Shown piece by piece: positions 1 to 64,000 of a stretch of 64,000 nt of DNA. Both the position numbers and the translations under genes were made by a program. The DNA comes from an uncultured SAR86 cluster bacterium (lineage in GTDB: Bacteria > Pseudomonadota > Gammaproteobacteria > Magnimaribacterales > AG-339-G14): positions 1 to 64,000 of the forward strand of contig CABZES010000006.1 of the NCBI GenBank assembly GCA_902524805.1, read 5' to 3'. Every line of letters begins with the position of its first letter. Within the stretch, counting starts at the first letter, position 1. Below the pieces are notes generated by a model. It searched no databases. It saw nothing but the letters and a program-made list of their open reading frames with translations, and had not been told where the DNA came from.

Positions 1-990
1 AAAAAATTAGCAATCATAGGAGCTTCTGGAGCAGTCGGTAGAGTCTTTCTTGAATTATTAGATGAAATGTATCCAGGTAATAAAAATCTATTCCCTGTTG
101 CAAGTAGGAGATCGGCAGGTAATTCAATTAATTGCGGAAAGCAAGAATTTATAATAGAGGATATCGAAAATTTTGATTTTTCAAAAGTTGATATTGCTTT
201 CTTCTCTGCTGGTGCAGATACGGCAAAAAAATATGCTCCGATCGCTGTTTCTCAGGGATGTAGTGTCATAGATAATTCCTCACAATTTAGAACTGATGTT
301 GAGAAACTTCTTATAGTCCCGGAAGTTAATGCCCAAGACCTTAAAAATTTTAAATCTCCTGGAATTATTTCTAATCCAAACTGTTCTACAGCCCAATTGG
401 TGGTTGCTTTAAAGCCAATTGATGATTTATTTCAAATTGAACGAGTAGATGTTGCTTCTTATCAATCTGTTTCTGGAACTGGAAAAGAAGGAATTGACGA
501 ATTAATTCAACAAACTAAAAATTTTTTAGATAATGAAGAAATTAGTCCAAAAGTCTATGGTGCCCAAATTGCATTTAACGTAATTCCTGCAGGAGATATT
601 CTAGAAAATAACTATACTAACGAAGAAATGAAAATGAGTTTCGAAACTAATAAAATTTTAAGCAAAGATATTAAACTTTCAGCTTCTTGCGTAAGAGTCC
701 CAGTCCTTTACGGACATTCTCTTGCCGTTCACGTCGAGACAAAAAAAGAAATAGAACTAGACCTTCTTATATCTCAAATAAAAAATCAAAAAGGTTTAGA
801 TTATTTCGATCCTAAAGATTTTATTTCACCCAATGTTGTTGATCATGCCGAAGGAAAAAATCCTGTTTCTGTTGGCAGGCTAAGATTAGATTTATGGAAT
901 AGTAATAGAGTAAATTTTTGGGTTGTTGCAGACAATCTTCGAAAAGGCGCTGCTTTAAACAGTCTTCAAATATTAGATGAACTTTTATAG
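1..990 (+). CDS. asd: Aspartate-semialdehyde dehydrogenase, 5' end missing
   Basis: The enzyme reduces aspartyl-phosphate to aspartate semialdehyde with NADPH in the cytoplasm, feeding lysine/diaminopimelate, threonine and methionine synthesis. The frame is open from base 1 and begins with the N-terminal Rossmann motif (AIIGASGAVGR), so only the start codon and perhaps a residue or two lie outside the window; the ATG at 67 is internal. The catalytic cysteine is in SNPNCSTAQ (about residue 128 of the visible part), and the C-terminus has the family's DNLRKGAALN motif. About 329 residues are visible, close to full length. It overlaps the next gene by 14 bp, as in the usual gammaproteobacterial asd-fimV-truA order. 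Confidence 0.96.
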   Translation, partial: KKLAIIGASGAVGRVFLELLDEMYPGNKNLFPVASRRSAGNSINCGKQEFIIEDIENFDFSKVDIAFFSAGADTAKKYAPIAVSQGCSVIDNSSQFRTDVEKLLIVPEVNAQDLKNFKSPGIISNPNCSTAQLVVALKPIDDLFQIERVDVASYQSVSGTGKEGIDELIQQTKNFLDNEEISPKVYGAQIAFNVIPAGDILENNYTNEEMKMSFETNKILSKDIKLSASCVRVPVLYGHSLAVHVETKKEIELDLLISQIKNQKGLDYFDPKDFISPNVVDHAEGKNPVSVGRLRLDLWNSNRVNFWVVADNLRKGAALNSLQILDELL

Positions 991-2101
991 AAATTACAAA
1001 CTGTATTTATTGGCTCTTTTCCTTCTATATGGAAATTTAATAATTTCAGAAGATAATCGAGAAATAAATACTGACGAATACAATAATCTTTGGTCGATTG
1101 GAATAGAGCTAAAAGAAATATATATCGAGTATTCAGTTTATCAAATAATGATATCTTTATTAGAGCTAAATGAATCGGCTTTTGAAAACGAAAATATTAA
1201 TTATTTAAAAAAAGGATATTTTTTAAATCTTCCAGAGGAAAAGGATTTAGAAAAGTTAGAAGCTTTAAGTTCTGTAAGAGAGGTAGCTAAACAAAATTTA
1301 GCCGCAAATGTAGGACCAATAGATTTTAGTGTTTTAGTAGATGTATTAGTTTTATCTGAACCAACATTTTTATTATCTGAAGAGGATGAAGATACTTCTT
1401 TGATTCTTGATGAGATCGACTTAGTAAGTACTGAACAATCTTTAAATAATAATAAAAAAAGTTTAATTACTTATTCTGTAACAGACGATCCAAATTTAGA
1501 TACCTCTGAAAAAATAATAGTAGTGAATCTTTCGGGAAGAAGAGATGAAGATATAGCCAATGAAGTTAAAGTTGAAGATTCTTCTTTAACTTCTGTTGAG
1601 ATTAATGCAGTGGATGGTGATGAATTATTAATTGATTTTGTTGAGCCTGAGATGGCATTAAACGAAAATAAGGACGCAACAGATTTTGAAGAGAATAATG
1701 TCCAAATAAAACCTATAGATATTCCAGAATTTGAAATTGGCTCTAATGAATTATCAACAATAGAAAAAAACTTTGAAAAAATCCCTAACAGGCACTTTTT
1801 AAATACAGAATTTTACTTACTTATTGGTTTTATTCTTCTTTTAGCTTTTTTATTAATATTAAGAAATAGGCCAGCTAAAAATGAAACTAAGACCTTAAAA
1901 AATGATGAAGAATTAAAAAATGATCTAGATGAAGAATTTGGTGAAATAGGAGATCCTATTGAAGCTAGAATTAATCTAGCTATAACTTACATCGAGATGA
2001 ACCAAACAGATAAGGCTAATGATCTTTTGTCTCAAGTTTTGGAGTCTGAAGCAACAGAAAGTCAAAAAGAAAAAGCTCGGAAATTAATAAAAGAAATTTA
2101 G
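977..2101 (+). CDS. fimV: FimV-like inner-membrane protein with chimeric linker
   Basis: This is a short FimV/TspA-type protein (374 residues; well-studied FimV proteins are far longer). Seen: a hydrophobic N-terminus (about 8-24), a periplasmic FimV N-terminal domain (NLWSIGIEL ... NINYLKKGYFLNLP, about 37-88), a long acidic linker, one transmembrane helix (about 278-296), and the cytoplasmic TPR-like FimV C-terminal domain (DPIEARINLAITYIEMNQ to the end). In known systems FimV organises polar or envelope machinery; the role here is inferred. Residues about 155-204 of the linker are not ordinary FimV sequence: they match TrpA residues 10-37 and then the last 27 residues of TrpB. It lies between asd and truA, 4 bp before truA. 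Confidence 0.85.
   Translation: MNFYRNYKLYLLALFLLYGNLIISEDNREINTDEYNNLWSIGIELKEIYIEYSVYQIMISLLELNESAFENENINYLKKGYFLNLPEEKDLEKLEALSSVREVAKQNLAANVGPIDFSVLVDVLVLSEPTFLLSEEDEDTSLILDEIDLVSTEQSLNNNKKSLITYSVTDDPNLDTSEKIIVVNLSGRRDEDIANEVKVEDSSLTSVEINAVDGDELLIDFVEPEMALNENKDATDFEENNVQIKPIDIPEFEIGSNELSTIEKNFEKIPNRHFLNTEFYLLIGFILLLAFLLILRNRPAKNETKTLKNDEELKNDLDEEFGEIGDPIEARINLAITYIEMNQTDKANDLLSQVLESEATESQKEKARKLIKEI
1439..1588 (+). repeat. trpA/trpB-derived chimeric segment inside fimV
   Basis: Bases 1439-1518 align with trpA 4743-4825 (one codon shorter); the gap-free part 1463-1518 matches 4770-4825 at 49 of 56 bases by my count. Bases 1508-1588 align gap-free with trpB 4636-4716 at 68 of 81 bases. The two alignments overlap on gaaaaaataat, which occurs as gaaaaaataat in trpA and gaagaaataat in trpB. 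All three genes are read in the same frame, so the peptides match too (LITYSV.DDP.LD.SEKII, then IIVVNLSGR). The trpB-like part ends exactly at the last sense codon of trpB. The order (trpA then trpB) is the reverse of the donor operon. Confidence 0.88.
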
Positions 2102-2105
2102 TTTC

Positions 2106-2900
2106 ATGAAAAGATTTGCTGCTAGTATTGAGTACTATGGAACAAACTACAGTGGCTGGCAGAAACAAAAACAAACTTCAGACACTATTCAAGAAAAGGT
2201 TGAAAATGCTTTTTCATCTATTGCTAACGAAGAAGTTAATGTGGTTTGCTCAGGAAGAACTGACGCTGGAGTTCATGCCTTATCACAAGTAATTCATTTT
2301 GATACTAATGCAAAAAGGCTAAAAAAATCCTGGGTTGAAGGTTCTAACTCATTACTGCCGAATGATATATCAATCAATTGGATTAAAAGTGTTGATGATA
2401 CGTTTAATGCAAGATTTTCGGCAGTTAGCAGAACATACAAATATGTTGTTTTTAATAAAACTTCTAGCTCAATAATTCACTCCAATAGAGCAACTATTGT
2501 TAAAGAAAAACTAGATATTGATATTATGATTAAAGCCTCAAGATTTTTGCTGGGAGAAAAAGATTTTTCTTCTTTTAGAGCATCCGGATGTCAATCTAAA
2601 ACGCCAATTCGTAATGTTAGAGATATAAAAATTACTAAGAAAAAAAATACTATTACCTTTGAGATCTCTGCAAATGCTTTTTTATTTAATATGGTGAGAA
2701 TTATAATGGGTACGTTGATTAATTTTGGTATAAACAAATTAGATCCTAAGTTGATGAAAGAAATTTTAGATGCAAAAGATAGGAAAGAGGCATCAAAAAC
2801 TTTTGATTCATCTGGCTTATACTTTATTGGCCCTGAATATCCTATGGCTTTTAAGTTACCTAATCCTCCAACTAGAAGACAGGTAGTGCCTTATATTTAA
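2106..2900 (+). CDS. truA: tRNA pseudouridine(38-40) synthase TruA
   Basis: It converts uridines 38-40 in the anticodon arm of many tRNAs to pseudouridine. At 264 residues it has the usual length. The catalytic aspartate is D53 in SGRTDAGVHA, the signature of the family, and FNARFSA and AFLFNMVRI are further conserved segments. The start is ATG, 4 bp after the preceding stop, and the stop abuts the ATG of trpF. This gene between fimV and trpF is standard gammaproteobacterial synteny. Confidence 0.96.
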   Translation: MKRFAASIEYYGTNYSGWQKQKQTSDTIQEKVENAFSSIANEEVNVVCSGRTDAGVHALSQVIHFDTNAKRLKKSWVEGSNSLLPNDISINWIKSVDDTFNARFSAVSRTYKYVVFNKTSSSIIHSNRATIVKEKLDIDIMIKASRFLLGEKDFSSFRASGCQSKTPIRNVRDIKITKKKNTITFEISANAFLFNMVRIIMGTLINFGINKLDPKLMKEILDAKDRKEASKTFDSSGLYFIGPEYPMAFKLPNPPTRRQVVPYI

Positions 2901-3521
2901 ATGAGTATTTTTATAAAAATTTGTGGAATTACTAATCTTGAGGATGCAAAATTTAGTATTAACGATGGTGCAGACGCTATAGGGTTTATTCAAAGCAAAA
3001 AAAGTGAAAGATTTGTATCTTTAGAAACTTTGAATGTCATTAAAGATGCTATCGGTATTGATTTTTTAACTATTCCAGTTTTTGTAAACCCTTCATCAGA
3101 AGAGGTAGTAAATTTCTTAAGTATTTTTCCTAACAGTATCCTTCAATTTCACGGAGACGAAGAAGAAGAATTTTGCAAAGCATTTAATAAACCCTATATA
3201 AAGGCTATAAATGTCTCCAAACAAGAAGATTTAATAAATGATTTAAATAGATATAAGGATTCTTTTGCTTATTTGCTTGATTCAGGCGATTCCCAAAATA
3301 GAGGTGGAACAGGAGAAACTTTTGATTGGAAGCTTATACCTAAAGACCTTTCTAATAAAATAATTGTTGCCGGCGGCTTGGATTCAAATAATATTGAGGT
3401 ATTGTTATCTGAGGTTTCTCCATTTGGTGTTGACGTAAGTAGTGGCGTTGAAAGCAAAATTGGAGTAAAAGATCATTCAAAAATAGATAATTTTATAAAA
3501 TTGGTAAAAAAATATGGATAA
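2901..3521 (+). CDS. trpF: Phosphoribosylanthranilate isomerase
   Basis: It catalyses the Amadori rearrangement of N-(5'-phosphoribosyl)anthranilate to CdRP, the third step of tryptophan synthesis. It is a single TIM barrel of 206 residues. The catalytic cysteine is in KICGIT (residues 7-12), the catalytic aspartate in LLDSG, followed by the phosphate-binding [13 protein letters not shown] and VDVSSGVE segments. The ATG directly follows the truA stop and the gene overlaps trpB by 8 bp, so trpFBA is probably translated in a coupled way. It is a stand-alone TrpF, not fused to TrpC. Confidence 0.96.
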
Positions 3522-4719
3522 AGAAAATTATGATTTTCCTGATAAAGACGGAAGATTCGGAGACTTTGGAGGAAAGTATGTCTCTGAGACTCTTATTTCA
3601 GCATTAGATCAATTAGAAGAGACTTACAATAAAATAAAAAAGGATAAAGCTTTTTTAAAAGAAGTAAAAAACGATCTTGAAACCTTCGTTGGCAGACCCT
3701 CGCCACTATATTTTGCACAAAGGTGGACAGAAAATTTAGGCGGTGCAAAAATTTACCTTAAAAGAGAGGATTTAAACCATACAGGTGCACACAAAATTAA
3801 CAATACTGTTGGACAGGTGCTTTTAGCAAAAAAAATGGGTAAAAAAAGAATAATTGCTGAGACTGGTGCTGGTCAGCACGGAGTTGCAACTGCAGCAGTG
3901 GCGGCAAGGCACGGTTTAGAATGTGTCATTTTTATGGGGGAAGAAGATATAGAAAGACAATCTCCAAATGTTTATCGTATGAAACTTCTTGGGGCTAAAG
4001 TATGCGCGGTTGATTCAGGGACAAAAACTCTCAAAGATGCAATGAACGAAGCTATGAGAGATTGGGTTACAAATGTAGATGACACACATTATATAATTGG
4101 AAGTGTTGCCGGACCTCATCCATATCCTCAAATTGTAAGAGACTTCAATTCTATAGTTGGGATTGAATTAAAAGACCAAGCAAGAGAAGTCTTCGGTAGA
4201 TACCCAGATAAAATTATTGCTTGTGTAGGTGGTGGCTCAAATGCGATGGGAATTTTTTATCCTTTTCTAAAAGATAATTCGGTTGATTTAATAGGAGTAG
4301 AAGCTGGTGGTTCAGGTGTAAAATCAGGAAAGCATGCTGCTCCACTAAGCGATGGAAGTGTTGGTGTTCTTCATGGAATGAAAACATACTTAATGCAAGA
4401 CGATGGAGGACAAATTTTATCAACACACTCTGTTTCTGCAGGATTAGATTACCCAGGTGTTGGACCAGAACACTCTTACTTGAGAGATTCTGGAAGGGTA
4501 GTCTATGAGTCAGCAACTGATGATGAGGCGTTAGACGGTTTTCATGATTTAACGAAGACTGAAGGAATTATGCCTGCTCTTGAAACAGCTCATGCATTAG
4601 CTTTTGCAAAGAAAATTGCTCCTAATTTAGATAAAGAAGAAATAATAGTAGTAAATCTTTCGGGAAGAGGAGATAAAGACATGGCCAATGTAGCAAAAGT
4701 TGAAGGTCTTTCTTTGTGA
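3514..4719 (+). CDS. trpB: Tryptophan synthase beta chain
   Basis: It condenses indole, channelled from TrpA, with serine to make tryptophan, using PLP. The protein has 401 residues, the usual length. The PLP lysine is K94 in [28 protein letters not shown] and the phosphate-binding CVGGGSNA are all present. Its last 27 codons (4636-4716) are the donor-like sequence for the 3' half of the chimeric segment in fimV. It overlaps trpF by 8 bp and trpA by 4 bp (GTGA). Confidence 0.97.
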
Positions 4720-4825
4720 ATAATATTGAAAAAGTTTTTGAATCTTTAAAAAAGAATAATAGAAAAGCTTTAATTACTTATTCCGTTGCAGGCGATCCAG
4801 ATTTAGATTCTTCTGAAAAAATAAT
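4636..4825 (+). repeat. trpB/trpA junction, counterpart of the fimV segment
   Basis: This stretch spans the last 27 codons of trpB and the first 36 or so codons of trpA. It is flanked by an imperfect direct repeat: gaagaaataat at 4636-4646 and gaaaaaataat at 4815-4825 (10 of 11 identical, 179 bp apart). The copy in fimV contains the part after the junction first and the part before it second, fused through this same 11-mer. The bases around the trpB stop and trpA start (about 4717-4742) are absent or too diverged to recognise in fimV. Confidence 0.8.
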
Positions 4826-5516
4826 TAGAAATTTCATTTCCTCCGGAGTGGATATTATAGAAGTTGGAGTGCCATTTTCTGATCCAATGGCAGAGGGTCC
4901 TTCTATACAATTGGGACATGAAAGAGCATTAAAAAATAATATTTCTTTACCGAATATATTAGACATGTGTTCAAAAATAAAAAATGATTTTCCTAAGACT
5001 CCTATTGTTTTGATGGGGTATATGAATAATTTTCTGTCTTTAAAAGATAATCTTTTTAAAGAATTAAAAAAAAATAAAATAGATGGATTGATAATTGTTG
5101 ACCTTCCTTATGTCGAAAGTGAAGAATTCCTAAAAAAATTAAACGAGGAAGGTATTGATCTCATAAGGCTGATATCACCTACAACAACTAATGAAAGAAT
5201 AAGAAAAATTCTTACCTCCTCTTCTGGATATCTTTATTATATTTCTTTAAAAGGTGTTACAGGATCAGATTTAAAAGTGTCTGATGAACTAGAAAAAAGA
5301 GTATCAGAAATAAAGAATCAAACAAATCTTCCAGTAGTTGTAGGTTTTGGTATTAAAGATGCAGAAACAGCAAAAAAAATGTCCGTGTGTTCAGATGGGG
5401 TAGTAGTTGGTAGCAAGCTTGTGGATGAGATTAGCAAACACTCACTCTATAAAGATAATTTATTAAAGGAAAATTTAATGTCTATAATTGGTGAGTTGAG
5501 AGAGGGAATATCTTAG
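4716..5516 (+). CDS. trpA: Tryptophan synthase alpha chain
   Basis: It cleaves indole-3-glycerol phosphate to indole and glyceraldehyde-3-phosphate. The 266-residue TIM barrel starts with GTG inside the trpB stop (4-bp overlap), so it is probably translationally coupled. Catalytic Glu49 is present ([11 protein letters not shown]). The residue aligned with the second catalytic acid of enterobacterial TrpA, Asp60, is Glu60 here ([11 protein letters not shown] rather than ADGP). The phosphate-binding GFGI and VVGSKLV segments are in place. The first 37 codons resemble part of the fimV linker. Confidence 0.96.
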
Positions 5517-5518
5517 AT

Positions 5519-6379
5519 ATGGCAAAAGGATGGTTCAACAAAATTTTACCTTCATTCGTGAGGAGAGACAGTTCTAATGAAAAGAAAAGTCCAGTGCCTC
5601 AAGGCCTTTGGCAGAGTTGCCCTAATTGCAAAGAAATTATCTATGGTCCGGATTTAGAATCTAATCTTTATGTCTGCACAAATTGCGATCATCACATAAG
5701 GATTGGGGCCAGACATCGATTAAGTTATCTATTTGATGAAGATTCTTATGAAGAAATTTCCTCAAATCTTGAAGCAAAAGATTGGCTTTCTTTTAAAGAT
5801 TCAAAGAAATACAAAGATAGATTATCAGATGCACAAACTAATATAGATGAAAAAGAGGCAATGATTTCAGCAATAGGAAAAATTAACGGCAAAGAAGTAG
5901 TAATTTCAGCATTTGAGTTTAGATTTATGGGTGGATCGATGGGTTCCGTTGTAGGTCAAAAGTTTATAGATGCTGCAAATAAAGCCATTGAAATGAAGTG
6001 CCCATTCATTTGTTTTTCTACTTCAGGCGGTGCAAGAATGCAAGAGTCTCTATTTTCTTTATTTCAGATGGCAAGAACAAGTGCTGTTCTTAACACATTA
6101 AAAGAAAATAAGTTGCCATATATTTCTGTACTGACCGATCCAATCTTTGGAGGAGTAGCTGCTAGCTTAGCAATGCTAGGCGATATAAATATTGCAGAGC
6201 CAAAAGCACAAGTTGGCTTTGCTGGGCCAAGAGTAATCGAAGATACAGTAAGAGTAAAATTACCGGAAGGTTTTCAAAGAAGTGAATTTTTATTAAATCA
6301 TGGCATGATTGATATGATAGTTCACAGATCTGAATTGAAAAATAAATTATCAGGATTAATTTCTAAACTACATAGATAA
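5519..6379 (+). CDS. accD: Acetyl-CoA carboxylase carboxyltransferase subunit beta
   Basis: This subunit of the carboxyltransferase moves the carboxyl group from carboxybiotin to acetyl-CoA, making malonyl-CoA for fatty-acid synthesis. An N-terminal Cys4 zinc ribbon (CPNC ... CTNC, about residues 35-57) precedes the crotonase-like fold with SGGARMQES, FGGVAAS and KLPEGFQRSEF. The 286 residues fit the family. It follows trpA by 2 bp and precedes folC, the common order. Confidence 0.96.
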   Translation: MAKGWFNKILPSFVRRDSSNEKKSPVPQGLWQSCPNCKEIIYGPDLESNLYVCTNCDHHIRIGARHRLSYLFDEDSYEEISSNLEAKDWLSFKDSKKYKDRLSDAQTNIDEKEAMISAIGKINGKEVVISAFEFRFMGGSMGSVVGQKFIDAANKAIEMKCPFICFSTSGGARMQESLFSLFQMARTSAVLNTLKENKLPYISVLTDPIFGGVAASLAMLGDINIAEPKAQVGFAGPRVIEDTVRVKLPEGFQRSEFLLNHGMIDMIVHRSELKNKLSGLISKLHR

Positions 6380-6385
6380 AGTACT

Positions 6386-7561
6386 TTGTCCGTAAATAGT
6401 TGGCTTAATAAAAAAGTTAAAGAACACAGCCATCAAAAAATAGATCTTTTGATTTTAAAAGATCTTGTAAATAAACTAGAAATTAAACCGCCAAAAAAAA
6501 TCATTTCAATTACTGGCACTAATGGAAAAGGATCAACTGCAAACCTCATAAATACAATTTTAAAAAAAAATTCTTATTTAACTGGTTTATACACCTCTCC
6601 CCACTTAATAGATTACAACGAAAGAATAAAAATAAATGAAAAAAATATTCTTAATGAACAATTAAAAAAATATTTCTCAAAGATAGAAAAAAAACTTGCA
6701 AAAGAAAATCTAAATTTTTATCAATTATTTTCTCTCACTGCATTTAAATATTTCTCCGACAATGAATTAGATGTTTGGATTTTAGAAGCTGGTCTTGGAG
6801 GTAGGCTTGACCCTATAAATTGCTTTGATGCTGATTTATCCATAATTACAAATGTTTCTTTAGATCATCAAGAAATATTAGGAAATGACTTAAACTCAAT
6901 AGGGAATGAAAAAGCAGGTATCTTAAGAAAGAATCAATCACTAATATTTGGCGATGAAGAAATTCCAGATTCTATAAAGCAAAAGATTGATGATTTAAAC
7001 GTAAAACTTCACAAAGTTGATAGTGATTTTGTTAAACACAATTTCACAGTTCATGAAAGCTCAGTTAGGATTGCTAAAAAAGCTATCGAAGTCATTGATC
7101 CTAATATTTCAATAGAAAATATTAATAGTTCTGCAAAAGCTATTAAAATTTTGGGAAGATGCGATTTAATAAAAGAAAAGTTTTTAATAGACGTAGCTCA
7201 TAATGAAAAGGCAGTTGATAATCTAAAAAAATTTATTGAAGAAAAAAAATTAAATAAAAAAGATATTTCTATAATATTTCATTGTTCAGAATCAAAAGAC
7301 CCCATTAAATTAGTAGGTCCTTTAAGGACTTTTATTTCAAATTTAAATGTACCAAAAATTAAGAATTTTAGATTACATGATGAAAAATATTTAAAGGCAA
7401 AAATTGAAAATCAAATGAATATAAAAACAAAAATATATGATTCATTAGAGAGTAGTATTGAAGATATAAGATCAATGAATCCAAATTGTTTAATATTAAT
7501 TTTTGGATCTTTTTATCTTGCAGGAGAGTTTTACAAACTTCCATTAAGTAAAAATGTATAA
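6386..7561 (+). CDS. folC: Folylpolyglutamate synthase / dihydrofolate synthase
   Basis: It adds glutamate to dihydropteroate and then to folates, using ATP. The Mur-ligase type P-loop ITGTNGKGST lies near residue 45, followed by YTSPHL, LEAGLGGRLDP and ITNVSLDHQEILG. At 391 residues it is somewhat short; the C-terminal domain is compact. The only suitable start is a TTG (6386), 6 bp after the accD stop. No dedD (SPOR-domain) gene follows, although that is common between folC and cvpA in gammaproteobacteria. Confidence 0.93.
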   Translation: MSVNSWLNKKVKEHSHQKIDLLILKDLVNKLEIKPPKKIISITGTNGKGSTANLINTILKKNSYLTGLYTSPHLIDYNERIKINEKNILNEQLKKYFSKIEKKLAKENLNFYQLFSLTAFKYFSDNELDVWILEAGLGGRLDPINCFDADLSIITNVSLDHQEILGNDLNSIGNEKAGILRKNQSLIFGDEEIPDSIKQKIDDLNVKLHKVDSDFVKHNFTVHESSVRIAKKAIEVIDPNISIENINSSAKAIKILGRCDLIKEKFLIDVAHNEKAVDNLKKFIEEKKLNKKDISIIFHCSESKDPIKLVGPLRTFISNLNVPKIKNFRLHDEKYLKAKIENQMNIKTKIYDSLESSIEDIRSMNPNCLILIFGSFYLAGEFYKLPLSKNV

Positions 7562-7580
7562 TTAGTCCTTTAGAGTATTA

Positions 7581-8117
7581 ATGGACTTTCTCCTATATTT
7601 CAATTCTTTTGATTTTTTAATATCTCTCTTTCTTATCGCTTTTACGATACTGGGAGTGGTAAAGGGGTTTTATCAGGAATTTATTTCTATAGGTATATGG
7701 ATTGCATCCATAATAGTTGCCTGGGTTTTCAGATATTTTCCTCAAGATTTCATTAGCGGCATAATTGCAGATAGAGAGATGCAAGAAATGTTTTCATTTC
7801 TTTTAATTTTTATAATCGTTTTTATTTTTTTTAGAGTAATTGGCAAGGCAGTAATTAAAGGAATTAATTCAATGCAAAAAAGCGCTATGGATAGAATACT
7901 AGGAAGTCTTATTGGATTTGCAAAAGGGTTCTTGTTAACAATTACTATTTTTTTATTAAGTGACGAATATATAATGTCTAAGAATTGGTGGAAATCAAGT
8001 TATTTAGCAGACAATATTTATGAATCTGCTGAAATCATGGGTAGCTTTGTAGGAAAAGTGCCTTACAAGGAGATAAAAGAAATACAAGTTGACGAAAAAT
8101 TACTGGAGAGTAATTAG
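7581..8117 (+). CDS. cvpA: CvpA family membrane protein
   Basis: This is an inner-membrane protein of 178 residues with about four hydrophobic segments (near 10-30, 35-52, 67-85 and 105-125) and the FKGF/IGFAKGF-type motif of the CvpA family. CvpA was named for colicin V production and is linked to envelope stress and bile resistance in enteric bacteria; its molecular activity is not established. It lies between folC and purF, ending 2 bp before purF, the classical order. Confidence 0.9.
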   Translation: MDFLLYFNSFDFLISLFLIAFTILGVVKGFYQEFISIGIWIASIIVAWVFRYFPQDFISGIIADREMQEMFSFLLIFIIVFIFFRVIGKAVIKGINSMQKSAMDRILGSLIGFAKGFLLTITIFLLSDEYIMSKNWWKSSYLADNIYESAEIMGSFVGKVPYKEIKEIQVDEKLLESN

Positions 8118-8119
8118 AG

Positions 8120-9589
8120 ATGTGCGGCGTTGTTGGATTAGTTTCTAAGAACGAAGTGTCGCCATTAATTTATGAAGCTTTAACAGTTATTCAACACCGA
8201 GGACAGGATGCAGCTGGAATTGCCACTTTGGAAGAAGGTAGATTGCACACGCGAAAACAAATAGGTTTAGTAAGAGATGTCTTCAGAGAAAAACATATCA
8301 ATGAACTAAGGGGCCAAATAGGAATTGGTCACGTAAGGTATCCAACGGCAGGAGGAGCTAGTCGAGAGTTCTCCCAACCACTTTATGTAAATTCTCCTTA
8401 TGGAATAAGCATTAGTCATAATGGAAATTTAGTAAATGCTGAACAGCTTACAAAAGAACTATACAAAGATAACTATAGACACTTAAATACTTCTTCCGAC
8501 TCAGAAGTAATCCTGAACGTCTTTGCTCATGAATTACAACAAGCAAGTTCTTTTAATCCTACACCAGAACAAATTTTTAAGGCAGTTGAAAAGACCCACC
8601 TTAGGTTGCAAGGAGCTTATTCTGTTTTGTTGATGATCAGTGGTGTTGGTTTAGTTGGTATAAGAGATCCAAAAGGCATTAGGCCTTTAATTTTAGGTAA
8701 AAAAGATAATGACTTGATAGGATCTGATTATATGATTGCTTCAGAAAGTCCTGCATTAAGTGCTCTTGAGTTTGAAATTGAGGGAGACTTAAAGCCAGGA
8801 GAAGCAGTCTTTATTACATTGGATGGAGAGATACACCGAAAAGTCTGTCATAATAATCCTTCAAAAAATCCATGTATTTTTGAGTATGTTTATTTGGCAA
8901 GACCAGATGCAGTTATTGATGGAATTTCTGTTATGAGGTCACGCTTAAGAATGGGTCAAAAATTAGGAAAAAAAATCTTAGAAACATACCCAGATCATGA
9001 TATTGATGCGGTTATTCCTATTCCTGAAAGTAGTACATCTTCAGCAATCGAAGTTGCTAAGACTTTAAATGTAAACTACAGAGAAGGGTTCGTTAAAAAT
9101 AGATATATTGGTAGAACTTTCATAATGCCAAAACAAGAATTAAGAAAAAAATCTGTCAGAAGAAAACTTAACCCTATTCCGTTTGAATTCAAAGATAAAA
9201 ATGTTCTGCTAGTTGATGATTCCATTGTTAGAGGCACTACAAGTAGAGAGATAGTTGAGATGGCAAGAAGTGTTGGAGCAAAAAAAGTATATTTTGCTTC
9301 AGCCGCTCCTCCAGTGAGATATCAAAATGTTTATGGAATAGATATGGCAGCAACGGCTGAGTTAATAGCGCATCAAAGATCAGATGAACAAATCGCTGAC
9401 TTTATTGGCGCTGACTGGTTGATTTATCAAGACCTAGATGACTTGATAGAGTCAGCAAAAGAGGGTAATCCAAAAATTAGTAATTTTGAAACATCTGTAT
9501 TTGATGGAGACTATATTTGTGGATCTGTAACCAAAAATTATCTTACAAATCTGGAGATAGAAAGAAAAGACGCAAATAAGAAAGATTAA
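8120..9589 (+). CDS. purF: Amidophosphoribosyltransferase
   Basis: It performs the first committed step of purine synthesis: glutamine plus PRPP to phosphoribosylamine. The class II glutaminase nucleophile is Cys2 (MCGVVG), exposed by simple removal of Met, so no propeptide is needed. The glutaminase domain (about 1-230, with QHRGQDAAGI and GHVRYPT) is followed by a PRTase domain with the PRPP loop LLVDDSIVRGTT. At 489 residues it is of typical size. It ends convergently with acnB, overlapping it by 4 bp. Confidence 0.97.
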   Translation: MCGVVGLVSKNEVSPLIYEALTVIQHRGQDAAGIATLEEGRLHTRKQIGLVRDVFREKHINELRGQIGIGHVRYPTAGGASREFSQPLYVNSPYGISISHNGNLVNAEQLTKELYKDNYRHLNTSSDSEVILNVFAHELQQASSFNPTPEQIFKAVEKTHLRLQGAYSVLLMISGVGLVGIRDPKGIRPLILGKKDNDLIGSDYMIASESPALSALEFEIEGDLKPGEAVFITLDGEIHRKVCHNNPSKNPCIFEYVYLARPDAVIDGISVMRSRLRMGQKLGKKILETYPDHDIDAVIPIPESSTSSAIEVAKTLNVNYREGFVKNRYIGRTFIMPKQELRKKSVRRKLNPIPFEFKDKNVLLVDDSIVRGTTSREIVEMARSVGAKKVYFASAAPPVRYQNVYGIDMAATAELIAHQRSDEQIADFIGADWLIYQDLDDLIESAKEGNPKISNFETSVFDGDYICGSVTKNYLTNLEIERKDANKKD

Positions 9590-12165
9590 TTTGTTTCTAT
9601 AGTAACTGTCGGGAGAGAGGCATTATCAGCAGCTTTCTTATAAGATGAAATCTGATCAAAATTCATATATTTGAAGATATCTTCAGACATTGTATTTATA
9701 TTCTTCATATATGAATGATATTCATCAAGAGAAGGTAGTTTTCCAAGAATAGAAGTTATTGCTGCTAATTCAGCTGAAGATAAATATACATTAGCACCAT
9801 CACCCAATCTGTTAGGGAAATTTCTAGTAGAAGTTGATACAACAGTACAATTAGGCTCAACTCTAGCTTGGTTACCCATACAAAGAGAACAACCTGGAAT
9901 TTCTGTTCTTACTCCAGCATTTTTATATATTTCATAAAAACCCTCTTCTTCTAATTGAAACTTATCCATTCTTGTTGGAGGAGATATCCATAGTCTTGTA
10001 GGAAGTTCTGAAGCGTTTTCCAAGAGTTTTCCAGCTGCTCTGAAATGACCAATATTTGTCATACAAGAACCTATGAAAACTTCATCAATTTTTTGCTCTC
10101 CAATTTCACTTAAAGTTTTTATATCATCTGGATCATTTGGACAAGCGAGAAGAGGTTCAGTAATTTCATTCAAATTAATCTCAATAATCTCAGCATATTT
10201 GGCATTTTTGTCTGGCTTAAGTAGAACAGGATCTTTTATCCATTGTTCCATTTTTTGAGCTCTTCTTTCTAATGTTCTTGGATCACCATACCCTTCAGAA
10301 ATAAGCCATCTAAGCAAAACAATATTTGAATTCAAATATTCAATTATTGGAGCTTCATCAAGTAAAACCGTGCAACCAGAGGCAGATCTTTCGGCAGAGG
10401 CGTCTGACAGCTCAAAAGCTTGTTCAATTTTCAAATCAGACAAACCTTCAATTTCCAGACATCTTCCAGAGAAAACATTTTTTTTACCTTCTTTTTCAAC
10501 CGTAAGAAGACCTTTCTGAATAGCTGCATAAGGAATAGCATTTACTAAGTCTCTAAGAGTTATTCCTGGTTGCATTTTTCCAGAGAATTTGACTAAGACA
10601 GATTCAGGCATATCAAGTGGTATGACTCCTAAAGCAGCACCAAAGGCAACTAATCCTGAGCCTGCAGGGAAACTAATGCCAATTGGAAAGCGAGTATGGG
10701 AATCTCCACCTGTGCCAACAGTATCTGGCAAGAGCATTCTATTTAACCAAGAGTGAATTATTCCGTCACCAGGTTTAAGAGCTACTCCTCCTCTTGTTTT
10801 AATGAATTCTGGAAGAGTGTGTTGAGTTTCTATATCTATTGGTTTTGGATATGCAGCTGTGTGACAAAAAGATTGCATAACCAGATCAGAAGAAAAACCA
10901 AGACATGCTAATTCTTTGAGCTCATCCCTTGTCATTGGCCCCGTGGTATCTTGAGAACCTACTGTAGTCATTATGGGTTCACAATATACTCCGGGCCTTA
11001 CCCCTTTGACTCCACAAGCCTTACCGACCATTTTTTGAGCTAATGTATACCCATCTTTTGATTCGTCTCCTAAACCAGGACGAACGAAAACTTCTGTAGG
11101 AGGTAAGTTTAAAAATTCTCTCGACTTATCAGTAAGACTTCTTCCTATTATCAAAGGAATTCTTCCTCCAGCTCTTACTTCGTCAAGAAATGTTTCAGAT
11201 TTAAGTTCAAAAGAAGTAATAATTTTATTATTTTCGTCTTTAATTTTTCCTTCGTGAGGATAAATACTTATTAAATTACCTGTACTTAATTTATCTACAT
11301 TAGCTTCAAAAACTAAAGTTCCAGCATCTTCCATAGTATTGAAAAAAATCGGTGCAATTTTACTTCCAATACAAATTCCCCCAGTTTTTTTATTAGGAAT
11401 GAAGGGGATTTCTTCTCCCATATGCCATAAAACAGAATTCGTTGCTGACTTCCTTGAAGATCCTGTTCCAACTACGTCTCCAGCTAACGTAACTGGATAT
11501 CCCATTTTTTTTAGATTTTCAATTTCTTCTAATGGCTTTTTTGATAAACCTTCTCTTGGCATTTTATACATAGCTAAAGCATGTAAAGGTATGTCAGGTC
11601 TAGACCAGGCATCTGGAGCAGGAGAAAGATCATCAGTATTAGTCTCTCCAGGAACTTTAAAAATCACAGTATCAATTCTTTCAGGTACTTCGTTTTTTGA
11701 AGTAAACCATTCTGCCTCAGACCATGAAGTCAAAATCTTTAAAGCATTATTTGAAGATTTAGATAATTCTGCAATATCATTAAATGCATCAAAAACTAAA
11801 AGTGTTTTTGAAAGCGCCTCTACCGCAGTATCACCACAAATTTCATCATCTATTAGAGAAATTAAAGACTCTACATTGTAACCGCCTAACATTGTGCCTA
11901 AGAAAAAAGTTGCTTGTTGAGGAGTTATTAGCTTGGTGATAACCTTTTTTTTAGCAACGTCTGTCAAGAAAGCAGCTTTCACATAAGCAGCATCATCAAC
12001 GCCTGCGGGTACTCTTTCAGTAAGTAAAGTTAAAAGTTCTTTTTTTTCGCTATCAGCATGTTTTATAAGCTCAATTAGTTGAGAAGTTTGTTCAGCATTA
12101 AGAGGTAGAGGAGGAATACCCATATCAGCCCGTTCCTTGACTGATTTGTAATAATTTTCGAGCAT
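9586..12165 (-). CDS. acnB: Aconitate hydratase B
   Basis: It interconverts citrate and isocitrate in the TCA cycle. The 859 residues match the AcnB size, and the N-terminal HEAT-like domain (LENYYKSVKERADMGIPPLPL) is characteristic of AcnB, not AcnA. The [4Fe-4S] ligands are in FIGSCMTNIGHFR and GCSLCMGNQ. The large antisense frame at 11339-11881 lies wholly inside it and is a shadow. It is divergent from the next gene with only 29 bp between start codons. Confidence 0.97.
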   Translation of the reverse strand: MLENYYKSVKERADMGIPPLPLNAEQTSQLIELIKHADSEKKELLTLLTERVPAGVDDAAYVKAAFLTDVAKKKVITKLITPQQATFFLGTMLGGYNVESLISLIDDEICGDTAVEALSKTLLVFDAFNDIAELSKSSNNALKILTSWSEAEWFTSKNEVPERIDTVIFKVPGETNTDDLSPAPDAWSRPDIPLHALAMYKMPREGLSKKPLEEIENLKKMGYPVTLAGDVVGTGSSRKSATNSVLWHMGEEIPFIPNKKTGGICIGSKIAPIFFNTMEDAGTLVFEANVDKLSTGNLISIYPHEGKIKDENNKIITSFELKSETFLDEVRAGGRIPLIIGRSLTDKSREFLNLPPTEVFVRPGLGDESKDGYTLAQKMVGKACGVKGVRPGVYCEPIMTTVGSQDTTGPMTRDELKELACLGFSSDLVMQSFCHTAAYPKPIDIETQHTLPEFIKTRGGVALKPGDGIIHSWLNRMLLPDTVGTGGDSHTRFPIGISFPAGSGLVAFGAALGVIPLDMPESVLVKFSGKMQPGITLRDLVNAIPYAAIQKGLLTVEKEGKKNVFSGRCLEIEGLSDLKIEQAFELSDASAERSASGCTVLLDEAPIIEYLNSNIVLLRWLISEGYGDPRTLERRAQKMEQWIKDPVLLKPDKNAKYAEIIEINLNEITEPLLACPNDPDDIKTLSEIGEQKIDEVFIGSCMTNIGHFRAAGKLLENASELPTRLWISPPTRMDKFQLEEEGFYEIYKNAGVRTEIPGCSLCMGNQARVEPNCTVVSTSTRNFPNRLGDGANVYLSSAELAAITSILGKLPSLDEYHSYMKNINTMSEDIFKYMNFDQISSYKKAADNASLPTVTIETN

Positions 12166-12194
12166 AAAATTTTAAAAAAAATGTATTATAAACT

Positions 12195-12659
12195 ATGTCT
12201 ATGGCTAAAAGAACTAGGACCCCTTGTGTTGGGATATGCTCAACTACCTACGGTGATGATGTTTGTAGAGGATGTAAACGATTTGCGCAAGAAATCATAA
12301 ACTGGAATAGTTTTTCTCCAGATGAAAGAGAAGCAGTTTGGCTAAGATTAGAAAAGTTAAAAACTCAAATTATGGAACCTAGAGTTGAGATATTTGATCC
12401 ATTAAAATTATCTAATGGGATTAAGGAATATCAATTAAGAATACACGAAGATTTAAATAATCTTTGTAAGGCGTTCGAGTTAGTCAAACTTACGAGCAAA
12501 AGTTTTAAAGATTTGAATGGATTCGGTATAACAATAACCTCGCCTATAAAAGATTTAGAAATATTGAAACAAGACATAGAAAAGGAGCTTTATGAGCTCT
12601 CTATGGCACATCATAATAGATATTTTATTGAACCAAAAAATTATAAGGAGATTAAGTAA
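12195..12659 (+). CDS. DUF1289 protein with C-terminal extension
   Basis: The N-terminal 50 residues are a DUF1289 module with four cysteines (TPCVGIC ... DVCRGCKR, then INWNSFSPDEREAVW); the spacing suggests a metal or Fe-S site, but the biochemical role of this family is not established. About 100 further residues have no motif I recognise and are longer than a minimal DUF1289 protein. Two starts are possible, ATG 12195 and ATG 12201. The stop overlaps the ATG of the flavoprotein gene (TAATG), so the two are probably coupled. Confidence 0.75.
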   Translation: MSMAKRTRTPCVGICSTTYGDDVCRGCKRFAQEIINWNSFSPDEREAVWLRLEKLKTQIMEPRVEIFDPLKLSNGIKEYQLRIHEDLNNLCKAFELVKLTSKSFKDLNGFGITITSPIKDLEILKQDIEKELYELSMAHHNRYFIEPKNYKEIK

Positions 12660-13969
12660 TGGAAGATATTTTAAATTCGAAGTTAATCTTGCCTTGTGGC
12701 AAAACGTTAAAAAATAGAATTTGTAAATCTGCTCTCACTGAAAGAATCGCTGAGGGTAACAATTTAGTTAACCAGAAGCATTTAAATTTATATGAAAAAT
12801 GGGCTGAAGGAGATGTTGGTACAGTTCTTACTGGCAACGTCCAAGTTGATAAAAGGTATTTAGAATCTGCAGGAAATGTTGCCATAGAGAAAAGCAATTA
12901 TAAAGACCAGATAGACCTATTAAGAAAATGGACTGAAGTTGGCACAAAAAATAATACTAATTTGTGGATGCAAATTAGTCATGCTGGTCGACAAACTCCA
13001 GGCGATTTAAATATGAAACCAGTAGCACCTTCTGACGTTGGTCTAAAAATACCAGGAAGAAAATATGGTACGCCCAAACCTTTAACAAAAGAAGAAATTG
13101 AAGATGTTATTGAAAGATTTATATTCACAGCAAAGGTTGCTCAAGATACGGGTTTTACTGGTATTCAAATTCATTCTGCTCATGGATATTTAATGTCAGA
13201 GTTTCTATCTCCTGATATTAATAAAAGAAATGATGAGTGGGGTGGGTCTTTAGAAAATAGGTCCAGGATATTATTGCGAATTATTAATGGCTGTAGAGAA
13301 GCTTTGGGAGATGATTATCCAATTTCAGTTAAATTAAATTCGGCTGATTTTCAAAAAGGTGGCTTTTCAGCTGAAGATTCATCAAAAGTAGCATCAATGT
13401 TGAGTGACGCAAAAATAGATTTATTAGAAATTTCAGGCGGTACTTATGAACAACCAAGACTTCTTGGCTTAGATACAGTTAGCATTAACCCAAAGAGAAG
13501 TGAAACAAGAAAAGAAAGTACGATAGCTAGAGAAGCATATTTTTTGGCCTATACAGAAGAAATTAAAAAGGTAATTGATATTCCGCTTATGGTAACCGGA
13601 GGGTTTAGGTCTAGATTAGCAATGGAAACAGCCATCAATCAGGGTGCATGTGAAATCGTTGGAATAGGAAGACCGTTGTGTTCAGATCCCATGTCAGTAA
13701 AAAAATTATTAGATAGATCAATAGATGTTTTGCCAACATTTGAAAAAACACTGTCAATAGGTCCGGGATGGTTATCTCAAAGAAGTCCATTTAGATTAAT
13801 TCAGGCATTGAACGCTTTTGGGATTCAATCTTGGTATTATTCACAAATAAGAAGAATTTCTGAAGGGTTGTCACCTGATTTATCTTTAAATCCATTTAAG
13901 GCTTTTAGAAGCGATGGTAAAATAGATAAAGAGACAGTTAAAGCATATAAACTCTATAATAAATCATAG
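12659..13969 (+). CDS. Old Yellow Enzyme family NADH:flavin oxidoreductase
   Basis: This FMN-dependent TIM-barrel oxidoreductase is of the OYE/NADH oxidase type. Seen: the N-terminal segment LKNRICKSALTE, the flavin/substrate motif WMQISHAGRQ, GIQIHSAHGYLMSEFLSP, NKRNDEWGGSLENRSRILL, and the phosphate-binding VTGGFRS ... GIGRPLCSDP. The family reduces activated C=C bonds in enones or related compounds; the substrate here cannot be read from sequence. It is 436 residues without the C-terminal Fe-S/Rossmann domains of dienoyl-CoA reductase. It follows the DUF1289 gene and precedes the hydroxylase by 9 bp. Confidence 0.88.
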   Translation: MEDILNSKLILPCGKTLKNRICKSALTERIAEGNNLVNQKHLNLYEKWAEGDVGTVLTGNVQVDKRYLESAGNVAIEKSNYKDQIDLLRKWTEVGTKNNTNLWMQISHAGRQTPGDLNMKPVAPSDVGLKIPGRKYGTPKPLTKEEIEDVIERFIFTAKVAQDTGFTGIQIHSAHGYLMSEFLSPDINKRNDEWGGSLENRSRILLRIINGCREALGDDYPISVKLNSADFQKGGFSAEDSSKVASMLSDAKIDLLEISGGTYEQPRLLGLDTVSINPKRSETRKESTIAREAYFLAYTEEIKKVIDIPLMVTGGFRSRLAMETAINQGACEIVGIGRPLCSDPMSVKKLLDRSIDVLPTFEKTLSIGPGWLSQRSPFRLIQALNAFGIQSWYYSQIRRISEGLSPDLSLNPFKAFRSDGKIDKETVKAYKLYNKS

Positions 13970-13978
13970 ATTCATATA

Positions 13979-14806
13979 ATGACCGCTGACGTAAATACAA
14001 TATATTTAATTGCTTTACCCGTTGTTTTAGGTCTCATTTGCCTAGAAGTAATATTGTCTAATTATCTAAATCTTAGTGTTTATAAAACCGGAGATACATT
14101 AGGAACAATAGGCCTTTTATCGGGAAATATAATAGTTTCTCTGGTTATTAAGGGATCAACATTAGCTTTCCACTTTTTTTTGTATCAATTCAAGTTATTT
14201 GATTTAATTTCTACAATTCCTATATGGATGCATTGGGTTCTGACCTTTATTTTTATAGATTTCATTTATTATTTTTATCATAGAATTTCTCATAGAAGTA
14301 GATTTTTATGGGCTGTGCACATGAGTCATCACTCGAGTGAAGAAATGAATTTTGCAGTAGCTTTTAGACAAGCATGGCTTGGCCCAATATCTAAAATTCC
14401 TTTTTTTATGGTCCTGCCTTTGATAGGTTTTGACCCTATAATTGTTGCTGTGGCAGGTGTTCTAAGTACTCTTTGGGGAATTTTTGGACACACTCAAATA
14501 GTAAAAAAATTAGGACCAATAGAATGGATTTTTGTTACACCGTCTCATCATAGAGTTCATCATGGTTCCAATGAAACATATATCGATAAAAATTATGGCA
14601 ACTTTTTAATAATTTGGGATAAATTTTTTGGAACATTTCAGGCAGAAACTGAAAAAGTGAAATATGGTTTAGTTAAAAATGTTAATACTTTCAACCCAAT
14701 AAAAATCACTTTTATGGTTTGGCAAGAAATTTATAGTGATGTTAAAAATTCTAGATCTAGAAAAGAAGCAATTGGACACTTTTTTGGTCCACCTAAAACA
14801 AACTAA
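13979..14806 (+). CDS. Fatty acid hydroxylase / sterol desaturase superfamily protein
   Basis: This is an integral-membrane di-iron oxygenase. The histidine clusters are YYFYHRISHRSRF (HxxxH), HMSHH, and SHHRVHHGSNE (HxxHH), with about four hydrophobic segments between residues 5 and 165. The superfamily hydroxylates or desaturates lipids and carotenoids; the substrate is not predictable. At 275 residues it is compact. It overlaps the convergent DUF3187 gene by 4 bp. Confidence 0.88.
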   Translation: MTADVNTIYLIALPVVLGLICLEVILSNYLNLSVYKTGDTLGTIGLLSGNIIVSLVIKGSTLAFHFFLYQFKLFDLISTIPIWMHWVLTFIFIDFIYYFYHRISHRSRFLWAVHMSHHSSEEMNFAVAFRQAWLGPISKIPFFMVLPLIGFDPIIVAVAGVLSTLWGIFGHTQIVKKLGPIEWIFVTPSHHRVHHGSNETYIDKNYGNFLIIWDKFFGTFQAETEKVKYGLVKNVNTFNPIKITFMVWQEIYSDVKNSRSRKEAIGHFFGPPKTN

Positions 14807-15771
14807 AATCTTTTTTGTAAAGAAGATACAAAAGTTATATCTGGAATAGAATTTACTTTCAAATCCTCTGAAAATCCTATACTGATAAAGTAATCATTTA
14901 GACTTATTGTTGCACCTAAACCAATCAAGACAGAATAGTCACCCAAAGAATCTAATCCAGAAGAATAATATTTATCAGATATTTTTAATGAAGTTTTAAA
15001 AACAATATTATTGTAATCAAAAAAATTTCTGGGCTTGTACGAAAGGGCAGATCCAAAAAATTTAATTAAATTATTATCTTTTGCGTAAAAGAGAGCATTT
15101 TTTTTAGAATAAGCAACTCCTGCATAAGATGATGAATGTATATTTTTAAATTTATTTTTCCATACTAAAGAAGAATAAAAATCAATTTGACCGTTGCTCA
15201 AATTTTTTTTCTTACTTCCACTTGGAAGCTCAACCGCAGAGAGCAAAAATAAATTATTTTCATCCTGATAGGAGATATTTAAACTTGAAGATATCTTGAT
15301 ATCGCCGATACCAAAAAATGAATCAGAAATTGAATTTTTAGAAATGCCCTCATACTCGAAAAGGAGTCTATCAAGAGGTTGATTTAATCTTGATCCGTCA
15401 GATAATCCAAAAAATTTATGCCAATTTTTAATATGTTTATCCATAAAACCTTCTGAAAATTTAAAAAAAGGAATTTCAATCATGAGATTAAAAGTTTCAG
15501 AATACCTAAGTGAAGAAAACAAAGATAATTTAGTTATTTCGCCATCTAAAATAAGTCTTTCATTTTTATTAGAATCATTTAGAGCAACGGAACTATGATT
15601 TACTTCAATTTTATTTATAGGAGAACTTGAGAGATTCCCTAAGTGCGAATGATCAAATTGGATCTTAGAAATATGAAATGGATTTAGATTAGGAAAATTT
15701 ATTGGAGCAAATTCATTGGCCAAAAGAAATGAACTTAAAAGAAATAAAAATGTAAAATATATATGTTTAAT
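14803..15771 (-). CDS. DUF3187 outer-membrane beta-barrel protein, probable ATT start
   Basis: A beta-strand-rich protein with the DUF3187 signature around HKFFGLSDGSRLNQPLDR (compare HxFFGLPxGGR in relatives) and a C-terminal aromatic residue (SSLQKRF), as in outer-membrane barrels. A TTG at 15723 would give 306 residues beginning MANEFAP, with no signal peptide. In the same frame upstream, 16 codons encode a convincing signal sequence (KHIYFTFLFLLSSFLLA, cut before NEF), bounded upstream by a stop; the only near-cognate starts there are ATT at 15771 or 15774. I place the start at 15771. Function unknown. It is divergent from argG. Confidence 0.72.
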   Translation of the reverse strand: MKHIYFTFLFLLSSFLLANEFAPINFPNLNPFHISKIQFDHSHLGNLSSSPINKIEVNHSSVALNDSNKNERLILDGEITKLSLFSSLRYSETFNLMIEIPFFKFSEGFMDKHIKNWHKFFGLSDGSRLNQPLDRLLFEYEGISKNSISDSFFGIGDIKISSSLNISYQDENNLFLLSAVELPSGSKKKNLSNGQIDFYSSLVWKNKFKNIHSSSYAGVAYSKKNALFYAKDNNLIKFFGSALSYKPRNFFDYNNIVFKTSLKISDKYYSSGLDSLGDYSVLIGLGATISLNDYFISIGFSEDLKVNSIPDITFVSSLQKRF

Positions 15772-15803
15772 AATTTAATTTTATTACATTCATTTACTAA
15801 TTT

Positions 15804-16994
15804 ATGAAAAAAGTAATTCTTGCTTATTCTGGCGGCCTTGATACATCAGTTATTTTAAAATGGTTACAAGAGGAAAAAAATCTAGATGTTATTACCTACA
15901 CTGCTGATATGGGACAAGGCGATATCCCAGACAATTTAGAACAAAGAGCTAAAACATTTGGTGCTTCTAAAGTAATTATAGATGATCTCTCAGAAGAGTT
16001 TGTTCAAGAATATGTTTTTCCTATGTTTCGATGCAATTCAGTTTATGAAGGCGAATATCTTTTGGGCACCGCCATTGCAAGACCTCTGATTGCAAAAAAA
16101 TTAGTTGAAGTAGGATTTCAAGAAGGTACTAATATCATTAGTCATGGCGCTACAGGTAAAGGAAATGATCAAATTAGATTTGAAATGGGAGCAAAGGCAT
16201 TAAATAAAAATATCGAAATTATTGCTCCTTGGCGAGAATGGGATATGACATCTAGAACAGATTTAATGAATTATTGTCAAAAATATCAAATTCCTATGCC
16301 AGGTTCTAAAGCAGAGGAACCTCCATTTTCGATGGATGAAAACCTTTTACATATATCTTATGAAGGAGGGTTGCTTGAAGATTTGTCTGTTCCTCCTCCA
16401 GAGGATATGTGGTTGAACGTTAAATCGCTCGAGGAAGCAAATCCTAGTCCAGAAGAAATTTCAATAGAGTTTAGAAATGGAGATCCAACTTCGATAAATA
16501 ATCAAGAAATGTCTCATGCTAATATTTTAAGAAAATTAAATGAATATGGCTGCAATCATGGAATTGGAAGGATTGATATAGTTGAGTCAAGAACAACTGG
16601 AATGAAATCTAGAGGCTGTTATGAAACTCCAGGAGGCACTATTCTTTTAAAAGCTAGAAGAGCAGTTGAATCATTGTGTTTATCGGGGGAAACAATTAAA
16701 ACTAAAGATTCTTTAATTCCTTCTTACGCGTCTTTAATTTATGAAGGACTATGGTGGAGTGATGAGCGTCTAAGGCTTCAAAATTTAATAGATGAATGCT
16801 CTAAAGTTGTAAATGGGTCAGTGAAAATGCGGTTATATAAAGGAAATATTATTCATTTATCAAAAGAAAGTGAAAATTCCTTATACGATGAAAATAAAGC
16901 TAGTTTTGAAGAGGAGGGTGGTTTTACTAATGATGATATGAAAAAATATATAAAAGAAAATATCTTAAAATATAGTCACAACAATTTAGACTAA
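15804..16994 (+). CDS. argG: Argininosuccinate synthase
   Basis: It ligates citrulline and aspartate with ATP in arginine synthesis. The ATP-pyrophosphatase motif AYSGGLDTS is at residues 7-15; SHGATGKGNDQIRFE and NHGIGRIDIVESR are further signature segments. The 396 residues match the family's short form. It stands alone on the plus strand between two minus-strand units, and its last 9 bases overlap the end of a small minus-strand ORF. Confidence 0.97.
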   Translation: MKKVILAYSGGLDTSVILKWLQEEKNLDVITYTADMGQGDIPDNLEQRAKTFGASKVIIDDLSEEFVQEYVFPMFRCNSVYEGEYLLGTAIARPLIAKKLVEVGFQEGTNIISHGATGKGNDQIRFEMGAKALNKNIEIIAPWREWDMTSRTDLMNYCQKYQIPMPGSKAEEPPFSMDENLLHISYEGGLLEDLSVPPPEDMWLNVKSLEEANPSPEEISIEFRNGDPTSINNQEMSHANILRKLNEYGCNHGIGRIDIVESRTTGMKSRGCYETPGGTILLKARRAVESLCLSGETIKTKDSLIPSYASLIYEGLWWSDERLRLQNLIDECSKVVNGSVKMRLYKGNIIHLSKESENSLYDENKASFEEEGGFTNDDMKKYIKENILKYSHNNLD

Positions 16995-17153
16995 GTTAGT
17001 ATTTAAAAAAATTACAGTTAATAGTACTAAAGTAATTAAGATCCAGATTAGATAGAAAATTTTAGTATTTAAATCTTTAAATAAATGACGAATAAACTTT
17101 GTAAGGTAGTAGGCAATAACTACCGTTAAAACAAAAAAAATTATTCTTATCAT
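16986..17153 (-). CDS. Small two-helix membrane protein (55 residues)
   Basis: An ATG-initiated frame of 55 residues that starts 4 bp after the fabD stop on the same strand, which favours coupled translation. It has two hydrophobic segments (IIFFVLTVVIAYYL, about 3-18, and IFYLIWILITLVLLTVIFL, about 33-51) separated by a basic/polar hinge (TKFIRHLFKDLN). Two transmembrane helices joined by a short positively charged loop are likely. I recognise no family. It explains the otherwise empty 163 bp between argG and fabD. Confidence 0.5.
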   Translation of the reverse strand: MIRIIFFVLTVVIAYYLTKFIRHLFKDLNTKIFYLIWILITLVLLTVIFLNTNLV

Positions 17154-17157
17154 CAAA

Positions 17158-18054
17158 TCAAAAATCTAAAAGACTTAATTTTCCAATATTCCTTATCTTC
17201 CTGGCCATACTAATGATAGTTTTTTCGGGTCCAGCATCATAGATCATCTCCAAGTTATTACTTACTAAATACTCTATTGATTCCCTCCATCTAACTGTGC
17301 TGCACAATTGATTGATTAAAGCCTCTTTTATTTCGTTGACATTTTGTGTGGGCTTGGCCAAAGCGTTTGGAATTACAGGTATATTTGGAGTTTTAAAATC
17401 GACTTGATTTAAAAGCATCCCAAGTTCAGTTTGAGCGCTTTCTAGGAGAGAACAATGGGATGGAACTGACATTTTAATTAATTGAGTTTTAACTCTTTTG
17501 AAATCTCCATCTTTAATATATTTTATAGTCGCGTCAATCGCAGAATTGGTACCTGCAAGAACAGAAACACCTTCAGCATTATCAGTTGAGAAGTCAATTA
17601 CCTCCCCAGAATTTTTTATTTTTATAATTGTTTCTCTTACATCTTGTAAAGGCATATTTAAAACAACCAACATACCAGCAGTTCCTTCAGGAACAGCATT
17701 TTGCATTAGTTTTCCTCTTGCATTAACCAATCTAATTGCTTCTTTAAATTCTATGCATTCTGCAAAAACTAAAGCTGAATACTCGCCTAGAGAAAGTCCT
17801 GCAGTTATAGAAGCATTAAAATAAGAGGCTTTATTTTTTGCTATCGCAAGACTTGCTGCTAGGATCGCAGGTTGAGCATATTCAGTAAGGTTAAGCTTAT
17901 TTTCAGGTCCATTTTTCACTAACTCAAAAAGATCAAAATCTAAGACATCAGAAGTTTGAGTTAGTAAATCTTTAGTTTCTGGATTAGTTTCTAAGAGGAA
18001 ATCTATCATTCCAACTTTTTGAACACCTTGCCCAGGAAAAAGAAGTGCTTTCAT
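17158..18054 (-). CDS. fabD: Malonyl-CoA:ACP transacylase
   Basis: It transfers malonyl from CoA to ACP for fatty-acid elongation. LFPGQGVQKVGM opens the protein, the catalytic serine is in GLSLGEYSAL, and the catalytic histidine in VPSHCSLL. At 298 residues it is slightly short of the E. coli protein. It is unusual in position: in many gammaproteobacteria it sits between fabH and fabG, whereas here it is about 12 kb away on the other strand, 7 bp after a flavoprotein reductase gene. Confidence 0.95.
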   Translation of the reverse strand: MKALLFPGQGVQKVGMIDFLLETNPETKDLLTQTSDVLDFDLFELVKNGPENKLNLTEYAQPAILAASLAIAKNKASYFNASITAGLSLGEYSALVFAECIEFKEAIRLVNARGKLMQNAVPEGTAGMLVVLNMPLQDVRETIIKIKNSGEVIDFSTDNAEGVSVLAGTNSAIDATIKYIKDGDFKRVKTQLIKMSVPSHCSLLESAQTELGMLLNQVDFKTPNIPVIPNALAKPTQNVNEIKEALINQLCSTVRWRESIEYLVSNNLEMIYDAGPEKTIISMARKIRNIGKLSLLDF

Positions 18055-18061
18055 ATAAAGA

Positions 18062-19090
18062 TTATTTATTAACTTTTAATTTTTCTTGTAGTCCTTTATT
18101 GGATGTGGTGTAACCAAAAGGAACTCTCTCTCCTGGATTTATTCTTTTAAAGGCTTCTTGTACAGCTAAAGTAGTCTCGTGAAAGCCACAAAGAATTAAA
18201 TCCAACTTGCCAGGATAATGATTTATATCACCAACGGCAAAAATACCAGGTTTGTCCGTTTCAAAATTTTTTGTATTAACTAGGATTTTATTATTTTCTA
18301 AGGCAACTCCCCAATCATGAATAGGGCCTAGTTGTTTATTAAGTCCAAAGAAAAAAAGAGATTCATCACAATTTATAGTTTCAATTTCTTTAGTTTCAAA
18401 ATGCAGTAAGTTAACTCCAGTAAAGTTATCTTTTCCATTTATATCTTTAATTACATAAGGAACTTTTAAGATAATTTTTTCCTCAGCTACCAACTCTCGC
18501 ATTTTTTTTTCAGTGTGTTGGGCTCCTCTAAATTCATCTCTACGGTGAATCAAATATATCTTTTTTGCAATTTTAGATAATTCTACTGACCAATCCAAAG
18601 CGCTATCTCCACCTCCAAAAATAGCTATTTCTTTATTTTCATATATAGATTTATCTCTTACAGAATAGTTGATGCCACGATTTAAAAATTTATCAGGTTC
18701 AAGAACTGGAGGCTTTCTAGGCTCAAAAGATCCTGCTCCAGCAGCTATAAAGATATTTTTTGTTTTAAATTCTTGACCTTCACTTGTAACTAATTTCCAA
18801 GATTCATCGACTTCAGATATTTCATTTACCCGTTGATTAAGATGAACCTCGTAATCAAATGGTTTTATTTGATCTAATAAAGCATTTATATGCTCTTTCC
18901 CAGTTTGATTTGCTACTCCAGGGATGTCATAGATTGGCTTTTCTGGATATAGCTCTATACATTGACCGCCGACTTTATCTAAATTATCTATAAGATGACA
19001 ACTTAGCCCTAATAAGCCAGCTTCAAAAACAGTAAAAAGCCCAACAGGTCCGGCTCCTATGACTACAATATCAGTTTCAATTATTTTCAT
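18062..19090 (-). CDS. Ferredoxin--NADP reductase, thioredoxin-reductase-like type
   Basis: A 342-residue two-dinucleotide-domain flavoprotein. The FAD motif VVIGAGPVGLF is at 9-19, the NADPH motif IFGGGDSALDW near 157, and the C-terminal FAD contact GIFAVGDINHYPGK follows. It lacks the redox-active CxxC of thioredoxin reductase, and has GGQCIELYPEKPIYDIPG, typical of the TrxR-like ferredoxin/flavodoxin-NADP reductases. It probably supplies or draws electrons from ferredoxin or flavodoxin. It lies between the MetRS tRNA-binding subunit and fabD. Confidence 0.85.
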   Translation of the reverse strand: MKIIETDIVVIGAGPVGLFTVFEAGLLGLSCHLIDNLDKVGGQCIELYPEKPIYDIPGVANQTGKEHINALLDQIKPFDYEVHLNQRVNEISEVDESWKLVTSEGQEFKTKNIFIAAGAGSFEPRKPPVLEPDKFLNRGINYSVRDKSIYENKEIAIFGGGDSALDWSVELSKIAKKIYLIHRRDEFRGAQHTEKKMRELVAEEKIILKVPYVIKDINGKDNFTGVNLLHFETKEIETINCDESLFFFGLNKQLGPIHDWGVALENNKILVNTKNFETDKPGIFAVGDINHYPGKLDLILCGFHETTLAVQEAFKRINPGERVPFGYTTSNKGLQEKLKVNK

Positions 19091-19105
19091 TTTATTTTGT
19101 ATTTA

Positions 19106-19438
19106 TTAAGTTACTTTCATTCCAGGTTGGGAGCCTTTATCAGGAGAAATAATAAAAACTCCAGATTCATCATTGCTAGCTGCTAAAATCATACCTTCTG
19201 AAATACCAAATCTCATTTTTCTAGGTTTTAAGTTTGCAACACAGACTACAAGTTTTCCAACTAGATTAGAAGGCTCATAGTATTTTTTAATACCAGCAAA
19301 AACATGTTTTTTCCCAAAACTACCTAAATCCAAACTTAATTTCACTAATTTATCAGCTTCTTCAACTTTTTCCGCAGCTTCAATCAATGCAACTCTTAAG
19401 TTTATTTTTAAAAAATCTTCGATTTCTATTTCATCCAT
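19106..19438 (-). CDS. Methionyl-tRNA synthetase C-terminal tRNA-binding domain, separate gene
   Basis: A 110-residue OB-fold tRNA-binding domain (EMAP/Trbp111 type) corresponding to the C-terminal domain of E. coli Met[34 protein letters not shown] and a terminal [12 protein letters not shown]. In E. coli it is part of the synthetase and drives dimerisation and tRNA affinity. Here it has its own ATG inside the end of metG (8-bp overlap, +1 frame). The overlap contains an A5 run (AGTAAAAATGGATGA), so losing one base would fuse the two frames. A true split gene, ribosomal slippage or a sequencing error are all possible. Confidence 0.88.
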
Positions 19439-21059
19439 TTTTACTAACTTCCATTAACGTTGTAATTTCATCATCTTCTATTCTTGTTATTAAGGGTTTA
19501 AAAGAATCAATTTCCCAATCTTTCATATAGTTAGAGACATCGGAAATACTATCTACACATTTTAGATATTTTTTTATCTTTTCTGAAGTTTCAGGAATAA
19601 CTGGCTCTAAGTATAGATTTAAAATTCTAAACAGATTAATAGCTGTAGAGGCAATGGAATGAACTTTATTTTTATTAGCAGGATCTTTATTTAAAATCCA
19701 CGGCTTATTAGAATCAATATATTGATTAGCTATATCTGCTAGAGTCATAATCTCTTTAATAGCTCTAGAATATTTTCTATCAATATATAGATTCAATATT
19801 TCTTTCTGTTTAGCTGAAAATTCAGACAAAAGATTTTCATCTATTTCAGATGAAAGAACGTTGTTAAATTCTTTTAAGAATCCCTGACTTCTGCTTGCAA
19901 TATTTATAAATTTACCAACCAAATCAGTATTAACTTTTTTTTGAAAATCTAATAAATTTAAATCCAAATCATCTATGCCGTTCGATAATTTCGAAGCAAG
20001 AAAATATCTCATGTAATCAGGATTTAAAATTTTTAAATAGTCATCTATTAAAAGAAAATTGCCTTTCGATTTAGACATTTTTTGTCCGTTTAATGTCATG
20101 AAGCCATGCACAAAAACATTTGATGGTTTTCTAAAATTAGACCCATCCAAAAGAGCAGGCCAGAATAAAGTGTGAAAATTCATAATATCTTTTCCAATAA
20201 AATGATAAATCTCTGATTCATTCCAAAGATCTTCTGTATTCTGCGTTGAAGAATTTTTAGTTAAGTAATTTTCTAAAATTGCGATGTAACCAATAGGAGC
20301 ATCAAGCCATACATAGAAGTATTTTTTCGGATTATCTGGTATGGAGAATCCAAAATAAGGCTCATCTCTGCTAATGTCCCATGGCCTTAGACCTTCCTCG
20401 AACCATTCACTCAACTTGTTTTTAACGCCACTCTGGAGATCAGTTTTGTTAACCCATTTAAGGACTTTTTTCTCTTGTTTTGAAAGATCGAAAAAGAAAT
20501 GTTCACTTTCCTTAAGTGATGGAGGCTTACCACTAAAAATTGAAACCGGGTTAATTAACTCTGTAGCTTCGTATTTAGTACCACATTTTTCACAATTATC
20601 TCCATATTGCTCTTTTGCTCCGCAGGAAGGACATGTTCCTTGAACGTATCTATCAGCTAAAAATAATCCTTTTGATTCATCGTAAAATTGCTCAATAGTC
20701 TGTTTTTTTATTAATTTGTTCTCTTTAGATCTTAAGAAAATTAATTCACTGTATTTTTTATTTTCTTCACTATGAGTGGTGTAATAATTATCATGGTTGA
20801 TAAAAAATCCCTTTAATGTTTTTTCATGCTCTTTTGTAAAGTTTTTTACTAATTCTTCTGGCTTAACATTTTCTGATTCTGCCTTCATCATAATCGGGGT
20901 CCCATGAGCATCACTAGCACATAAATAAATACATTCTTTTTTTAATAATTTATTAGTTCTAACCCATATATCTGTTTGAACGTGTTCTAATAAATGACCA
21001 AAATGAAGCGGGCCGTTAGCATAGGGAAGTGCAGAAGTTATTATTAGTTGTTTAGACAT
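19431..21059 (-). CDS. metG: Methionyl-tRNA synthetase, catalytic and anticodon-binding part
   Basis: It charges tRNA-Met. Class I signatures are PLHFGHL (HIGH box, about 16-22) and KMSKSKGNF (KMSKS box); the zinc knuckle is [18 protein letters not shown], with two CxxC pairs. At 542 residues it ends just after the anticodon-binding domain ([18 protein letters not shown]), where E. coli MetG (677 residues) continues through a linker to the tRNA-binding domain encoded here by the next gene. The start is ATG 21059, divergent from mlaA with a 39-bp gap. Confidence 0.95.
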
Positions 21060-21098
21060 GTTATAAAAGAGTATTGTAATGGAAAAAAAACAAATATT

Positions 21099-21797
21099 AT
21101 GAATCGTTTATTTTTAATACTATTACTCTTTTCTACTAATCTAACTTTTTCAAATTCAGAGGAGGTTAATAGCGATCCTTGGGAAAATCTAAATAGAAAA
21201 ACGCATAACTTTAATATGACTTTGGATGATTATGTCATAAGACCAATTGCTGAAACTTACGATTTTATAATCCCAGAATTCGTTCAAACTGGGTTTTCAA
21301 ATGTCTTTGACAATCTAGGAACGCCAGTTTCGGCTGCAAATAATTTAATTCAATTTAAATCAGTAGGTTTTATAACAGAAACATCTCGCTTTATTCTTAA
21401 CTCAACTTTTGGAATATTCGGTTTATTTGATGTCGCCTCTAGGTTGGGTATAAAAGAAAGAAATGAGGATTTTGGACAATCATTAGGTCATTGGGGTTTT
21501 GCAAGTGGTCCATATCTTGTTATTCCTTTTTTTGGCCCCTCTTCCGCGAGAGATGGGTTTTCTCTAGCACCTGACTATTACCTAAGACCCGATCTAGTAA
21601 GATTTGAAGATAACAAATCTGATTTAGCTCTCAATGGTCTATCGGTGGTTAACTTAAGAGCAGGATTGTTAAGTATCTCTGATTTAAGTGGAAACGATCA
21701 ATATAGTTTTTACAGAGATGCCTATCTTCAAAGAAGAGAATATGAAATTAATGACGGTAAAATAGACGATTCCTTATTCGATGACGAGTTTGATTAA
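21099..21797 (+). CDS. mlaA: MlaA (VacJ) family phospholipid-transport protein without lipobox
   Basis: MlaA is the outer-membrane component that removes misplaced phospholipids and hands them to MlaC. SDPWENLNRKTHNFN, the GTP...ANNLIQF helix and EDFGQSLGHWGFASGPYLVIPFFGPSSARDG are family hallmarks. I start at ATG 21099; a longer frame from 21048 would run into metG and put residues before the signal peptide. The signal sequence (MNRLFLILLLFSTNLTFS) has no cysteine, so the usual lipoprotein anchor is missing and a signal-peptidase-I type export is implied. About 232 residues. Confidence 0.9.
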   Translation: MNRLFLILLLFSTNLTFSNSEEVNSDPWENLNRKTHNFNMTLDDYVIRPIAETYDFIIPEFVQTGFSNVFDNLGTPVSAANNLIQFKSVGFITETSRFILNSTFGIFGLFDVASRLGIKERNEDFGQSLGHWGFASGPYLVIPFFGPSSARDGFSLAPDYYLRPDLVRFEDNKSDLALNGLSVVNLRAGLLSISDLSGNDQYSFYRDAYLQRREYEINDGKIDDSLFDDEFD

Positions 21798-23044
21798 TCT
21801 ATAAAAGAACCGTAAACCATTGTTGCCATTTGAGGCCTTAGAGGAAATGCATCACTTGGTATAAATTGAGTCATGAAAATAGCAAGTAAGTCCTCTTTTG
21901 GATCAATCCAAAAATATGTACTTGCCATACCTCCCCAGTTATAGCTTCCTTTGCTTAATGGACTCTGACTGGCAGCAGGATCAGTAGTAACTGCCATACT
22001 AAGACCATATCCCATACCATGATACCTAACTTCACTGAAACTTCCGCTTGAACCCATATCTGCCATAGTTTGACTATCAGGCAAGTGATTTAAGGTCATT
22101 AATTCGATTGTCTTTCTAGATAGAATTCTTTCCCCATCGAGCTCGCCACCATTAAGAAGCATTTGCAAAAACCTATAGTATTCTTTAGCGTTACTAATCA
22201 ATCCACTTCCACCTCCATTAAAATCTCTTGGAGCAGAATATCTACTTTTCGTATCTCCAGGATCGTGAATTGTAATTTTTTTATTTTCATCTCTGTGATA
22301 GCAAACTGCTAAGTCTTTTAGATCATTTTCCTTCACATAAAAACTTGTTTTTTCCATCTTCAAAGGCTTAAAAATATGATCCTCAAAGTATTGATCTATC
22401 TTTTTACCTGAAATAACTTCTACTAGCCTAGCGCAAATATCTATTGAAACGCTATATAGCCATTGTTCTCCTGGACTGAATTCTAAGGGAAGAGAAGCTA
22501 TACGTTTGGTAAATTCTTCTAAATCAACCTTATCTTTTGAGACTAAGGATTTTGTAGGATCTGAAATCTGAAATATTTTTCGATAAGCATCATCTACGTG
22601 AGACCTAAAGTTAATGCTATAACTCAATCCAGATGTGTGTGTTAACAAATCACGAATAACCATTTGTCTTTTCGCTGGTTCTGTCATAAATAAAGGAAAA
22701 GAACCTGATACATAAACCTCTTGATTCTTGAACTCTGGAAGAAATTTAGATACTGGATCTGATAATTGAAAAAAGCCTTTCTCAAAAAGTTGCATTAATG
22801 CAACGCCAGTAACCGGCTTAGTCATTGAGTAAATTCTAAATAGAGTATTCTCGTCTACTGGAAGATTATTTTCCAAATCTCTTTTTCCTTGGGAATGAAA
22901 ATGAACTATAGACCCTTTTCTGGCAATTAAAGTTTGTGTACCGGATAATTTACTCGGACCAATATATTTTTCCATAAGCATCTTATCAAAATCTTTCAAA
23001 CGTTCTGATGAAAGGCCAACAGATTCAGGTTTTTCTATTTTCAT
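21794..23044 (-). CDS. Serine hydrolase, beta-lactamase class C / esterase family
   Basis: A 416-residue protein of the beta-lactamase-like (penicillin-binding) superfamily. The nucleophile motif SxxK is SMTK in RIYSMTKPVTGVALMQLFEKG, the YxN-type tyrosine is in WLYSVSIDICARL, and there is a C-terminal HGMGYG/WGG segment. No signal peptide is visible, which argues for an intracellular esterase or transesterase of the EstB/LovD-like type, not a secreted beta-lactamase. It overlaps the TerB-like gene by 20 bp and mlaA by 4 bp. Confidence 0.85.
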   Translation of the reverse strand: MKIEKPESVGLSSERLKDFDKMLMEKYIGPSKLSGTQTLIARKGSIVHFHSQGKRDLENNLPVDENTLFRIYSMTKPVTGVALMQLFEKGFFQLSDPVSKFLPEFKNQEVYVSGSFPLFMTEPAKRQMVIRDLLTHTSGLSYSINFRSHVDDAYRKIFQISDPTKSLVSKDKVDLEEFTKRIASLPLEFSPGEQWLYSVSIDICARLVEVISGKKIDQYFEDHIFKPLKMEKTSFYVKENDLKDLAVCYHRDENKKITIHDPGDTKSRYSAPRDFNGGGSGLISNAKEYYRFLQMLLNGGELDGERILSRKTIELMTLNHLPDSQTMADMGSSGSFSEVRYHGMGYGLSMAVTTDPAASQSPLSKGSYNWGGMASTYFWIDPKEDLLAIFMTQFIPSDAFPLRPQMATMVYGSFID

Positions 23045-23483
23045 ATTCTTCTCTTGCTACTTGTTTTGATTTTATAAAATCTGGATGAGATATATAAATT
23101 AAATCCGAAACTTTTCTGATTACATACTCTTCATATTTATCAATATTTCCATCAGCAAATGCTATTTTCCACATAGATAAAATTAAATTTTTCTTATCTT
23201 CAAATTTATATTCATCATTAATTTTCCTCGTAAATTCATAAAGAGAAGTAGAAGAATTTTGATTTGCTTTTGCATCTGAAATTAAACCATCAATTTCAGA
23301 TTGGCTGACACTAAACTCTTTAAGCAGAACGCTTTTTAAAGTTTCTATTTCAGCATCATCCATAATTTCATCTGCAAGACTAACTTCAATCATCAGGGAA
23401 ATTGCAGAAATTAAAACAGAATTATCCTCTTCAGGATCTACTAATTCTTTTTTATCAAAAAGGTTTTCAAAAAATTTTTTCAT
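23025..23483 (-). CDS. TerB-like tellurite-resistance family protein
   Basis: A 152-residue all-helical TerB/DjlA-N-type protein: ISLMIEVSLADEIMDDAEIETLKSVL and a second, related acidic repeat IAFADGNIDKYEEYVIRKV. Such domains carry paired acidic metal-binding motifs (here ADEIMDDAE and ADGNIDKYE). The family name refers to tellurite resistance, but most stand-alone members have no known function. It lies between dusA (4-bp overlap) and the serine hydrolase (20-bp overlap) in one minus-strand unit. Confidence 0.8.
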   Translation of the reverse strand: MKKFFENLFDKKELVDPEEDNSVLISAISLMIEVSLADEIMDDAEIETLKSVLLKEFSVSQSEIDGLISDAKANQNSSTSLYEFTRKINDEYKFEDKKNLILSMWKIAFADGNIDKYEEYVIRKVSDLIYISHPDFIKSKQVAREEYENRKT

Positions 23484-24445
23484 GCTACGTTTTTAAAATC
23501 ATTATTTAGCAGATCAATGATCTCATTTTTTGCCGGCATAAAATAGTTAGAATTTGACAAAAGAACTCTTATTTTACGAGCATTTTTAAGGCCATTATAT
23601 AATCCATGCATATGAATCAAGCCTCTTTGAATATCTTTTTTATTATCTAAAGTTTCAAAATATTCAAACATATTATTTGTAATATTAGCTAGTGAAATTC
23701 TTTTATCTTTTTTTCCAAAGAAAAATGAATCAACATTTTCTAACTTTCTTGGATACGAATATGCTTCTCTACCAATCATAATGCCATCTAAATCAGAAAA
23801 ATCATTTTCTTTGCAATAATAATCCTTTATTCCCCCATTAATAATAATTTCTAAGTCATTAAAATCTTTTTTTAGTTTTTTTACTCTTTTATAGTTTAAA
23901 GGAGGTATTTCTCTATTATCCTTAGGACTCAATTTATCAAGTATTGCTTTTCTTGCATGAACATAGAAAACCTTTACACCTACAGAAGATACTTGATTAA
24001 CAAAATCATCTAAAGTTTTATTGGTATCATTTCCATTTATGCCAAGACGAATTTTTACAGAAATCGTTTTCGATGAATTTTCTTGCATAGCAACTAAACA
24101 TTCTTTCACAATTTCTGGTTGATCCATGAGAGCTGCACCGAAATTACCGCTTTTTACTTTTGGGCTAGGACAGCCTAAATTTAAATTTATTTCATCATAA
24201 TCAAATGCTTCTGCCATTTTGCAAACTTCTGACAAAGATTTTGGATCATTTCCACCTAGTTGAAGTGCAATCGGGTTTTCTATTTCATCGTATTCCAAGA
24301 GCTTATTCCGGTTTCCATATAAAATTGAATTTGTATGGAGCATTTCTGTAAAAAGAAGAGCTTCCTTAGAAAGTTGTCTTACTAAGAATCTAAATGGTTT
24401 ATCGGTTTTAGCCATCATCGGGGCTATACAAAAAGAACGATTCAT
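23480..24445 (-). CDS. dusA: tRNA-dihydrouridine synthase A
   Basis: An FMN enzyme that reduces uridines in the tRNA D-loop. MNRSFCIAPMMAKTDKPFR, EINLNLGCPSPKVKSGNFGAALM (with the catalytic cysteine in GCPS) and INGGIKDY / GIMIGREAY (flavin phosphate binding) are diagnostic; the N-terminal motif and NLGCPSPKV favour the DusA subgroup over DusB and DusC. 321 residues. It begins 3 bp after the nhaB stop. Confidence 0.94.
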   Translation of the reverse strand: MNRSFCIAPMMAKTDKPFRFLVRQLSKEALLFTEMLHTNSILYGNRNKLLEYDEIENPIALQLGGNDPKSLSEVCKMAEAFDYDEINLNLGCPSPKVKSGNFGAALMDQPEIVKECLVAMQENSSKTISVKIRLGINGNDTNKTLDDFVNQVSSVGVKVFYVHARKAILDKLSPKDNREIPPLNYKRVKKLKKDFNDLEIIINGGIKDYYCKENDFSDLDGIMIGREAYSYPRKLENVDSFFFGKKDKRISLANITNNMFEYFETLDNKKDIQRGLIHMHGLYNGLKNARKIRVLLSNSNYFMPAKNEIIDLLNNDFKNVA

Positions 24446-24448
24446 TTT

Positions 24449-25900
24449 TTACAGAAAATATATTACTGATAATAAGCCTACAACTGTTAAAACAATTGTG
24501 TAAGGCAATGCCATGAACACCATTCTAAAATATGAAAGACCTATTAAAGGAGCAATTGATGAGGTAAGTAAAAATAAGAATGCTGCTTGTCCATTTGGAG
24601 TAGCTACACTGGGCAAGTTAGTTCCAGTATTAATAGCTATTGCTAACAGGTCGAATTGTTCTCTATTAATTAATCCCGTATCTAAAGCTTCTTTAACTTC
24701 ACTGATATAAATTGTCGCAACAAAAACGTTATCACTAATCATTGAGAGTATTCCATTTGCTAGAAAAAACATTGGAACTTGTAAGTCGAAATTTAAAGAT
24801 AATACGTAGCCGATCACCGGCGAAAATAAATGCTGATCGTGAATAACTGCGACAATCACAAAGAAAACAACTAACAAAGATGTGAAGGGCAGAGCTTCTT
24901 CAAAAGCCTTTCCTAATTTGTGTTCTTCTATAATTCCATTGAAAGCAGTTAAAAGAACAATCACCATTAGTCCTATTAAGCCAACCGAAGCAACATTAAA
25001 AGCTAAAGATAAAATTAATATAATTACTACAGAAAATTGCACAATTAATTTTGCCTTATCATTAGAAGTTCTTTTTAAGTCTTCTTCCTTGCCAAAGTTT
25101 TCTATAATAGACCTTACATCACTAGAAAGTTCAGCTCCGTAGCCAAATATTCTAAATTTTTCAATCAAGTAACAAGTTATTAATCCAAAAATGAAAACAG
25201 GTAGAGAGATGGGTAACATTTGAATAAAGAATTCTAAGAAATTCCATCCCGCAATAGAGCCAATCAATAAGTTTTGTGGTTCCCCAACTATTGTGCTGAC
25301 TCCTCCTAGCGCTGTTCCTACGGCACCATGCATAAGTAAATTTCTTAGAAATGACCTAAATTCCTCTAAATCGCTTTCTGATTTTTTAGCTTCTTGAAAT
25401 ACATAATAAAAGCCTACCGCTACAGCGATCAAAACTGCAGTTACTGTTAAAGCATCTAAAAATGCTGATAAAACAGCAGCACTTATGACAAAGAGGACAG
25501 ATAAAGTTCTTTTATTTTTTATGTTTACTAATAACTTTGTAAAGATAAACAAAAGAAAATCTTTCATAAAATATATACCTGCAACCATAAATACTAAAAG
25601 TAAAATAACTTTTAAATTTAAGGCTACTTCATGATAAATATTTTTGGTGCTAGTAAGGCCCATTAATACTGATTCAATAGCAATCAATCCTCCAGGTTGA
25701 AGAGGATAACAATTGAGAGCCATTGCAAGAGTAAGTATGAATTGAGCTAGAATGATCCAACCCATGATGAATCCTGCTTCTGAACCTATGTTAATTAAAA
25801 AGATGTATATTAAGGGATTAGATGCCAGAAAAAGAATTATTAAATTCTTATACCATTTAGGAGCTTCACCGAGAAAATTGTTGTAAAAGTTTAAAAGCAC
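24449..25900 (-). CDS. nhaB: Na+/H+ antiporter NhaB
   Basis: This inner-membrane antiporter extrudes Na+ in exchange for protons. The N-terminal [18 protein letters not shown]...NPLIY, then [23 protein letters not shown] and GEPQNLLIG, are close to E. coli NhaB; 483 residues and roughly a dozen hydrophobic segments. The start is GTG at 25900, only 12 bp from the divergent nudC start, so promoters must lie inside the neighbouring coding regions. Sodium extrusion fits a marine organism. Confidence 0.94.
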
Positions 25901-25912
25901 GAAATTAATATT

Positions 25913-26734
25913 ATGATAAATTTTAGACCAAGTAATTTTATTGAAAAAGATAGTGAAGAGTCAAAATTCTTTGTAATTAATAATGATTCTTTACTGATTT
26001 TTTCTAATGAAAAATTTATTAGGCCGATTTCAAACGATGAGCTTAAATGGTCAGGCTTAGAAGTCAATGAAAAACATTTTCTTGGGTTTTTAAATGAAGA
26101 TGCTTGTTACGTAATTTCTGTGGAAAAAGACAATTGTGTTTTAGAAAATTATGAGTTTATTAACTTAAGAGGGCTCTTTGGAAGAATTCCTGATGAACTA
26201 TTTGGAGTTATTTCAAGAGGTTTACAAATCATAACTTGGTCTAAAACAAATAAGTTTTGTGGGGTATGCGGATCCCCATCAAAAGAAGAAAAACGTGAAA
26301 GAGCAATGAAATGTACTAACTGTGATGCAGATCCTGTTTATCCTAGAATATCACCATGTGTAATTACTTTAATACATAAAGAAAATAAAGTTTTGTTGGC
26401 TCATAATGTGAATTTCCCTGAAAATTTCTATAGTACTCTTGCTGGATTTGTTGAGCCAGGAGAGTCCGTAGAAGAAGCTCTTAGAAGAGAAGTGATGGAG
26501 GAAATAGGGGTAGAAGTTGATAACATAAATTATTTTGAAAGTCAGGCGTGGCCATTTCCTAGTCAGCTAATGTTAGGATATTTTGCTGAATATAAATCTG
26601 GTGAAATAACACCTGATAAGGTAGAAATAGATCAAGCAGGCTGGTTTGATATTAATAATCTTCCAAATGTTCCTCCTTCTAATATTTCTATATCAGGAAA
26701 ACTAATAGAAGCTTACATAAATAAATTTAATTAG
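25913..26734 (+). CDS. nudC: NADH pyrophosphatase / NAD-decapping hydrolase
   Basis: It hydrolyses NAD(H) and removes NAD caps from RNA 5' ends. A zinc ribbon (CGVCGSP ... CTNCDAD, about residues 119-140) precedes the Nudix box [23 protein letters not shown], followed by the NudC-specific [12 protein letters not shown]. 273 residues. It is convergent with rne, overlapping it by 8 bp, so an RNA-decapping enzyme and the main RNA-decay endonuclease are neighbours. Confidence 0.95.
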
Positions 26735-28802
26735 ATCTATTTCTCGGGTCATTTGAAGCTCTTTGTCCCGAATCAATTTTTTTTATATCCGGAGTAATTT
26801 CTTTTTGTTCATGGGATGCTGAATTTTCTATCTTTGGTCTACTAAGTTTTCTTGGTTTGACAACTTCTTGAGTGCTTTTGGATTCAGTTCTTTTCAGCTC
26901 GTCTCGTTTAATTGCTTTTTTACTAATTTTATTTTTGTCTTTTATAGGGGTTTTATCGGAAGATTCTTTTTTTGATTCTTTAAAATTATTATCAGGATTC
27001 TTTGGCCTACTTAATTTTTTCGGTTTATTAGTTTCATTTTTTCCAACTTGTTTAGGTCTAGAATCATTTTTTACCTTCTTATTATCAAAAGTTCTATTTC
27101 TATTTTTTTGATTTCTATTTGTATTTTTTGAAATAGGCTTATTCTTATTATTTCGTTTGAAGTTTTTTGGAGGAGTCTTAACTTTAACTTTTTTAGTTTG
27201 TTTAGGAGTAAAAATATTAACTATTTTTGAAAGAATTCCTTTTTTTGGTCTTGAAGATGGTTTTATATTTACAGCAGCTTCTTCTTTTTTAAATGATTTT
27301 CTAGATTTTTTTTCAAACTGTTCAGCTGCTGACACAGATGATTTACTTTTATCTGGATCAACAACTTTACCGTCTTTAATTCTAAGTACCTCAAATCTTG
27401 AATCAGGTCTTGTGGCATCTGAAATAACGACAACTTTAGTATTAGATCTTGCTTCAATATCATTTAGACGAATTCTTCTTTCGTTTAGAAGAAGAGAAGA
27501 CATATCTGGCGAAACTATTGCTCTTACTTCACTTGTATTTTGTTTGCTTGTTTCTTCTTCTACCAATCTTAATACAGAGGTAGATAATGTATTTACATCT
27601 TGAGTCCATCTTTCGGTGAGAGAAGATCTTAATCTCTGTCTTGATAATTCCAGTAATCCAAATCTTGAAATTCTGCCTATTTGTACTCTAGCGCGATCAT
27701 TGGAAAGAGCTTTTCTCATTTCGTCTTCTACTGCTCTTTTATTCTCTAGCCTCATCATATCAATGAAGTCTATTACCACTAGACCGCCAATATCTCTTAA
27801 TTTAAATTGTCGAGCGATCTCCCTACAAGCTTCTAAATTTGTATTGGTAGCAGTCTCCTCGATATCTTTACCTGAGGTAGCTTGGGATGAATTAATATCA
27901 ATAGCTACTAATGCCTCTGTATCATCAATTACGATAGAGCCCCCAGATTCTAATTTAACTTCTCTTTGATAAGCAGTTTCTATTTGTGATTCAATTTGAT
28001 ATCTGGTAAAAAGTGGGAGAGTATTTTCATATCGATTGAGCATATTAAGTTGATCAGGCATAACTCTCTCGACAAATTCTTCTGCTTGCTCATAAGCTTC
28101 TTTTGTATCTATCCATATTTCTTCTATATCTTCTTTTAAATAATCTCTAAGGGTTCTAATTATGATGTCATCTTCTTTGTATATCAAAAAAGGTGATTTT
28201 TTTAATACGTTGGCTTCGCTTATTGCATCCCAAACTTGAAGTAAGTACTGGAGGTCCCATTTTAGCTCTTCAGGATCCTTTCCTTCACCAGCGGTTCTGA
28301 CAATTACACCCATTTCTTTTGGAGCATTAAGAGCTTCTACTTTAGATTTTAATTTTTCTCTTTCAGTAGGATCAAGCCTTCTTGAAATTCCTGAAGCTTT
28401 TGAATTATTTGGCATCAAAACTAAAAATCTTCCAGCCAGACTAATAATAGTTGTTAAGGCTGCTCCTTTGTTGCCTCTTTCCTCTTTTTCAACTTGAATG
28501 ATGATTTCTTGATCTTTTGTAAGGCAGTCTTTAATCGAAATACGCTCATTATTCTTCTTATTCTTAGGTAAAAATTGTGGAGCAATTTCTTTAAAAGGTA
28601 AAAAACCATGTCTTTCAGCACCAAAATCCACAAATGCTGCCCCTAGACTAGGCTCTATTCTACTGACTCTACCTTTGTATATATTGCCTTTTCTTCTGAC
28701 TTCAGCAATATTTTCAATATCTAGATCAAAAAGAGCATTGCCTTCGGTAACAGCAATTCTTAGTTCTTCTGGTTGTGTAGCATTAATAAGCATCCTTTTC
28801 AT
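26727..28802 (-). CDS. rne: Ribonuclease E, without Zn-link cysteines
   Basis: The endonuclease that initiates mRNA decay and processes rRNA and tRNA. The S1 domain (about 36-120), the 5'-sensor/RNase-H-like region and the DNase I-like domain with catalytic aspartates in LVAIDINSSQATSG and GGLVVIDFIDM are all present. The Zn-link (CPxCxG), which joins protomers in E. coli RNase E, is absent: SRQRLRSSL runs directly through TERWTQDVNTLS into SVLRLVEEE, and the protein has no CPxC there. The C-terminal 200 residues are basic, low-complexity tail with two copies of KP(K/R)KLSRPK. 691 residues, against 1061 in E. coli. GGAG precedes the ATG. Confidence 0.95.
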   Translation of the reverse strand: MKRMLINATQPEELRIAVTEGNALFDLDIENIAEVRRKGNIYKGRVSRIEPSLGAAFVDFGAERHGFLPFKEIAPQFLPKNKKNNERISIKDCLTKDQEIIIQVEKEERGNKGAALTTIISLAGRFLVLMPNNSKASGISRRLDPTEREKLKSKVEALNAPKEMGVIVRTAGEGKDPEELKWDLQYLLQVWDAISEANVLKKSPFLIYKEDDIIIRTLRDYLKEDIEEIWIDTKEAYEQAEEFVERVMPDQLNMLNRYENTLPLFTRYQIESQIETAYQREVKLESGGSIVIDDTEALVAIDINSSQATSGKDIEETATNTNLEACREIARQFKLRDIGGLVVIDFIDMMRLENKRAVEDEMRKALSNDRARVQIGRISRFGLLELSRQRLRSSLTERWTQDVNTLSTSVLRLVEEETSKQNTSEVRAIVSPDMSSLLLNERRIRLNDIEARSNTKVVVISDATRPDSRFEVLRIKDGKVVDPDKSKSSVSAAEQFEKKSRKSFKKEEAAVNIKPSSRPKKGILSKIVNIFTPKQTKKVKVKTPPKNFKRNNKNKPISKNTNRNQKNRNRTFDNKKVKNDSRPKQVGKNETNKPKKLSRPKNPDNNFKESKKESSDKTPIKDKNKISKKAIKRDELKRTESKSTQEVVKPRKLSRPKIENSASHEQKEITPDIKKIDSGQRASNDPRNRSN
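26832..27026 (-). repeat. Repeated short linear motif in RNase E tail
   Basis: Two 27-base copies, at 27000-27026 and 26832-26858, encode KPKKLSRPK and KPRKLSRPK in the disordered basic tail of RNase E, 168 bp apart. The synonymous positions differ (for example CCG/CCA and TTA/CTT), so the peptide seems to be what is conserved. A shorter relative, SSRPKKG, occurs earlier in the tail. It may be an RNA- or partner-binding motif. Confidence 0.7.
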
Positions 28803-28905
28803 TGGACATCTCCATAACGCTTAAAATATATATGTGTCAGAGTAAACTCTGAAAAGGCTGTTTCTGTTAAGGTTTTACGCCCTTGCTACCCTAACAATGA
28901 AACTT
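28803..28905 (-). promoter_or_regulatory. rne 5' leader with two hairpins
   Basis: Read on the minus strand, the leader can form a hairpin of six pairs with one bulge (GTTAGG/CCTTAAC, plus-strand 28866-28895, loop with GTAGCAAGGGCG) and a perfect 6-bp stem-tetraloop (TCAGAG-TTTA-CTCTGA, 28837-28852), followed by GGAGATGTCC and the rne ATG. In E. coli the rne 5' UTR folds into hairpins through which RNase E autoregulates its mRNA (Rfam rne5). That this leader is homologous is an inference from position and foldability. Confidence 0.45.
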
Positions 28906-29037
28906 AAAAGTTATATTAAAAGCTTGTTTTGTTAAATATTCTAATTTGAATTTTGATTACGTCTTACTAAAATTATGCGATTCAAAAAAGAAAAAACGCA
29001 TTTTATATGGCTTTAAGGTATAGAATCAAATTTTTTT

Positions 29038-29994
29038 ATGAAAGATGAACCAAAAAAAGTACGAAATAAGGTACAAAAAATAACTGTTAACAAAGATTAC
29101 TCCGACCAAAGACTAGATAATTTTCTTCTTAATTATTTAAAAGGAGTGCCAAAATCGAAGATTTATTCAATTATTAGAAAAGGCGAAGTAAGAGTAAATA
29201 GCTCTAGAAAGCAGGTTTTTTATAAAATTAAGGAAAATGATCTTATAAGAATTCCTCCTCTTCAAATAGAAAACAAAGAAGATATTAAAGCTCCTTTTGA
29301 ATTAACAGATGTTTTAAAAAGATCTGTTATTTTTGAGGATGATGATTGTTTAGTTATAAATAAACCTTTTGGAATAGCTTCTCATGGGGGAAGCGGTATA
29401 TCATTTGGGTTGATAGAAGCAATAAGAAATTTTGGGCCAAGATACAGGGATTGTAAATTAGTTCATAGACTAGATAAAAATACATCTGGGTGTCAATTAG
29501 TTTCAAAAAATCAAAGTTTCTTGAGAAAATGTAACAATTTAATTAGAGAAAAAAAAATAATCAAAAAATATATAGCTTTAGTACACGGAAATTGGCCTGA
29601 AAACTTAAATTTAATTGAAAATAAATTAATAAAAAATATAGGTGTTTCAGGAGAAAGGATGGTTAAAGTTTCTTCGGACGGAAAAAATTCTATTACTAAA
29701 TTTAAATTGATTGAAAAAAATAACTTTTTTTCTAAATTATCTTGTAATTTAGTTACCGGAAGAACACATCAAATAAGAGTTCACACTTCTCACAGTGATT
29801 TCCCGATAGTTGGAGATGATAAATATGGTGATAGACATAAGGATAAAAAGTTTCTTCATCAGGATTTAAAAAGAATGTATTTGCATTCAAAGTCTCTCGA
29901 AATCAAAGAATTAAACTTAAAGGTTATCTCCAATGAACCAAAAGAATTTAAAAAATTAATAAAAATTAGTGAATCAAAGTCGTTTTTATCCTAG
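29038..29994 (+). CDS. rluC: 23S rRNA pseudouridine synthase RluC
   Basis: It modifies 23S rRNA (uridines 955, 2504 and 2580 in E. coli). An S4 RNA-binding domain at about 15-80 (QRLDNFLLNYLKGVPKSKIYSIIRKG) is followed by the RluA-type catalytic core with the aspartate in VHRLDKNTSGCQL and the closing GRTHQIRVH. 318 residues. It is divergent from rne, the same arrangement as in E. coli, and is followed by rpmF 18 bp downstream. Confidence 0.93.
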   Translation: MKDEPKKVRNKVQKITVNKDYSDQRLDNFLLNYLKGVPKSKIYSIIRKGEVRVNSSRKQVFYKIKENDLIRIPPLQIENKEDIKAPFELTDVLKRSVIFEDDDCLVINKPFGIASHGGSGISFGLIEAIRNFGPRYRDCKLVHRLDKNTSGCQLVSKNQSFLRKCNNLIREKKIIKKYIALVHGNWPENLNLIENKLIKNIGVSGERMVKVSSDGKNSITKFKLIEKNNFFSKLSCNLVTGRTHQIRVHTSHSDFPIVGDDKYGDRHKDKKFLHQDLKRMYLHSKSLEIKELNLKVISNEPKEFKKLIKISESKSFLS

Positions 29995-30012
29995 AATCCC
30001 TCTTGAATTATT

Positions 30013-30219
30013 ATGGCAGTACAAAAAAGTAAAGTATCAAGATCAAGAAGAGGAGCGAGAAGATCTCATAATGCTCTTAAATCACCTGCACTTTCTACAG
30101 ATCAAACTACTGGGGAAAGACACTTACGTCATCACATGACTGAAGATGGTTTTTATAAAGGCAAAAAAATCATGGAAGTCAAAGTAAAAGAAAAAGAATC
30201 TGAAGTAGCTCCTGAGTAA
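30013..30219 (+). CDS. rpmF: 50S ribosomal protein L32
   Basis: A 68-residue basic ribosomal protein; [22 protein letters not shown] is the standard L32 N-terminus, and [15 protein letters not shown] follows. The terminal [10 protein letters not shown] extension is acidic. In E. coli, yceD comes just before and plsX, fabH, fabD just after; here rluC precedes and fabG follows by 1 bp. Confidence 0.97.
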
Positions 30220-30220
30220 A

Positions 30221-30955
30221 GTGTCTCAAAAAAAAGTTTTAGTTACCGGTTCATCCAGAGGCATAGGTCAGTCAATTCTCAAATCCTTTTCTAGCAATGA
30301 ATTTATCCCAATTGGAACAGCAACTTCAAAAATTGGAGTTGAAAACATCTTAAAAAGTTTTGAGGAAAATAATATTTCTGGAAACGCATATGAATTAAAT
30401 CTAAATGATGGAAAATCTATAGATTCTTTTTTTGAAAATTTAAAAAAAGATGATTTAAATCCAGAAATTTTGGTAAATAATGCTGGAATTGCTAAAGACA
30501 ATCTTATGTTAAGAATGTCAGAAGAGGATTGGACTGAAGTAATAAATGTCCACCTAACAGGACAATTTAAATTAATGAAGAATTTTTTAAGGGGAATGCT
30601 TAAAAATAAATGGGGAAGAATTATAAATATTTCCTCAGCAGCTGCTGCTATAGGGAACAAAGGGCAATCAAACTATGTAGCTGCAAAAGCTGGAATTGAG
30701 GCAATGTCTAAAACATTAGCAAGAGAAGTTGGTTCAAAAAATATTACAGTTAATTGTGTTGCGCCGGGTTTTATTGAAACCGATATGTTGAAAGATTTAG
30801 ATGAGGATTATTTAAAGACAATTGCTGATGAAATTCCATTACAAAGATTTGGAAAAACTGATGAAATAGCAAGTCTTGTTAAGTTTCTTGCATCCGAAGA
30901 AGCAAATTATATTACTGGACAAACCGTACATATAAATGGTGGGTTATTTATGTAA
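30221..30955 (+). CDS. fabG: 3-oxoacyl-ACP reductase
   Basis: The NADPH-dependent ketoreductase of type II fatty-acid synthesis. It is an SDR protein of 244 residues with the cofactor motif TGSSRGIGQ (about 9-17), NNAG, and the catalytic Ser...Tyr-x-x-x-Lys (ISSAAA ... SNYVAAKAG). The start is GTG, 1 bp after the rpmF stop. Context (acpP, fabF next) makes the FabG assignment firmer than for the other SDR in this window. Confidence 0.95.
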   Translation: MSQKKVLVTGSSRGIGQSILKSFSSNEFIPIGTATSKIGVENILKSFEENNISGNAYELNLNDGKSIDSFFENLKKDDLNPEILVNNAGIAKDNLMLRMSEEDWTEVINVHLTGQFKLMKNFLRGMLKNKWGRIINISSAAAAIGNKGQSNYVAAKAGIEAMSKTLAREVGSKNITVNCVAPGFIETDMLKDLDEDYLKTIADEIPLQRFGKTDEIASLVKFLASEEANYITGQTVHINGGLFM

Positions 30956-30964
30956 AAAATACAC

Positions 30965-31020
30965 TTCTAGAAAGATTTTTTTCTAGTTTCGTATATAATT
31001 GCACAGATTTAAAGGAGAGG
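30965..31020 (+). promoter_or_regulatory. Stem-loop, -10 element and ribosome-binding site before acpP
   Basis: Just after fabG there is a 7-bp inverted repeat (CTAGAAA 30967-30973, TTTCTAG 30980-30986), then a perfect TATAAT at 30994-30999 and a strong AAAGGAGAGG ribosome-binding site at 31011-31020, five bases before the acpP ATG. No clear -35 box is visible. The signal supports separate, high expression of acpP; the stem-loop could attenuate read-through from fabG. The start of the transcript is inferred. Confidence 0.5.
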
Positions 31021-31025
31021 TTCAT

Positions 31026-31259
31026 ATGAGCAGCACTGAAGATAGAGTAAGAAGAATAGTATGCGAACAGCTTGGAGTAGGAGAAGAAGAAGTAACTACT
31101 AGCGCATCATTTATTGATGACTTAGGTGCTGATTCTTTGGACACTGTAGAGCTTGTCATGGCTTTCGAAGAGGAATTCGAAATAGAAATACCTGATGAAG
31201 AGGCTGAAAAAATTTCTACTGTTAAAGATGCAGTAGACTATATTGATTCCGCATCTTAA
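31026..31259 (+). CDS. acpP: Acyl carrier protein
   Basis: It carries growing acyl chains on a 4'-phosphopantetheine attached to Ser37 (GADSLDTVE). The 77-residue acidic protein matches E. coli AcpP. I choose ATG 31026, not a frame extension to TTG 30999, because the Shine-Dalgarno AAAGGAGAGG ends 5 bases upstream and the N-terminus then has the standard length. It sits between fabG and fabF. Confidence 0.97.
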
Positions 31260-31265
31260 TTTTAA

Positions 31266-32504
31266 ATGGACCTAAAGAGGCGGGTAGTAGTTACTGGCCT
31301 AGGACTTATTAGTCCCATAGGAAACTCTGCAATTTCTTCATGGAAGAGTGCCACTGAAGGGAAAAGTGGTGCCGAACTTATAACTAAATTCGATACTGAA
31401 AATTTTCTTACAAAATTTGGAGCGACAGTAAAAAATTTTGAAGATTTAGGCTGTATTGAACCAAAAGAAGCAAGAAGAACAGATCTATTTATTCAGTATG
31501 GAACTGCAGCAGCCATTGAAGCTATTCAAGATTCTGGATTTATAGATTTTTACAATTCTAAAGATATTGGCGTTTCAGTTAGTTCTGGAATAGGTGGGTT
31601 AGAAACTATTGAAGAAAATGCAATTATTTTAAAGGAAAAAGGACCAAGGAAAATTTCTCCTTTTTTTGTACCTGGGTCAATCATTAACATGGCCTCTGGA
31701 AACATAGCAATTAAATATGGATTCAAGGGTCCAAATTTATCAATGGTTTCAGCTTGTTCTTCAGCTGGCCATAGTATTGGATATTCTGCACGAAGTATTT
31801 CTTACGGAGATGCAGATGTTATGGTCGCAGGCGGAGCAGAAGCAGCAATGTCGCCTTTGGGAATGGCTGGATTTAATGCAGCCAAGGCTTTATCAACTAG
31901 AAATGATTCTCCTGAAGAAGCTAGCCGCCCTTGGGATAAAGAAAGAGACGGTTTTGTTTTGGGAGAAGGTGCAGGAGTTTTGATATTAGAGGAGTTAGAG
32001 TCCGCTAAAAAAAGATCTGCAAAAATTTATGCTGAAATAACTGGATTTGGGATGAGTGATGATGCATTTCATATAACAGCACCTGCTGAAGATGGAATAG
32101 GAGCAAAACTAGCAATGGAAAATGCCTTAAAAGATAGCAATCTTAATACTGATCAAATAGATCATATTAATGCTCATGGAACATCAACTCCTTTGGGAGA
32201 TATAGTTGAATCAAGGGCAATAAGAGATGTATTTAAAAATGATGCTGATTCAATTTTAGTAAGCTCCACTAAGTCAATGACCGGCCATCTTTTAGGAGCG
32301 GCAGGAGCAATTGAATCAATTTATAGCATTTTTGCTATTAACAATAATCTTGTGCCGCCTACTATAAATCTAGAAAATCCAGATAATGAAGCTAATTTAA
32401 ATTTAGTATCAAATACATCCAAAGATAAAGAAATAAAATCCGTTATGAACAATACTTTTGGTTTTGGAGGAACTAACGTATCTCTAATCTTTAGTGAATT
32501 TTAA
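31266..32504 (+). CDS. fabF: 3-oxoacyl-ACP synthase II
   Basis: The elongating ketoacyl-ACP synthase. Opening VVTGLGLISPIG; the active-site cysteine in VSACSSAGHSIG; the two catalytic histidines in NAHGTSTPLGD and KSMTGHLLGAAGA; closing NNTFGFGGTNVSLIF. 412 residues. It begins 6 bp after acpP. No fabH or fabB is in this window. Confidence 0.96.
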   Translation: MDLKRRVVVTGLGLISPIGNSAISSWKSATEGKSGAELITKFDTENFLTKFGATVKNFEDLGCIEPKEARRTDLFIQYGTAAAIEAIQDSGFIDFYNSKDIGVSVSSGIGGLETIEENAIILKEKGPRKISPFFVPGSIINMASGNIAIKYGFKGPNLSMVSACSSAGHSIGYSARSISYGDADVMVAGGAEAAMSPLGMAGFNAAKALSTRNDSPEEASRPWDKERDGFVLGEGAGVLILEELESAKKRSAKIYAEITGFGMSDDAFHITAPAEDGIGAKLAMENALKDSNLNTDQIDHINAHGTSTPLGDIVESRAIRDVFKNDADSILVSSTKSMTGHLLGAAGAIESIYSIFAINNNLVPPTINLENPDNEANLNLVSNTSKDKEIKSVMNNTFGFGGTNVSLIFSEF

Positions 32505-32508
32505 TTAA

Positions 32509-33429
32509 GTGCGATTATTAATACTTTTTTTTATTTTTTTATTTTCCTCTTTTTTTTCTTTCATATTAGCTAAAAATTTAAATTTACAGGAAGACTATAT
32601 TTATCTTCTTAAGGAGGGGGAATCATATAGTTCAATTAAAAAAAGTTTGAAAAATTTAGATATTACAATTCCCTTTGTAATTGATTTATATTTTTATCTT
32701 ACGGGATCAGACAAGTCACTTAGAAAAGGAGAATATAAATTGGAAAGAAATTCTAATTTGTTTGTTATATCTAATAATTTTTCAGAAGGAAATGTGTTTT
32801 ATAGATCTTTTTATATTCCTGAAGGATCTGAAGTTTCACAATTTCTTTCATTAGAAGAGCAAAATAAATTTTGTAAATTCAAAGGGCTAGATGATTGCAA
32901 GCTTGAAGGCATGTTGCATCCAAATACTTATTTTTATGAAGCAGGAGAAAATCTAAATAATATTTTAAACGAGGCTTTCAATATTCAATTATTTTTAGCT
33001 GAAGAGCAATTTAAAAAATTAAATACAAACAAATTTGTTAAAAATGTTTACGAATTAATAATATTGGCATCAATTTTAGAAAAAGAATCTTGCTTTGAAG
33101 AAAGAAGCTTAATTTCAGGAGTTATTTATAATAGACTCGAGAAAAGAATGAAATTACAAATAGATTCAACAGTTATATACGGAATAAAAAATTTTGATGG
33201 AAATCTTACAAAATCAAACTTAAAAAACAAAACACCATTCAATACTTATACTAATTTTGGATTACCTCCAACTCCTATATCCATGCCATCAAAGTCATCA
33301 TTGATAGCTGCAGGCAACCCATTGAAAAGTGATTACTTTTACTTTGTAAGCAAAGGTAAATGTGCACATGAATTTTCTATAGATTATTCAGATCATTTAA
33401 AGGCAATACAGAAATATCAATCAAATTAG
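32509..33429 (+). CDS. mltG: Endolytic murein transglycosylase MltG
   Basis: The inner-membrane enzyme that cleaves nascent peptidoglycan strands and sets their length. An N-terminal membrane anchor (LLILFFIFLFSSFFSFIL) precedes the YceG domain with the catalytic-glutamate segment ILASILEKES, then SGVIYNRLEKRMKLQIDSTVIYG and GLPPTPISMPSKSSLIAAGNP. 306 residues. The start is GTG 32509. pabC, usual between fabF and mltG in enterobacteria, is absent. Confidence 0.93.
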   Translation: MRLLILFFIFLFSSFFSFILAKNLNLQEDYIYLLKEGESYSSIKKSLKNLDITIPFVIDLYFYLTGSDKSLRKGEYKLERNSNLFVISNNFSEGNVFYRSFYIPEGSEVSQFLSLEEQNKFCKFKGLDDCKLEGMLHPNTYFYEAGENLNNILNEAFNIQLFLAEEQFKKLNTNKFVKNVYELIILASILEKESCFEERSLISGVIYNRLEKRMKLQIDSTVIYGIKNFDGNLTKSNLKNKTPFNTYTNFGLPPTPISMPSKSSLIAAGNPLKSDYFYFVSKGKCAHEFSIDYSDHLKAIQKYQSN

Positions 33430-33431
33430 AA

Positions 33432-34046
33432 ATGTTTATTAGTTTTGAAGGAATAGAGGGCTCAGGTAAGTCTACTTTATTAGAAAATCTAAAAAAATAT
33501 TATTTAAAAAAAGAGTTAGAAGTTCTTTTCACAAAAGAGCCAGGCGGCACTGAATTAGGAAAAGATATAAGAGGTATATTGCTTAATCCTACATCCTTAA
33601 TTAGTTCGGAGGCAGAATTATTATTGCTTATGGCCGACAGAATCGAACATGTAACAACCATAATAAATCCAAATCTTAAAAAAAATAAAATAATATTTTG
33701 TGATAGATACATTGACTCTACTATTGCTTATCAAGGCAAAGGAAGAAACTTGAGCGAAGATAAAATTAAAGAATTGATTGATATTTTAAATTTACCTATC
33801 CCAGATTTAACAATTCTCTTGGACCTTCCAGTTGAAGATGGGTTATTAAGAGCAAATAAAAGAAATGAGTTAGATAGATTTGAAAAAGAGGATATTAATT
33901 TTCACAAAAGCATTCGTAAATCTTATTTGGATTTACAAAAAAAAGATCCAAAAAGAATTTTTCTTTTCGATTCTTCGATCTCAGAAAATAAATTATTTAA
34001 AAATGTTCTTAATCTGATAGAAAAAAAAATCAATGAATCGCATTAA
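33432..34046 (+). CDS. tmk: Thymidylate kinase
   Basis: It phosphorylates dTMP to dTDP. The P-loop is GIEGSGKST (residues 7-15), followed by the dTMP-binding FTKEPGGTELG and CDRYIDSTIAYQGKGR. 204 residues. It starts 2 bp after mltG and overlaps holB by 14 bp, the conserved mltG-tmk-holB order. Confidence 0.96.
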   Translation: MFISFEGIEGSGKSTLLENLKKYYLKKELEVLFTKEPGGTELGKDIRGILLNPTSLISSEAELLLLMADRIEHVTTIINPNLKKNKIIFCDRYIDSTIAYQGKGRNLSEDKIKELIDILNLPIPDLTILLDLPVEDGLLRANKRNELDRFEKEDINFHKSIRKSYLDLQKKDPKRIFLFDSSISENKLFKNVLNLIEKKINESH

Positions 34047-35010
34047 ATACCCTTGGCTAAAAAAATATGTCGAGCATTTTGATATAAACAAGTTAGCTCA
34101 TTCTCATTTGCTTTCAGGAAAAATAGGTATTGGAAAACTTCATTTCGCAGAAGAGTTATCAAAATCCTTATTATGCTCAAATTCAAATGAATTATTTGAA
34201 TACTGTAACGATTGTTCATCGTGCAAAGCATTTAATGCAGGATCAAATCCAGATTTTAAGTTAATCGATAAGGAGACAGAAAGTAAGATCATAAAAATTT
34301 CTCAATTGAGAGGAAACTCGAAAGAAACAGGTGACGAAGGTATCTTAAATATTTCTCATGAAACTCCTTTGCTGAGCAAATCAAAAATTATTGTTATTAA
34401 TTCTGCAGAATCTATGAATCTTGAATCGCAAAATTTTTTATTAAAAACACTTGAGGAGCCCTCCAAGAACACATTTATTTTTTTAATTTCTTCAAAACCA
34501 TTCTCTCTTAAACCAACTCTTTTAAGTAGACTCAATCATACGTCATTTTCATTTCCAAATAAGGAAGATATCTCTCTTTGGATCAATTCTCTAGGAATTG
34601 AATTAAATTCAAAAGATTTAAACTTTTTTGAAAACTTAAATTTGACTGAAATAAATCAAGATCAAATAAAAAAAGGCAAGGAAGAAAGAAAAGTATTTTC
34701 TTCTGAACTCTCCGAAAGTTCATCATCTAAGAAATTAGAAAAAATAGCATCTAATTGGGATGATCAATTTTTATCGATAAAATTAGGATGGTTATCTAAA
34801 ATTATTTTGCAATCTATTTTTGTAAAAATTAATAAAACAGACATACCAACTTCTTACTTTTCAGAAAATATTTCACATTTATCCAAAACTAAAAATTTAA
34901 CCGAATTATTTTCCTTATCTAACGAATTAAATAATCTATCTAAAGACCTATCAGAAGGAATTAATTTGAATAATAAAATTCAAATAAAAGCACTATTATC
35001 AACTTTCTGA
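34033..35010 (+). CDS. holB: DNA polymerase III delta' subunit
   Basis: The clamp-loader subunit of the replicative polymerase. AHSHLLSGKIGIGKLHFAEEL is the (degenerate) P-loop region, the zinc-binding cysteines are in CSNSNELFEYCNDCSSCK, and AESMNLESQNFLLKTLEEPSKNTFIFL is diagnostic of the family. The usual SRC motif reads SRL here (PTLLSRLNH). 325 residues. The gene is in the classical tmk-holB order; no pilZ gene follows, and tatD is 14 kb away. Confidence 0.9.
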   Translation: MNRIKYPWLKKYVEHFDINKLAHSHLLSGKIGIGKLHFAEELSKSLLCSNSNELFEYCNDCSSCKAFNAGSNPDFKLIDKETESKIIKISQLRGNSKETGDEGILNISHETPLLSKSKIIVINSAESMNLESQNFLLKTLEEPSKNTFIFLISSKPFSLKPTLLSRLNHTSFSFPNKEDISLWINSLGIELNSKDLNFFENLNLTEINQDQIKKGKEERKVFSSELSESSSSKKLEKIASNWDDQFLSIKLGWLSKIILQSIFVKINKTDIPTSYFSENISHLSKTKNLTELFSLSNELNNLSKDLSEGINLNNKIQIKALLSTF

Positions 35011-35056
35011 TGTTTAAAACTTTTTTATTGCCAGGAATTTAATCTAAAATATAAAA

Positions 35057-36160
35057 ATGAACAATTTCTCATTTCTTTCTCTTATAGTTTTATTTTTAAC
35101 CCTCAATGTTTTTGGAGAAGAAAATTACGAATTAGAAGTTTTTGTAGATAATTTAGATCATCCTTGGAGTTTGGTTGAGCTTAGTTCTGGCGAATTATTA
35201 CTAACTGAATTACCTGGAAATTTAAAATTAATCTCCAGTGATGGATTAACCATAAAAGAAATTGGAAATGTTCCAGATGTTCTATTTAGGGGACAGGGCG
35301 GTCTCTCGGATATAATTTTACACCCAGATTTTGACAATAATGGATGGATTTATTTTTCTTACTCTGCCTATGTAGATGACAGGGAAGAGCTAAATACTTT
35401 ATTTGTAGATAGGGCAAAAATTAAAGACTCTGAGTTAGTTTCAATTCAAAATATTTTTAAAGCTCAAGCTTTTAGAAAAGCACCAGCTCATTTTGGAGCT
35501 AAGCTCTTTTTTTTAAAAGACGGATCATTGATGATCACAAGCGGAGATGGTTTTGATCACAGAGAAGCTGCACAGTTATTGGATAATCATTTTGGAAAAG
35601 TATTGAGAATTAACGATGATGGATCGATTCCTCTGGATAATCCATTTATTAATACTACTGGAGCGCTTCCTGAAATCTGGAGTTTTGGCATAAGAAACCC
35701 ACAAGGAATTTTTCAAACTGAAGATGGCACTATTTTTGAAAATGAACATGGTCCAAGAGGTGGTGACGAACTAAATATTCTTAAACCAGGACTTAATTAT
35801 GGTTGGCCTGCGATAACACATGGAATAGATTATTCTGGAGCTCTAATATCACCTTTCAAGGAAAAGGAAGGCATGGAACAGCCCTTATACTATTGGACTC
35901 CTTCAATAGCTCCTTCAGGAATGATAGTTTATGAAAAAGATCTTTTTTTAGAATGGAAAAACAATATCTTTGTTTCTAACTTGGTTTACAAGGATGTAAG
36001 AATGCTTTCTTTAGACGAAAACAAAGAAGTAATAAATGAAAAGATTTTATTTAAAGAAGTCGGTAAGAGAATAAGAAACATAATTACACTCTCCAATGGT
36101 GAATTAATGTTAATTACGGATAAGAACAATGGTCAATTAATTAAGGTTAAAAAAATATAA
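35057..36160 (+). CDS. PQQ-dependent aldose sugar dehydrogenase family protein
   Basis: A six-bladed propeller of the glucose/sorbosone dehydrogenase type, like E. coli YliI, exported by an N-terminal signal peptide (NNFSFLSLIVLFLTLNVFG). Seen: DHPWSLVELSSGELLLTE, GQGGLSDIILHPDF, APAHFGAKLFFLKDGSLMITSGDG, SFGIRNPQGIFQ, ENEHGPRGGDELN and APSGMIVY. PQQ-dependent periplasmic oxidation of aldoses is the family role; the actual substrate is unknown. 367 residues. It precedes a small membrane protein by 1 bp. Confidence 0.88.
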   Translation: MNNFSFLSLIVLFLTLNVFGEENYELEVFVDNLDHPWSLVELSSGELLLTELPGNLKLISSDGLTIKEIGNVPDVLFRGQGGLSDIILHPDFDNNGWIYFSYSAYVDDREELNTLFVDRAKIKDSELVSIQNIFKAQAFRKAPAHFGAKLFFLKDGSLMITSGDGFDHREAAQLLDNHFGKVLRINDDGSIPLDNPFINTTGALPEIWSFGIRNPQGIFQTEDGTIFENEHGPRGGDELNILKPGLNYGWPAITHGIDYSGALISPFKEKEGMEQPLYYWTPSIAPSGMIVYEKDLFLEWKNNIFVSNLVYKDVRMLSLDENKEVINEKILFKEVGKRIRNIITLSNGELMLITDKNNGQLIKVKKI

Positions 36161-36161
36161 A

Positions 36162-36608
36162 ATGAAATTTATAAGAGTAACTTCTCTATTATTTTTTTCT
36201 GCCATAATCACTGCTTTTTTAAGCGTTCCCATAACCACTGCAAGTTACACCATTTGGCTATCTAGCATTGAAATGCCTGTTACCTTAAACCTTTTTATAG
36301 CTAGCCTGATTCATGATTGGTTTAATTTAGGCGTTACGCTTTTTTTTCTTTTCTTAGCAGGTTTTTTAATAGCTTTTTTAATTACTTTCATAATCCGAAA
36401 AATTTTTACTATTAATTTAATTTCAGAACCTTTTTCATATGCCATTGCAGGTTCGGTTTGTATTTTGCTAATTCTGGTTTTAACTGTTGTTCTTTTGTTT
36501 GAAACTCAGATAATAGCTGGAAACAGAACTGCAGTAGGAACTTTATTGCATGTATTGGCAGGCTTTGCAGGAGGGTATTTTTTTGGTTATTTTTTAAAAA
36601 AAATGTAA
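36162..36608 (+). CDS. Four-helix membrane protein, unknown function
   Basis: I do not recognise a family. The 148 residues form about four hydrophobic segments (about 7-30, 43-80 as a long or double segment, 92-114, 124-145), with a polar stretch SEMPVTLN and basic ends. A glycine-rich last helix (LAGFAGGYFFGYFLKKM) closes it. It starts 1 bp after the sugar dehydrogenase and is followed by an HD-domain gene after 12 bp, so it may act with one of these. Confidence 0.6.
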   Translation: MKFIRVTSLLFFSAIITAFLSVPITTASYTIWLSSIEMPVTLNLFIASLIHDWFNLGVTLFFLFLAGFLIAFLITFIIRKIFTINLISEPFSYAIAGSVCILLILVLTVVLLFETQIIAGNRTAVGTLLHVLAGFAGGYFFGYFLKKM

Positions 36609-36620
36609 TAAAATATAACT

Positions 36621-37193
36621 ATGACAAAATTAGCTAAGTTTAACCAAATGACAAAAGGAACAGCAGAGGATTACATACCAATTGCTGAAGCTGCTATGGA
36701 GCACGCTGTAAACCTACCTGAAAGAATAATTCAACACCTTGATATGTTGAAAGGCGATCATGGAGGTTTTGCTGTTGATAGATATACACATTGCCTGCAG
36801 ACTGCTACAAGAGCCTATAGGGATGGAAGAGACGAAGAATACGTAGTCTGTGCGTTACTCCATGACATTGGAGACATTTTGGCTCCTGCAAACCATGCAG
36901 ATTTTGCTGCAACTCTTTTAGAGCCTTACGTATCTGATAAAAATTTCTGGATACTTAAACATCATGGAATATTTCAAGGCTATTACTTTTTTCATTTTCT
37001 AGGTTTAGATAGACACATGAGAGATCAATACAAAGATAGCGAGCATTGGAAAGATTGCGTCGAGTTTTGTGCAAAATATGATCAAAATTCATTTGACCCA
37101 GAATATGATACTTTGCCAATTGAAACTTTTATGCCGATGCTGAGGAACGTTCTTTCTGAGACAAAAAAATCAATTTACAAGTCAGATAGTTAA
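36621..37193 (+). CDS. HD-domain protein, possible di-iron phosphohydrolase/oxygenase
   Basis: A 190-residue HD-superfamily protein. The metal ligands appear as H in THCLQTATRAYRDG, HD in CALLHDIGDILAP, a following histidine in PANHADFAA and LKHHGIF. The arrangement with an extra His pair recalls the PhnZ/TmpB-like mixed-valence di-iron HD oxygenases, but simple phosphohydrolase activity is equally possible. It overlaps the convergent SDR gene by 4 bp. Confidence 0.75.
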   Translation: MTKLAKFNQMTKGTAEDYIPIAEAAMEHAVNLPERIIQHLDMLKGDHGGFAVDRYTHCLQTATRAYRDGRDEEYVVCALLHDIGDILAPANHADFAATLLEPYVSDKNFWILKHHGIFQGYYFFHFLGLDRHMRDQYKDSEHWKDCVEFCAKYDQNSFDPEYDTLPIETFMPMLRNVLSETKKSIYKSDS

Positions 37194-38092
37194 ATAGGCT
37201 CCCCTTTTTTTTCCACTTCTTTGTCGTGAAGTTTTTTTGCTTTCATTAATTCTGGCATGACATTATTTAATTTCTCTAAACTCCAAATATCATCGCTTTT
37301 GTAAGCCTTTATTACTGCGGGTTGTTGCATAATCCCAACATTACCTTGAGAAATATGAAATATTTGATTTGTTACTTCATTGGCTTCTTCAGAACAAAGC
37401 CAAGTAATGACTGGCGCTATTTGTTGAGGTCCTTGTTTCCAATCACTTTCATCAACTTCTCTACCAGCAGCTTTCATCAAATCTATAGTCAATCTTGTAG
37501 CTGCTCCAGGCGAAATGGTATTTACAGTGCATTTATATTTAGCCATTTCCATGGAGAGAGATCTTGAAAATCCTGCAACACCAGCCTTTGCAGCACCATA
37601 GTTGGTTTGCCCAAAATTTCCAATTAATCCTGAAACCGATGACATATTTATAATTTTACAATTTAGCCTATTTGTTTTTCTGATATAGCAAACAAAAGGC
37701 TTAGTGCAATTAAAATGACCTTTTAGATGAACTGCCATGATCGCATCCCAATCCGATTCCTTCATATTAAATAAAGTTTTATCTCTTAGAATTCCTGCAT
37801 TATTAATTAAAATATCGACTGCTCCAAATTCAGACAAAGCCGAATTAAAGATATTCTGTCCTCCATTAAAAGAATCAACACTTTCATAATTTGCTATGGC
37901 TTTTCCACCAAGATCTATAATTTCTTTTACAACCTCATCAGCAATTTTTTCTTCACCACTACCATCTGGGTTAGCTCCTAAATCATTGACTAAAACATTT
38001 GCACCTTCTTTAGCAAAAAAAAGGGCAGTTTCTTTTCCAATTCCTCTTCCAGCTCCCGTGATTATTGCGACTTTATCCTTTAAGATAGACAT
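37190..38092 (-). CDS. SDR family oxidoreductase, 3-hydroxyacyl-CoA dehydrogenase-like
   Basis: A 300-residue short-chain dehydrogenase with the cofactor motif TGAGRGIGKET, VNDLG (an acidic Asp that usually selects NAD), INNAGILRDKTL, and the catalytic NMSSVSG ... TNYGAAKAG. The C-terminus extends beyond a minimal SDR. The pattern VLVNDLGANPDGSGEE with ADEVVKEI resembles the dehydrogenase unit of peroxisomal-type multifunctional enzyme 2 (HSD17B4), suggesting acyl-CoA beta-oxidation. It is divergent from the transporter gene at 38134. Confidence 0.85.
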   Translation of the reverse strand: MSILKDKVAIITGAGRGIGKETALFFAKEGANVLVNDLGANPDGSGEEKIADEVVKEIIDLGGKAIANYESVDSFNGGQNIFNSALSEFGAVDILINNAGILRDKTLFNMKESDWDAIMAVHLKGHFNCTKPFVCYIRKTNRLNCKIINMSSVSGLIGNFGQTNYGAAKAGVAGFSRSLSMEMAKYKCTVNTISPGAATRLTIDLMKAAGREVDESDWKQGPQQIAPVITWLCSEEANEVTNQIFHISQGNVGIMQQPAVIKAYKSDDIWSLEKLNNVMPELMKAKKLHDKEVEKKGEPI

Positions 38093-38133
38093 TCTTTCTC
38101 CCCATTTAAATTAATAATATTAATATTAGCTTA

Positions 38134-39588
38134 ATGAAAGATTCAATTGCAAAAGGTGTTAGTAATTTAACCTTGATTCTATATGCTTCAGGATCTGGAA
38201 CAATTGGGATTAACTCTGCAATCTTCGGTGGTTGGGTCTTGTTTTATTATAATCAGGTTTTGGGACTAAGTGCTGTTTTAGCATCTAGTGCTCTAGGAAT
38301 ATCATTAATCTTTGATGCGATTTCAGATCCACTGGTAGGCGCTTGGTCAGATAGACTAAAGTCGAGGTGGGGTAGAAGACATCCTTTCGTTTATTTCAGT
38401 ATCATTCCATTGGCATTAGGGTTTTATTTTTTATTTTCTTTACCTTCTTCTTTTGACCAAGATTTTCTATTTTGGAAATTATTGATCTTAGTAATTTTAA
38501 TCAGGTTGTCTTTAACTCTTTACGAAACGCCAAGAGCAGCTATTGGTCCAGAACTTACCAAAGGATATGACAGACGGACCTTTGTTAATGGATGGGCTTA
38601 CGTTTTAGCAGTGATGGGAGCTATTGTTTTAAATTACCTAATGTATGAATTTTTTCTGGTTGAAACTGAAGAATTTCAAAAAGACATGGCTTTTTTAAAT
38701 CCTGCTTCTTATACCTATTTAGGTTTAGCGTCTTCAATAATGATAGTAATTTTTGGACTAACTTCTACATTGAGTACTCATAAATTTATTCCAGAATTTT
38801 ATAAGCCTATCTCGTCAGAAAAGTTTTCAACTAAAAAATTGATGGAAGAATTAATAGAATGTCTTTCCAACAGGTCTTGGTTAGCATTGCTTATTTCTGG
38901 AAGCTTTTATGGACTTCAAATTGGAATTAGTACAGGAGTTGGGATTTATATAAATAAATTTTTCTGGGAATGGACTCCTGAAGTTTTAGCTCTGTTTCCT
39001 CTTGTTTCAGGCATAGCGGCAATTTTTGGAGCTATTTTGGCAGCTACCATTTCTAGTGGAAAAGAAAAAAGAAACGTATGTATAACTGTCTTCGTAATCA
39101 CAATAATTACGACTCCAATTCCTGCAGCTTTGAGATTACTGGATCCTTATACGTCTTTGACTTTGTTTCCTGAGAATAATACAGATTTAATATGGTGGAT
39201 TCTTATTTTACATACGGGCGCTGAAGATATGTTGAGAGCGATGGGCTTCACCTTAGTTATTTCTATGATTTATGACATTGTCGAAAATAGTCAAGTGACA
39301 ACCGGTAGAAGAGACGAGGGGATTTTTATGACCGGACCTGGGTTGATACAAAAAATACTTTCTGGATTAGGGATTTTTATATTAGGTTTAGTTTTACAGT
39401 ATCTAAATTTTGATCCAAATATTACATCAACTTCAGATTCTAGCCCGCCAATAAATCAATTAGTTTTATTCCAAATAACCGTAGGCCCTTTTTTGACACT
39501 CATAGGCACATCCTTTTTATTTTTATACAACATCTCAAGGGATTCTCATCATGATGCAATTGAATCTCTAGGATATGAAGAAAGTTAA
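38134..39588 (+). CDS. MFS transporter, GPH (glycoside-pentoside-hexuronide) type
   Basis: A 12-helix transporter of 484 residues. The GPH hallmark DAISDPLVGAWSDRLKSRWGRRHPF is near residue 66, followed by ETPRAAIGPELTKGYDRRT. Proteins of this type import sugars, sugar acids or other small solutes with cations; SAR86-like bacteria have many. It is a paralogue of the protein at 42625. It overlaps the rhomboid gene by 1 bp (TAATG). Confidence 0.86.
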   Translation: MKDSIAKGVSNLTLILYASGSGTIGINSAIFGGWVLFYYNQVLGLSAVLASSALGISLIFDAISDPLVGAWSDRLKSRWGRRHPFVYFSIIPLALGFYFLFSLPSSFDQDFLFWKLLILVILIRLSLTLYETPRAAIGPELTKGYDRRTFVNGWAYVLAVMGAIVLNYLMYEFFLVETEEFQKDMAFLNPASYTYLGLASSIMIVIFGLTSTLSTHKFIPEFYKPISSEKFSTKKLMEELIECLSNRSWLALLISGSFYGLQIGISTGVGIYINKFFWEWTPEVLALFPLVSGIAAIFGAILAATISSGKEKRNVCITVFVITIITTPIPAALRLLDPYTSLTLFPENNTDLIWWILILHTGAEDMLRAMGFTLVISMIYDIVENSQVTTGRRDEGIFMTGPGLIQKILSGLGIFILGLVLQYLNFDPNITSTSDSSPPINQLVLFQITVGPFLTLIGTSFLFLYNISRDSHHDAIESLGYEES

Positions 39589-40379
39589 TGTTTTTTCCAA
39601 TCTCAGACGATAATCCCAGCAATTCAACTCCTTTGATAACATACATATTAATTGGATTATGTGTATTTGTATTTTTTTTACAAATTCTATCAGAAATGAA
39701 TCCGGCTATTTATTACAATTTTGGTTTTATAGCTTTAAATTTCTTTAATTCAGAGTCGCTTATTGGTTCTTTAATCCCAATAATTACCTCGATGTTTGTT
39801 CACGGCGGTTTTGCACACATAATTGGAAACTTATTATATTTATGGATATTTGGAGATAATGTTGAAGATTCAATGGGCAGGATAAAGTTTATTATTTTTT
39901 ATCTACTGTGTGGTGCTTCAGGGGCTATTCTTCAAGGCGCTGTCGATCCAACCTCAGATATACCTATGGTTGGTGCTAGTGGAGCCATCGCAGGTGTATT
40001 AGGAGCATATTTATTATTATTTCCAAGAGCCAATGTTAGATGTTTGATATTTATTATAATTTTTATCCAGATGGTAAGAGTGCCAGCATTCTTGGTGTTA
40101 GGCATATGGATTTTAGGGCAATTTTTTAGTCTTCCTGGTTCGCTTGGCTCATCAGGCGGAACTGCATATTTCGCCCATATAGGTGGATTTTTGGTAGGTA
40201 TGATTTTGATACCATTTTTTAAAAAAACCAATGTAAGATTACTACAAGATAAAAACAGTTTAGCTTGGGAAACGGAATCAGGCTTTAACTTTAGACAGAA
40301 AAAATCTAAGTCAAAAAATAATGATTTTTTAGATAAATTTATTAAAGAATCAGAGGACGAGGTGAGAAGAAGAAAATGA
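39588..40379 (+). CDS. Rhomboid family intramembrane serine protease
   Basis: A 263-residue membrane protein with six or so helices. The catalytic serine is in GASGAIAGVLGAYLLLFP and the histidine in YFAHIGGFLVGM; HGGFAHIIGNLLYLWIFGDNVED carries the conserved His/Asn helix. A basic tail (RRRK) ends the protein. Substrates of bacterial rhomboids are mostly unknown. It is wedged between a transporter and a DUF3604 gene with overlaps of 1 and 4 bp, so the four genes appear co-translated. Confidence 0.92.
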   Translation: MFFPISDDNPSNSTPLITYILIGLCVFVFFLQILSEMNPAIYYNFGFIALNFFNSESLIGSLIPIITSMFVHGGFAHIIGNLLYLWIFGDNVEDSMGRIKFIIFYLLCGASGAILQGAVDPTSDIPMVGASGAIAGVLGAYLLLFPRANVRCLIFIIIFIQMVRVPAFLVLGIWILGQFFSLPGSLGSSGGTAYFAHIGGFLVGMILIPFFKKTNVRLLQDKNSLAWETESGFNFRQKKSKSKNNDFLDKFIKESEDEVRRRK

Positions 40380-42619
40380 GAATATTTTTAAAAACAATCT
40401 TTTGGATTTTCGGTATATCTTTAACAATTTTAATAGTTATATCCGCATATTATTTTGCATTCTATTTTAATTTTTTTGGTACTCTTGAGACGGCAGGCAA
40501 AAATATTAATAAACCATATCCAGATTATCTGCTTCAGTCAAAAATTCAATCACAGTTAAAACATACAAATACAGAAAAACAAATTTTATTCGGTGATACG
40601 CATGTGCATTCAACTTTTTCTACAGATGCTTTTTTATGGAGTCTTAAGAATTTTAATGGTGAAGGCCCTCATTTAATGGCTGAAGCTTGTGATTATGCAA
40701 GATTTTGTTCTGCAATAGATTTTTGGGTTGCGACTGATCATGCTGAAGTAAGTACGCCCAGAAAATGGGCAGAAACTATTAAAGCAGTTCAAAATTGCGA
40801 AGCAGTACATAAAGGCGACAGAACTAAAGATTTAATGACTTTTGTTGGTTTCGAATGGACACAAATTGATCCTAGCGATAAAGATAATCATTTTGGGCAT
40901 AAAAATGTCCTGTTTTTAGAAACTGATCAAAACCTTCTTCCAAAAGTTCCTTTCGCTGCAGCAGGTTACACTTCAACTGGTTTTAGAAGTCAAGAGGGAT
41001 TTGAAAGTGCAAAAATTGCAATGCTTTCTGCATCAGCTGTGGATTTTTCTAATCGAGAAAGATATGCAGATTTTATAGCTTTTTATGATGAAGTTGTTTC
41101 TAATCCAGATTGTGATCCAAGTGATATGAATTACACAGATTGTTATAAATCTGTTTACACACCAAAAGATTTGTTTTCTCTTTTAGATAACGTCCAATCA
41201 GATTCAATAGTTATACCTCACGGAAACACATGGGGTTATTACACACCTACTGAGTCTAGTTGGGACAAACAACTTCTTGATGGGATGCACGATCCGTCAA
41301 AGCAGATTTCAATAGAAGTTTTTTCCGGACACGGAAACTCAGAAGAATATAGAAACTGGACAGGAACTATTACTATAGACGGAATAAAAACTTGCCCCGC
41401 GCCAAGTGCCAATTATCTTCCATCTTGTTGGAGAGCGGGAGAAATAATTGAAGAAAGATGTTTAGAAAATGGCTCTAGTGAAGAAATTTGCTCTGCAAGA
41501 GCAAAATTAGCAAGACAGGCTTATATTGAAGGTGGAGCATATGGTCATTGGTCGGTTTTAGGAAGCGAGCCATCTGATTGGTTAGATTCTGGACAATGTA
41601 AAGATTGTTTTGTACCTGCTTTTAACATGAGACCCAATGCATCGGTTCAATACGCTTTAGCATTAAGAAAATTTGAAGGAGAAAAAGTAAATTCTTTTGA
41701 TTTTGGTTTTATCGCTTCAAGTGATAATCATAGAGCCAGACCAGGAACGGGTTATAAAGCAGTCGACAGATTAGTGACAACGGAAGCTAATGGTCCATCG
41801 AGTGAATTTTTTTATAACAATGTTTTCCCTGCTCAAGAAAAAACAGATATTCCTTGGGAGGTAGTGCCAGAAGAAATTAATACTGCCAGTGAACTAACAA
41901 TGTTTGACTCTGAGAGACAATCGTCTTTTTTTACTACTGGAGGACTTGCTGCTGTTCATGTTTCAAAAAGAGATAGAGAGGGAATATGGGAAGGATTCAA
42001 AAACAAAGAAACTTATGCGACAAGTGGACCAAGAATTCTTCTTTGGTTTGATATTATTAATTCTAATGAAGGAAGACTGCCAATGGGCTCAAAAACTGAA
42101 ATGTCTGAAAATCCTATTTTTGAAGTTAAGGCAGTAGGCTCTTTTAAACAGAAACCAGGATGTCCAGACTTAGGCCTTTCAAAATCTCAGAACGAACAAA
42201 TAATGAAATTATGTAAAAACGAATGTTTTAATCCTTCTGATGAAAGACGAGATATTACTAGGGTAGAAATTATTAAAATAACTCCTCAAAATTTTAACAA
42301 TGAGCCAGTCGAAAATTTAATTAAAGATGTTTGGAAAGTTCATGATTGTAAAAACAATTCACAGGGAGAATGTAGATTCAGATTTTCTGATCCAGATTAT
42401 TTAAAGGATGGACGAGATAGTCTTTATTATGTGAGAGCAATCGAAGAACCATCTCTAAGAATAAATGGCGGTAATTTGAGATGTGATTATGATGAAAACG
42501 GAAATTGTAAGAAGGTCAACATATGTTATGGAGGCTACCAAACTAGCAGAGATGACAATTGTACAATGTTATCTGAAGAAAGAGCCTGGTCTTCTCCCAT
42601 CTATATCAACCAGTATTAA
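40376..42619 (+). CDS. DUF3604 protein, PHP-like metal-dependent enzyme
   Basis: A 747-residue protein with an N-terminal membrane segment (about 5-28), then a large extracytoplasmic domain of the DUF3604 family. Metal-binding signatures as in PHP phosphoesterases are visible: GDTHVHSTFSTDAF near residue 73, VATDHAEVS, IPHGNTWG, and SSDNHRARPGTGYK. It is cysteine-rich (for example CKDCFVPAF, CKNECFN), consistent with periplasmic disulphides. The reaction is not known. It lies between two GPH-type transporter genes, which suggests a joint role in handling one type of substrate. Confidence 0.85.
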   Translation: MRIFLKTIFWIFGISLTILIVISAYYFAFYFNFFGTLETAGKNINKPYPDYLLQSKIQSQLKHTNTEKQILFGDTHVHSTFSTDAFLWSLKNFNGEGPHLMAEACDYARFCSAIDFWVATDHAEVSTPRKWAETIKAVQNCEAVHKGDRTKDLMTFVGFEWTQIDPSDKDNHFGHKNVLFLETDQNLLPKVPFAAAGYTSTGFRSQEGFESAKIAMLSASAVDFSNRERYADFIAFYDEVVSNPDCDPSDMNYTDCYKSVYTPKDLFSLLDNVQSDSIVIPHGNTWGYYTPTESSWDKQLLDGMHDPSKQISIEVFSGHGNSEEYRNWTGTITIDGIKTCPAPSANYLPSCWRAGEIIEERCLENGSSEEICSARAKLARQAYIEGGAYGHWSVLGSEPSDWLDSGQCKDCFVPAFNMRPNASVQYALALRKFEGEKVNSFDFGFIASSDNHRARPGTGYKAVDRLVTTEANGPSSEFFYNNVFPAQEKTDIPWEVVPEEINTASELTMFDSERQSSFFTTGGLAAVHVSKRDREGIWEGFKNKETYATSGPRILLWFDIINSNEGRLPMGSKTEMSENPIFEVKAVGSFKQKPGCPDLGLSKSQNEQIMKLCKNECFNPSDERRDITRVEIIKITPQNFNNEPVENLIKDVWKVHDCKNNSQGECRFRFSDPDYLKDGRDSLYYVRAIEEPSLRINGGNLRCDYDENGNCKKVNICYGGYQTSRDDNCTMLSEERAWSSPIYINQY

Positions 42620-42624
42620 AATAA

Positions 42625-44049
42625 ATGAGTACTGAAAAAATACCTTTTTTAACTAAGTTTCTGTATGGATTTGGATCTATGTCTTATGGAATCAAAGATA
42701 ATGCTTTCGCATATTTTTTACTTTTTGTTTATGTCCAAATTTTTGGTTTAGCACCAGACTTAGCGGGATTAGCGATTCTTTTGATGTTAGTTTTTGATGC
42801 ATTTTCTGATCCTTTAGTAGGATATTTTTCAGATCGCCATAGATCTTCTTGGGGCAGAAGACATCCTTTTATGTATTTTTCTGCAATTCCTGTCAGTTTG
42901 TCATTCTTTCTTCTATGGGATCCTCCAGATGCACTTTCTCAAATGCAGTTATTTTTCTATCTATTAGCCATAGGAGTTTTTATAAGAACTGCAATAACAT
43001 TTTATGAAATTCCTAGTACAGCATTAGGGCCAGAATTATCTAAAGATTATGTTGAAAGAAGTTCTTTGCTCTCTTATAGATACTGGTTTGGATGGTGGGG
43101 AGGGTTATTAGTTTGGAACTCTCTATGGATTTTTGTAGTTTATAGCAGCTACACAGGAACTACAGACGCAAGATATCTTCCAGAAACTTGGAAAATTTAC
43201 GGACTGGTTTGTAGTTTAGTTATGTTCATTGCGATTATGGTTACTGCTCTAGGAACTCATAAACATATAAAAGATCTTCATTCTCCTGAAATTAAAAAGA
43301 TTTCAATCAAAAAGACTTTAGCTGAATTATGGGAAACTATAACTGTAAGTAGAGATTATCTGGTTTTATTTTTGGCAATGATTATTACGAGTATAGCCTC
43401 AGGAATTGCTACTAATTTAACATTATTCTTCTATAGCTATTTTTGGGAATTTACACCTCTTAACATTCTTACAATTGGATTAACGTTATTTTTAACACCT
43501 TTAATTGGCTTAAAAGTATCACCTTTTTTAGCAGCTACTTTAGGAAAAAGAAAGACCATAATTTATTTATTTGCAATAGCATTTATAGCTGAAAATTTAA
43601 TTATTTTGATGAGGATTTTAAATATACTTCCCGGAAATGATTCTGTTTTCATTTTACCACTTGTTCTTATTTTTCACTGGATTGCAATTAGTGCTCAAAT
43701 AATTTCATATACTAATCTAGCTTCGATGGTATTTGACACAGTTGAAGAGGTTGAAAAATTAACTGGAAGAAGAATGGAAGGTACATTACTAGCAGCAAGA
43801 TCTTTTGCAGCAAAATGTATGAGTGGAGCAGGAGCGTTTTTAGCAGGATTAATTCTTTCTTATGCAGCTTGGCCTAAAGGAGCAGTTGCTGGAGAAGTAG
43901 AATCTAGCATCTTGAATAGTGTGGGATTATTTGCAATTTCTATTTCGGCAGTTTTATGGCTGTCTGCCATATTTGTTTTTTCTAAAGTTAAAATGACAAG
44001 AGCTAGTCATGAAGACAATTTGGGAGAGTTGAACTATTCAAATGATTAA
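42625..44049 (+). CDS. MFS transporter, GPH type (second copy)
   Basis: A 474-residue, 12-helix transporter, paralogous to the one at 38134: DAFSDPLVGYFSDRHRSSWGRRHPFMYF and EIPSTALGPELSKDYVERSS align with it over the whole N-terminal half. It follows DUF3604 by 5 bp and overlaps bolA by 8 bp. Substrate unknown; the location next to DUF3604 is the best clue. Confidence 0.86.
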   Translation: MSTEKIPFLTKFLYGFGSMSYGIKDNAFAYFLLFVYVQIFGLAPDLAGLAILLMLVFDAFSDPLVGYFSDRHRSSWGRRHPFMYFSAIPVSLSFFLLWDPPDALSQMQLFFYLLAIGVFIRTAITFYEIPSTALGPELSKDYVERSSLLSYRYWFGWWGGLLVWNSLWIFVVYSSYTGTTDARYLPETWKIYGLVCSLVMFIAIMVTALGTHKHIKDLHSPEIKKISIKKTLAELWETITVSRDYLVLFLAMIITSIASGIATNLTLFFYSYFWEFTPLNILTIGLTLFLTPLIGLKVSPFLAATLGKRKTIIYLFAIAFIAENLIILMRILNILPGNDSVFILPLVLIFHWIAISAQIISYTNLASMVFDTVEEVEKLTGRRMEGTLLAARSFAAKCMSGAGAFLAGLILSYAAWPKGAVAGEVESSILNSVGLFAISISAVLWLSAIFVFSKVKMTRASHEDNLGELNYSND

Positions 44050-44350
44050 AGAGCAAATTGAAAACAAATTAGAAAAGGATTTAGAACCCTGGCATTTAGA
44101 AGTCATTAATGAATCTCCAAATCACAACGTGCCAAATGGAGCAGAATCACATTTTAAAATTGTTATAGTTTCAGAAAAATTTTTGGATATTCGAGCTGTA
44201 AGAAGACATCAATTAATTTATTCTGTTCTAGCTGAAGAAATGAAAAAAATTCATGCCATCGCTATGCATCCTTTCACTCCAGAGGAATGGAAAGACAAAA
44301 CAGGCAATGAACTGAACTCTCCTGAATGTCTTGGTGGAGGAAATGATTGA
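44042..44350 (+). CDS. bolA: BolA family protein
   Basis: A 102-residue BolA: ESPNHNVPNGAESHFKIVIVSEKF and RRHQLIYSVLAEEM are close to E. coli BolA. BolA works with monothiol glutaredoxins in Fe-S cluster handling and also as a transcriptional/morphology regulator. It overlaps the transporter before it and the trhO gene after it (about 8 bp). Confidence 0.93.
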   Translation: MIKEQIENKLEKDLEPWHLEVINESPNHNVPNGAESHFKIVIVSEKFLDIRAVRRHQLIYSVLAEEMKKIHAIAMHPFTPEEWKDKTGNELNSPECLGGGND

Positions 44351-45239
44351 TTGCGAAAAAAAAAATGGTTTCCATACCTTTACATTTTATAAATGTATTT
44401 CAATCTCCAATCCGGCTATTTTAAGACATAGAATACGAAAACAAGCTGCTAATCTCCAAATAATCGGAACTATTATGCTTACCGAGGAAGGGATAAATTC
44501 CACTATCTCTTCTGTATCTAAAGAAAACCTTAATAAAATGATCATATTATTGGAAAAGAGATTCGGAAAAATTAAATTTCGTAGATCGTTTTCAGAAAAC
44601 AAGCCATTCAAAAGATTAAAAGTAAAAGTTAGGAAAGAGATTGTTCCATCAGGGACAAATGTTTCTTTGGAGAAAAAATCAAGTAATTATGTAAAACCAG
44701 AAAATTGGGATGACTTTATAAACCAAGACTCCGTGATAACTATAGATGTTAGAAATAATTATGAAGTTGAAGTAGGAACATTTAGGAATTCTATTTCTCC
44801 AGAAACTAAAAATTTTAGAGAATTTAATAGATTTATAGAAGATTCAAAAAATAATTTTGAGAATAAGAAATTAGCTATATTTTGTACTGGAGGTATCAGA
44901 TGTGAAAAAGCATCTGCACTATTTAGCGAAAAAGGTTTTGATGATGTTTACCAGCTTGAGGGAGGAATTCTTAACTATTTTAAAAAATCCAAAGATAAAA
45001 AGAATTTTGATGGTGAGTGTTTCGTCTTTGATGACAGAGTTACAGTAGACAAAAGTTTAAGTCCAGGTGATTTTACTCAATGTTTTGCTTGTAGAAGGCC
45101 CATTTCAAAAGATGATAAAAATAGGCCTGAATACACAGAGGGTATTTCTTGTCATAATTGTGTTAATGAAAAATCTGACGATGATAGAAAGAGATTTACA
45201 GATCGCCAGAATCAGAACCTTTTAAATAATAAAAAATGA
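44343..45239 (+). CDS. trhO: tRNA uridine(34) hydroxylase TrhO, rhodanese-like
   Basis: It makes 5-hydroxyuridine at tRNA position 34 using O2 (E. coli YceA/TrhO). An N-terminal acylphosphatase-like part is followed by a rhodanese domain with the catalytic-cysteine loop FCTGGIRCEKAS and, after GECFVFDDRVTVD, a Cys-rich tail (CFACRRP ... CHNC). I place the start at ATG 44343; a frame extends to TTG 44331. GGAGG lies just upstream but closer than ideal to this ATG. About 298 residues. Confidence 0.9.
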   Translation: MIDCEKKNGFHTFTFYKCISISNPAILRHRIRKQAANLQIIGTIMLTEEGINSTISSVSKENLNKMIILLEKRFGKIKFRRSFSENKPFKRLKVKVRKEIVPSGTNVSLEKKSSNYVKPENWDDFINQDSVITIDVRNNYEVEVGTFRNSISPETKNFREFNRFIEDSKNNFENKKLAIFCTGGIRCEKASALFSEKGFDDVYQLEGGILNYFKKSKDKKNFDGECFVFDDRVTVDKSLSPGDFTQCFACRRPISKDDKNRPEYTEGISCHNCVNEKSDDDRKRFTDRQNQNLLNNKK

Positions 45240-47677
45240 ATTTAATATCTTTGATCACTGAACATTCTAAGAAAAATTTATTTCTATTATTCTCTTTAAC
45301 TTTTCTAATTGCTTTTGGTATATCAAATTTTAAATTAGACGCGTCATCAGATACACTTCTTCTAGAAAATGATCCAGACTTAAAGCTTTATCGAGAAAAT
45401 ACAGAAAAATATGGTTCTAATGATTTTCTTATTGTAACTTTTTCTCCTTACCAAGAACTTCTCTCAAAGCCTTCAATTATTTTAATAAAAGATATAGTTA
45501 AAAAAATTTCTTCATTAGACAGAGTTGAAAACGTACTTAGTCTTTTAGACGTGCCTTTATTAGAAAATAATCCCAATGTATCTTTGAGCGATGTTGCAGA
45601 TAGTGTAGAAACACTGAATTCTGAAAGCATAAATATTGATCTCGCAAAAAGAGTATTTTCTTCAAATCCTGTTTACCAAAATCTATTAATTAGCGAAGAT
45701 CTAAACACTACTGCATTTCAAGTTACTTTAAAAAGAAATTTAAATTACGAAACTTTAATAAATGAAAGATATGCTCTTTATGATTCGTTAGATAATAATA
45801 AAGAAGAGAAGTTAAAAAATATCAATGAATTGATAGAAATTGAAAAAAATAATGCCGCTACAGAGGACGAAATACTTGTCTCCGATATGAGAGACTTAAT
45901 ATCTGACTACAACGAAGTAGGAGAGTTGTTTTTAGGTGGCGGAGCCATGATTACGGTAGATACTATTAAATTTATTTCTCAAGATCTAACAATTTTTGGA
46001 TTGACAGTATTATTAATATTCATAGTGGTTTTATCTTTAATTTTTAAAAATTTTATATGGGTATCAATACCTTTAATTACTGCTTCATTAACTTCTTTGC
46101 TTTGCATGGGAGCAGTTGGTTGGTTCAATTGGAAAGTAACGGTTGTGTCAGCGAATTTTGTTTCCATTTTGATGATAATCAGTATTTCATTAATGGTCCA
46201 TTTGATAGTCAGATACCAAGAATTAGGAATTTTTAACAAAGAAATTAATCAAAAAGATTTAGTTAATAAAACATTAAGGCAAATGTTCTTGCCTTGTCTT
46301 TATACGGCCCTGACCACTATTGCTGCTTTTGCTTCTTTGATAGTTAGCGATATAAAACCAATTATTGATTTTGGCTTAATTATGGTGATTGGAATATCAA
46401 TTACATTTATTTTTGCCTTTATTTTTTTTGGATCATCATTATCAATCATAAAAAAAGAGTATCTAGATTTAGGATCTGATAAATCAAAAAATATTACTCT
46501 TTATATGCATAGCTTTGTTGAAAATTATCCAATTCCTATTTTAATAAGCTCATTTATAATTTTTACTTTTTCAGTTCTTGGTATTTCACAACTTACAGTT
46601 GAAAATAAGTTTATTGATTATTTCAAACCTTCTACTGAAATATATAAAGGATTGTCTTTAATAGATCAAAAGCTCGGAGGAACCGCAACCCTAGATGTCA
46701 TTATTGATGCTCCTGAATTAGATGAGGATACAGATATTACATTTGATGATGAGTTTGATGACTTTGGAGAAATTTTAGAAGACGAGATTGATCAGCAAGG
46801 GTATTGGTTTAATTCAGACAATTTGTTTTATTTGGAGACTATTCATGACTATCTAGAAAATAGACCAGAAATAGGCAAGGTTCTTTCAATATCAAGCGGA
46901 ATAAAACTAGCTGAAATCGCTAATAGCGGCGAAAGATTAACCGATCTTGAATTAGCCTTATTGAGGAAACTATTGCCTGAAGATATAGAAACACAATTAC
47001 TATCTGCTTACATAACTAATGACGATAATCAGGTTAGACTTTCAGCAAGAGTGATCGAATCTTATGAAGGACTTAATAGAAAAGAATTAATCAGTTCAGT
47101 TAAATACGATCTTGAAAATAAATTTAACATCTCAGAAGATAAGTATAAATTGACAGGAATTTCAGTAATTTATAACAATTTATTACAAAGTTTATTTGGT
47201 TCCTTGATAGGTAGCATAGGAATAGTATTTTTATCAATATTTGTAATGTTTTTATTTTTATTCAAATCAATAAAATTAGCCTCTATTGGTATGATTCCTA
47301 ATTTCTTAGCCGCTGGAGCAGTAATAGGAACTATTGGATTAACTGGTATTCCTTTAGATGTAATGACTGTTACAGTTGCAGCAGTTAGTATAGGAATGGG
47401 AGTAGATAACACTATTCACTACATTTTTAGATTCAAAAAAGAATTCCTTGAAAGTAACGACTATTTAAAAAGTACTAAAAATACTCATGCAACTATAGGC
47501 CGAGCACTTTTTTATACCTCAACAACGATTGTTTTAGGATTTCTTGTTTTGGCTACCTCAAATTTTAGCCCAACAGTTTTCTTTGGAATTTTTACATCTT
47601 TATCTATGATAATGGCAATAATAGGATCATTATTTTTATTACCAGTTTTATTAACCAAACTAAAAGCAATGAATTGA
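45236..47677 (+). CDS. RND superfamily exporter, MMPL type
   Basis: An 813-residue inner-membrane protein with the two-fold RND layout: one helix (about 14-30), a large periplasmic loop, five helices (about 250-400), a helix near 430, a second large loop with an acidic stretch around 505-520, and five final helices. GMGVDNTIHYIFRFKKE and the preceding membrane glycine/alanine-rich helices fit the MMPL/SSD-type (hopanoid, lipid or siderophore) exporters more than the drug-efflux AcrB type. No membrane-fusion or outer-membrane partner is adjacent. It overlaps trhO by 4 bp. Confidence 0.87.
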   Translation: MNLISLITEHSKKNLFLLFSLTFLIAFGISNFKLDASSDTLLLENDPDLKLYRENTEKYGSNDFLIVTFSPYQELLSKPSIILIKDIVKKISSLDRVENVLSLLDVPLLENNPNVSLSDVADSVETLNSESINIDLAKRVFSSNPVYQNLLISEDLNTTAFQVTLKRNLNYETLINERYALYDSLDNNKEEKLKNINELIEIEKNNAATEDEILVSDMRDLISDYNEVGELFLGGGAMITVDTIKFISQDLTIFGLTVLLIFIVVLSLIFKNFIWVSIPLITASLTSLLCMGAVGWFNWKVTVVSANFVSILMIISISLMVHLIVRYQELGIFNKEINQKDLVNKTLRQMFLPCLYTALTTIAAFASLIVSDIKPIIDFGLIMVIGISITFIFAFIFFGSSLSIIKKEYLDLGSDKSKNITLYMHSFVENYPIPILISSFIIFTFSVLGISQLTVENKFIDYFKPSTEIYKGLSLIDQKLGGTATLDVIIDAPELDEDTDITFDDEFDDFGEILEDEIDQQGYWFNSDNLFYLETIHDYLENRPEIGKVLSISSGIKLAEIANSGERLTDLELALLRKLLPEDIETQLLSAYITNDDNQVRLSARVIESYEGLNRKELISSVKYDLENKFNISEDKYKLTGISVIYNNLLQSLFGSLIGSIGIVFLSIFVMFLFLFKSIKLASIGMIPNFLAAGAVIGTIGLTGIPLDVMTVTVAAVSIGMGVDNTIHYIFRFKKEFLESNDYLKSTKNTHATIGRALFYTSTTIVLGFLVLATSNFSPTVFFGIFTSLSMIMAIIGSLFLLPVLLTKLKAMN

Positions 47678-47678
47678 T

Positions 47679-48812
47679 ATGGGACCTTTAGACGGAATCA
47701 AAGTTATAGAATTCTCGGCATTAGGCCCAGGGCCTTTTTGTGGAATGATTCTCGCCGATTTAGGTGCAGAGGTAATAGTGATAGATAGGATTGAAACTGC
47801 TGGTCAAAAATCTAAAACTGATATTGCAAGCCGCGGAAAAAAATCTATTGCTATTGATCTAAAAAAGAAAGAATCAATTAATTTAATTAAGGATATCGTA
47901 AAAGAAGCTGATGTTGTTATTGAAGGATTAAGACCAGGAAAAATGGAAAAATTAGGTTTGGGACCTGATGATTTTTTTAAAGTTAATACGAAATTAATTT
48001 ATGGAAGAATGACTGGTTGGGGTCAATTTGGCTCTCTTTCTTCAGATCCTGGACACGATATTAATTATATTGCTTTGACGGGAGCACTTTCCTCCATTGG
48101 AACAAAAAATACTGCTCCTCTTCCTCCTTTGAATCTAGTAGGAGACTTTGGTGGAGGCGGGATGGTTCTAGCAATGGGTATTTGCGCTGCATTAGTTGAA
48201 GTAGCAAAATCAGGAAATGGGCAGATTATAGATTCTGCAATGACAGACGGATCAGCCTTGTTGATGTCAATGATGTATGGATTCTATTCAGCAGGGATAT
48301 GGAATGATCATAGAGAATCAAATCTTTTAGATGGCGCAGCTCATTTTTATGGATGTTATGAATGTAAAGATAATAAATTTGTTTCCATAGGCTCGATAGA
48401 GCCGCAATTTTATAAAGAGTTAATTAAAAGATTAGAAGTAGATGAAGAAACTTTTAAAGATCAAATGGATAGATCTAAATGGCCTGAATTAAAAAAAATA
48501 TTAGAGATAAAGTTTAAAGAGAAAACACGTGAAGAATGGTGCGAAATAATGGAAGGAGGGGACGTATGTTTTGCTCCTGTATTGTCATTAGAAGAATCAA
48601 TTAATTACAAACACAATAAAGATAGAGAAACTTTTGTAAATATTGACGGTGTAACCCAGCCTGCTCCCGCCCCAAGGTTTTCCAATACGCCTGGAAAAAT
48701 AAAACATCCACCTGTTAGAAAGGGAGAAAATACTAGAGAGATTCTAAAAAGCATCGGCAAGGAAGATTTAGTTCAAGAACTTGTTGAATCAAAAATTATT
48801 TCAGAAGGTTAA
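47679..48812 (+). CDS. CoA-transferase family III, alpha-methylacyl-CoA racemase-like
   Basis: A 377-residue CaiB/BaiF superfamily protein. GPLDGIKVIEFSALGPGPFCGMILADLGAEVIVIDR opens it, and GHDINYIALTGALSSIG with NLVGDFGGGGM are close to alpha-methylacyl-CoA racemase (AMACR), which epimerises the 2-methyl group of branched acyl-CoAs before beta-oxidation. A CoA transferase function cannot be ruled out. It starts 1 bp after the RND exporter gene and overlaps tatD by 17 bp convergently. Confidence 0.88.
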   Translation: MGPLDGIKVIEFSALGPGPFCGMILADLGAEVIVIDRIETAGQKSKTDIASRGKKSIAIDLKKKESINLIKDIVKEADVVIEGLRPGKMEKLGLGPDDFFKVNTKLIYGRMTGWGQFGSLSSDPGHDINYIALTGALSSIGTKNTAPLPPLNLVGDFGGGGMVLAMGICAALVEVAKSGNGQIIDSAMTDGSALLMSMMYGFYSAGIWNDHRESNLLDGAAHFYGCYECKDNKFVSIGSIEPQFYKELIKRLEVDEETFKDQMDRSKWPELKKILEIKFKEKTREEWCEIMEGGDVCFAPVLSLEESINYKHNKDRETFVNIDGVTQPAPAPRFSNTPGKIKHPPVRKGENTREILKSIGKEDLVQELVESKIISEG

Positions 48813-49584
48813 AAAAATAAAGACTGTTCCTCAGTAGAGCTTCTTTTATTTCAATTTCGGTTTCCTTTCTAACTTCAACAACTTTTTTAAGTATTTCATT
48901 TAAAAAACTAGGTTCATTTCTTCTTCCTTTGATTTTGAGGTTCTTAGGTAACAAATAAGGACTGTCAGTTTCAATAAGAAGCTTTTCCAGTGGAATAATT
49001 GGAATTAATTCTTCTAAGTGAGCACCTCTTTTTGGATCACAAATCCATCCAGTTAATCCGATGTAAAAATCTTTTATTAAATAATCCTCTAACTCATTTT
49101 TTTGTCCAGTAAAGCAATGAACTACGCATTTTACTTCTGGCTTTTCTGTATTTATACAATCCATAAAATCTTGATGAGCATCTCTTTGATGAAGAAACAT
49201 TGGTAAATTTAATTTATTTGCAATTTTTATATGCTTTAAAAAGGATTCAATTTGTTTGTTTTTATCTGAAAAATTTCTATTAAAATCTAAACCAGTTTCA
49301 CCTATTGCTTTAACAAGCGCGTTTTGACAAATATCATAAATCTCTAACATAGATTTTTTGTCAAAAGAATGTGCATAATGAGGGTGAATACCGCAAGTAG
49401 TAATTAAGTTGTCAGGAAATAATTGCGCAATCTCTAAAGCTTTTTTACTGTCTAATAAATTACATCCTGTAATACATATATTACTGACTCCATTCTTTAT
49501 AGCTCTTTCTAAAACTTCTTTTAAGTCTTTATCGAATGATTCATGAGTTAAATTTGCTCCAATATCAAATAATTTAGATGGCAT
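48796..49584 (-). CDS. tatD: TatD family Mg-dependent nuclease
   Basis: A TIM-barrel metal hydrolase of 262 residues. The N-terminus LFDIGANLTHESFDKD is that of TatD proper (compare DIGVNLT in E. coli), not of the YcfH paralogue; GIHPHYAH, AIGETGLDF, FLHQRDAHQDF and IETDSPYLLP carry metal ligands. TatD is a 3'-5' exonuclease acting on DNA/RNA. Elsewhere the related ycfH follows holB; here the gene is isolated. Confidence 0.92.
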   Translation of the reverse strand: MPSKLFDIGANLTHESFDKDLKEVLERAIKNGVSNICITGCNLLDSKKALEIAQLFPDNLITTCGIHPHYAHSFDKKSMLEIYDICQNALVKAIGETGLDFNRNFSDKNKQIESFLKHIKIANKLNLPMFLHQRDAHQDFMDCINTEKPEVKCVVHCFTGQKNELEDYLIKDFYIGLTGWICDPKRGAHLEELIPIIPLEKLLIETDSPYLLPKNLKIKGRRNEPSFLNEILKKVVEVRKETEIEIKEALLRNSLYFFNLLK

Positions 49585-49615
49585 AATGATAAATATAAAC
49601 TAGCTTTTGTTAATA

Positions 49616-50425
49616 ATGAAAACCTCATTTGAAAATTTTAAAGATGATATCTCTGTTTTAGAAGAAGAACCCAATCTATGGAAAGGAAATTTATCGGATA
49701 GATGGAGTATTGGGAGCACTCCAAATGGAGGATATTCAATGGCTTTTGCAGCAAAAGCAATTTCGAAATCTTTAGTTCATAAAGATCCTTTATCAATTTC
49801 AGCTAATTATTTAGAAAGATTAGACTTTGGTGAAACTTTAGTAAGGGTTTATCCAATACATGTCAGTAAAAGTACTAGCACAGCAAGAGCAGAACTTATT
49901 CAGCAAGAAAAAATTAAAGTTATTTTCACTGCTACTTTTACAGATTTTTCTAAATCTAATGGACTTGATCTATCTATTCGCAAAGAGCCAAATTTCGAAC
50001 CATATGAAAGCTGTATTCTTCAGCCATTTAAAGAAGGGTTTAATCCAATGCTCGAAAAAAATATTGAAAAAAAATACTGTAAAGATTCATTGTGGTGGGA
50101 AAGAAGCAATAAAGAAAATCAAGCAGCTCTAAATCTTTATATGTCTTGGCCAGAAAAGGAAACTGCAGATTTATTTACTTTAATATTATTTTTAGATGCA
50201 ACCACTCCGCCTATTTTTAACAAATTGGGTTCTGTTGGATGGGTTCCAACTATTACTCTTACGTCCCATATACGAGGATTCCCTGTTTCTGGACCCTTGA
50301 AAGTTTTGGCTAAGACTGAGTTTGTTACTAAAGGTTTTATGGAAGAAGATAGAGAAATATGGGATGCAAAGGGAAATTTAGTAGGTCAGTCTAAGCAAAT
50401 GGCAAAATTAAGAATTAAGAAATAA
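49616..50425 (+). CDS. Acyl-CoA thioesterase, double hotdog (TesB-like)
   Basis: A 269-residue thioesterase-like protein: NLSDRWSIGSTPNGGYSMAFAAKAI resembles the opening of fungal/bacterial TesB-type double-hotdog proteins, and a second hotdog ends with FVTKGFMEEDREIWDAKGNLVGQSKQMAKL. I choose ATG 49616; the frame is open to TTG 49607. It would hydrolyse acyl-CoAs; the chain length is not predictable. It is divergent from tatD. Confidence 0.83.
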   Translation: MKTSFENFKDDISVLEEEPNLWKGNLSDRWSIGSTPNGGYSMAFAAKAISKSLVHKDPLSISANYLERLDFGETLVRVYPIHVSKSTSTARAELIQQEKIKVIFTATFTDFSKSNGLDLSIRKEPNFEPYESCILQPFKEGFNPMLEKNIEKKYCKDSLWWERSNKENQAALNLYMSWPEKETADLFTLILFLDATTPPIFNKLGSVGWVPTITLTSHIRGFPVSGPLKVLAKTEFVTKGFMEEDREIWDAKGNLVGQSKQMAKLRIKK

Positions 50426-50477
50426 TTTCCCTCTTTTTTGTTAATATATAGCTCAAATTACTTAATCGAGGATCTAA

Positions 50478-51326
50478 ATGAAATTTAAAGGAACAAAATC
50501 GTATATTTCTACTGAAGACTTGAGTCTCTCTGTAAATGCCGCTGTGGAGTTAGAAAAACCATTATTAATTAAAGGAGAGCCGGGAACAGGCAAAACAATG
50601 CTAGCTCAAGAGATTGCTGAATCTTATAAAGTTCCTTTGATTGAGTGGAATATAAAATCAACTACCAAAGCTCAACAAGGCCTATACGAATATGACGCAG
50701 TAACAAGACTTCGTGATTCTCAACTCGGGGATGAGAGAGTAAAAGATATTTCCAACTACATACAAAAAGGAAAATTATGGGAAGCTTTTGAGGCTGAAGA
50801 GAGAGTTGTTTTATTAATTGATGAAATTGATAAAGCCGATATTGAATTCCCTAATGACCTTCTTCAAGAGATAGATAGAATGGAATTTTATGTTTATGAA
50901 ACCAAGCAAACTATAAAAGCAAAAAAGAGACCAATTGTAGTAATTACGAGTAATAATGAAAAGGAACTTCCCGATGCTTTTTTAAGAAGATGTTTTTTTC
51001 ATTATATTGCTTTTCCAGATAGAGATACTATGAAAAAAATCATTAAGGTTCATCACCCGAAAGTTAAAGAAAAACTAGTTAAAGAGGCTCTAGAAATCTT
51101 TTTTGATGTAAGAAAAGTCCCTGGTTTAAAAAAGAAACCATCAACGTCAGAATTAGTTGATTGGCTTAAACTATTAATGGCGGATGATCTTCCAGATGAA
51201 ATTCTTAAAAATAGAGATCCTTCAAAAGCAATACCTCCTCTTTATGGAGCTTTAGTTAAAAATGAACAAGATGTTCAACTGCTTGAAAGACTTGCTTTTA
51301 TGACAAGGAGAGAAGGAAATACATAA
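50478..51326 (+). CDS. MoxR family AAA+ ATPase
   Basis: A 282-residue AAA+ protein with Walker A GEPGTGKTM (near residue 37), Walker B LLIDEIDKAD, a sensor-1 region VVITSNNEKELPDAFLRRCFF (with the arginine finger RR) and MoxR-type spacing. MoxR proteins act as chaperones for metalloenzyme maturation, usually with a VWA partner, which is indeed the next gene (the ATG follows directly). A good ribosome-binding site is not evident. Confidence 0.92.
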   Translation: MKFKGTKSYISTEDLSLSVNAAVELEKPLLIKGEPGTGKTMLAQEIAESYKVPLIEWNIKSTTKAQQGLYEYDAVTRLRDSQLGDERVKDISNYIQKGKLWEAFEAEERVVLLIDEIDKADIEFPNDLLQEIDRMEFYVYETKQTIKAKKRPIVVITSNNEKELPDAFLRRCFFHYIAFPDRDTMKKIIKVHHPKVKEKLVKEALEIFFDVRKVPGLKKKPSTSELVDWLKLLMADDLPDEILKNRDPSKAIPPLYGALVKNEQDVQLLERLAFMTRREGNT

Positions 51327-52502
51327 ATGCTAATAAACTTATTTAAAACCTTAAAAGATACTGGAGTGCCGTGCACTCTCAGGGAATTACTTGATCTTAT
51401 CAAAGCACTAGAACACCAGATAGCATTTGCAAATATTAATGATTTTTATTATCTATCTAGATCCGTATTAGTTAAAGACGAAAAGCACTACGACAAATTT
51501 GATAGGGCTTTCGATATTTATTTCAAAGGTTTGGAAACTTTAGATGATGTTATTCAAGCAATGATTCCAGATGAATGGCTAAGGAAGGAATTTGAAAAAT
51601 TTTTAACAGAAGAAGAGTTAAAGAAAATAAAAACTATGGGTGGGTTAGAAAAACTCTTAGAAGAGTTTAAAAAGAGATTAGAAGAGCAAAAAGATAAACA
51701 TGAAGGTGGAAATAAATGGGTAGGCACAGCCGGAACTTCTCCTTATGGCAATGATGGTGTCAATCCAGAAGGAATAAGAGTTGGTGGCGAAGGAAAACAA
51801 AATAAAGCAGTAAAGGTTTGGCAGCAGAGAGATTATCGAAATTTAGATGATTCAATCGAATTGGGTACAAGAAATATTAAAATTGCATTAAGAAGATTAA
51901 GAAAATTTGTCAGAGAATCTAGAGACGATGAATTTGATTTAGATGGAACAATAAAATCAACTGCAAAAAATGCTGGGCTACTTGATATCAAAATGATTCC
52001 CGAAAAAACTAACGCTGTAAAAGTTTTAGTTTTATTTGATGTTGGCGGATCTATGGATCCTCACGTAAAAGTTTGTGAAGAGCTTTTTTCTGCGTGTAAA
52101 ACAGAATTTAAAAATCTTGAATACTTCTACTTTCATAATTTTATTTATGAAACTGTTTGGAAAGATAATAGAAGAAGGCATAACGAAAGGATGCAAACTC
52201 TAGATATCCTTCACAAATATTCATCTGACTATAAAATAATATTTGTTGGCGATGCCACAATGGCTCCTTATGAAATAACTAACGCAGGAGGCAGTATAGA
52301 ACATTGGAATGAAGAGCCTGGTTCTTTGTGGATGAAGAAAATTTTCAATAATTATGAAAGACTTATTTGGCTTAATCCAGTCCCAGAGGATCATTGGGAT
52401 TATTCTGCCTCGATAGATTTATCTAGATCTTTAATAGAAAATCAGATGTACCCCTTGACTTTAAAAGGTCTTGAAGATGGAATGTCTTTTCTAACAAAAT
52501 AA
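51327..52502 (+). CDS. VWA domain protein, CoxE-like
   Basis: A 391-residue protein whose C-terminal half has a von Willebrand type A domain with the MIDAS-like DVGGSMDPHVKVCEELF; the N-terminal half is helical and charged, with a glycine-rich hinge (GNKWVGTAGTSPYGNDG). It is the usual companion of a MoxR ATPase (CoxD/CoxE-type pair), and the ATG abuts the stop of that gene. The protein that the pair matures is not identifiable here. Confidence 0.88.
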   Translation: MLINLFKTLKDTGVPCTLRELLDLIKALEHQIAFANINDFYYLSRSVLVKDEKHYDKFDRAFDIYFKGLETLDDVIQAMIPDEWLRKEFEKFLTEEELKKIKTMGGLEKLLEEFKKRLEEQKDKHEGGNKWVGTAGTSPYGNDGVNPEGIRVGGEGKQNKAVKVWQQRDYRNLDDSIELGTRNIKIALRRLRKFVRESRDDEFDLDGTIKSTAKNAGLLDIKMIPEKTNAVKVLVLFDVGGSMDPHVKVCEELFSACKTEFKNLEYFYFHNFIYETVWKDNRRRHNERMQTLDILHKYSSDYKIIFVGDATMAPYEITNAGGSIEHWNEEPGSLWMKKIFNNYERLIWLNPVPEDHWDYSASIDLSRSLIENQMYPLTLKGLEDGMSFLTK

Positions 52503-52503
52503 C

Positions 52504-53418
52504 TTGTCTAACATAGCTTTAAAAATAGAGGGACTCTCTAAAACCTACCCAGGCAATATAAAAGCTCTTAAAAATATTTCCTTGCAAGTTGAATCTGGTG
52601 ATTTTTATGCATTATTGGGTCCAAATGGAGCAGGGAAGTCTACTGCTATAGGTATTATTAGTTCCTTGGTGACAAAAACCTCTGGAACGGTAGAAATTTT
52701 AGGAATTGATATTGATGAAAATCACTCTCTTGCAAAAAAGAAATTAGGGGTCGTCGGGCAAGAAGTTAATTTCAATCAATTTGAAACGGTTTATCAGGTT
52801 CTATCTCACCAAGCTGGGTATTATGGAATGACTACTAAAGAAGTTACTGAAAACTCTCATTATTATTTAAAAGCGCTTGGTTTATGGGATAAAAGAAACG
52901 AACAAGGAAGAAATTTATCTGGAGGAATGAAAAGAAGATTGATGGTGGCAAAAGCGCTAGTAAATAATCCTGACCTTTTAATTTTAGACGAACCTTCTGC
53001 TGGAGTAGATATCGAATTAAGAAGATCGCTATGGGATTTCCTTAAAGAAATAAATAAAAAAGGTACCACTATAATTCTAACAACTCACTACTTAGAGGAA
53101 GCGGAAAAGTTGTGCAAAAATATTTCTATAATCAATGAAGGCTCAATTGTTAAAACGTCTTCCATGAACTCATTATTGAATGAGCTAGAGACTCAAAATT
53201 ACATATTTGAATTAAAAACTTCTTTTCCTCAAAATACAGATCATGAAAGATTTAATTTTGAGTTTTTAAGTGACCGATGTTTATCTGTTAATGTAAATCA
53301 AGAAAATTCATTGAATCAGATAATAAATTTTTTTTCAGAAAATAAAATAGAAGTTTTCAATATGACGAACGAAACGAACAGGTTGGAAGAACTATTTTTG
53401 AATTTAACTAAAAAATGA
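52504..53418 (+). CDS. ABC exporter ATP-binding protein, YadG-like
   Basis: A 304-residue ATPase: Walker A GPNGAGKST, signature LSGGMKRR, Walker B LLILDEPSAGVD, and H-loop TTHYLEEAE. The opening TYPGNIKALKNISLQVESGDFYALLGPNG is very close to E. coli YadG. The start is TTG 52504. With the permease that follows (4-bp ATGA overlap) it forms an ABC-2 type exporter of unknown substrate. Confidence 0.93.
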   Translation: MSNIALKIEGLSKTYPGNIKALKNISLQVESGDFYALLGPNGAGKSTAIGIISSLVTKTSGTVEILGIDIDENHSLAKKKLGVVGQEVNFNQFETVYQVLSHQAGYYGMTTKEVTENSHYYLKALGLWDKRNEQGRNLSGGMKRRLMVAKALVNNPDLLILDEPSAGVDIELRRSLWDFLKEINKKGTTIILTTHYLEEAEKLCKNISIINEGSIVKTSSMNSLLNELETQNYIFELKTSFPQNTDHERFNFEFLSDRCLSVNVNQENSLNQIINFFSENKIEVFNMTNETNRLEELFLNLTKK

Positions 53419-54188
53419 ACCTTATTGAACAATTAAGATCCTTAAAAACCCTAACTTCAAGAGAGATAATACGTTTTTTTAGAATCTGGCAGCAGGCGTT
53501 GATTCCTTCTGTAATAACTACTATTCTATATTTCGTTATATTTGGATCCTTTATTGGTAGCAGAATTGGTTTAATGGGTGGTTTCGAATATATGCAATTC
53601 ATGGCACCCGGATTGATAATGCTTGCTGTTATAACAAACTCCTACTCCAATGTTGTCTCTTCTTTTTATGGAAATAAATTTTCAAGAAGTTTAGAAGAAT
53701 TATTAGTATCACCAATGCCGACTTACCTAATTTTGATTGGCTTTGTTGCTGGCGGAGTCGCAAGAGGAATCTTAGTAGGGATTCTTGTTTTGATAACATC
53801 CTTATTTTTTACAGAGATTGTTGTTCAAAATATTTTTTTAACCCTATTAGTAATAATACTTACAGCAATATTATTTTCACTAGGCGGATTACTAAATGCA
53901 ATATTTGCAGATAGTTTTGATGACATAAATATAGTTCCAACTTTCATTCTTACTCCTCTTATTTATTTAGGTGGAGTCTTTTATTCGATAACGCTTTTAT
54001 CTGAAACTTGGCAATTGATATCTCAACTTAATCCAGTTTTATACATGGTAAATGCTTTTAGATATGGCATGTTAGGTGTTTCAGATGTGAATGTTACTTT
54101 TTCAATAGTAATGATTTCTTTTTTTATAATAGTTTTCTATACAATTAGTTTGTATATTCTTAAAAAGGGAATAGGTATAAGAGATTAA
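53415..54188 (+). CDS. ABC-2 type permease, YadH-like
   Basis: A 257-residue membrane protein with six helices; length and SPMPTYLILIGFVAGGVARG, TPLIYLGGVFYSITLL fit the YadH/ABC-2 family. It is paired with the ATPase before it through a 4-bp overlap. The substrate is unknown; a lipid or polysaccharide is typical of this family. Confidence 0.92.
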   Translation: MNLIEQLRSLKTLTSREIIRFFRIWQQALIPSVITTILYFVIFGSFIGSRIGLMGGFEYMQFMAPGLIMLAVITNSYSNVVSSFYGNKFSRSLEELLVSPMPTYLILIGFVAGGVARGILVGILVLITSLFFTEIVVQNIFLTLLVIILTAILFSLGGLLNAIFADSFDDINIVPTFILTPLIYLGGVFYSITLLSETWQLISQLNPVLYMVNAFRYGMLGVSDVNVTFSIVMISFFIIVFYTISLYILKKGIGIRD

Positions 54189-54206
54189 AAAATGTTTGTC
54201 ATAATA

Positions 54207-54296
54207 GGAGAGATGGCAGAGTGGTCGAATGCGCTCGCTTGGAAAGCGGGTAAGGGGGAAACTCCTTCAAGGGTTCGAATCCCTTTCTCTCCGCCA
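54207..54296 (+). tRNA. tRNA-Ser (GGA)
   Basis: A 90-base tRNA with acceptor stem GGAGAGA (54207-54213) / TCTCTCC (54286-54292), discriminator G and encoded CCA (54294-54296). The anticodon loop is TTGGAAA with GGA at 54241-54243 between CTCGC and GCGGG. The long variable arm (GGGGGAAACTCC) is that of a class II serine tRNA, and the T arm has GGTTCGAATCC. It reads UCC and UCU codons. Confidence 0.97.
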
Positions 54297-54304
54297 GTAG
54301 AGAA

Positions 54305-55168
54305 ATGGATTACATAGAATCAAAATATTTTAGTTATGCGGATCCAGAAGATCCAATTCTTAAGAAAATTTTAATTAGATCTATAGAGTATATTACTGGA
54401 CAGCCCAAACTTTTTAAGCTTTACAGAAGCTATCAAGAAAAACCAGAGATTTGGAAAAGTTTTTGGGATGGTTGTGTAAATTTACTTAAATTAAAAATAA
54501 ATATCACAGATATAGATTTAGAAAAAATACCTGCAACAGGACCTGCGATAATTGTAGCTAATCATCCATTTGGGGTTCTTGATGGATTAGTTTTAAGTTG
54601 GCTGGTTAGCAAAAAGCGAAATGACTTTAAGCTTTTAGTTCATTCTTTGCTTTTAAGGGCTCCAGAAACTAGGGGTAATTTACTACCCATTGATTTTACT
54701 GGTGATAAACAAGCACTTTTAACTAACCTTGATACTAGAAAAAAAGCCAGAAAACACATATCGGAAGGTGGTTGCATCATAATTTTTCCTTCAGGAACTG
54801 TTTCTACTACTTTGAAGCTTTATGAAAGAAAATCAAAAGCCTTTGATTGCGAATGGAAAAAATTTACTTCAAGGCTTATCAAGCAAACAGACCCCCAGAT
54901 TGTGCCAATTAATTTTCCTGGTACAAATTCTCTAGCTTTTCAGATTTTTAGCCATTTAAGTGCTGTCTTGAGATCATCATTATTATTTTTTGAAATTCGA
55001 AGAAGAATTGGTAGCGAAGTTGATATTTTTGTAGGAGACAGTTTCAGATATTCTGAATTAGGAACTGATTTATCAAATGATGAACTAGCAGACATGCTGA
55101 GAACTAAAACTTATTTATTAGATAATAAATATTTATCTGCACCTCCATATGGATTAGATCCAGATTAA
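54305..55168 (+). CDS. Lysophospholipid acyltransferase family protein
   Basis: A 287-residue PlsC-like protein with the catalytic segment VANHPFGVLDGLVLSW (His-x5-Asp, as in the hemolysin-like/ornithine lipid subgroup rather than the HX4D of PlsC), GNLLPIDF and GGCIIIFPSGTVST. It probably acylates a lipid or amino-acid head group; the acceptor is not known. It starts 8 bp after tRNA-Ser and stands between tRNA-Ser and csrA. Confidence 0.85.
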   Translation: MDYIESKYFSYADPEDPILKKILIRSIEYITGQPKLFKLYRSYQEKPEIWKSFWDGCVNLLKLKINITDIDLEKIPATGPAIIVANHPFGVLDGLVLSWLVSKKRNDFKLLVHSLLLRAPETRGNLLPIDFTGDKQALLTNLDTRKKARKHISEGGCIIIFPSGTVSTTLKLYERKSKAFDCEWKKFTSRLIKQTDPQIVPINFPGTNSLAFQIFSHLSAVLRSSLLFFEIRRRIGSEVDIFVGDSFRYSELGTDLSNDELADMLRTKTYLLDNKYLSAPPYGLDPD

Positions 55169-55241
55169 AACTATAGTTACTTAGAATATATTGTACATCT
55201 TGTCGTATTCTTGATAAGTTAAGAATTGGGAGATTAGATAT

Positions 55242-55400
55242 ATGTTAGTTTTAAGTAGAAAACAACATCAGTCCTTGGTTATAGGAGAAAACATTAAAAT
55301 CACTGTTCTTGAATTGAAAGGAAATCAAGTAAGATTAGGAATTGATGCACCAGAAAACATTAGCGTTCATAGAGAAGAAATACTTAATAAAACAACATAA
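55242..55400 (+). CDS. csrA: Carbon storage regulator CsrA
   Basis: A 52-residue RNA-binding protein: [18 protein letters not shown] and [18 protein letters not shown] are near-universal CsrA motifs, including L4 and R44, which contact GGA motifs in target mRNAs. It represses or stabilises mRNAs and so steers central metabolism. A ribosome-binding site GGGAGA lies 9-14 bases before the ATG. Being shorter than 60 residues it is easily missed. csrA beside tRNA-Ser and tRNA-Arg is a gammaproteobacterial arrangement. Confidence 0.96.
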
Positions 55401-55422
55401 GATTCTGTAGAATAGTTCGCAT

Positions 55423-55499
55423 GCGCCCGTAGCTCAGCTGGATAGAGCACGTGGCTACGAACTACGGTGTCGGAGGTTCGAATCCTTCCGGGCGCGCCA
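55423..55499 (+). tRNA. tRNA-Arg (ACG)
   Basis: A 77-base tRNA: acceptor stem GCGCCCG (55423-55429) / CGGGCGC (55489-55495), discriminator G, encoded CCA. The anticodon stem CGTGG/CTACG encloses CTACGAA, with anticodon ACG at 55457-55459 (adenosine 34 is normally deaminated to inosine by TadA). The sequence is close to E. coli tRNA-Arg(ACG). It follows csrA by 22 bp. Confidence 0.97.
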
Positions 55500-55501
55500 G
55501 A

Positions 55502-56299
55502 TTAAATTTTGTATTTACCTGACATCAAGATTTTATCTTGGTCATTAAAAACATTTACCTCGTTATTGCCAATATAAATATTCAACCCCTCATTAACATA
55601 AGCTGGCAAAGTGTTTTTAAATTCAAATTTCTTTAAATCCTTATTAATATTTTTTGATTGTATAAAATTCATTACTAGACTTGCAATTAAAGGGCCTTGA
55701 ACAACTAAATTTTTATAATTTTCTTTATTTATTGCGTAGTCTTTGTCGTAATGAATTCTATGAGAATTAAATGACAATGCAGAAAATCTAAACAACATAA
55801 TATTGTTTGGTATGATTCTAATTTTTTCTTGATCTAAATTAATAGAAGATTCTCTAGAATTAGATTTTTTAATAGAAGGATTTTTATAAACAAGTGTTTG
55901 AACTTCACTAATCATTAAAAGATCATTTTGAAAATATTTGTGTTCAATATCAAGAAAGAAAAGTTCTCCTGTTTTTTTACTTATTTTTCTTTCTATCTTT
56001 TTAATTACAGAACTTCTATTTATTGATTTATTAATAGTCAATTTATTATAAAAATTAATACTACTTGATGCCCACATACGTTGAGGGAGATCTATCGGTG
56101 GGAAAAAATCACCCCTTTTTATATGACCATCTTTGTCAAGGTTATTATTAAGCTCAGCAGGCTGTGTTAAGCACCAGTGTAGTCCAAGTAAATTTGACGA
56201 ATTAGAATCAATAGAAAGACATGCTATAAATTTTGAAACTAAATTTTCAGAAATAATATCTTGAGCCGACTCTTTTTTGTTTAACCATTCATCAAACAT
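55502..56299 (-). CDS. MaoC-like dehydratase, mesaconyl/methylfumaryl-CoA hydratase-like
   Basis: A 265-residue hotdog protein. The N-terminal FAS1-like dehydratase motif LLGLHWCLTQPAELNNN and GDFFPPIDLPQRMWAS resemble the C4-mesaconyl-CoA hydratase/3-methylfumaryl-CoA hydratase group; the C-terminal MaoC part has FRFSALSFNSHRIHYDKDYA with the hydratase His and the VVQGPLIASL segment. It probably hydrates an enoyl-type CoA. It ends just after tRNA-Arg, on the opposite strand. Confidence 0.8.
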   Translation of the reverse strand: MFDEWLNKKESAQDIISENLVSKFIACLSIDSNSSNLLGLHWCLTQPAELNNNLDKDGHIKRGDFFPPIDLPQRMWASSSINFYNKLTINKSINRSSVIKKIERKISKKTGELFFLDIEHKYFQNDLLMISEVQTLVYKNPSIKKSNSRESSINLDQEKIRIIPNNIMLFRFSALSFNSHRIHYDKDYAINKENYKNLVVQGPLIASLVMNFIQSKNINKDLKKFEFKNTLPAYVNEGLNIYIGNNEVNVFNDQDKILMSGKYKI

Positions 56300-56304
56300 A
56301 ACAT

Positions 56305-57594
56305 TTATATATTTTTTAAATTACACTCTTGAATAAAATCACAAACAGCTGAAGCACATCCTTTTGGGTTTTCTATAACGTTAAAATGAGCTGAGTCTGG
56401 AATTAATGCAAAAAAACTCATTCTAGCATTTGGTATAAGTTTAACTTTTTTATAATCCTCCTTTATTTCTAAATACTGACTTTGACACTTAGACAAATCT
56501 TGAGAAGCACAATCTGGATATAAATCATAAATTTCATTTCGAAATAGATTGTATTTTCCAAAATAAGGTTGATCAGAAACAAGTCTATTTCTAGAACTTA
56601 ATTTAAACTCGTCCTCGCCTTGATATTGCATAATCTTAACTTGTTCAGGTAAATGTTTTCTATTCTTTATTTCATCAAGGTAGTCAGTTTGTAACATTGT
56701 TTGTCTAAATTTTTGAAGGAATTTTTTTGTTGTGAAGTTAGCTTTGTACGTTAAATGCGTATACCTATTGTAAAGCTGAGTTCCTTTTTTTAAATTTCTA
56801 CATTTTTTTAGAAAACCTTCTGATCTAATTGTAAGAGGAAAACCAAAAAAGGTAATGATATTGAAAAGTAATTTTATTTGCCAAGGGTAAGTGAAGAATC
56901 TATGAGGAGGTCCAACGCAAATATTTGGAGCTAACTTAGACCATTCGTTTTCATAATAATCCCAAACTTGCGCTCCTCTAGAAAAACTTAAAAACAGTCT
57001 TTCATTTTCTATCATTAGGTGTTCAAAAACTACTACACCTCTATCATGCCCAATAAAATGTGCTTTGCTGATATTTAGTTTTTTTAGCATTAAAGCAACA
57101 ATTTTTGCCTGATTAAAATGACTAAATTTAGGATCAATTTTTTCGTCTTCATTTGATACTTCTCTAATAAAAGGGAGGGTAATTGAATTAAATAATGCAC
57201 CATTTTTTGAAGGTGTTATTTCTGAATAATTTTCATAAAATGGTAAATGTAGGATGAGTATTTTAAGAAATGCATTTTTTTTAGATAATTCTTCTGCCAT
57301 CCAAATCATCGATTCGCTGGAATCCGTAGGTATTCCTCCCATCATTATCAAAGTTTCATTTTCCTTAGCAGTAAGGTTTCCACAGACTATATATTGATGA
57401 TCATAACTATCTAAAGAAACTACTTTTTTTTCAAAATCAACATTGCCAACCTTAAAAATTTTTAGATTTTTAAAACTATGTTTACCCTCTCTGGTAAATA
57501 TCAAGATAGATATAATTAATTCACTTAGAAAAATATAAATATGCGCAAGAAGTTTGAAAATAAACTCAAATAATAGTTTTATTAGATTCATCAA
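56305..57594 (-). CDS. Alpha/beta hydrolase with N-terminal membrane segment
   Basis: A 429-residue alpha/beta hydrolase fold protein with an N-terminal hydrophobic segment (about 5-30). The nucleophile elbow reads FIGHDRGVVVFEHL: an aspartate in place of the usual serine, as in epoxide hydrolases and haloalkane dehalogenases (GHDWG). The C-terminus has an ALIPDSAHFNVIENPKG histidine. The substrate is unknown. It begins 5 bp before the MaoC-like gene and may act with it. Confidence 0.8.
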   Translation of the reverse strand: MMNLIKLLFEFIFKLLAHIYIFLSELIISILIFTREGKHSFKNLKIFKVGNVDFEKKVVSLDSYDHQYIVCGNLTAKENETLIMMGGIPTDSSESMIWMAEELSKKNAFLKILILHLPFYENYSEITPSKNGALFNSITLPFIREVSNEDEKIDPKFSHFNQAKIVALMLKKLNISKAHFIGHDRGVVVFEHLMIENERLFLSFSRGAQVWDYYENEWSKLAPNICVGPPHRFFTYPWQIKLLFNIITFFGFPLTIRSEGFLKKCRNLKKGTQLYNRYTHLTYKANFTTKKFLQKFRQTMLQTDYLDEIKNRKHLPEQVKIMQYQGEDEFKLSSRNRLVSDQPYFGKYNLFRNEIYDLYPDCASQDLSKCQSQYLEIKEDYKKVKLIPNARMSFFALIPDSAHFNVIENPKGCASAVCDFIQECNLKNI

Positions 57595-57646
57595 TGACGT
57601 ATTTTATATGTGATTGCAAATTAACATAAATTCTAAAGAGAAAATC

Positions 57647-58093
57647 ATGAGAAAAATACTTTTTATTTTATTATTCATTTCCACTTTAGCTTACAGTGAT
57701 GTCGAGTTGTGGAGTTCTAGAGGCGACGAATCTATAAAATTTTATTTAGATCTAGAAGTGATTACTGATAAACCCGAAAATGCGATTGAATTGATAAAGG
57801 AAATGGTCGTATTTATAAAAAAAACAGAACGTGATACAAAATTTTATGAATATTACATTTCTGAGGATAAAAAAATGATTTCACTAATCGAGCATTATAA
57901 AAATGATGCATCTGCACTGAAACATGTACTTGATTTTAAAACTGGAATGTATCAAGAGAACTTTTTTAAACTTATGGAAATAAAATCATTTCATGTAATG
58001 GGTCCGGCTTCTAGCGAATTGATTGAGTCATTAGAAGGATTGACTGATGATTTTAGAACTAAAGTTGATGGGTTTAAAAGACTAATTAACTGA
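57647..58093 (+). CDS. Exported ABM-like dimeric alpha/beta-barrel protein
   Basis: A 148-residue protein with a signal peptide (RKILFILLFISTLAYS) and a domain that fits the antibiotic-biosynthesis-monooxygenase-like ferredoxin fold: VELWSSRGDESIKFYLDLEVITDKPENAIELIKEMV and FKLMEIKSFHVMGP. I start at ATG 57647, preceded by an AAAGAGA ribosome-binding site; an upstream extension to TTG 57614 has none. Periplasmic role unknown. It overlaps the convergent ferritin-like gene by 8 bp. Confidence 0.7.
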   Translation: MRKILFILLFISTLAYSDVELWSSRGDESIKFYLDLEVITDKPENAIELIKEMVVFIKKTERDTKFYEYYISEDKKMISLIEHYKNDASALKHVLDFKTGMYQENFFKLMEIKSFHVMGPASSELIESLEGLTDDFRTKVDGFKRLIN

Positions 58094-58526
58094 AGTCTTT
58101 AAGCATTTTTCTCAATTCAAGCTGATGCTGCTCTTCCTCGCCAATCAATGCTCTAGTATATTCTTCTAGATATATTGAAGCATCTGATACTACTTTTAGT
58201 AATTTTTTATAAAGACTTAAAGCTAAAAGCTCATGTTCCAGACTCTCCTCTAAAATATCTTTTATTGTGTGATTATTAGTTTCTACTATTTTTGCAATTT
58301 TTTGTGTGGGATGACCATCTAAACCCGTAAGAAAATCTCCTGCTTTTTGGGCATGCAACAACGATTCATTAGCTTGCTCCTGAAGAAATTCAACAATTGG
58401 TATTCTGTGAGGACCAGTTACCATTAATGAAGAATGAGTATACCTAACAACACCAGCAAGTTCACATTCCATAATTTCATTTAAAATATTACAGACTTTA
58501 TTTTCATCTAATTTTTTTAATTCCAT
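58086..58526 (-). CDS. Ferritin-like (bacterioferritin-type) protein
   Basis: A 146-residue four-helix ferritin-like protein: LNEIMECELAGVVRYTHSSLM, EQANESLLHAQKAGDFLTGLDG, LEESLEHELLALSLYKKLL and ALIGEEEQHQLELRKML give the Glu and ExxH di-iron ligand pattern. It could store iron or reduce peroxide; it lacks the obvious Met for haem of classical Bfr in what I can see. A Fur-like sequence pair lies directly upstream (58562-58595). It is convergent with the ABM-like gene. Confidence 0.85.
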   Translation of the reverse strand: MELKKLDENKVCNILNEIMECELAGVVRYTHSSLMVTGPHRIPIVEFLQEQANESLLHAQKAGDFLTGLDGHPTQKIAKIVETNNHTIKDILEESLEHELLALSLYKKLLKVVSDASIYLEEYTRALIGEEEQHQLELRKMLKDFS

Positions 58527-58561
58527 TACTTATTATAGTCTTTAACCCTAACAAAACCGCC

Positions 58562-58595
58562 AATGAGAATTAAGATAAAAATGAGAATCGTTTTC
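58562..58595 (-). promoter_or_regulatory. Candidate Fur-box pair upstream of the ferritin-like gene
   Basis: The 19-mer at 58577-58595 matches the Fur consensus at 14 of 19 positions by my count and has the dyad GAGAATCGTTTTC. A second copy of the half-site aatgagaat lies 18 bp away at 58562-58570, giving a tandem arrangement in the 130-bp gap between the ferritin-like gene and the first MAPEG gene. Iron-dependent control is inferred from this match and the neighbouring gene. Confidence 0.55.
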
Positions 58596-58656
58596 AAAAA
58601 ATTAAACAATTATTGCAAATTTATGTAAAAATATTTTGATTATTTAGGAGAGATAA

Positions 58657-59085
58657 ATGAGTACAGATATATTTATACCAATCTATTACATGTTAGGTTT
58701 AACATCTTTGGTTTTTTTATTTTATACAGCTATTAGGATCTTGGATGTAGCTGTTTATAAAAAACATAGTGCAGAAGATTTAATGACAATTCCCACTCCC
58801 GGAAATGCGAGTAACTTGATAAGGCAGGCGGAAAGAAATTTAGCTAATTTATTCGAATTCCCAGTTTTCTTTTATGTCGTTTGTATCATTATTTATGTAA
58901 CTGGCAAGGCGGACGATAATTTTATTTTACTAGCATATTGGTTTGTTGGTTTTAGATTCATTCATTCTATTTATCACATTTTTTTTAATGGATTTGTTTC
59001 TGTCTTGCCTCTAAGGGCTATGTTTTTTGTTCCAAGTTGGGCAATTTTAGTTTGGATGTGGGTAAGACTAATTTCGTCGTTTTAA
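58657..59085 (+). CDS. MAPEG family membrane protein (first of two)
   Basis: A 142-residue four-helix membrane protein of the MAPEG superfamily (microsomal glutathione transferase-like). RQAERNLANLFEFPVFFYVVCIIIYVTG carries the conserved N...N..E.P motif and RFIHSIYHI is the matching last-helix motif. Bacterial members may bind glutathione or process lipids; function unknown. A GGAGAG ribosome-binding site precedes the ATG. It is followed by a paralogue after 12 bp. Confidence 0.86.
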   Translation: MSTDIFIPIYYMLGLTSLVFLFYTAIRILDVAVYKKHSAEDLMTIPTPGNASNLIRQAERNLANLFEFPVFFYVVCIIIYVTGKADDNFILLAYWFVGFRFIHSIYHIFFNGFVSVLPLRAMFFVPSWAILVWMWVRLISSF

Positions 59086-59097
59086 AAAAAGCTAGTT

Positions 59098-59514
59098 ATG
59101 AATACAGATATTTTATTGCCGATATTTTACTTAGCAATTTTTACTTTTGTAGTTCAAATGGTTCAATCAGTTGTCAGAGGAAGAGCAGTTAGCGAAAACA
59201 AACATACACCTGAGGAGATGTTTGGTATTCCATTACCTCAAAACTCAAGTGATCTTATAAAACGTCTTGATAGAAACCATACTAATTTATTCGAATACAC
59301 CGTCCTTTTTTATGCAGCCTGTATCTCAATTTTTGCTGCTGGTAAAGTAGATGGGCATTTTGTATTGTTGGCAAATGCCTATGTAGTTTTAAGAGTTATT
59401 CACTCTATTTATCATATTTTATCAAATTCCAATTTTGGAATTAGAGCTTTAGTTTGGCTTGGAAGCAATATTGTGATGCTATGGATGTGGTTAAGATTGG
59501 TTATGATGTTTTAG
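59098..59514 (+). CDS. MAPEG family membrane protein (second of two)
   Basis: A 138-residue paralogue of the protein before it, with the same motifs: KRLDRNHTNLFEYTVLFYAACISIF and RVIHSIYHI. The two genes are a tandem duplication that has diverged strongly (for example FPVFF versus YTVLF), so they probably form a hetero-oligomer or have different substrates. It overlaps the convergent YciC-like gene by 14 bp. Confidence 0.85.
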   Translation: MNTDILLPIFYLAIFTFVVQMVQSVVRGRAVSENKHTPEEMFGIPLPQNSSDLIKRLDRNHTNLFEYTVLFYAACISIFAAGKVDGHFVLLANAYVVLRVIHSIYHILSNSNFGIRALVWLGSNIVMLWMWLRLVMMF

Positions 59515-60205
59515 TATTTTTATACACAAAAAGTAACGGATAGCTAATCAATACTAATTGAGCATAAGATAGAAAAGCATTTGCAATACTATTGGTAAAA
59601 AATAGACTTGAATTTGTTTCTGAGCTCATTGCAAACGCAGAAATAATAGAAAGTGTAAAAAAAGTGATCAAAATTAGAGCCAGCCAATAATATATTAAAT
59701 AAAAAATATATCCTCTTTGGTTCTTCTTAGTCACTTGCCAAGAGGCATCTAGAGAACTTAAAACTGTTTTTCCCTCCAATATTAAATAATATGGGCTATA
59801 TAAAAGTCTCGAGGCTAGATACATTCCAGGAACTATAAAAAGTAATAATCCTCCAATCACTACAAGCCCAGTAGCTAGAGTAAGCAATAAAACTTTAAGA
59901 ATTAACTGAAAGGAAACTAAATAATATCCTAAAGATTCTTTTAGATTGCCTTTTTGAAGATCATAAACAATTAATATACAAAATGATGTCAAAAAAGGGG
60001 TTATAAAAAGATTAGTAAAAATAAAAAGCAGTATTCCCCAAGTAAAGAAATTTTCATCGCTTAAATAAATATCTCCAGAAGATGCCAATAAACCTAATAA
60101 GATAAATATCGGTAACGTTAATAATGTAAATTTTCTAAATGTTTCTAAGTAACACTTGAATCCTTCTAAAAGTGGAGCTATTGTCATAGGTGTTATTATA
60201 TTCAA
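59501..60205 (-). CDS. YciC-like inner-membrane protein
   Basis: A 234-residue membrane protein with about six helices (near 25-42, 53-78, 105-125, 135-150, 170-195 and 205-228). The pattern ...LEGFKCYLETFRKFTLLTLPIFILLG and LIVPGMYLASRLLYSPYYLILEGKTVLSSLDASWQVTK is that of the YciC/glycerophosphodiesterase membrane-domain type proteins. Function unknown. It is divergent from the glutaredoxin gene. Confidence 0.68.
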   Translation of the reverse strand: MNIITPMTIAPLLEGFKCYLETFRKFTLLTLPIFILLGLLASSGDIYLSDENFFTWGILLFIFTNLFITPFLTSFCILIVYDLQKGNLKESLGYYLVSFQLILKVLLLTLATGLVVIGGLLLFIVPGMYLASRLLYSPYYLILEGKTVLSSLDASWQVTKKNQRGYIFYLIYYWLALILITFFTLSIISAFAMSSETNSSLFFTNSIANAFLSYAQLVLISYPLLFVYKNTKTS

Positions 60206-60220
60206 TTATAGGAGTAAATA

Positions 60221-60445
60221 ATGATAGAAATTTGGTCTAAACCTAACTGTCCATTTTGTGACAAAGCAGAAAATCTTTGCATACAAAGAGAACTAGAATT
60301 TAAAAAATATATGCTGGATGTAGATTATTCAAGAGAAGAGCTTTTTGAAAAATTTCCATCTGCTAGGACATTTCCACAAATAACTATAGATGGTAATTTA
60401 GTTGGTGGATATACTGAGTTTGCTGCAAAGATTTTAGAAGACTAA
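60221..60445 (+). CDS. Glutaredoxin
   Basis: A 74-residue thioredoxin-fold protein with the dithiol active site KPNCPFCDKAENL and the GSH-binding TFPQITIDGNLVGGYTEF segment. It reduces protein disulphides or glutathione adducts. Classical dithiol type, shorter than GrxC of E. coli. GGAG precedes the ATG; the symporter follows after 7 bp. Confidence 0.93.
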   Translation: MIEIWSKPNCPFCDKAENLCIQRELEFKKYMLDVDYSREELFEKFPSARTFPQITIDGNLVGGYTEFAAKILED

Positions 60446-60452
60446 TAAAATA

Positions 60453-62099
60453 GTGGATCAATTAAATAAGTATATTTTATTAATTGATAGTTATTTTGGC
60501 AGCGCACCATGGTTTCCTTTAACACTTTTAGCAACTGGTATTTTTTTTACAATTTACCTGGGATTTCCTCAATTAAAAAATTTCAGAAATGGTTGGAAGA
60601 TTATTTCAAAAGGAGGGTTTTCCGGAGGTAAAGGATTCACAAGTCCTTTTCAGGCTTTAAGTACAGCACTTTCAGGTACTGTTGGAACAGGAAATATTGG
60701 CGGAGTCGCAATGGCAATTTTTATAGGCGGCCCTGCAGCTTTATTTTGGATGTGGGTAACAGCCTTTCTCGGAATGACAACTAAGTTTGTAGAAGTTACT
60801 TTATCTCACAAATATAGAAAACTTAATAAATCAAATGTTATTTCAGGTGGACCAATGATCTATATGGAAAAAGGCCTGAATATGAAATGGTTGGGAATAA
60901 TTTTTGCATTTTGTCTTTTGATTTCAACTTTCGGATCAGGAAATATGCCTCAAATAGACAATATTTCTAGCACTTTAAATTCTAGTTTTGGTATCAATAC
61001 AATTTTATCTTCTTTGTTGATAACAACTTTAGTTGGATTGGTGATTATTGGCGGAATAAATAGGATTGCTAATTTCGCTGGATCTATTGTACCGACGATG
61101 GCTCTAATTTATGTAATTGGTTCTTTGAGTGTATTGATATTTAACTACTCAAATATTTTGCCTTCTTTTTATACAATTATTAATGACTTATTTTACGGAA
61201 GTGCCATAGCAGGCGGTTTTTTAGGAGCTTCCTTTTCCACAGCATTCACTTATGGAGTTGCTAGAGGTCTTTACTCAAACGAAGCCGGCCAAGGTTCTTC
61301 TCCGATTGCTCATGCTACCTCAAATACAGAACATTCCGTTGAAGAAGGATTTGTATCAATTTTAGAACCATTCATTGATACATTGGTTATTTGCACTCTT
61401 ACGGGTTTGGTAATTCTTGCATCTGGAGTTTGGACAGAAAAATATGAAAATGATTTTGAAAAAACCTCTTTATATTTTATTGAAACTTCTGAAAGTGAAA
61501 AAAATATAGAAACTCAAATAAACTCGTATGTGCAATGCCGAGATAAAGGAGCTGGTTGTTTTTCTGGAGAAATTAATATTGAACAAGGACTTATGCAATC
61601 TGAAAACCTAATATTTCATAATAGATCATTTGCTGAAGATGTTGTTTTTAGAAAAAATGATGAATTATTTTCAGGAAATCTATCGATTAAAGACGGTTTA
61701 TTAATTTCAGAAGGAATCGAAGTAAGAGGGAAGTCTCTTGTTAAATCTGCAGTACTTACTAGCAAAGCATTTAATAAAGGATTTTTTGGAAGCTTTGGAG
61801 AATACATAGTTGCCATTGGATTATTGTTATTTGCCTTTTCAACTATGATCACTTGGTCTTATTATGGTGATAGGTGCACAGAATACTTATTTGGAGAAAG
61901 GGCAATAATCTATTATAGATTTTTGTATCTTTTAGCAATGTTTATAGCTGGTAGTGGATTAATTGATACAGAAATAATATGGAATTTTGCTTTGATAACT
62001 GTTGCAGCTTCAACTTTACCAAATCTTTTTGGAATGTTTCTATTGCGCAAAGAAGTAAAAACTACGCTTGAAAAATATTTACTAAATTCTAAAAGTTAA
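60453..62099 (+). CDS. Sodium:alanine symporter (AGCS) with enlarged loop
   Basis: A 548-residue amino-acid:cation symporter. SGTVGTGNIGGVAMAIFIGGPAALFWMWVTAFLG and the AGCS signature YSNEAGQGSSPIAHATS are present, with about 11 helices. Between the helices near residues 325 and 445 it has about 100 hydrophilic residues that most AGCS proteins lack; this loop contains two related 36-residue units, beginning FSGEINIEQGL (370) and FSGNLSIKDGL (406). The start is GTG 60453. It overlaps the autotransporter gene by 11 bp. Confidence 0.9.
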   Translation: MDQLNKYILLIDSYFGSAPWFPLTLLATGIFFTIYLGFPQLKNFRNGWKIISKGGFSGGKGFTSPFQALSTALSGTVGTGNIGGVAMAIFIGGPAALFWMWVTAFLGMTTKFVEVTLSHKYRKLNKSNVISGGPMIYMEKGLNMKWLGIIFAFCLLISTFGSGNMPQIDNISSTLNSSFGINTILSSLLITTLVGLVIIGGINRIANFAGSIVPTMALIYVIGSLSVLIFNYSNILPSFYTIINDLFYGSAIAGGFLGASFSTAFTYGVARGLYSNEAGQGSSPIAHATSNTEHSVEEGFVSILEPFIDTLVICTLTGLVILASGVWTEKYENDFEKTSLYFIETSESEKNIETQINSYVQCRDKGAGCFSGEINIEQGLMQSENLIFHNRSFAEDVVFRKNDELFSGNLSIKDGLLISEGIEVRGKSLVKSAVLTSKAFNKGFFGSFGEYIVAIGLLLFAFSTMITWSYYGDRCTEYLFGERAIIYYRFLYLLAMFIAGSGLIDTEIIWNFALITVAASTLPNLFGMFLLRKEVKTTLEKYLLNSKS

Positions 62100-64000
62100 G
62101 TCCGTAATTTAAAGAATAATTCTCAATAGCATTTCCAAAACCAAAATTAAAAGACAATGATGATTTTTTGAAATTTTTTATAAGCACTAATTCTATCCCA
62201 TATAAATCTTCTAAAGACTCATTATTATCAATTTTAATAGTTCCCAAATCTTTATGGATAAAAGTATCCATCTCACCTGCATCAGAGATGTAATCAAAAT
62301 ACACATTACCCACTAATTTTAATGAATCATTAAATGTTAATGCTTTGCTTTCGTATTTTGCATTTAGAGAACCAATTAAAAAAGAATTAGAAAAATCCTC
62401 AAAAGTTAAATTTAGATTCCTAGGATGATTAGATTCTTGAAAACCGTCTTGACCATAATAAACCAAACCCAAACCACCAGAAAACTGCCACTTTGGTAAA
62501 TTTATAAATTCTTGCAAGTAGTTCACTCCTAAATAGAAAGAAGAAGAATCACGTGAAGATTTCATTCTTAATAATTCTGATTTAGTGAGCGTATTAAAAT
62601 TTAAAGTTCTTTCTCTGGTAAGTTCAGAATCTCCTGAAGAATAAATAATATTTAATGATAAATTTTCTTCTTTAAATAAATTATTTTTTGATACAAAAAG
62701 ACTTAAACTATTTATGGTGTCATCTCTTAGTTGAAGGGTGCTTTTATTAATACTTACGCCTGATAGAAATTCATTTCTTTTGTAGGAAAGAATTAAACTT
62801 TCAGTTGTTCCTGAAATATCGTTTTTCTGTTCTATCTCTTTTTTCTGTATTTGGATATTAATATTGTTTTTAAAATTGCTATGTTTGATCATTTCATTTT
62901 TAAGATGAATTAAATTTGTAATATTGATAGCAATTGATTTATTGAGATCAGGGGAAAAATACAAGATTTGATCATTTAGTGTATTGATATTTGCGCTTAA
63001 ATTAATTTCATCGAGAACGGTCTGTAAAGAGTTGTATATAGCCGTATTCGAATTTTTAATCCGTTCTAAGTTATCTAATGAAGATGCAATATTATAAGTT
63101 TGAATAGAGCCCGCTAAGCTCTTATAAATGGGATTTGATAAGGTTAACTGCTTTAAATCCTGACTTAAATCAAAAGACAAGAAACCAAATGTTCTTACAT
63201 TGCTCTTGGTAGATTTAGCTGAAAAATTTCCAGTAGAGGAGCCATAATTCAAATATGTATAGGACATTCCTTTTTTAAAAAATCTACCTTCCTCTTCTAA
63301 CGGAACCAATTTTAGTGTTCCATTTAAATTTATCAATCCTGAAACATTAATTGAATCCGAATTGCCAAAGGCGTCTATTTCGATTTCTGTCTCAGAGGTT
63401 GAGCCGAGAGTTAAATTTCCATTAATATTTAATGTCCCAATAGAATTACCTGGTTTTAAATTTGCTGATCCCAAAATCAAGTTTCCAGTCATTGTTCCTG
63501 TTCCAGTTATAACAGAAGAATTTTTTAGATTTACTTCTATTGAATTTAACGTCCCATTTAAAATAATTGAGCTATTATTTGCTTCAACTTTACCCGCAAG
63601 ATTTAAAATACCCATTGTTCCAATATTTATTTTTCCAGTGTTATTTAAATCTAAATTATCAATTGACTTTGTTGTGCTTAATTCAAGATTGTTCGATATT
63701 GAAACATTGTAGTATCTTGCTTGCGTTGAATTTAACTGATTTCCGCTAGTAACATTCTCAAAATTATCTGGAATTATTGAAGTATCCCATGAGGATGTAG
63801 AAGACCAGACACCATCCGCAGAAGAAGATACAAATTTCAAAGGTAAATTTGCATTTATCCATGAAATAAGTTCTTTGATCGAAGTATGAGAGCCTTCATT
63901 CGAATATTCACCAGAAGTTCTAGAAGCGCCTGATCCTTGCGTCGTTACAGAAGAGTGAACTCCTATTAATAAGTACTTATTATCAGAAGTTTCAATAAGA
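62089..64000 (-). CDS. Autotransporter with trypsin-like passenger, 5' end missing
   Basis: The frame stays open beyond a TTG at 63840 to the end of the window, so the N-terminus is missing. The visible start LLIGVHSSVTTQGSG ... SIKELISWINANLP resembles the end of an S1 (trypsin-like) protease domain, where a Tyr/Thr-x-Ser...-Trp-Ile helix closes the fold; this is an inference without the catalytic triad in view. Then follow autotransporter-associated beta-strand repeats (TGTGTMTGNLILGSANLKPGNSIGTLNINGNLTLG) and, from about residue 300 of the visible part, a C-terminal beta-barrel with a terminal aromatic residue (NYGLNF). About 637 residues are visible. Confidence 0.8.
   Translation of the reverse strand, partial: LIETSDNKYLLIGVHSSVTTQGSGASRTSGEYSNEGSHTSIKELISWINANLPLKFVSSSADGVWSSTSSWDTSIIPDNFENVTSGNQLNSTQARYYNVSISNNLELSTTKSIDNLDLNNTGKINIGTMGILNLAGKVEANNSSIILNGTLNSIEVNLKNSSVITGTGTMTGNLILGSANLKPGNSIGTLNINGNLTLGSTSETEIEIDAFGNSDSINVSGLINLNGTLKLVPLEEEGRFFKKGMSYTYLNYGSSTGNFSAKSTKSNVRTFGFLSFDLSQDLKQLTLSNPIYKSLAGSIQTYNIASSLDNLERIKNSNTAIYNSLQTVLDEINLSANINTLNDQILYFSPDLNKSIAINITNLIHLKNEMIKHSNFKNNINIQIQKKEIEQKNDISGTTESLILSYKRNEFLSGVSINKSTLQLRDDTINSLSLFVSKNNLFKEENLSLNIIYSSGDSELTRERTLNFNTLTKSELLRMKSSRDSSSFYLGVNYLQEFINLPKWQFSGGLGLVYYGQDGFQESNHPRNLNLTFEDFSNSFLIGSLNAKYESKALTFNDSLKLVGNVYFDYISDAGEMDTFIHKDLGTIKIDNNESLEDLYGIELVLIKNFKKSSLSFNFGFGNAIENYSLNYGLNF

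Follow-up and report, generated by a model that had tools for sequence, protein, structure and literature searches.

The window analysed here is a stretch of 64,000 nucleotides (64 kb) from a member of the SAR86 cluster, a marine bacterium with a small genome, as the original prediction of a streamlined genome had it. It carries an apparent operon with the gene order fimV-truA-trpF-trpB-trpA, the products of which were assigned to FimV/HubP, TruA, TrpF, TrpB and TrpA by profile search. The two genes that served as donors of the sequence described below, trpB and trpA, are thus in the same apparent operon as the recipient gene, fimV.

977-2101, + strand: fimV/hubP-like gene, encoding a signal peptide-like N-terminus, a LysM-type FimV core, a linker with the insert, a transmembrane helix and a C-terminal TPR domain

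Judged against curated cut-offs, which both matches exceed, the LysM-like FimV core (TIGR03505, residues 38-107, 54.5 bits against a cut-off of 43.45) and the C-terminal FimV TPR domain (TIGR03504, residues 331-374, 38.1 bits against 30.65) are present. The long linker that holds the insert spans approximately residues 126-270 and the transmembrane helix residues 277-296, the signal peptide and this helix being read from the sequence and the model. AlphaFold (whole-model mean pLDDT just 48.6, four sequences) gave pLDDT values below 50 for residues 98-276, and a hydrophobic helix at residues 271-296. FimV/HubP proteins, which are landmarks of the cell pole, characteristically have an extensive acidic cytoplasmic domain after a transmembrane region (PMC12918733). 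Here, only ~30 residues lie between the helix and the C-terminal domain, a much shortened version of that cytoplasmic region. Since the insert sits in the linker that joins the LysM domain to the membrane helix, the modelled topology would probably place it in the periplasm.

The insert consists of ~150 bases copied from two neighbouring genes, with a net gain of 186 bases (62 codons). The order within fimV is left host segment, start of trpA, end of trpB and second host segment, so that the two donors appear in swapped order.

1437-1518, + strand: trpA-derived piece, a copy of 4741-4825 (BLASTN 84.7% over 85 columns, E 4e-18), common to the related genomes G002 and G007
1508-1587, + strand: trpB-derived piece, a copy of 4636-4715, the trpB end without its stop codon (68/80 identical)
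4636-4715, + strand: donor 1, the trpB 3' end, up to the last codon before the stop
4716-4740, + strand: 25 donor bases skipped by the chimera according to the alignments, containing the trpB stop codon and the trpA start
4741-4825, + strand: donor 2, the 5' part of trpA

The original prediction had counted, by eye, 49/56 identical bases between 1463-1518 and trpA 4770-4825 and 68/81 between 1508-1588 and trpB 4636-4716, and both counts were exact on recount. BLASTN extended the trpA homology somewhat to the left of 1463, to 1437 (1437-1518 against 4741-4825, 89.7 bits, E 4e-18), and aligned 1489-1587 with 4620-4715 (99 columns, 81.8%, 96.9 bits, E 3e-20). These two matches are the top two ectopic repeats in a self-comparison of the window, and donor and copy differ by 15%. 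When 1400-1650 was searched against the rest of the genome, nothing was found besides the donors and one 26-bp A/T-rich match on another contig. Pfam returned a pullulanase domain for the insert region (E 0.15), a match that was not meaningful and was set aside. The sequence is low in G+C and the linker is acidic and of low complexity, features on which a chance or convergent likeness of an AT-rich linker to trp genes could draw. However, the best match in 20 Markov-shuffled windows was 48.2 bits, so that shuffles never reached the real scores, and none of the other FimV linkers tested matches its own genome elsewhere. Given the E values and the shuffle control, chance similarity was rejected as wholly improbable. 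Related linkers that lack nucleotide similarity to trp genes also lack the peptide.

Both pieces are read in the frame of their donors, as had been predicted. The other two forward frames of the copied sequence are full of stop codons; retention of the donor frame was therefore largely forced, and does not amount to an additional coincidence.

We examined the genus, which comprises eight genomes, of which five have an assembled fimV (this genome, G000, and G001, G002, G003 and G007) and three do not (G004, G005 and G006). The insert is present in G000, G002 and G007, which are three species, with the same two-part structure, the same trpA/trpB joint (TCTGAAAAAATAATAGTAGT, common to all three) and at the same place. 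The three inserts are 74-85% identical to one another. G001 and G003, both with an intact fimV, lack it. The chimera was not found in the family's remaining 32 genomes, whose FimV loci are without it, and the sister genus, g2, gave matches only through its trp genes. The presence of the same insert in three species bears out the view that this is an ancient, retained capture of neighbouring coding sequence.

The related genomes are SAR86 single-cell genomes (AG-891-K16, AG-914-M02). Multiple displacement amplification (MDA) of single cells makes chimeras at short complementarities (PMC1855051), so an origin of the insert in amplification or in assembly needed to be ruled out. In MDA chimeras, too, the joined sequences lie near each other, with 2-21 nt of complementarity (PMC1855051). 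Such chimeras are, however, undiverged artefacts of one reaction and more than 85% of them are inverted (PMC1855051), whereas the fimV chimera is direct, diverged and found at the same codons in three independent genomes, at 74-85% identity and with a donor-copy difference of 15%. Because the insert is shared with the same joint and has diverged across three species, an artefact was rejected, the chance of one being minimal, in agreement with the original prediction. The sequence comparisons thus indicate that the insert is a real inherited event and not an error of sequencing, amplification or assembly.

The insert was also considered as a mobile or dispersed element. Multiple copies or terminal repeats, such as transposition leaves, were not found: in the genome there are just the donors and the 26-bp A/T-rich match, and the surveyed regions of relatives contain no copies other than the fimV orthologues. 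This possibility was rejected on the grounds that the insert is single-copy. Palindromic elements of Rickettsia are similar in that non-native sequence is inserted in a protein-coding gene of a small-genome bacterium, but they are dispersed mobile repeats (PMC2229807), whereas the fimV insert exists in a single copy and captured sequence of two named host genes. Self-BLAST of the 46-72 kb syntenic regions of five genomes revealed no other ectopic captures, the matches above 52 bits being the fimV chimera, a tandem repeat in the fimV of G007 and pairs resembling paralogous genes. The FimV linkers of G003, G008 and G020, and the remaining linker of this genome (1588-1810), have no match elsewhere in their own genomes, and no relative was found in the viral contigs searched. 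As far as tested, the capture appears to be a one-off rather than a recurrent habit.

The insert is flanked by a 57-bp duplication of host sequence, which is single in the insert-free G001 and G003 and double around the insert. This duplication and the shared sequences at the three joints, like the transfer between species described below, were not part of the original prediction.

1388-1444, + strand: left host copy, EDTSLILDEIDLVSTEQSL, the pre-insertion fimV sequence, present once in G001 and G003; the sequence on either side of the G002 insert aligns to it
1508-1518, + strand: trpA/trpB joint, where GAAAAAATAAT of trpA (4815-4825) overlaps GAAGAAATAAT of trpB (4636-4646), 10/11 bases shared
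1574-1630, + strand: right host copy, EDSSLTSVEINAVDGDELL, exactly 186 bp (62 codons) past the left copy; the trpB piece runs into its first 15 bases

One 58-base stretch of G001 aligns with the sequence to the left of the G002 insert and also with that to its right. The linker is of low complexity, and in a codon-shuffle test the duplication was significant on its own only in G002 (0/2000), the signal being weak in G000 (117/2000) and G007 (149/2000), as is expected of old low-complexity sequence. Short shared sequences were found at all three joints, namely GAATCTTTA at fimV/trpA, GAARAAATAAT at trpA/trpB and GAAGRTNYTTCTTTG at trpB/fimV. Among random joints in the window, shared runs of 7 bases or more occur with P 1.2e-3, runs of 9 or more with P 1.4e-4, and matches of 12/15 or better with P 5e-4. 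Each of the three joints thus has P ~1e-3 or less against random joints; the joints have mutated since the event, so the shared lengths are reconstructions, and the left joint depends on the EESL allele.

The donor alleles carried by the inserts were compared with the trpBA genes of each genome. The G002 chimera matches the trpBA of G000 at 117/138 positions (52/60 + 65/78) and its own at 98/138 (42/60 + 56/78). Likewise, the G007 chimera matches G000 at 112/138 (52/60 + 60/78) and its own trpBA at 95/138 (43/60 + 52/78). Five trpBA sites have a base found in G000 alone, and 4, 4 and 5 of these bases recur in the three chimeras; the G003 base at four sites private to that genome recurs in none of them. 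Where the clade of G001, G002 and G007 differs from both G000 and G003 (11 sites), the chimeras are G000-type at 10, 8 and 8. Since they carry G000-type alleles and no G003-private bases, the donor was G000-like and postdates the split of G000 and G003. The inserts of G002 and G007, two of the three carriers, match the G000-type alleles rather than their own trpBA, which argues that the insert reached them by horizontal exchange. We infer from these alleles that the insert arose in the lineage of this genome, or in a close unsampled relative, and later crossed species by homologous recombination, which gives the likely direction of transfer. Transfer from the clade into G000 was considered and rejected because the chimera carries G000 trpBA alleles.

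A signature of exchange extends beyond the insert.

977-3521, + strand: exchanged tract fimV-truA-trpF, between the G000 lineage and the clade of G001, G002 and G007, with the three lowest synonymous distances of 59 genes and support from trees

Across the window, G000 is about equally far from the clade and from G003, with synonymous differences mostly of 0.6-0.75. For fimV, truA and trpF, the G000-G002 synonymous difference is 0.40-0.52, the three lowest values of 59 genes (P 3e-5), while that between G002 and G007 is normal (0.41-0.44). Only in these three genes do trees put G000 beside the clade with G003 outside, with moderate support (80, 58 and 47 for G000 outside the clade). The history of fimV-truA-trpF differs from that of its neighbours, and the inter-species recombination tract ends near the trpF/trpB boundary. 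Within fimV, 10-17% of same-residue codons differ in the insert and the linker that follows it, whereas the two domains differ at 28-33% (P 0.005, 0.006 and 0.011 by Fisher's test for the three pairs, values that are not independent and come from small counts). The linker before the insert shows no reduced synonymous difference, nor does the linker in comparisons with G003. These codon differences suggest that the linker itself may have been exchanged again, later than the tract. As it was perhaps exchanged again, G001 may either have lost the insert or never have had it.

Elsewhere in the window, two genes at 12192-13969 show G000-G003 synonymous differences of 0.43 and 0.28, compared to ~0.6 nearby, and this is probably a second recombination tract, with the G003 lineage. 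For the two genes at 42625-44350, the G001 orthologues differ from G002 as much as they do from other species (synonymous difference 0.57-0.68, whereas nearly every other gene of the region has 0.05-0.3), a pattern that suggests allele replacement in G001 or a match to a paralogue.

The product is complex, as template switching would leave it, with two donors in swapped order and a 57-bp duplication of the host. The best account, which we hold to be moderately probable, is that a single same-strand template-switching event took place in a SAR86 cell and that inter-species exchange came later, with the altered linker tolerated. Replication or repair synthesis on fimV would have jumped to trpA at the shared GAATCTTTA, copied ~80 bases of trpA, slipped back 179 bases onto the trpB end at GAARAAATAAT and copied ~75 bases there. 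Having left trpB just short of its stop codon, synthesis would then have rejoined fimV at GAAGRTNYTTCTTTG, upstream of its point of exit. This would yield the trpA-trpB chimera followed by a second copy of the 57-base fimV segment, a gain of 186 bases (62 codons), in frame since only the donor frame is free of stops. The event would have taken place in the lineage of this genome or of a close unsampled relative, and homologous recombination would later have carried the altered linker into two other species. The new sequence would then have become part of an unfolded linker, where it was tolerated and drifted towards an acidic and polar composition while two hydrophobic, strand-like islands were kept.

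The structure fits the template switching of the original prediction, but template switching is one of several routes that are indistinguishable from the end product. One of these is stepwise, in which tandem duplications at short repeats join trpA to trpB and trpB to fimV, and a deletion then removes the sequence between fimV and the trpA copy. Tandem duplications of this kind are common in bacteria. All of the pieces lie close together in direct orientation with a short repeat at every joint, a 179-bp tandem duplication would by itself give the trpA-trpB joint, and this route also explains why all three switches are on the same strand within 3.4 kb. It requires, however, two or three independent events and large transient duplications, and no intermediate was seen among the genomes examined. 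We regard it as possible, although improbable. In the other route, a 179-bp circle is excised from trpBA between the GAARAAATAAT repeats (4636-4646 and 4815-4825), opened and integrated at a staggered break in fimV. The chimera corresponds to this 179-bp unit in circularly permuted form, minus only the 25 bases with the stop codon, and a staggered break would yield the flank duplication. Yet integration must lose exactly the stop-codon segment and find shared sequence at two more joints, and no known enzyme is implicated, which makes a circle quite unlikely.

Returning to the favoured template-switching account, we compared the insert with its donors and its surroundings. Between species, the omega of the insert is 0.59-0.68, like that of the linker behind it, compared to 0.05-0.16 for the folded domains in the same pairs. 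Its net charge has changed from +1 to -3 or -4 and its Gly/Ala content from 8 to 1-2, so that it resembles the surrounding acidic linker. Taken with the disorder predicted by the model, this indicates that most of the insert is drifting as disordered, increasingly acidic linker. The suggestion that new protein sequence had arisen therefore stands insofar as coding linker was gained; the gain is of disordered linker only, which evolves mostly as ordinary linker (omega 0.6-0.7) and which G001 does without.

Two parts of the insert depart from this pattern.

1463-1477, + strand: conserved island LITYS, with no amino-acid change between the donor and the three chimeras
1505-1537, + strand: conserved 11-residue island spanning the trpA/trpB joint, with no amino-acid change among the three species

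Together, the islands have zero amino-acid changes in three species and the donor, compared to 12-16 per species in the other 26 codons compared, and the clustering of conserved residues is significant by permutation (P 0.0002-0.003). Synonymous changes in the islands are also few (1-2/12 sites), and for this reason constraint is suggested rather than demonstrated. The same islands could indicate that the insert was selected from the start as a functional addition, such as a new strand pair or a binding motif in the linker, and a low-confidence model draws strands at residues 163-167 and 179-183. Against this, the few synonymous changes may reflect low local mutation or recency, the overall omega is 0.6-0.7, G001 lacks the insert, and the islands were defined after looking at three sequences only. 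We consider such selection unlikely. A further proposal, which we think decidedly doubtful, is that the chimera is a newborn functional element. Two beta-strand cores from the enzyme subunits TrpA and TrpB would have fused into a two-strand motif of a periplasmic linker, kept by purifying selection amid remodelled surroundings and spread by fine-scale recombination for its usefulness.

Microhomology-mediated template switching (FoSTeS/MMBIR) has been described for lac amplification in E. coli and for human copy-number variants (PMC2621351). The fimV insert is similar in its successive switches, the short homology at its joints (2-15 bp in E. coli; 7-11 here), its local templates and its flank duplication (PMC2621351). 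The described cases are recent and of kilobase scale (PMC2621351), whereas the insert is ~150 bp, old, coding, in frame and found in several species. Its process, too, is inferred from the scar only. Template switches in ape genomes are reportedly often accompanied by strand reversal. These short-range mutations resemble the fimV insert as small clustered changes from a nearby template, but they lie within one locus (PMC7954356), whereas the insert is in direct orientation and draws on two templates 3 kb away.

The processes involved are already known (PMC2621351), and a search of the open literature turned up no account of this locus or of a comparable case in bacteria, which is not proof of absence. 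The insert is an instructive natural case and not a new system, and a genuine, well-resolved example in which local template switching, or a duplication-deletion path to the same product, added coding sequence that was then exchanged between species. The origin of added linker sequence in bacteria is rarely traceable. In this case, extant genomes reveal the source of the sequence, its joints, the lineage in which it arose and its passage between species, because the donor genes are still 3 kb away and relatives carry different donor alleles. Switching to a nearby template can thus add dozens of codons to a gene of a small-genome ocean bacterium, and the addition can cross species. The case also offers a way to test for selection on enzyme strands captured by a disordered linker.

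Tandem repeats were observed in other FimV linkers. In the fimV linker of G007 (G007:C2:82675-83994), a 105-bp unit, SSISDEIDLPDNEESLISFDEPDEIVELDQDLESF, is present in three tandem copies that are ~99% identical; the right-hand copy of the host segment, next to the insert, has recently been expanded in this way. Tandem repeats with a unit of ~84 bp, ETSVVPEIAEESVEETSSFSAMAEELVE, also make up the FimV linker of G020 (G020:C2:87908-88303), and G017 has a shorter version; tandem duplication is another route by which linkers of the FimV family grow. After the halves of the chimera, the next-strongest ectopic pair in the window begins at 58844 and 59282. It belongs to two adjacent, apparently paralogous genes of 142 residues (58657-59514), in which 58844-58982 and 59282-59420 match at 70% of nucleotides, and the best G003 match of the first gene is very diverged.
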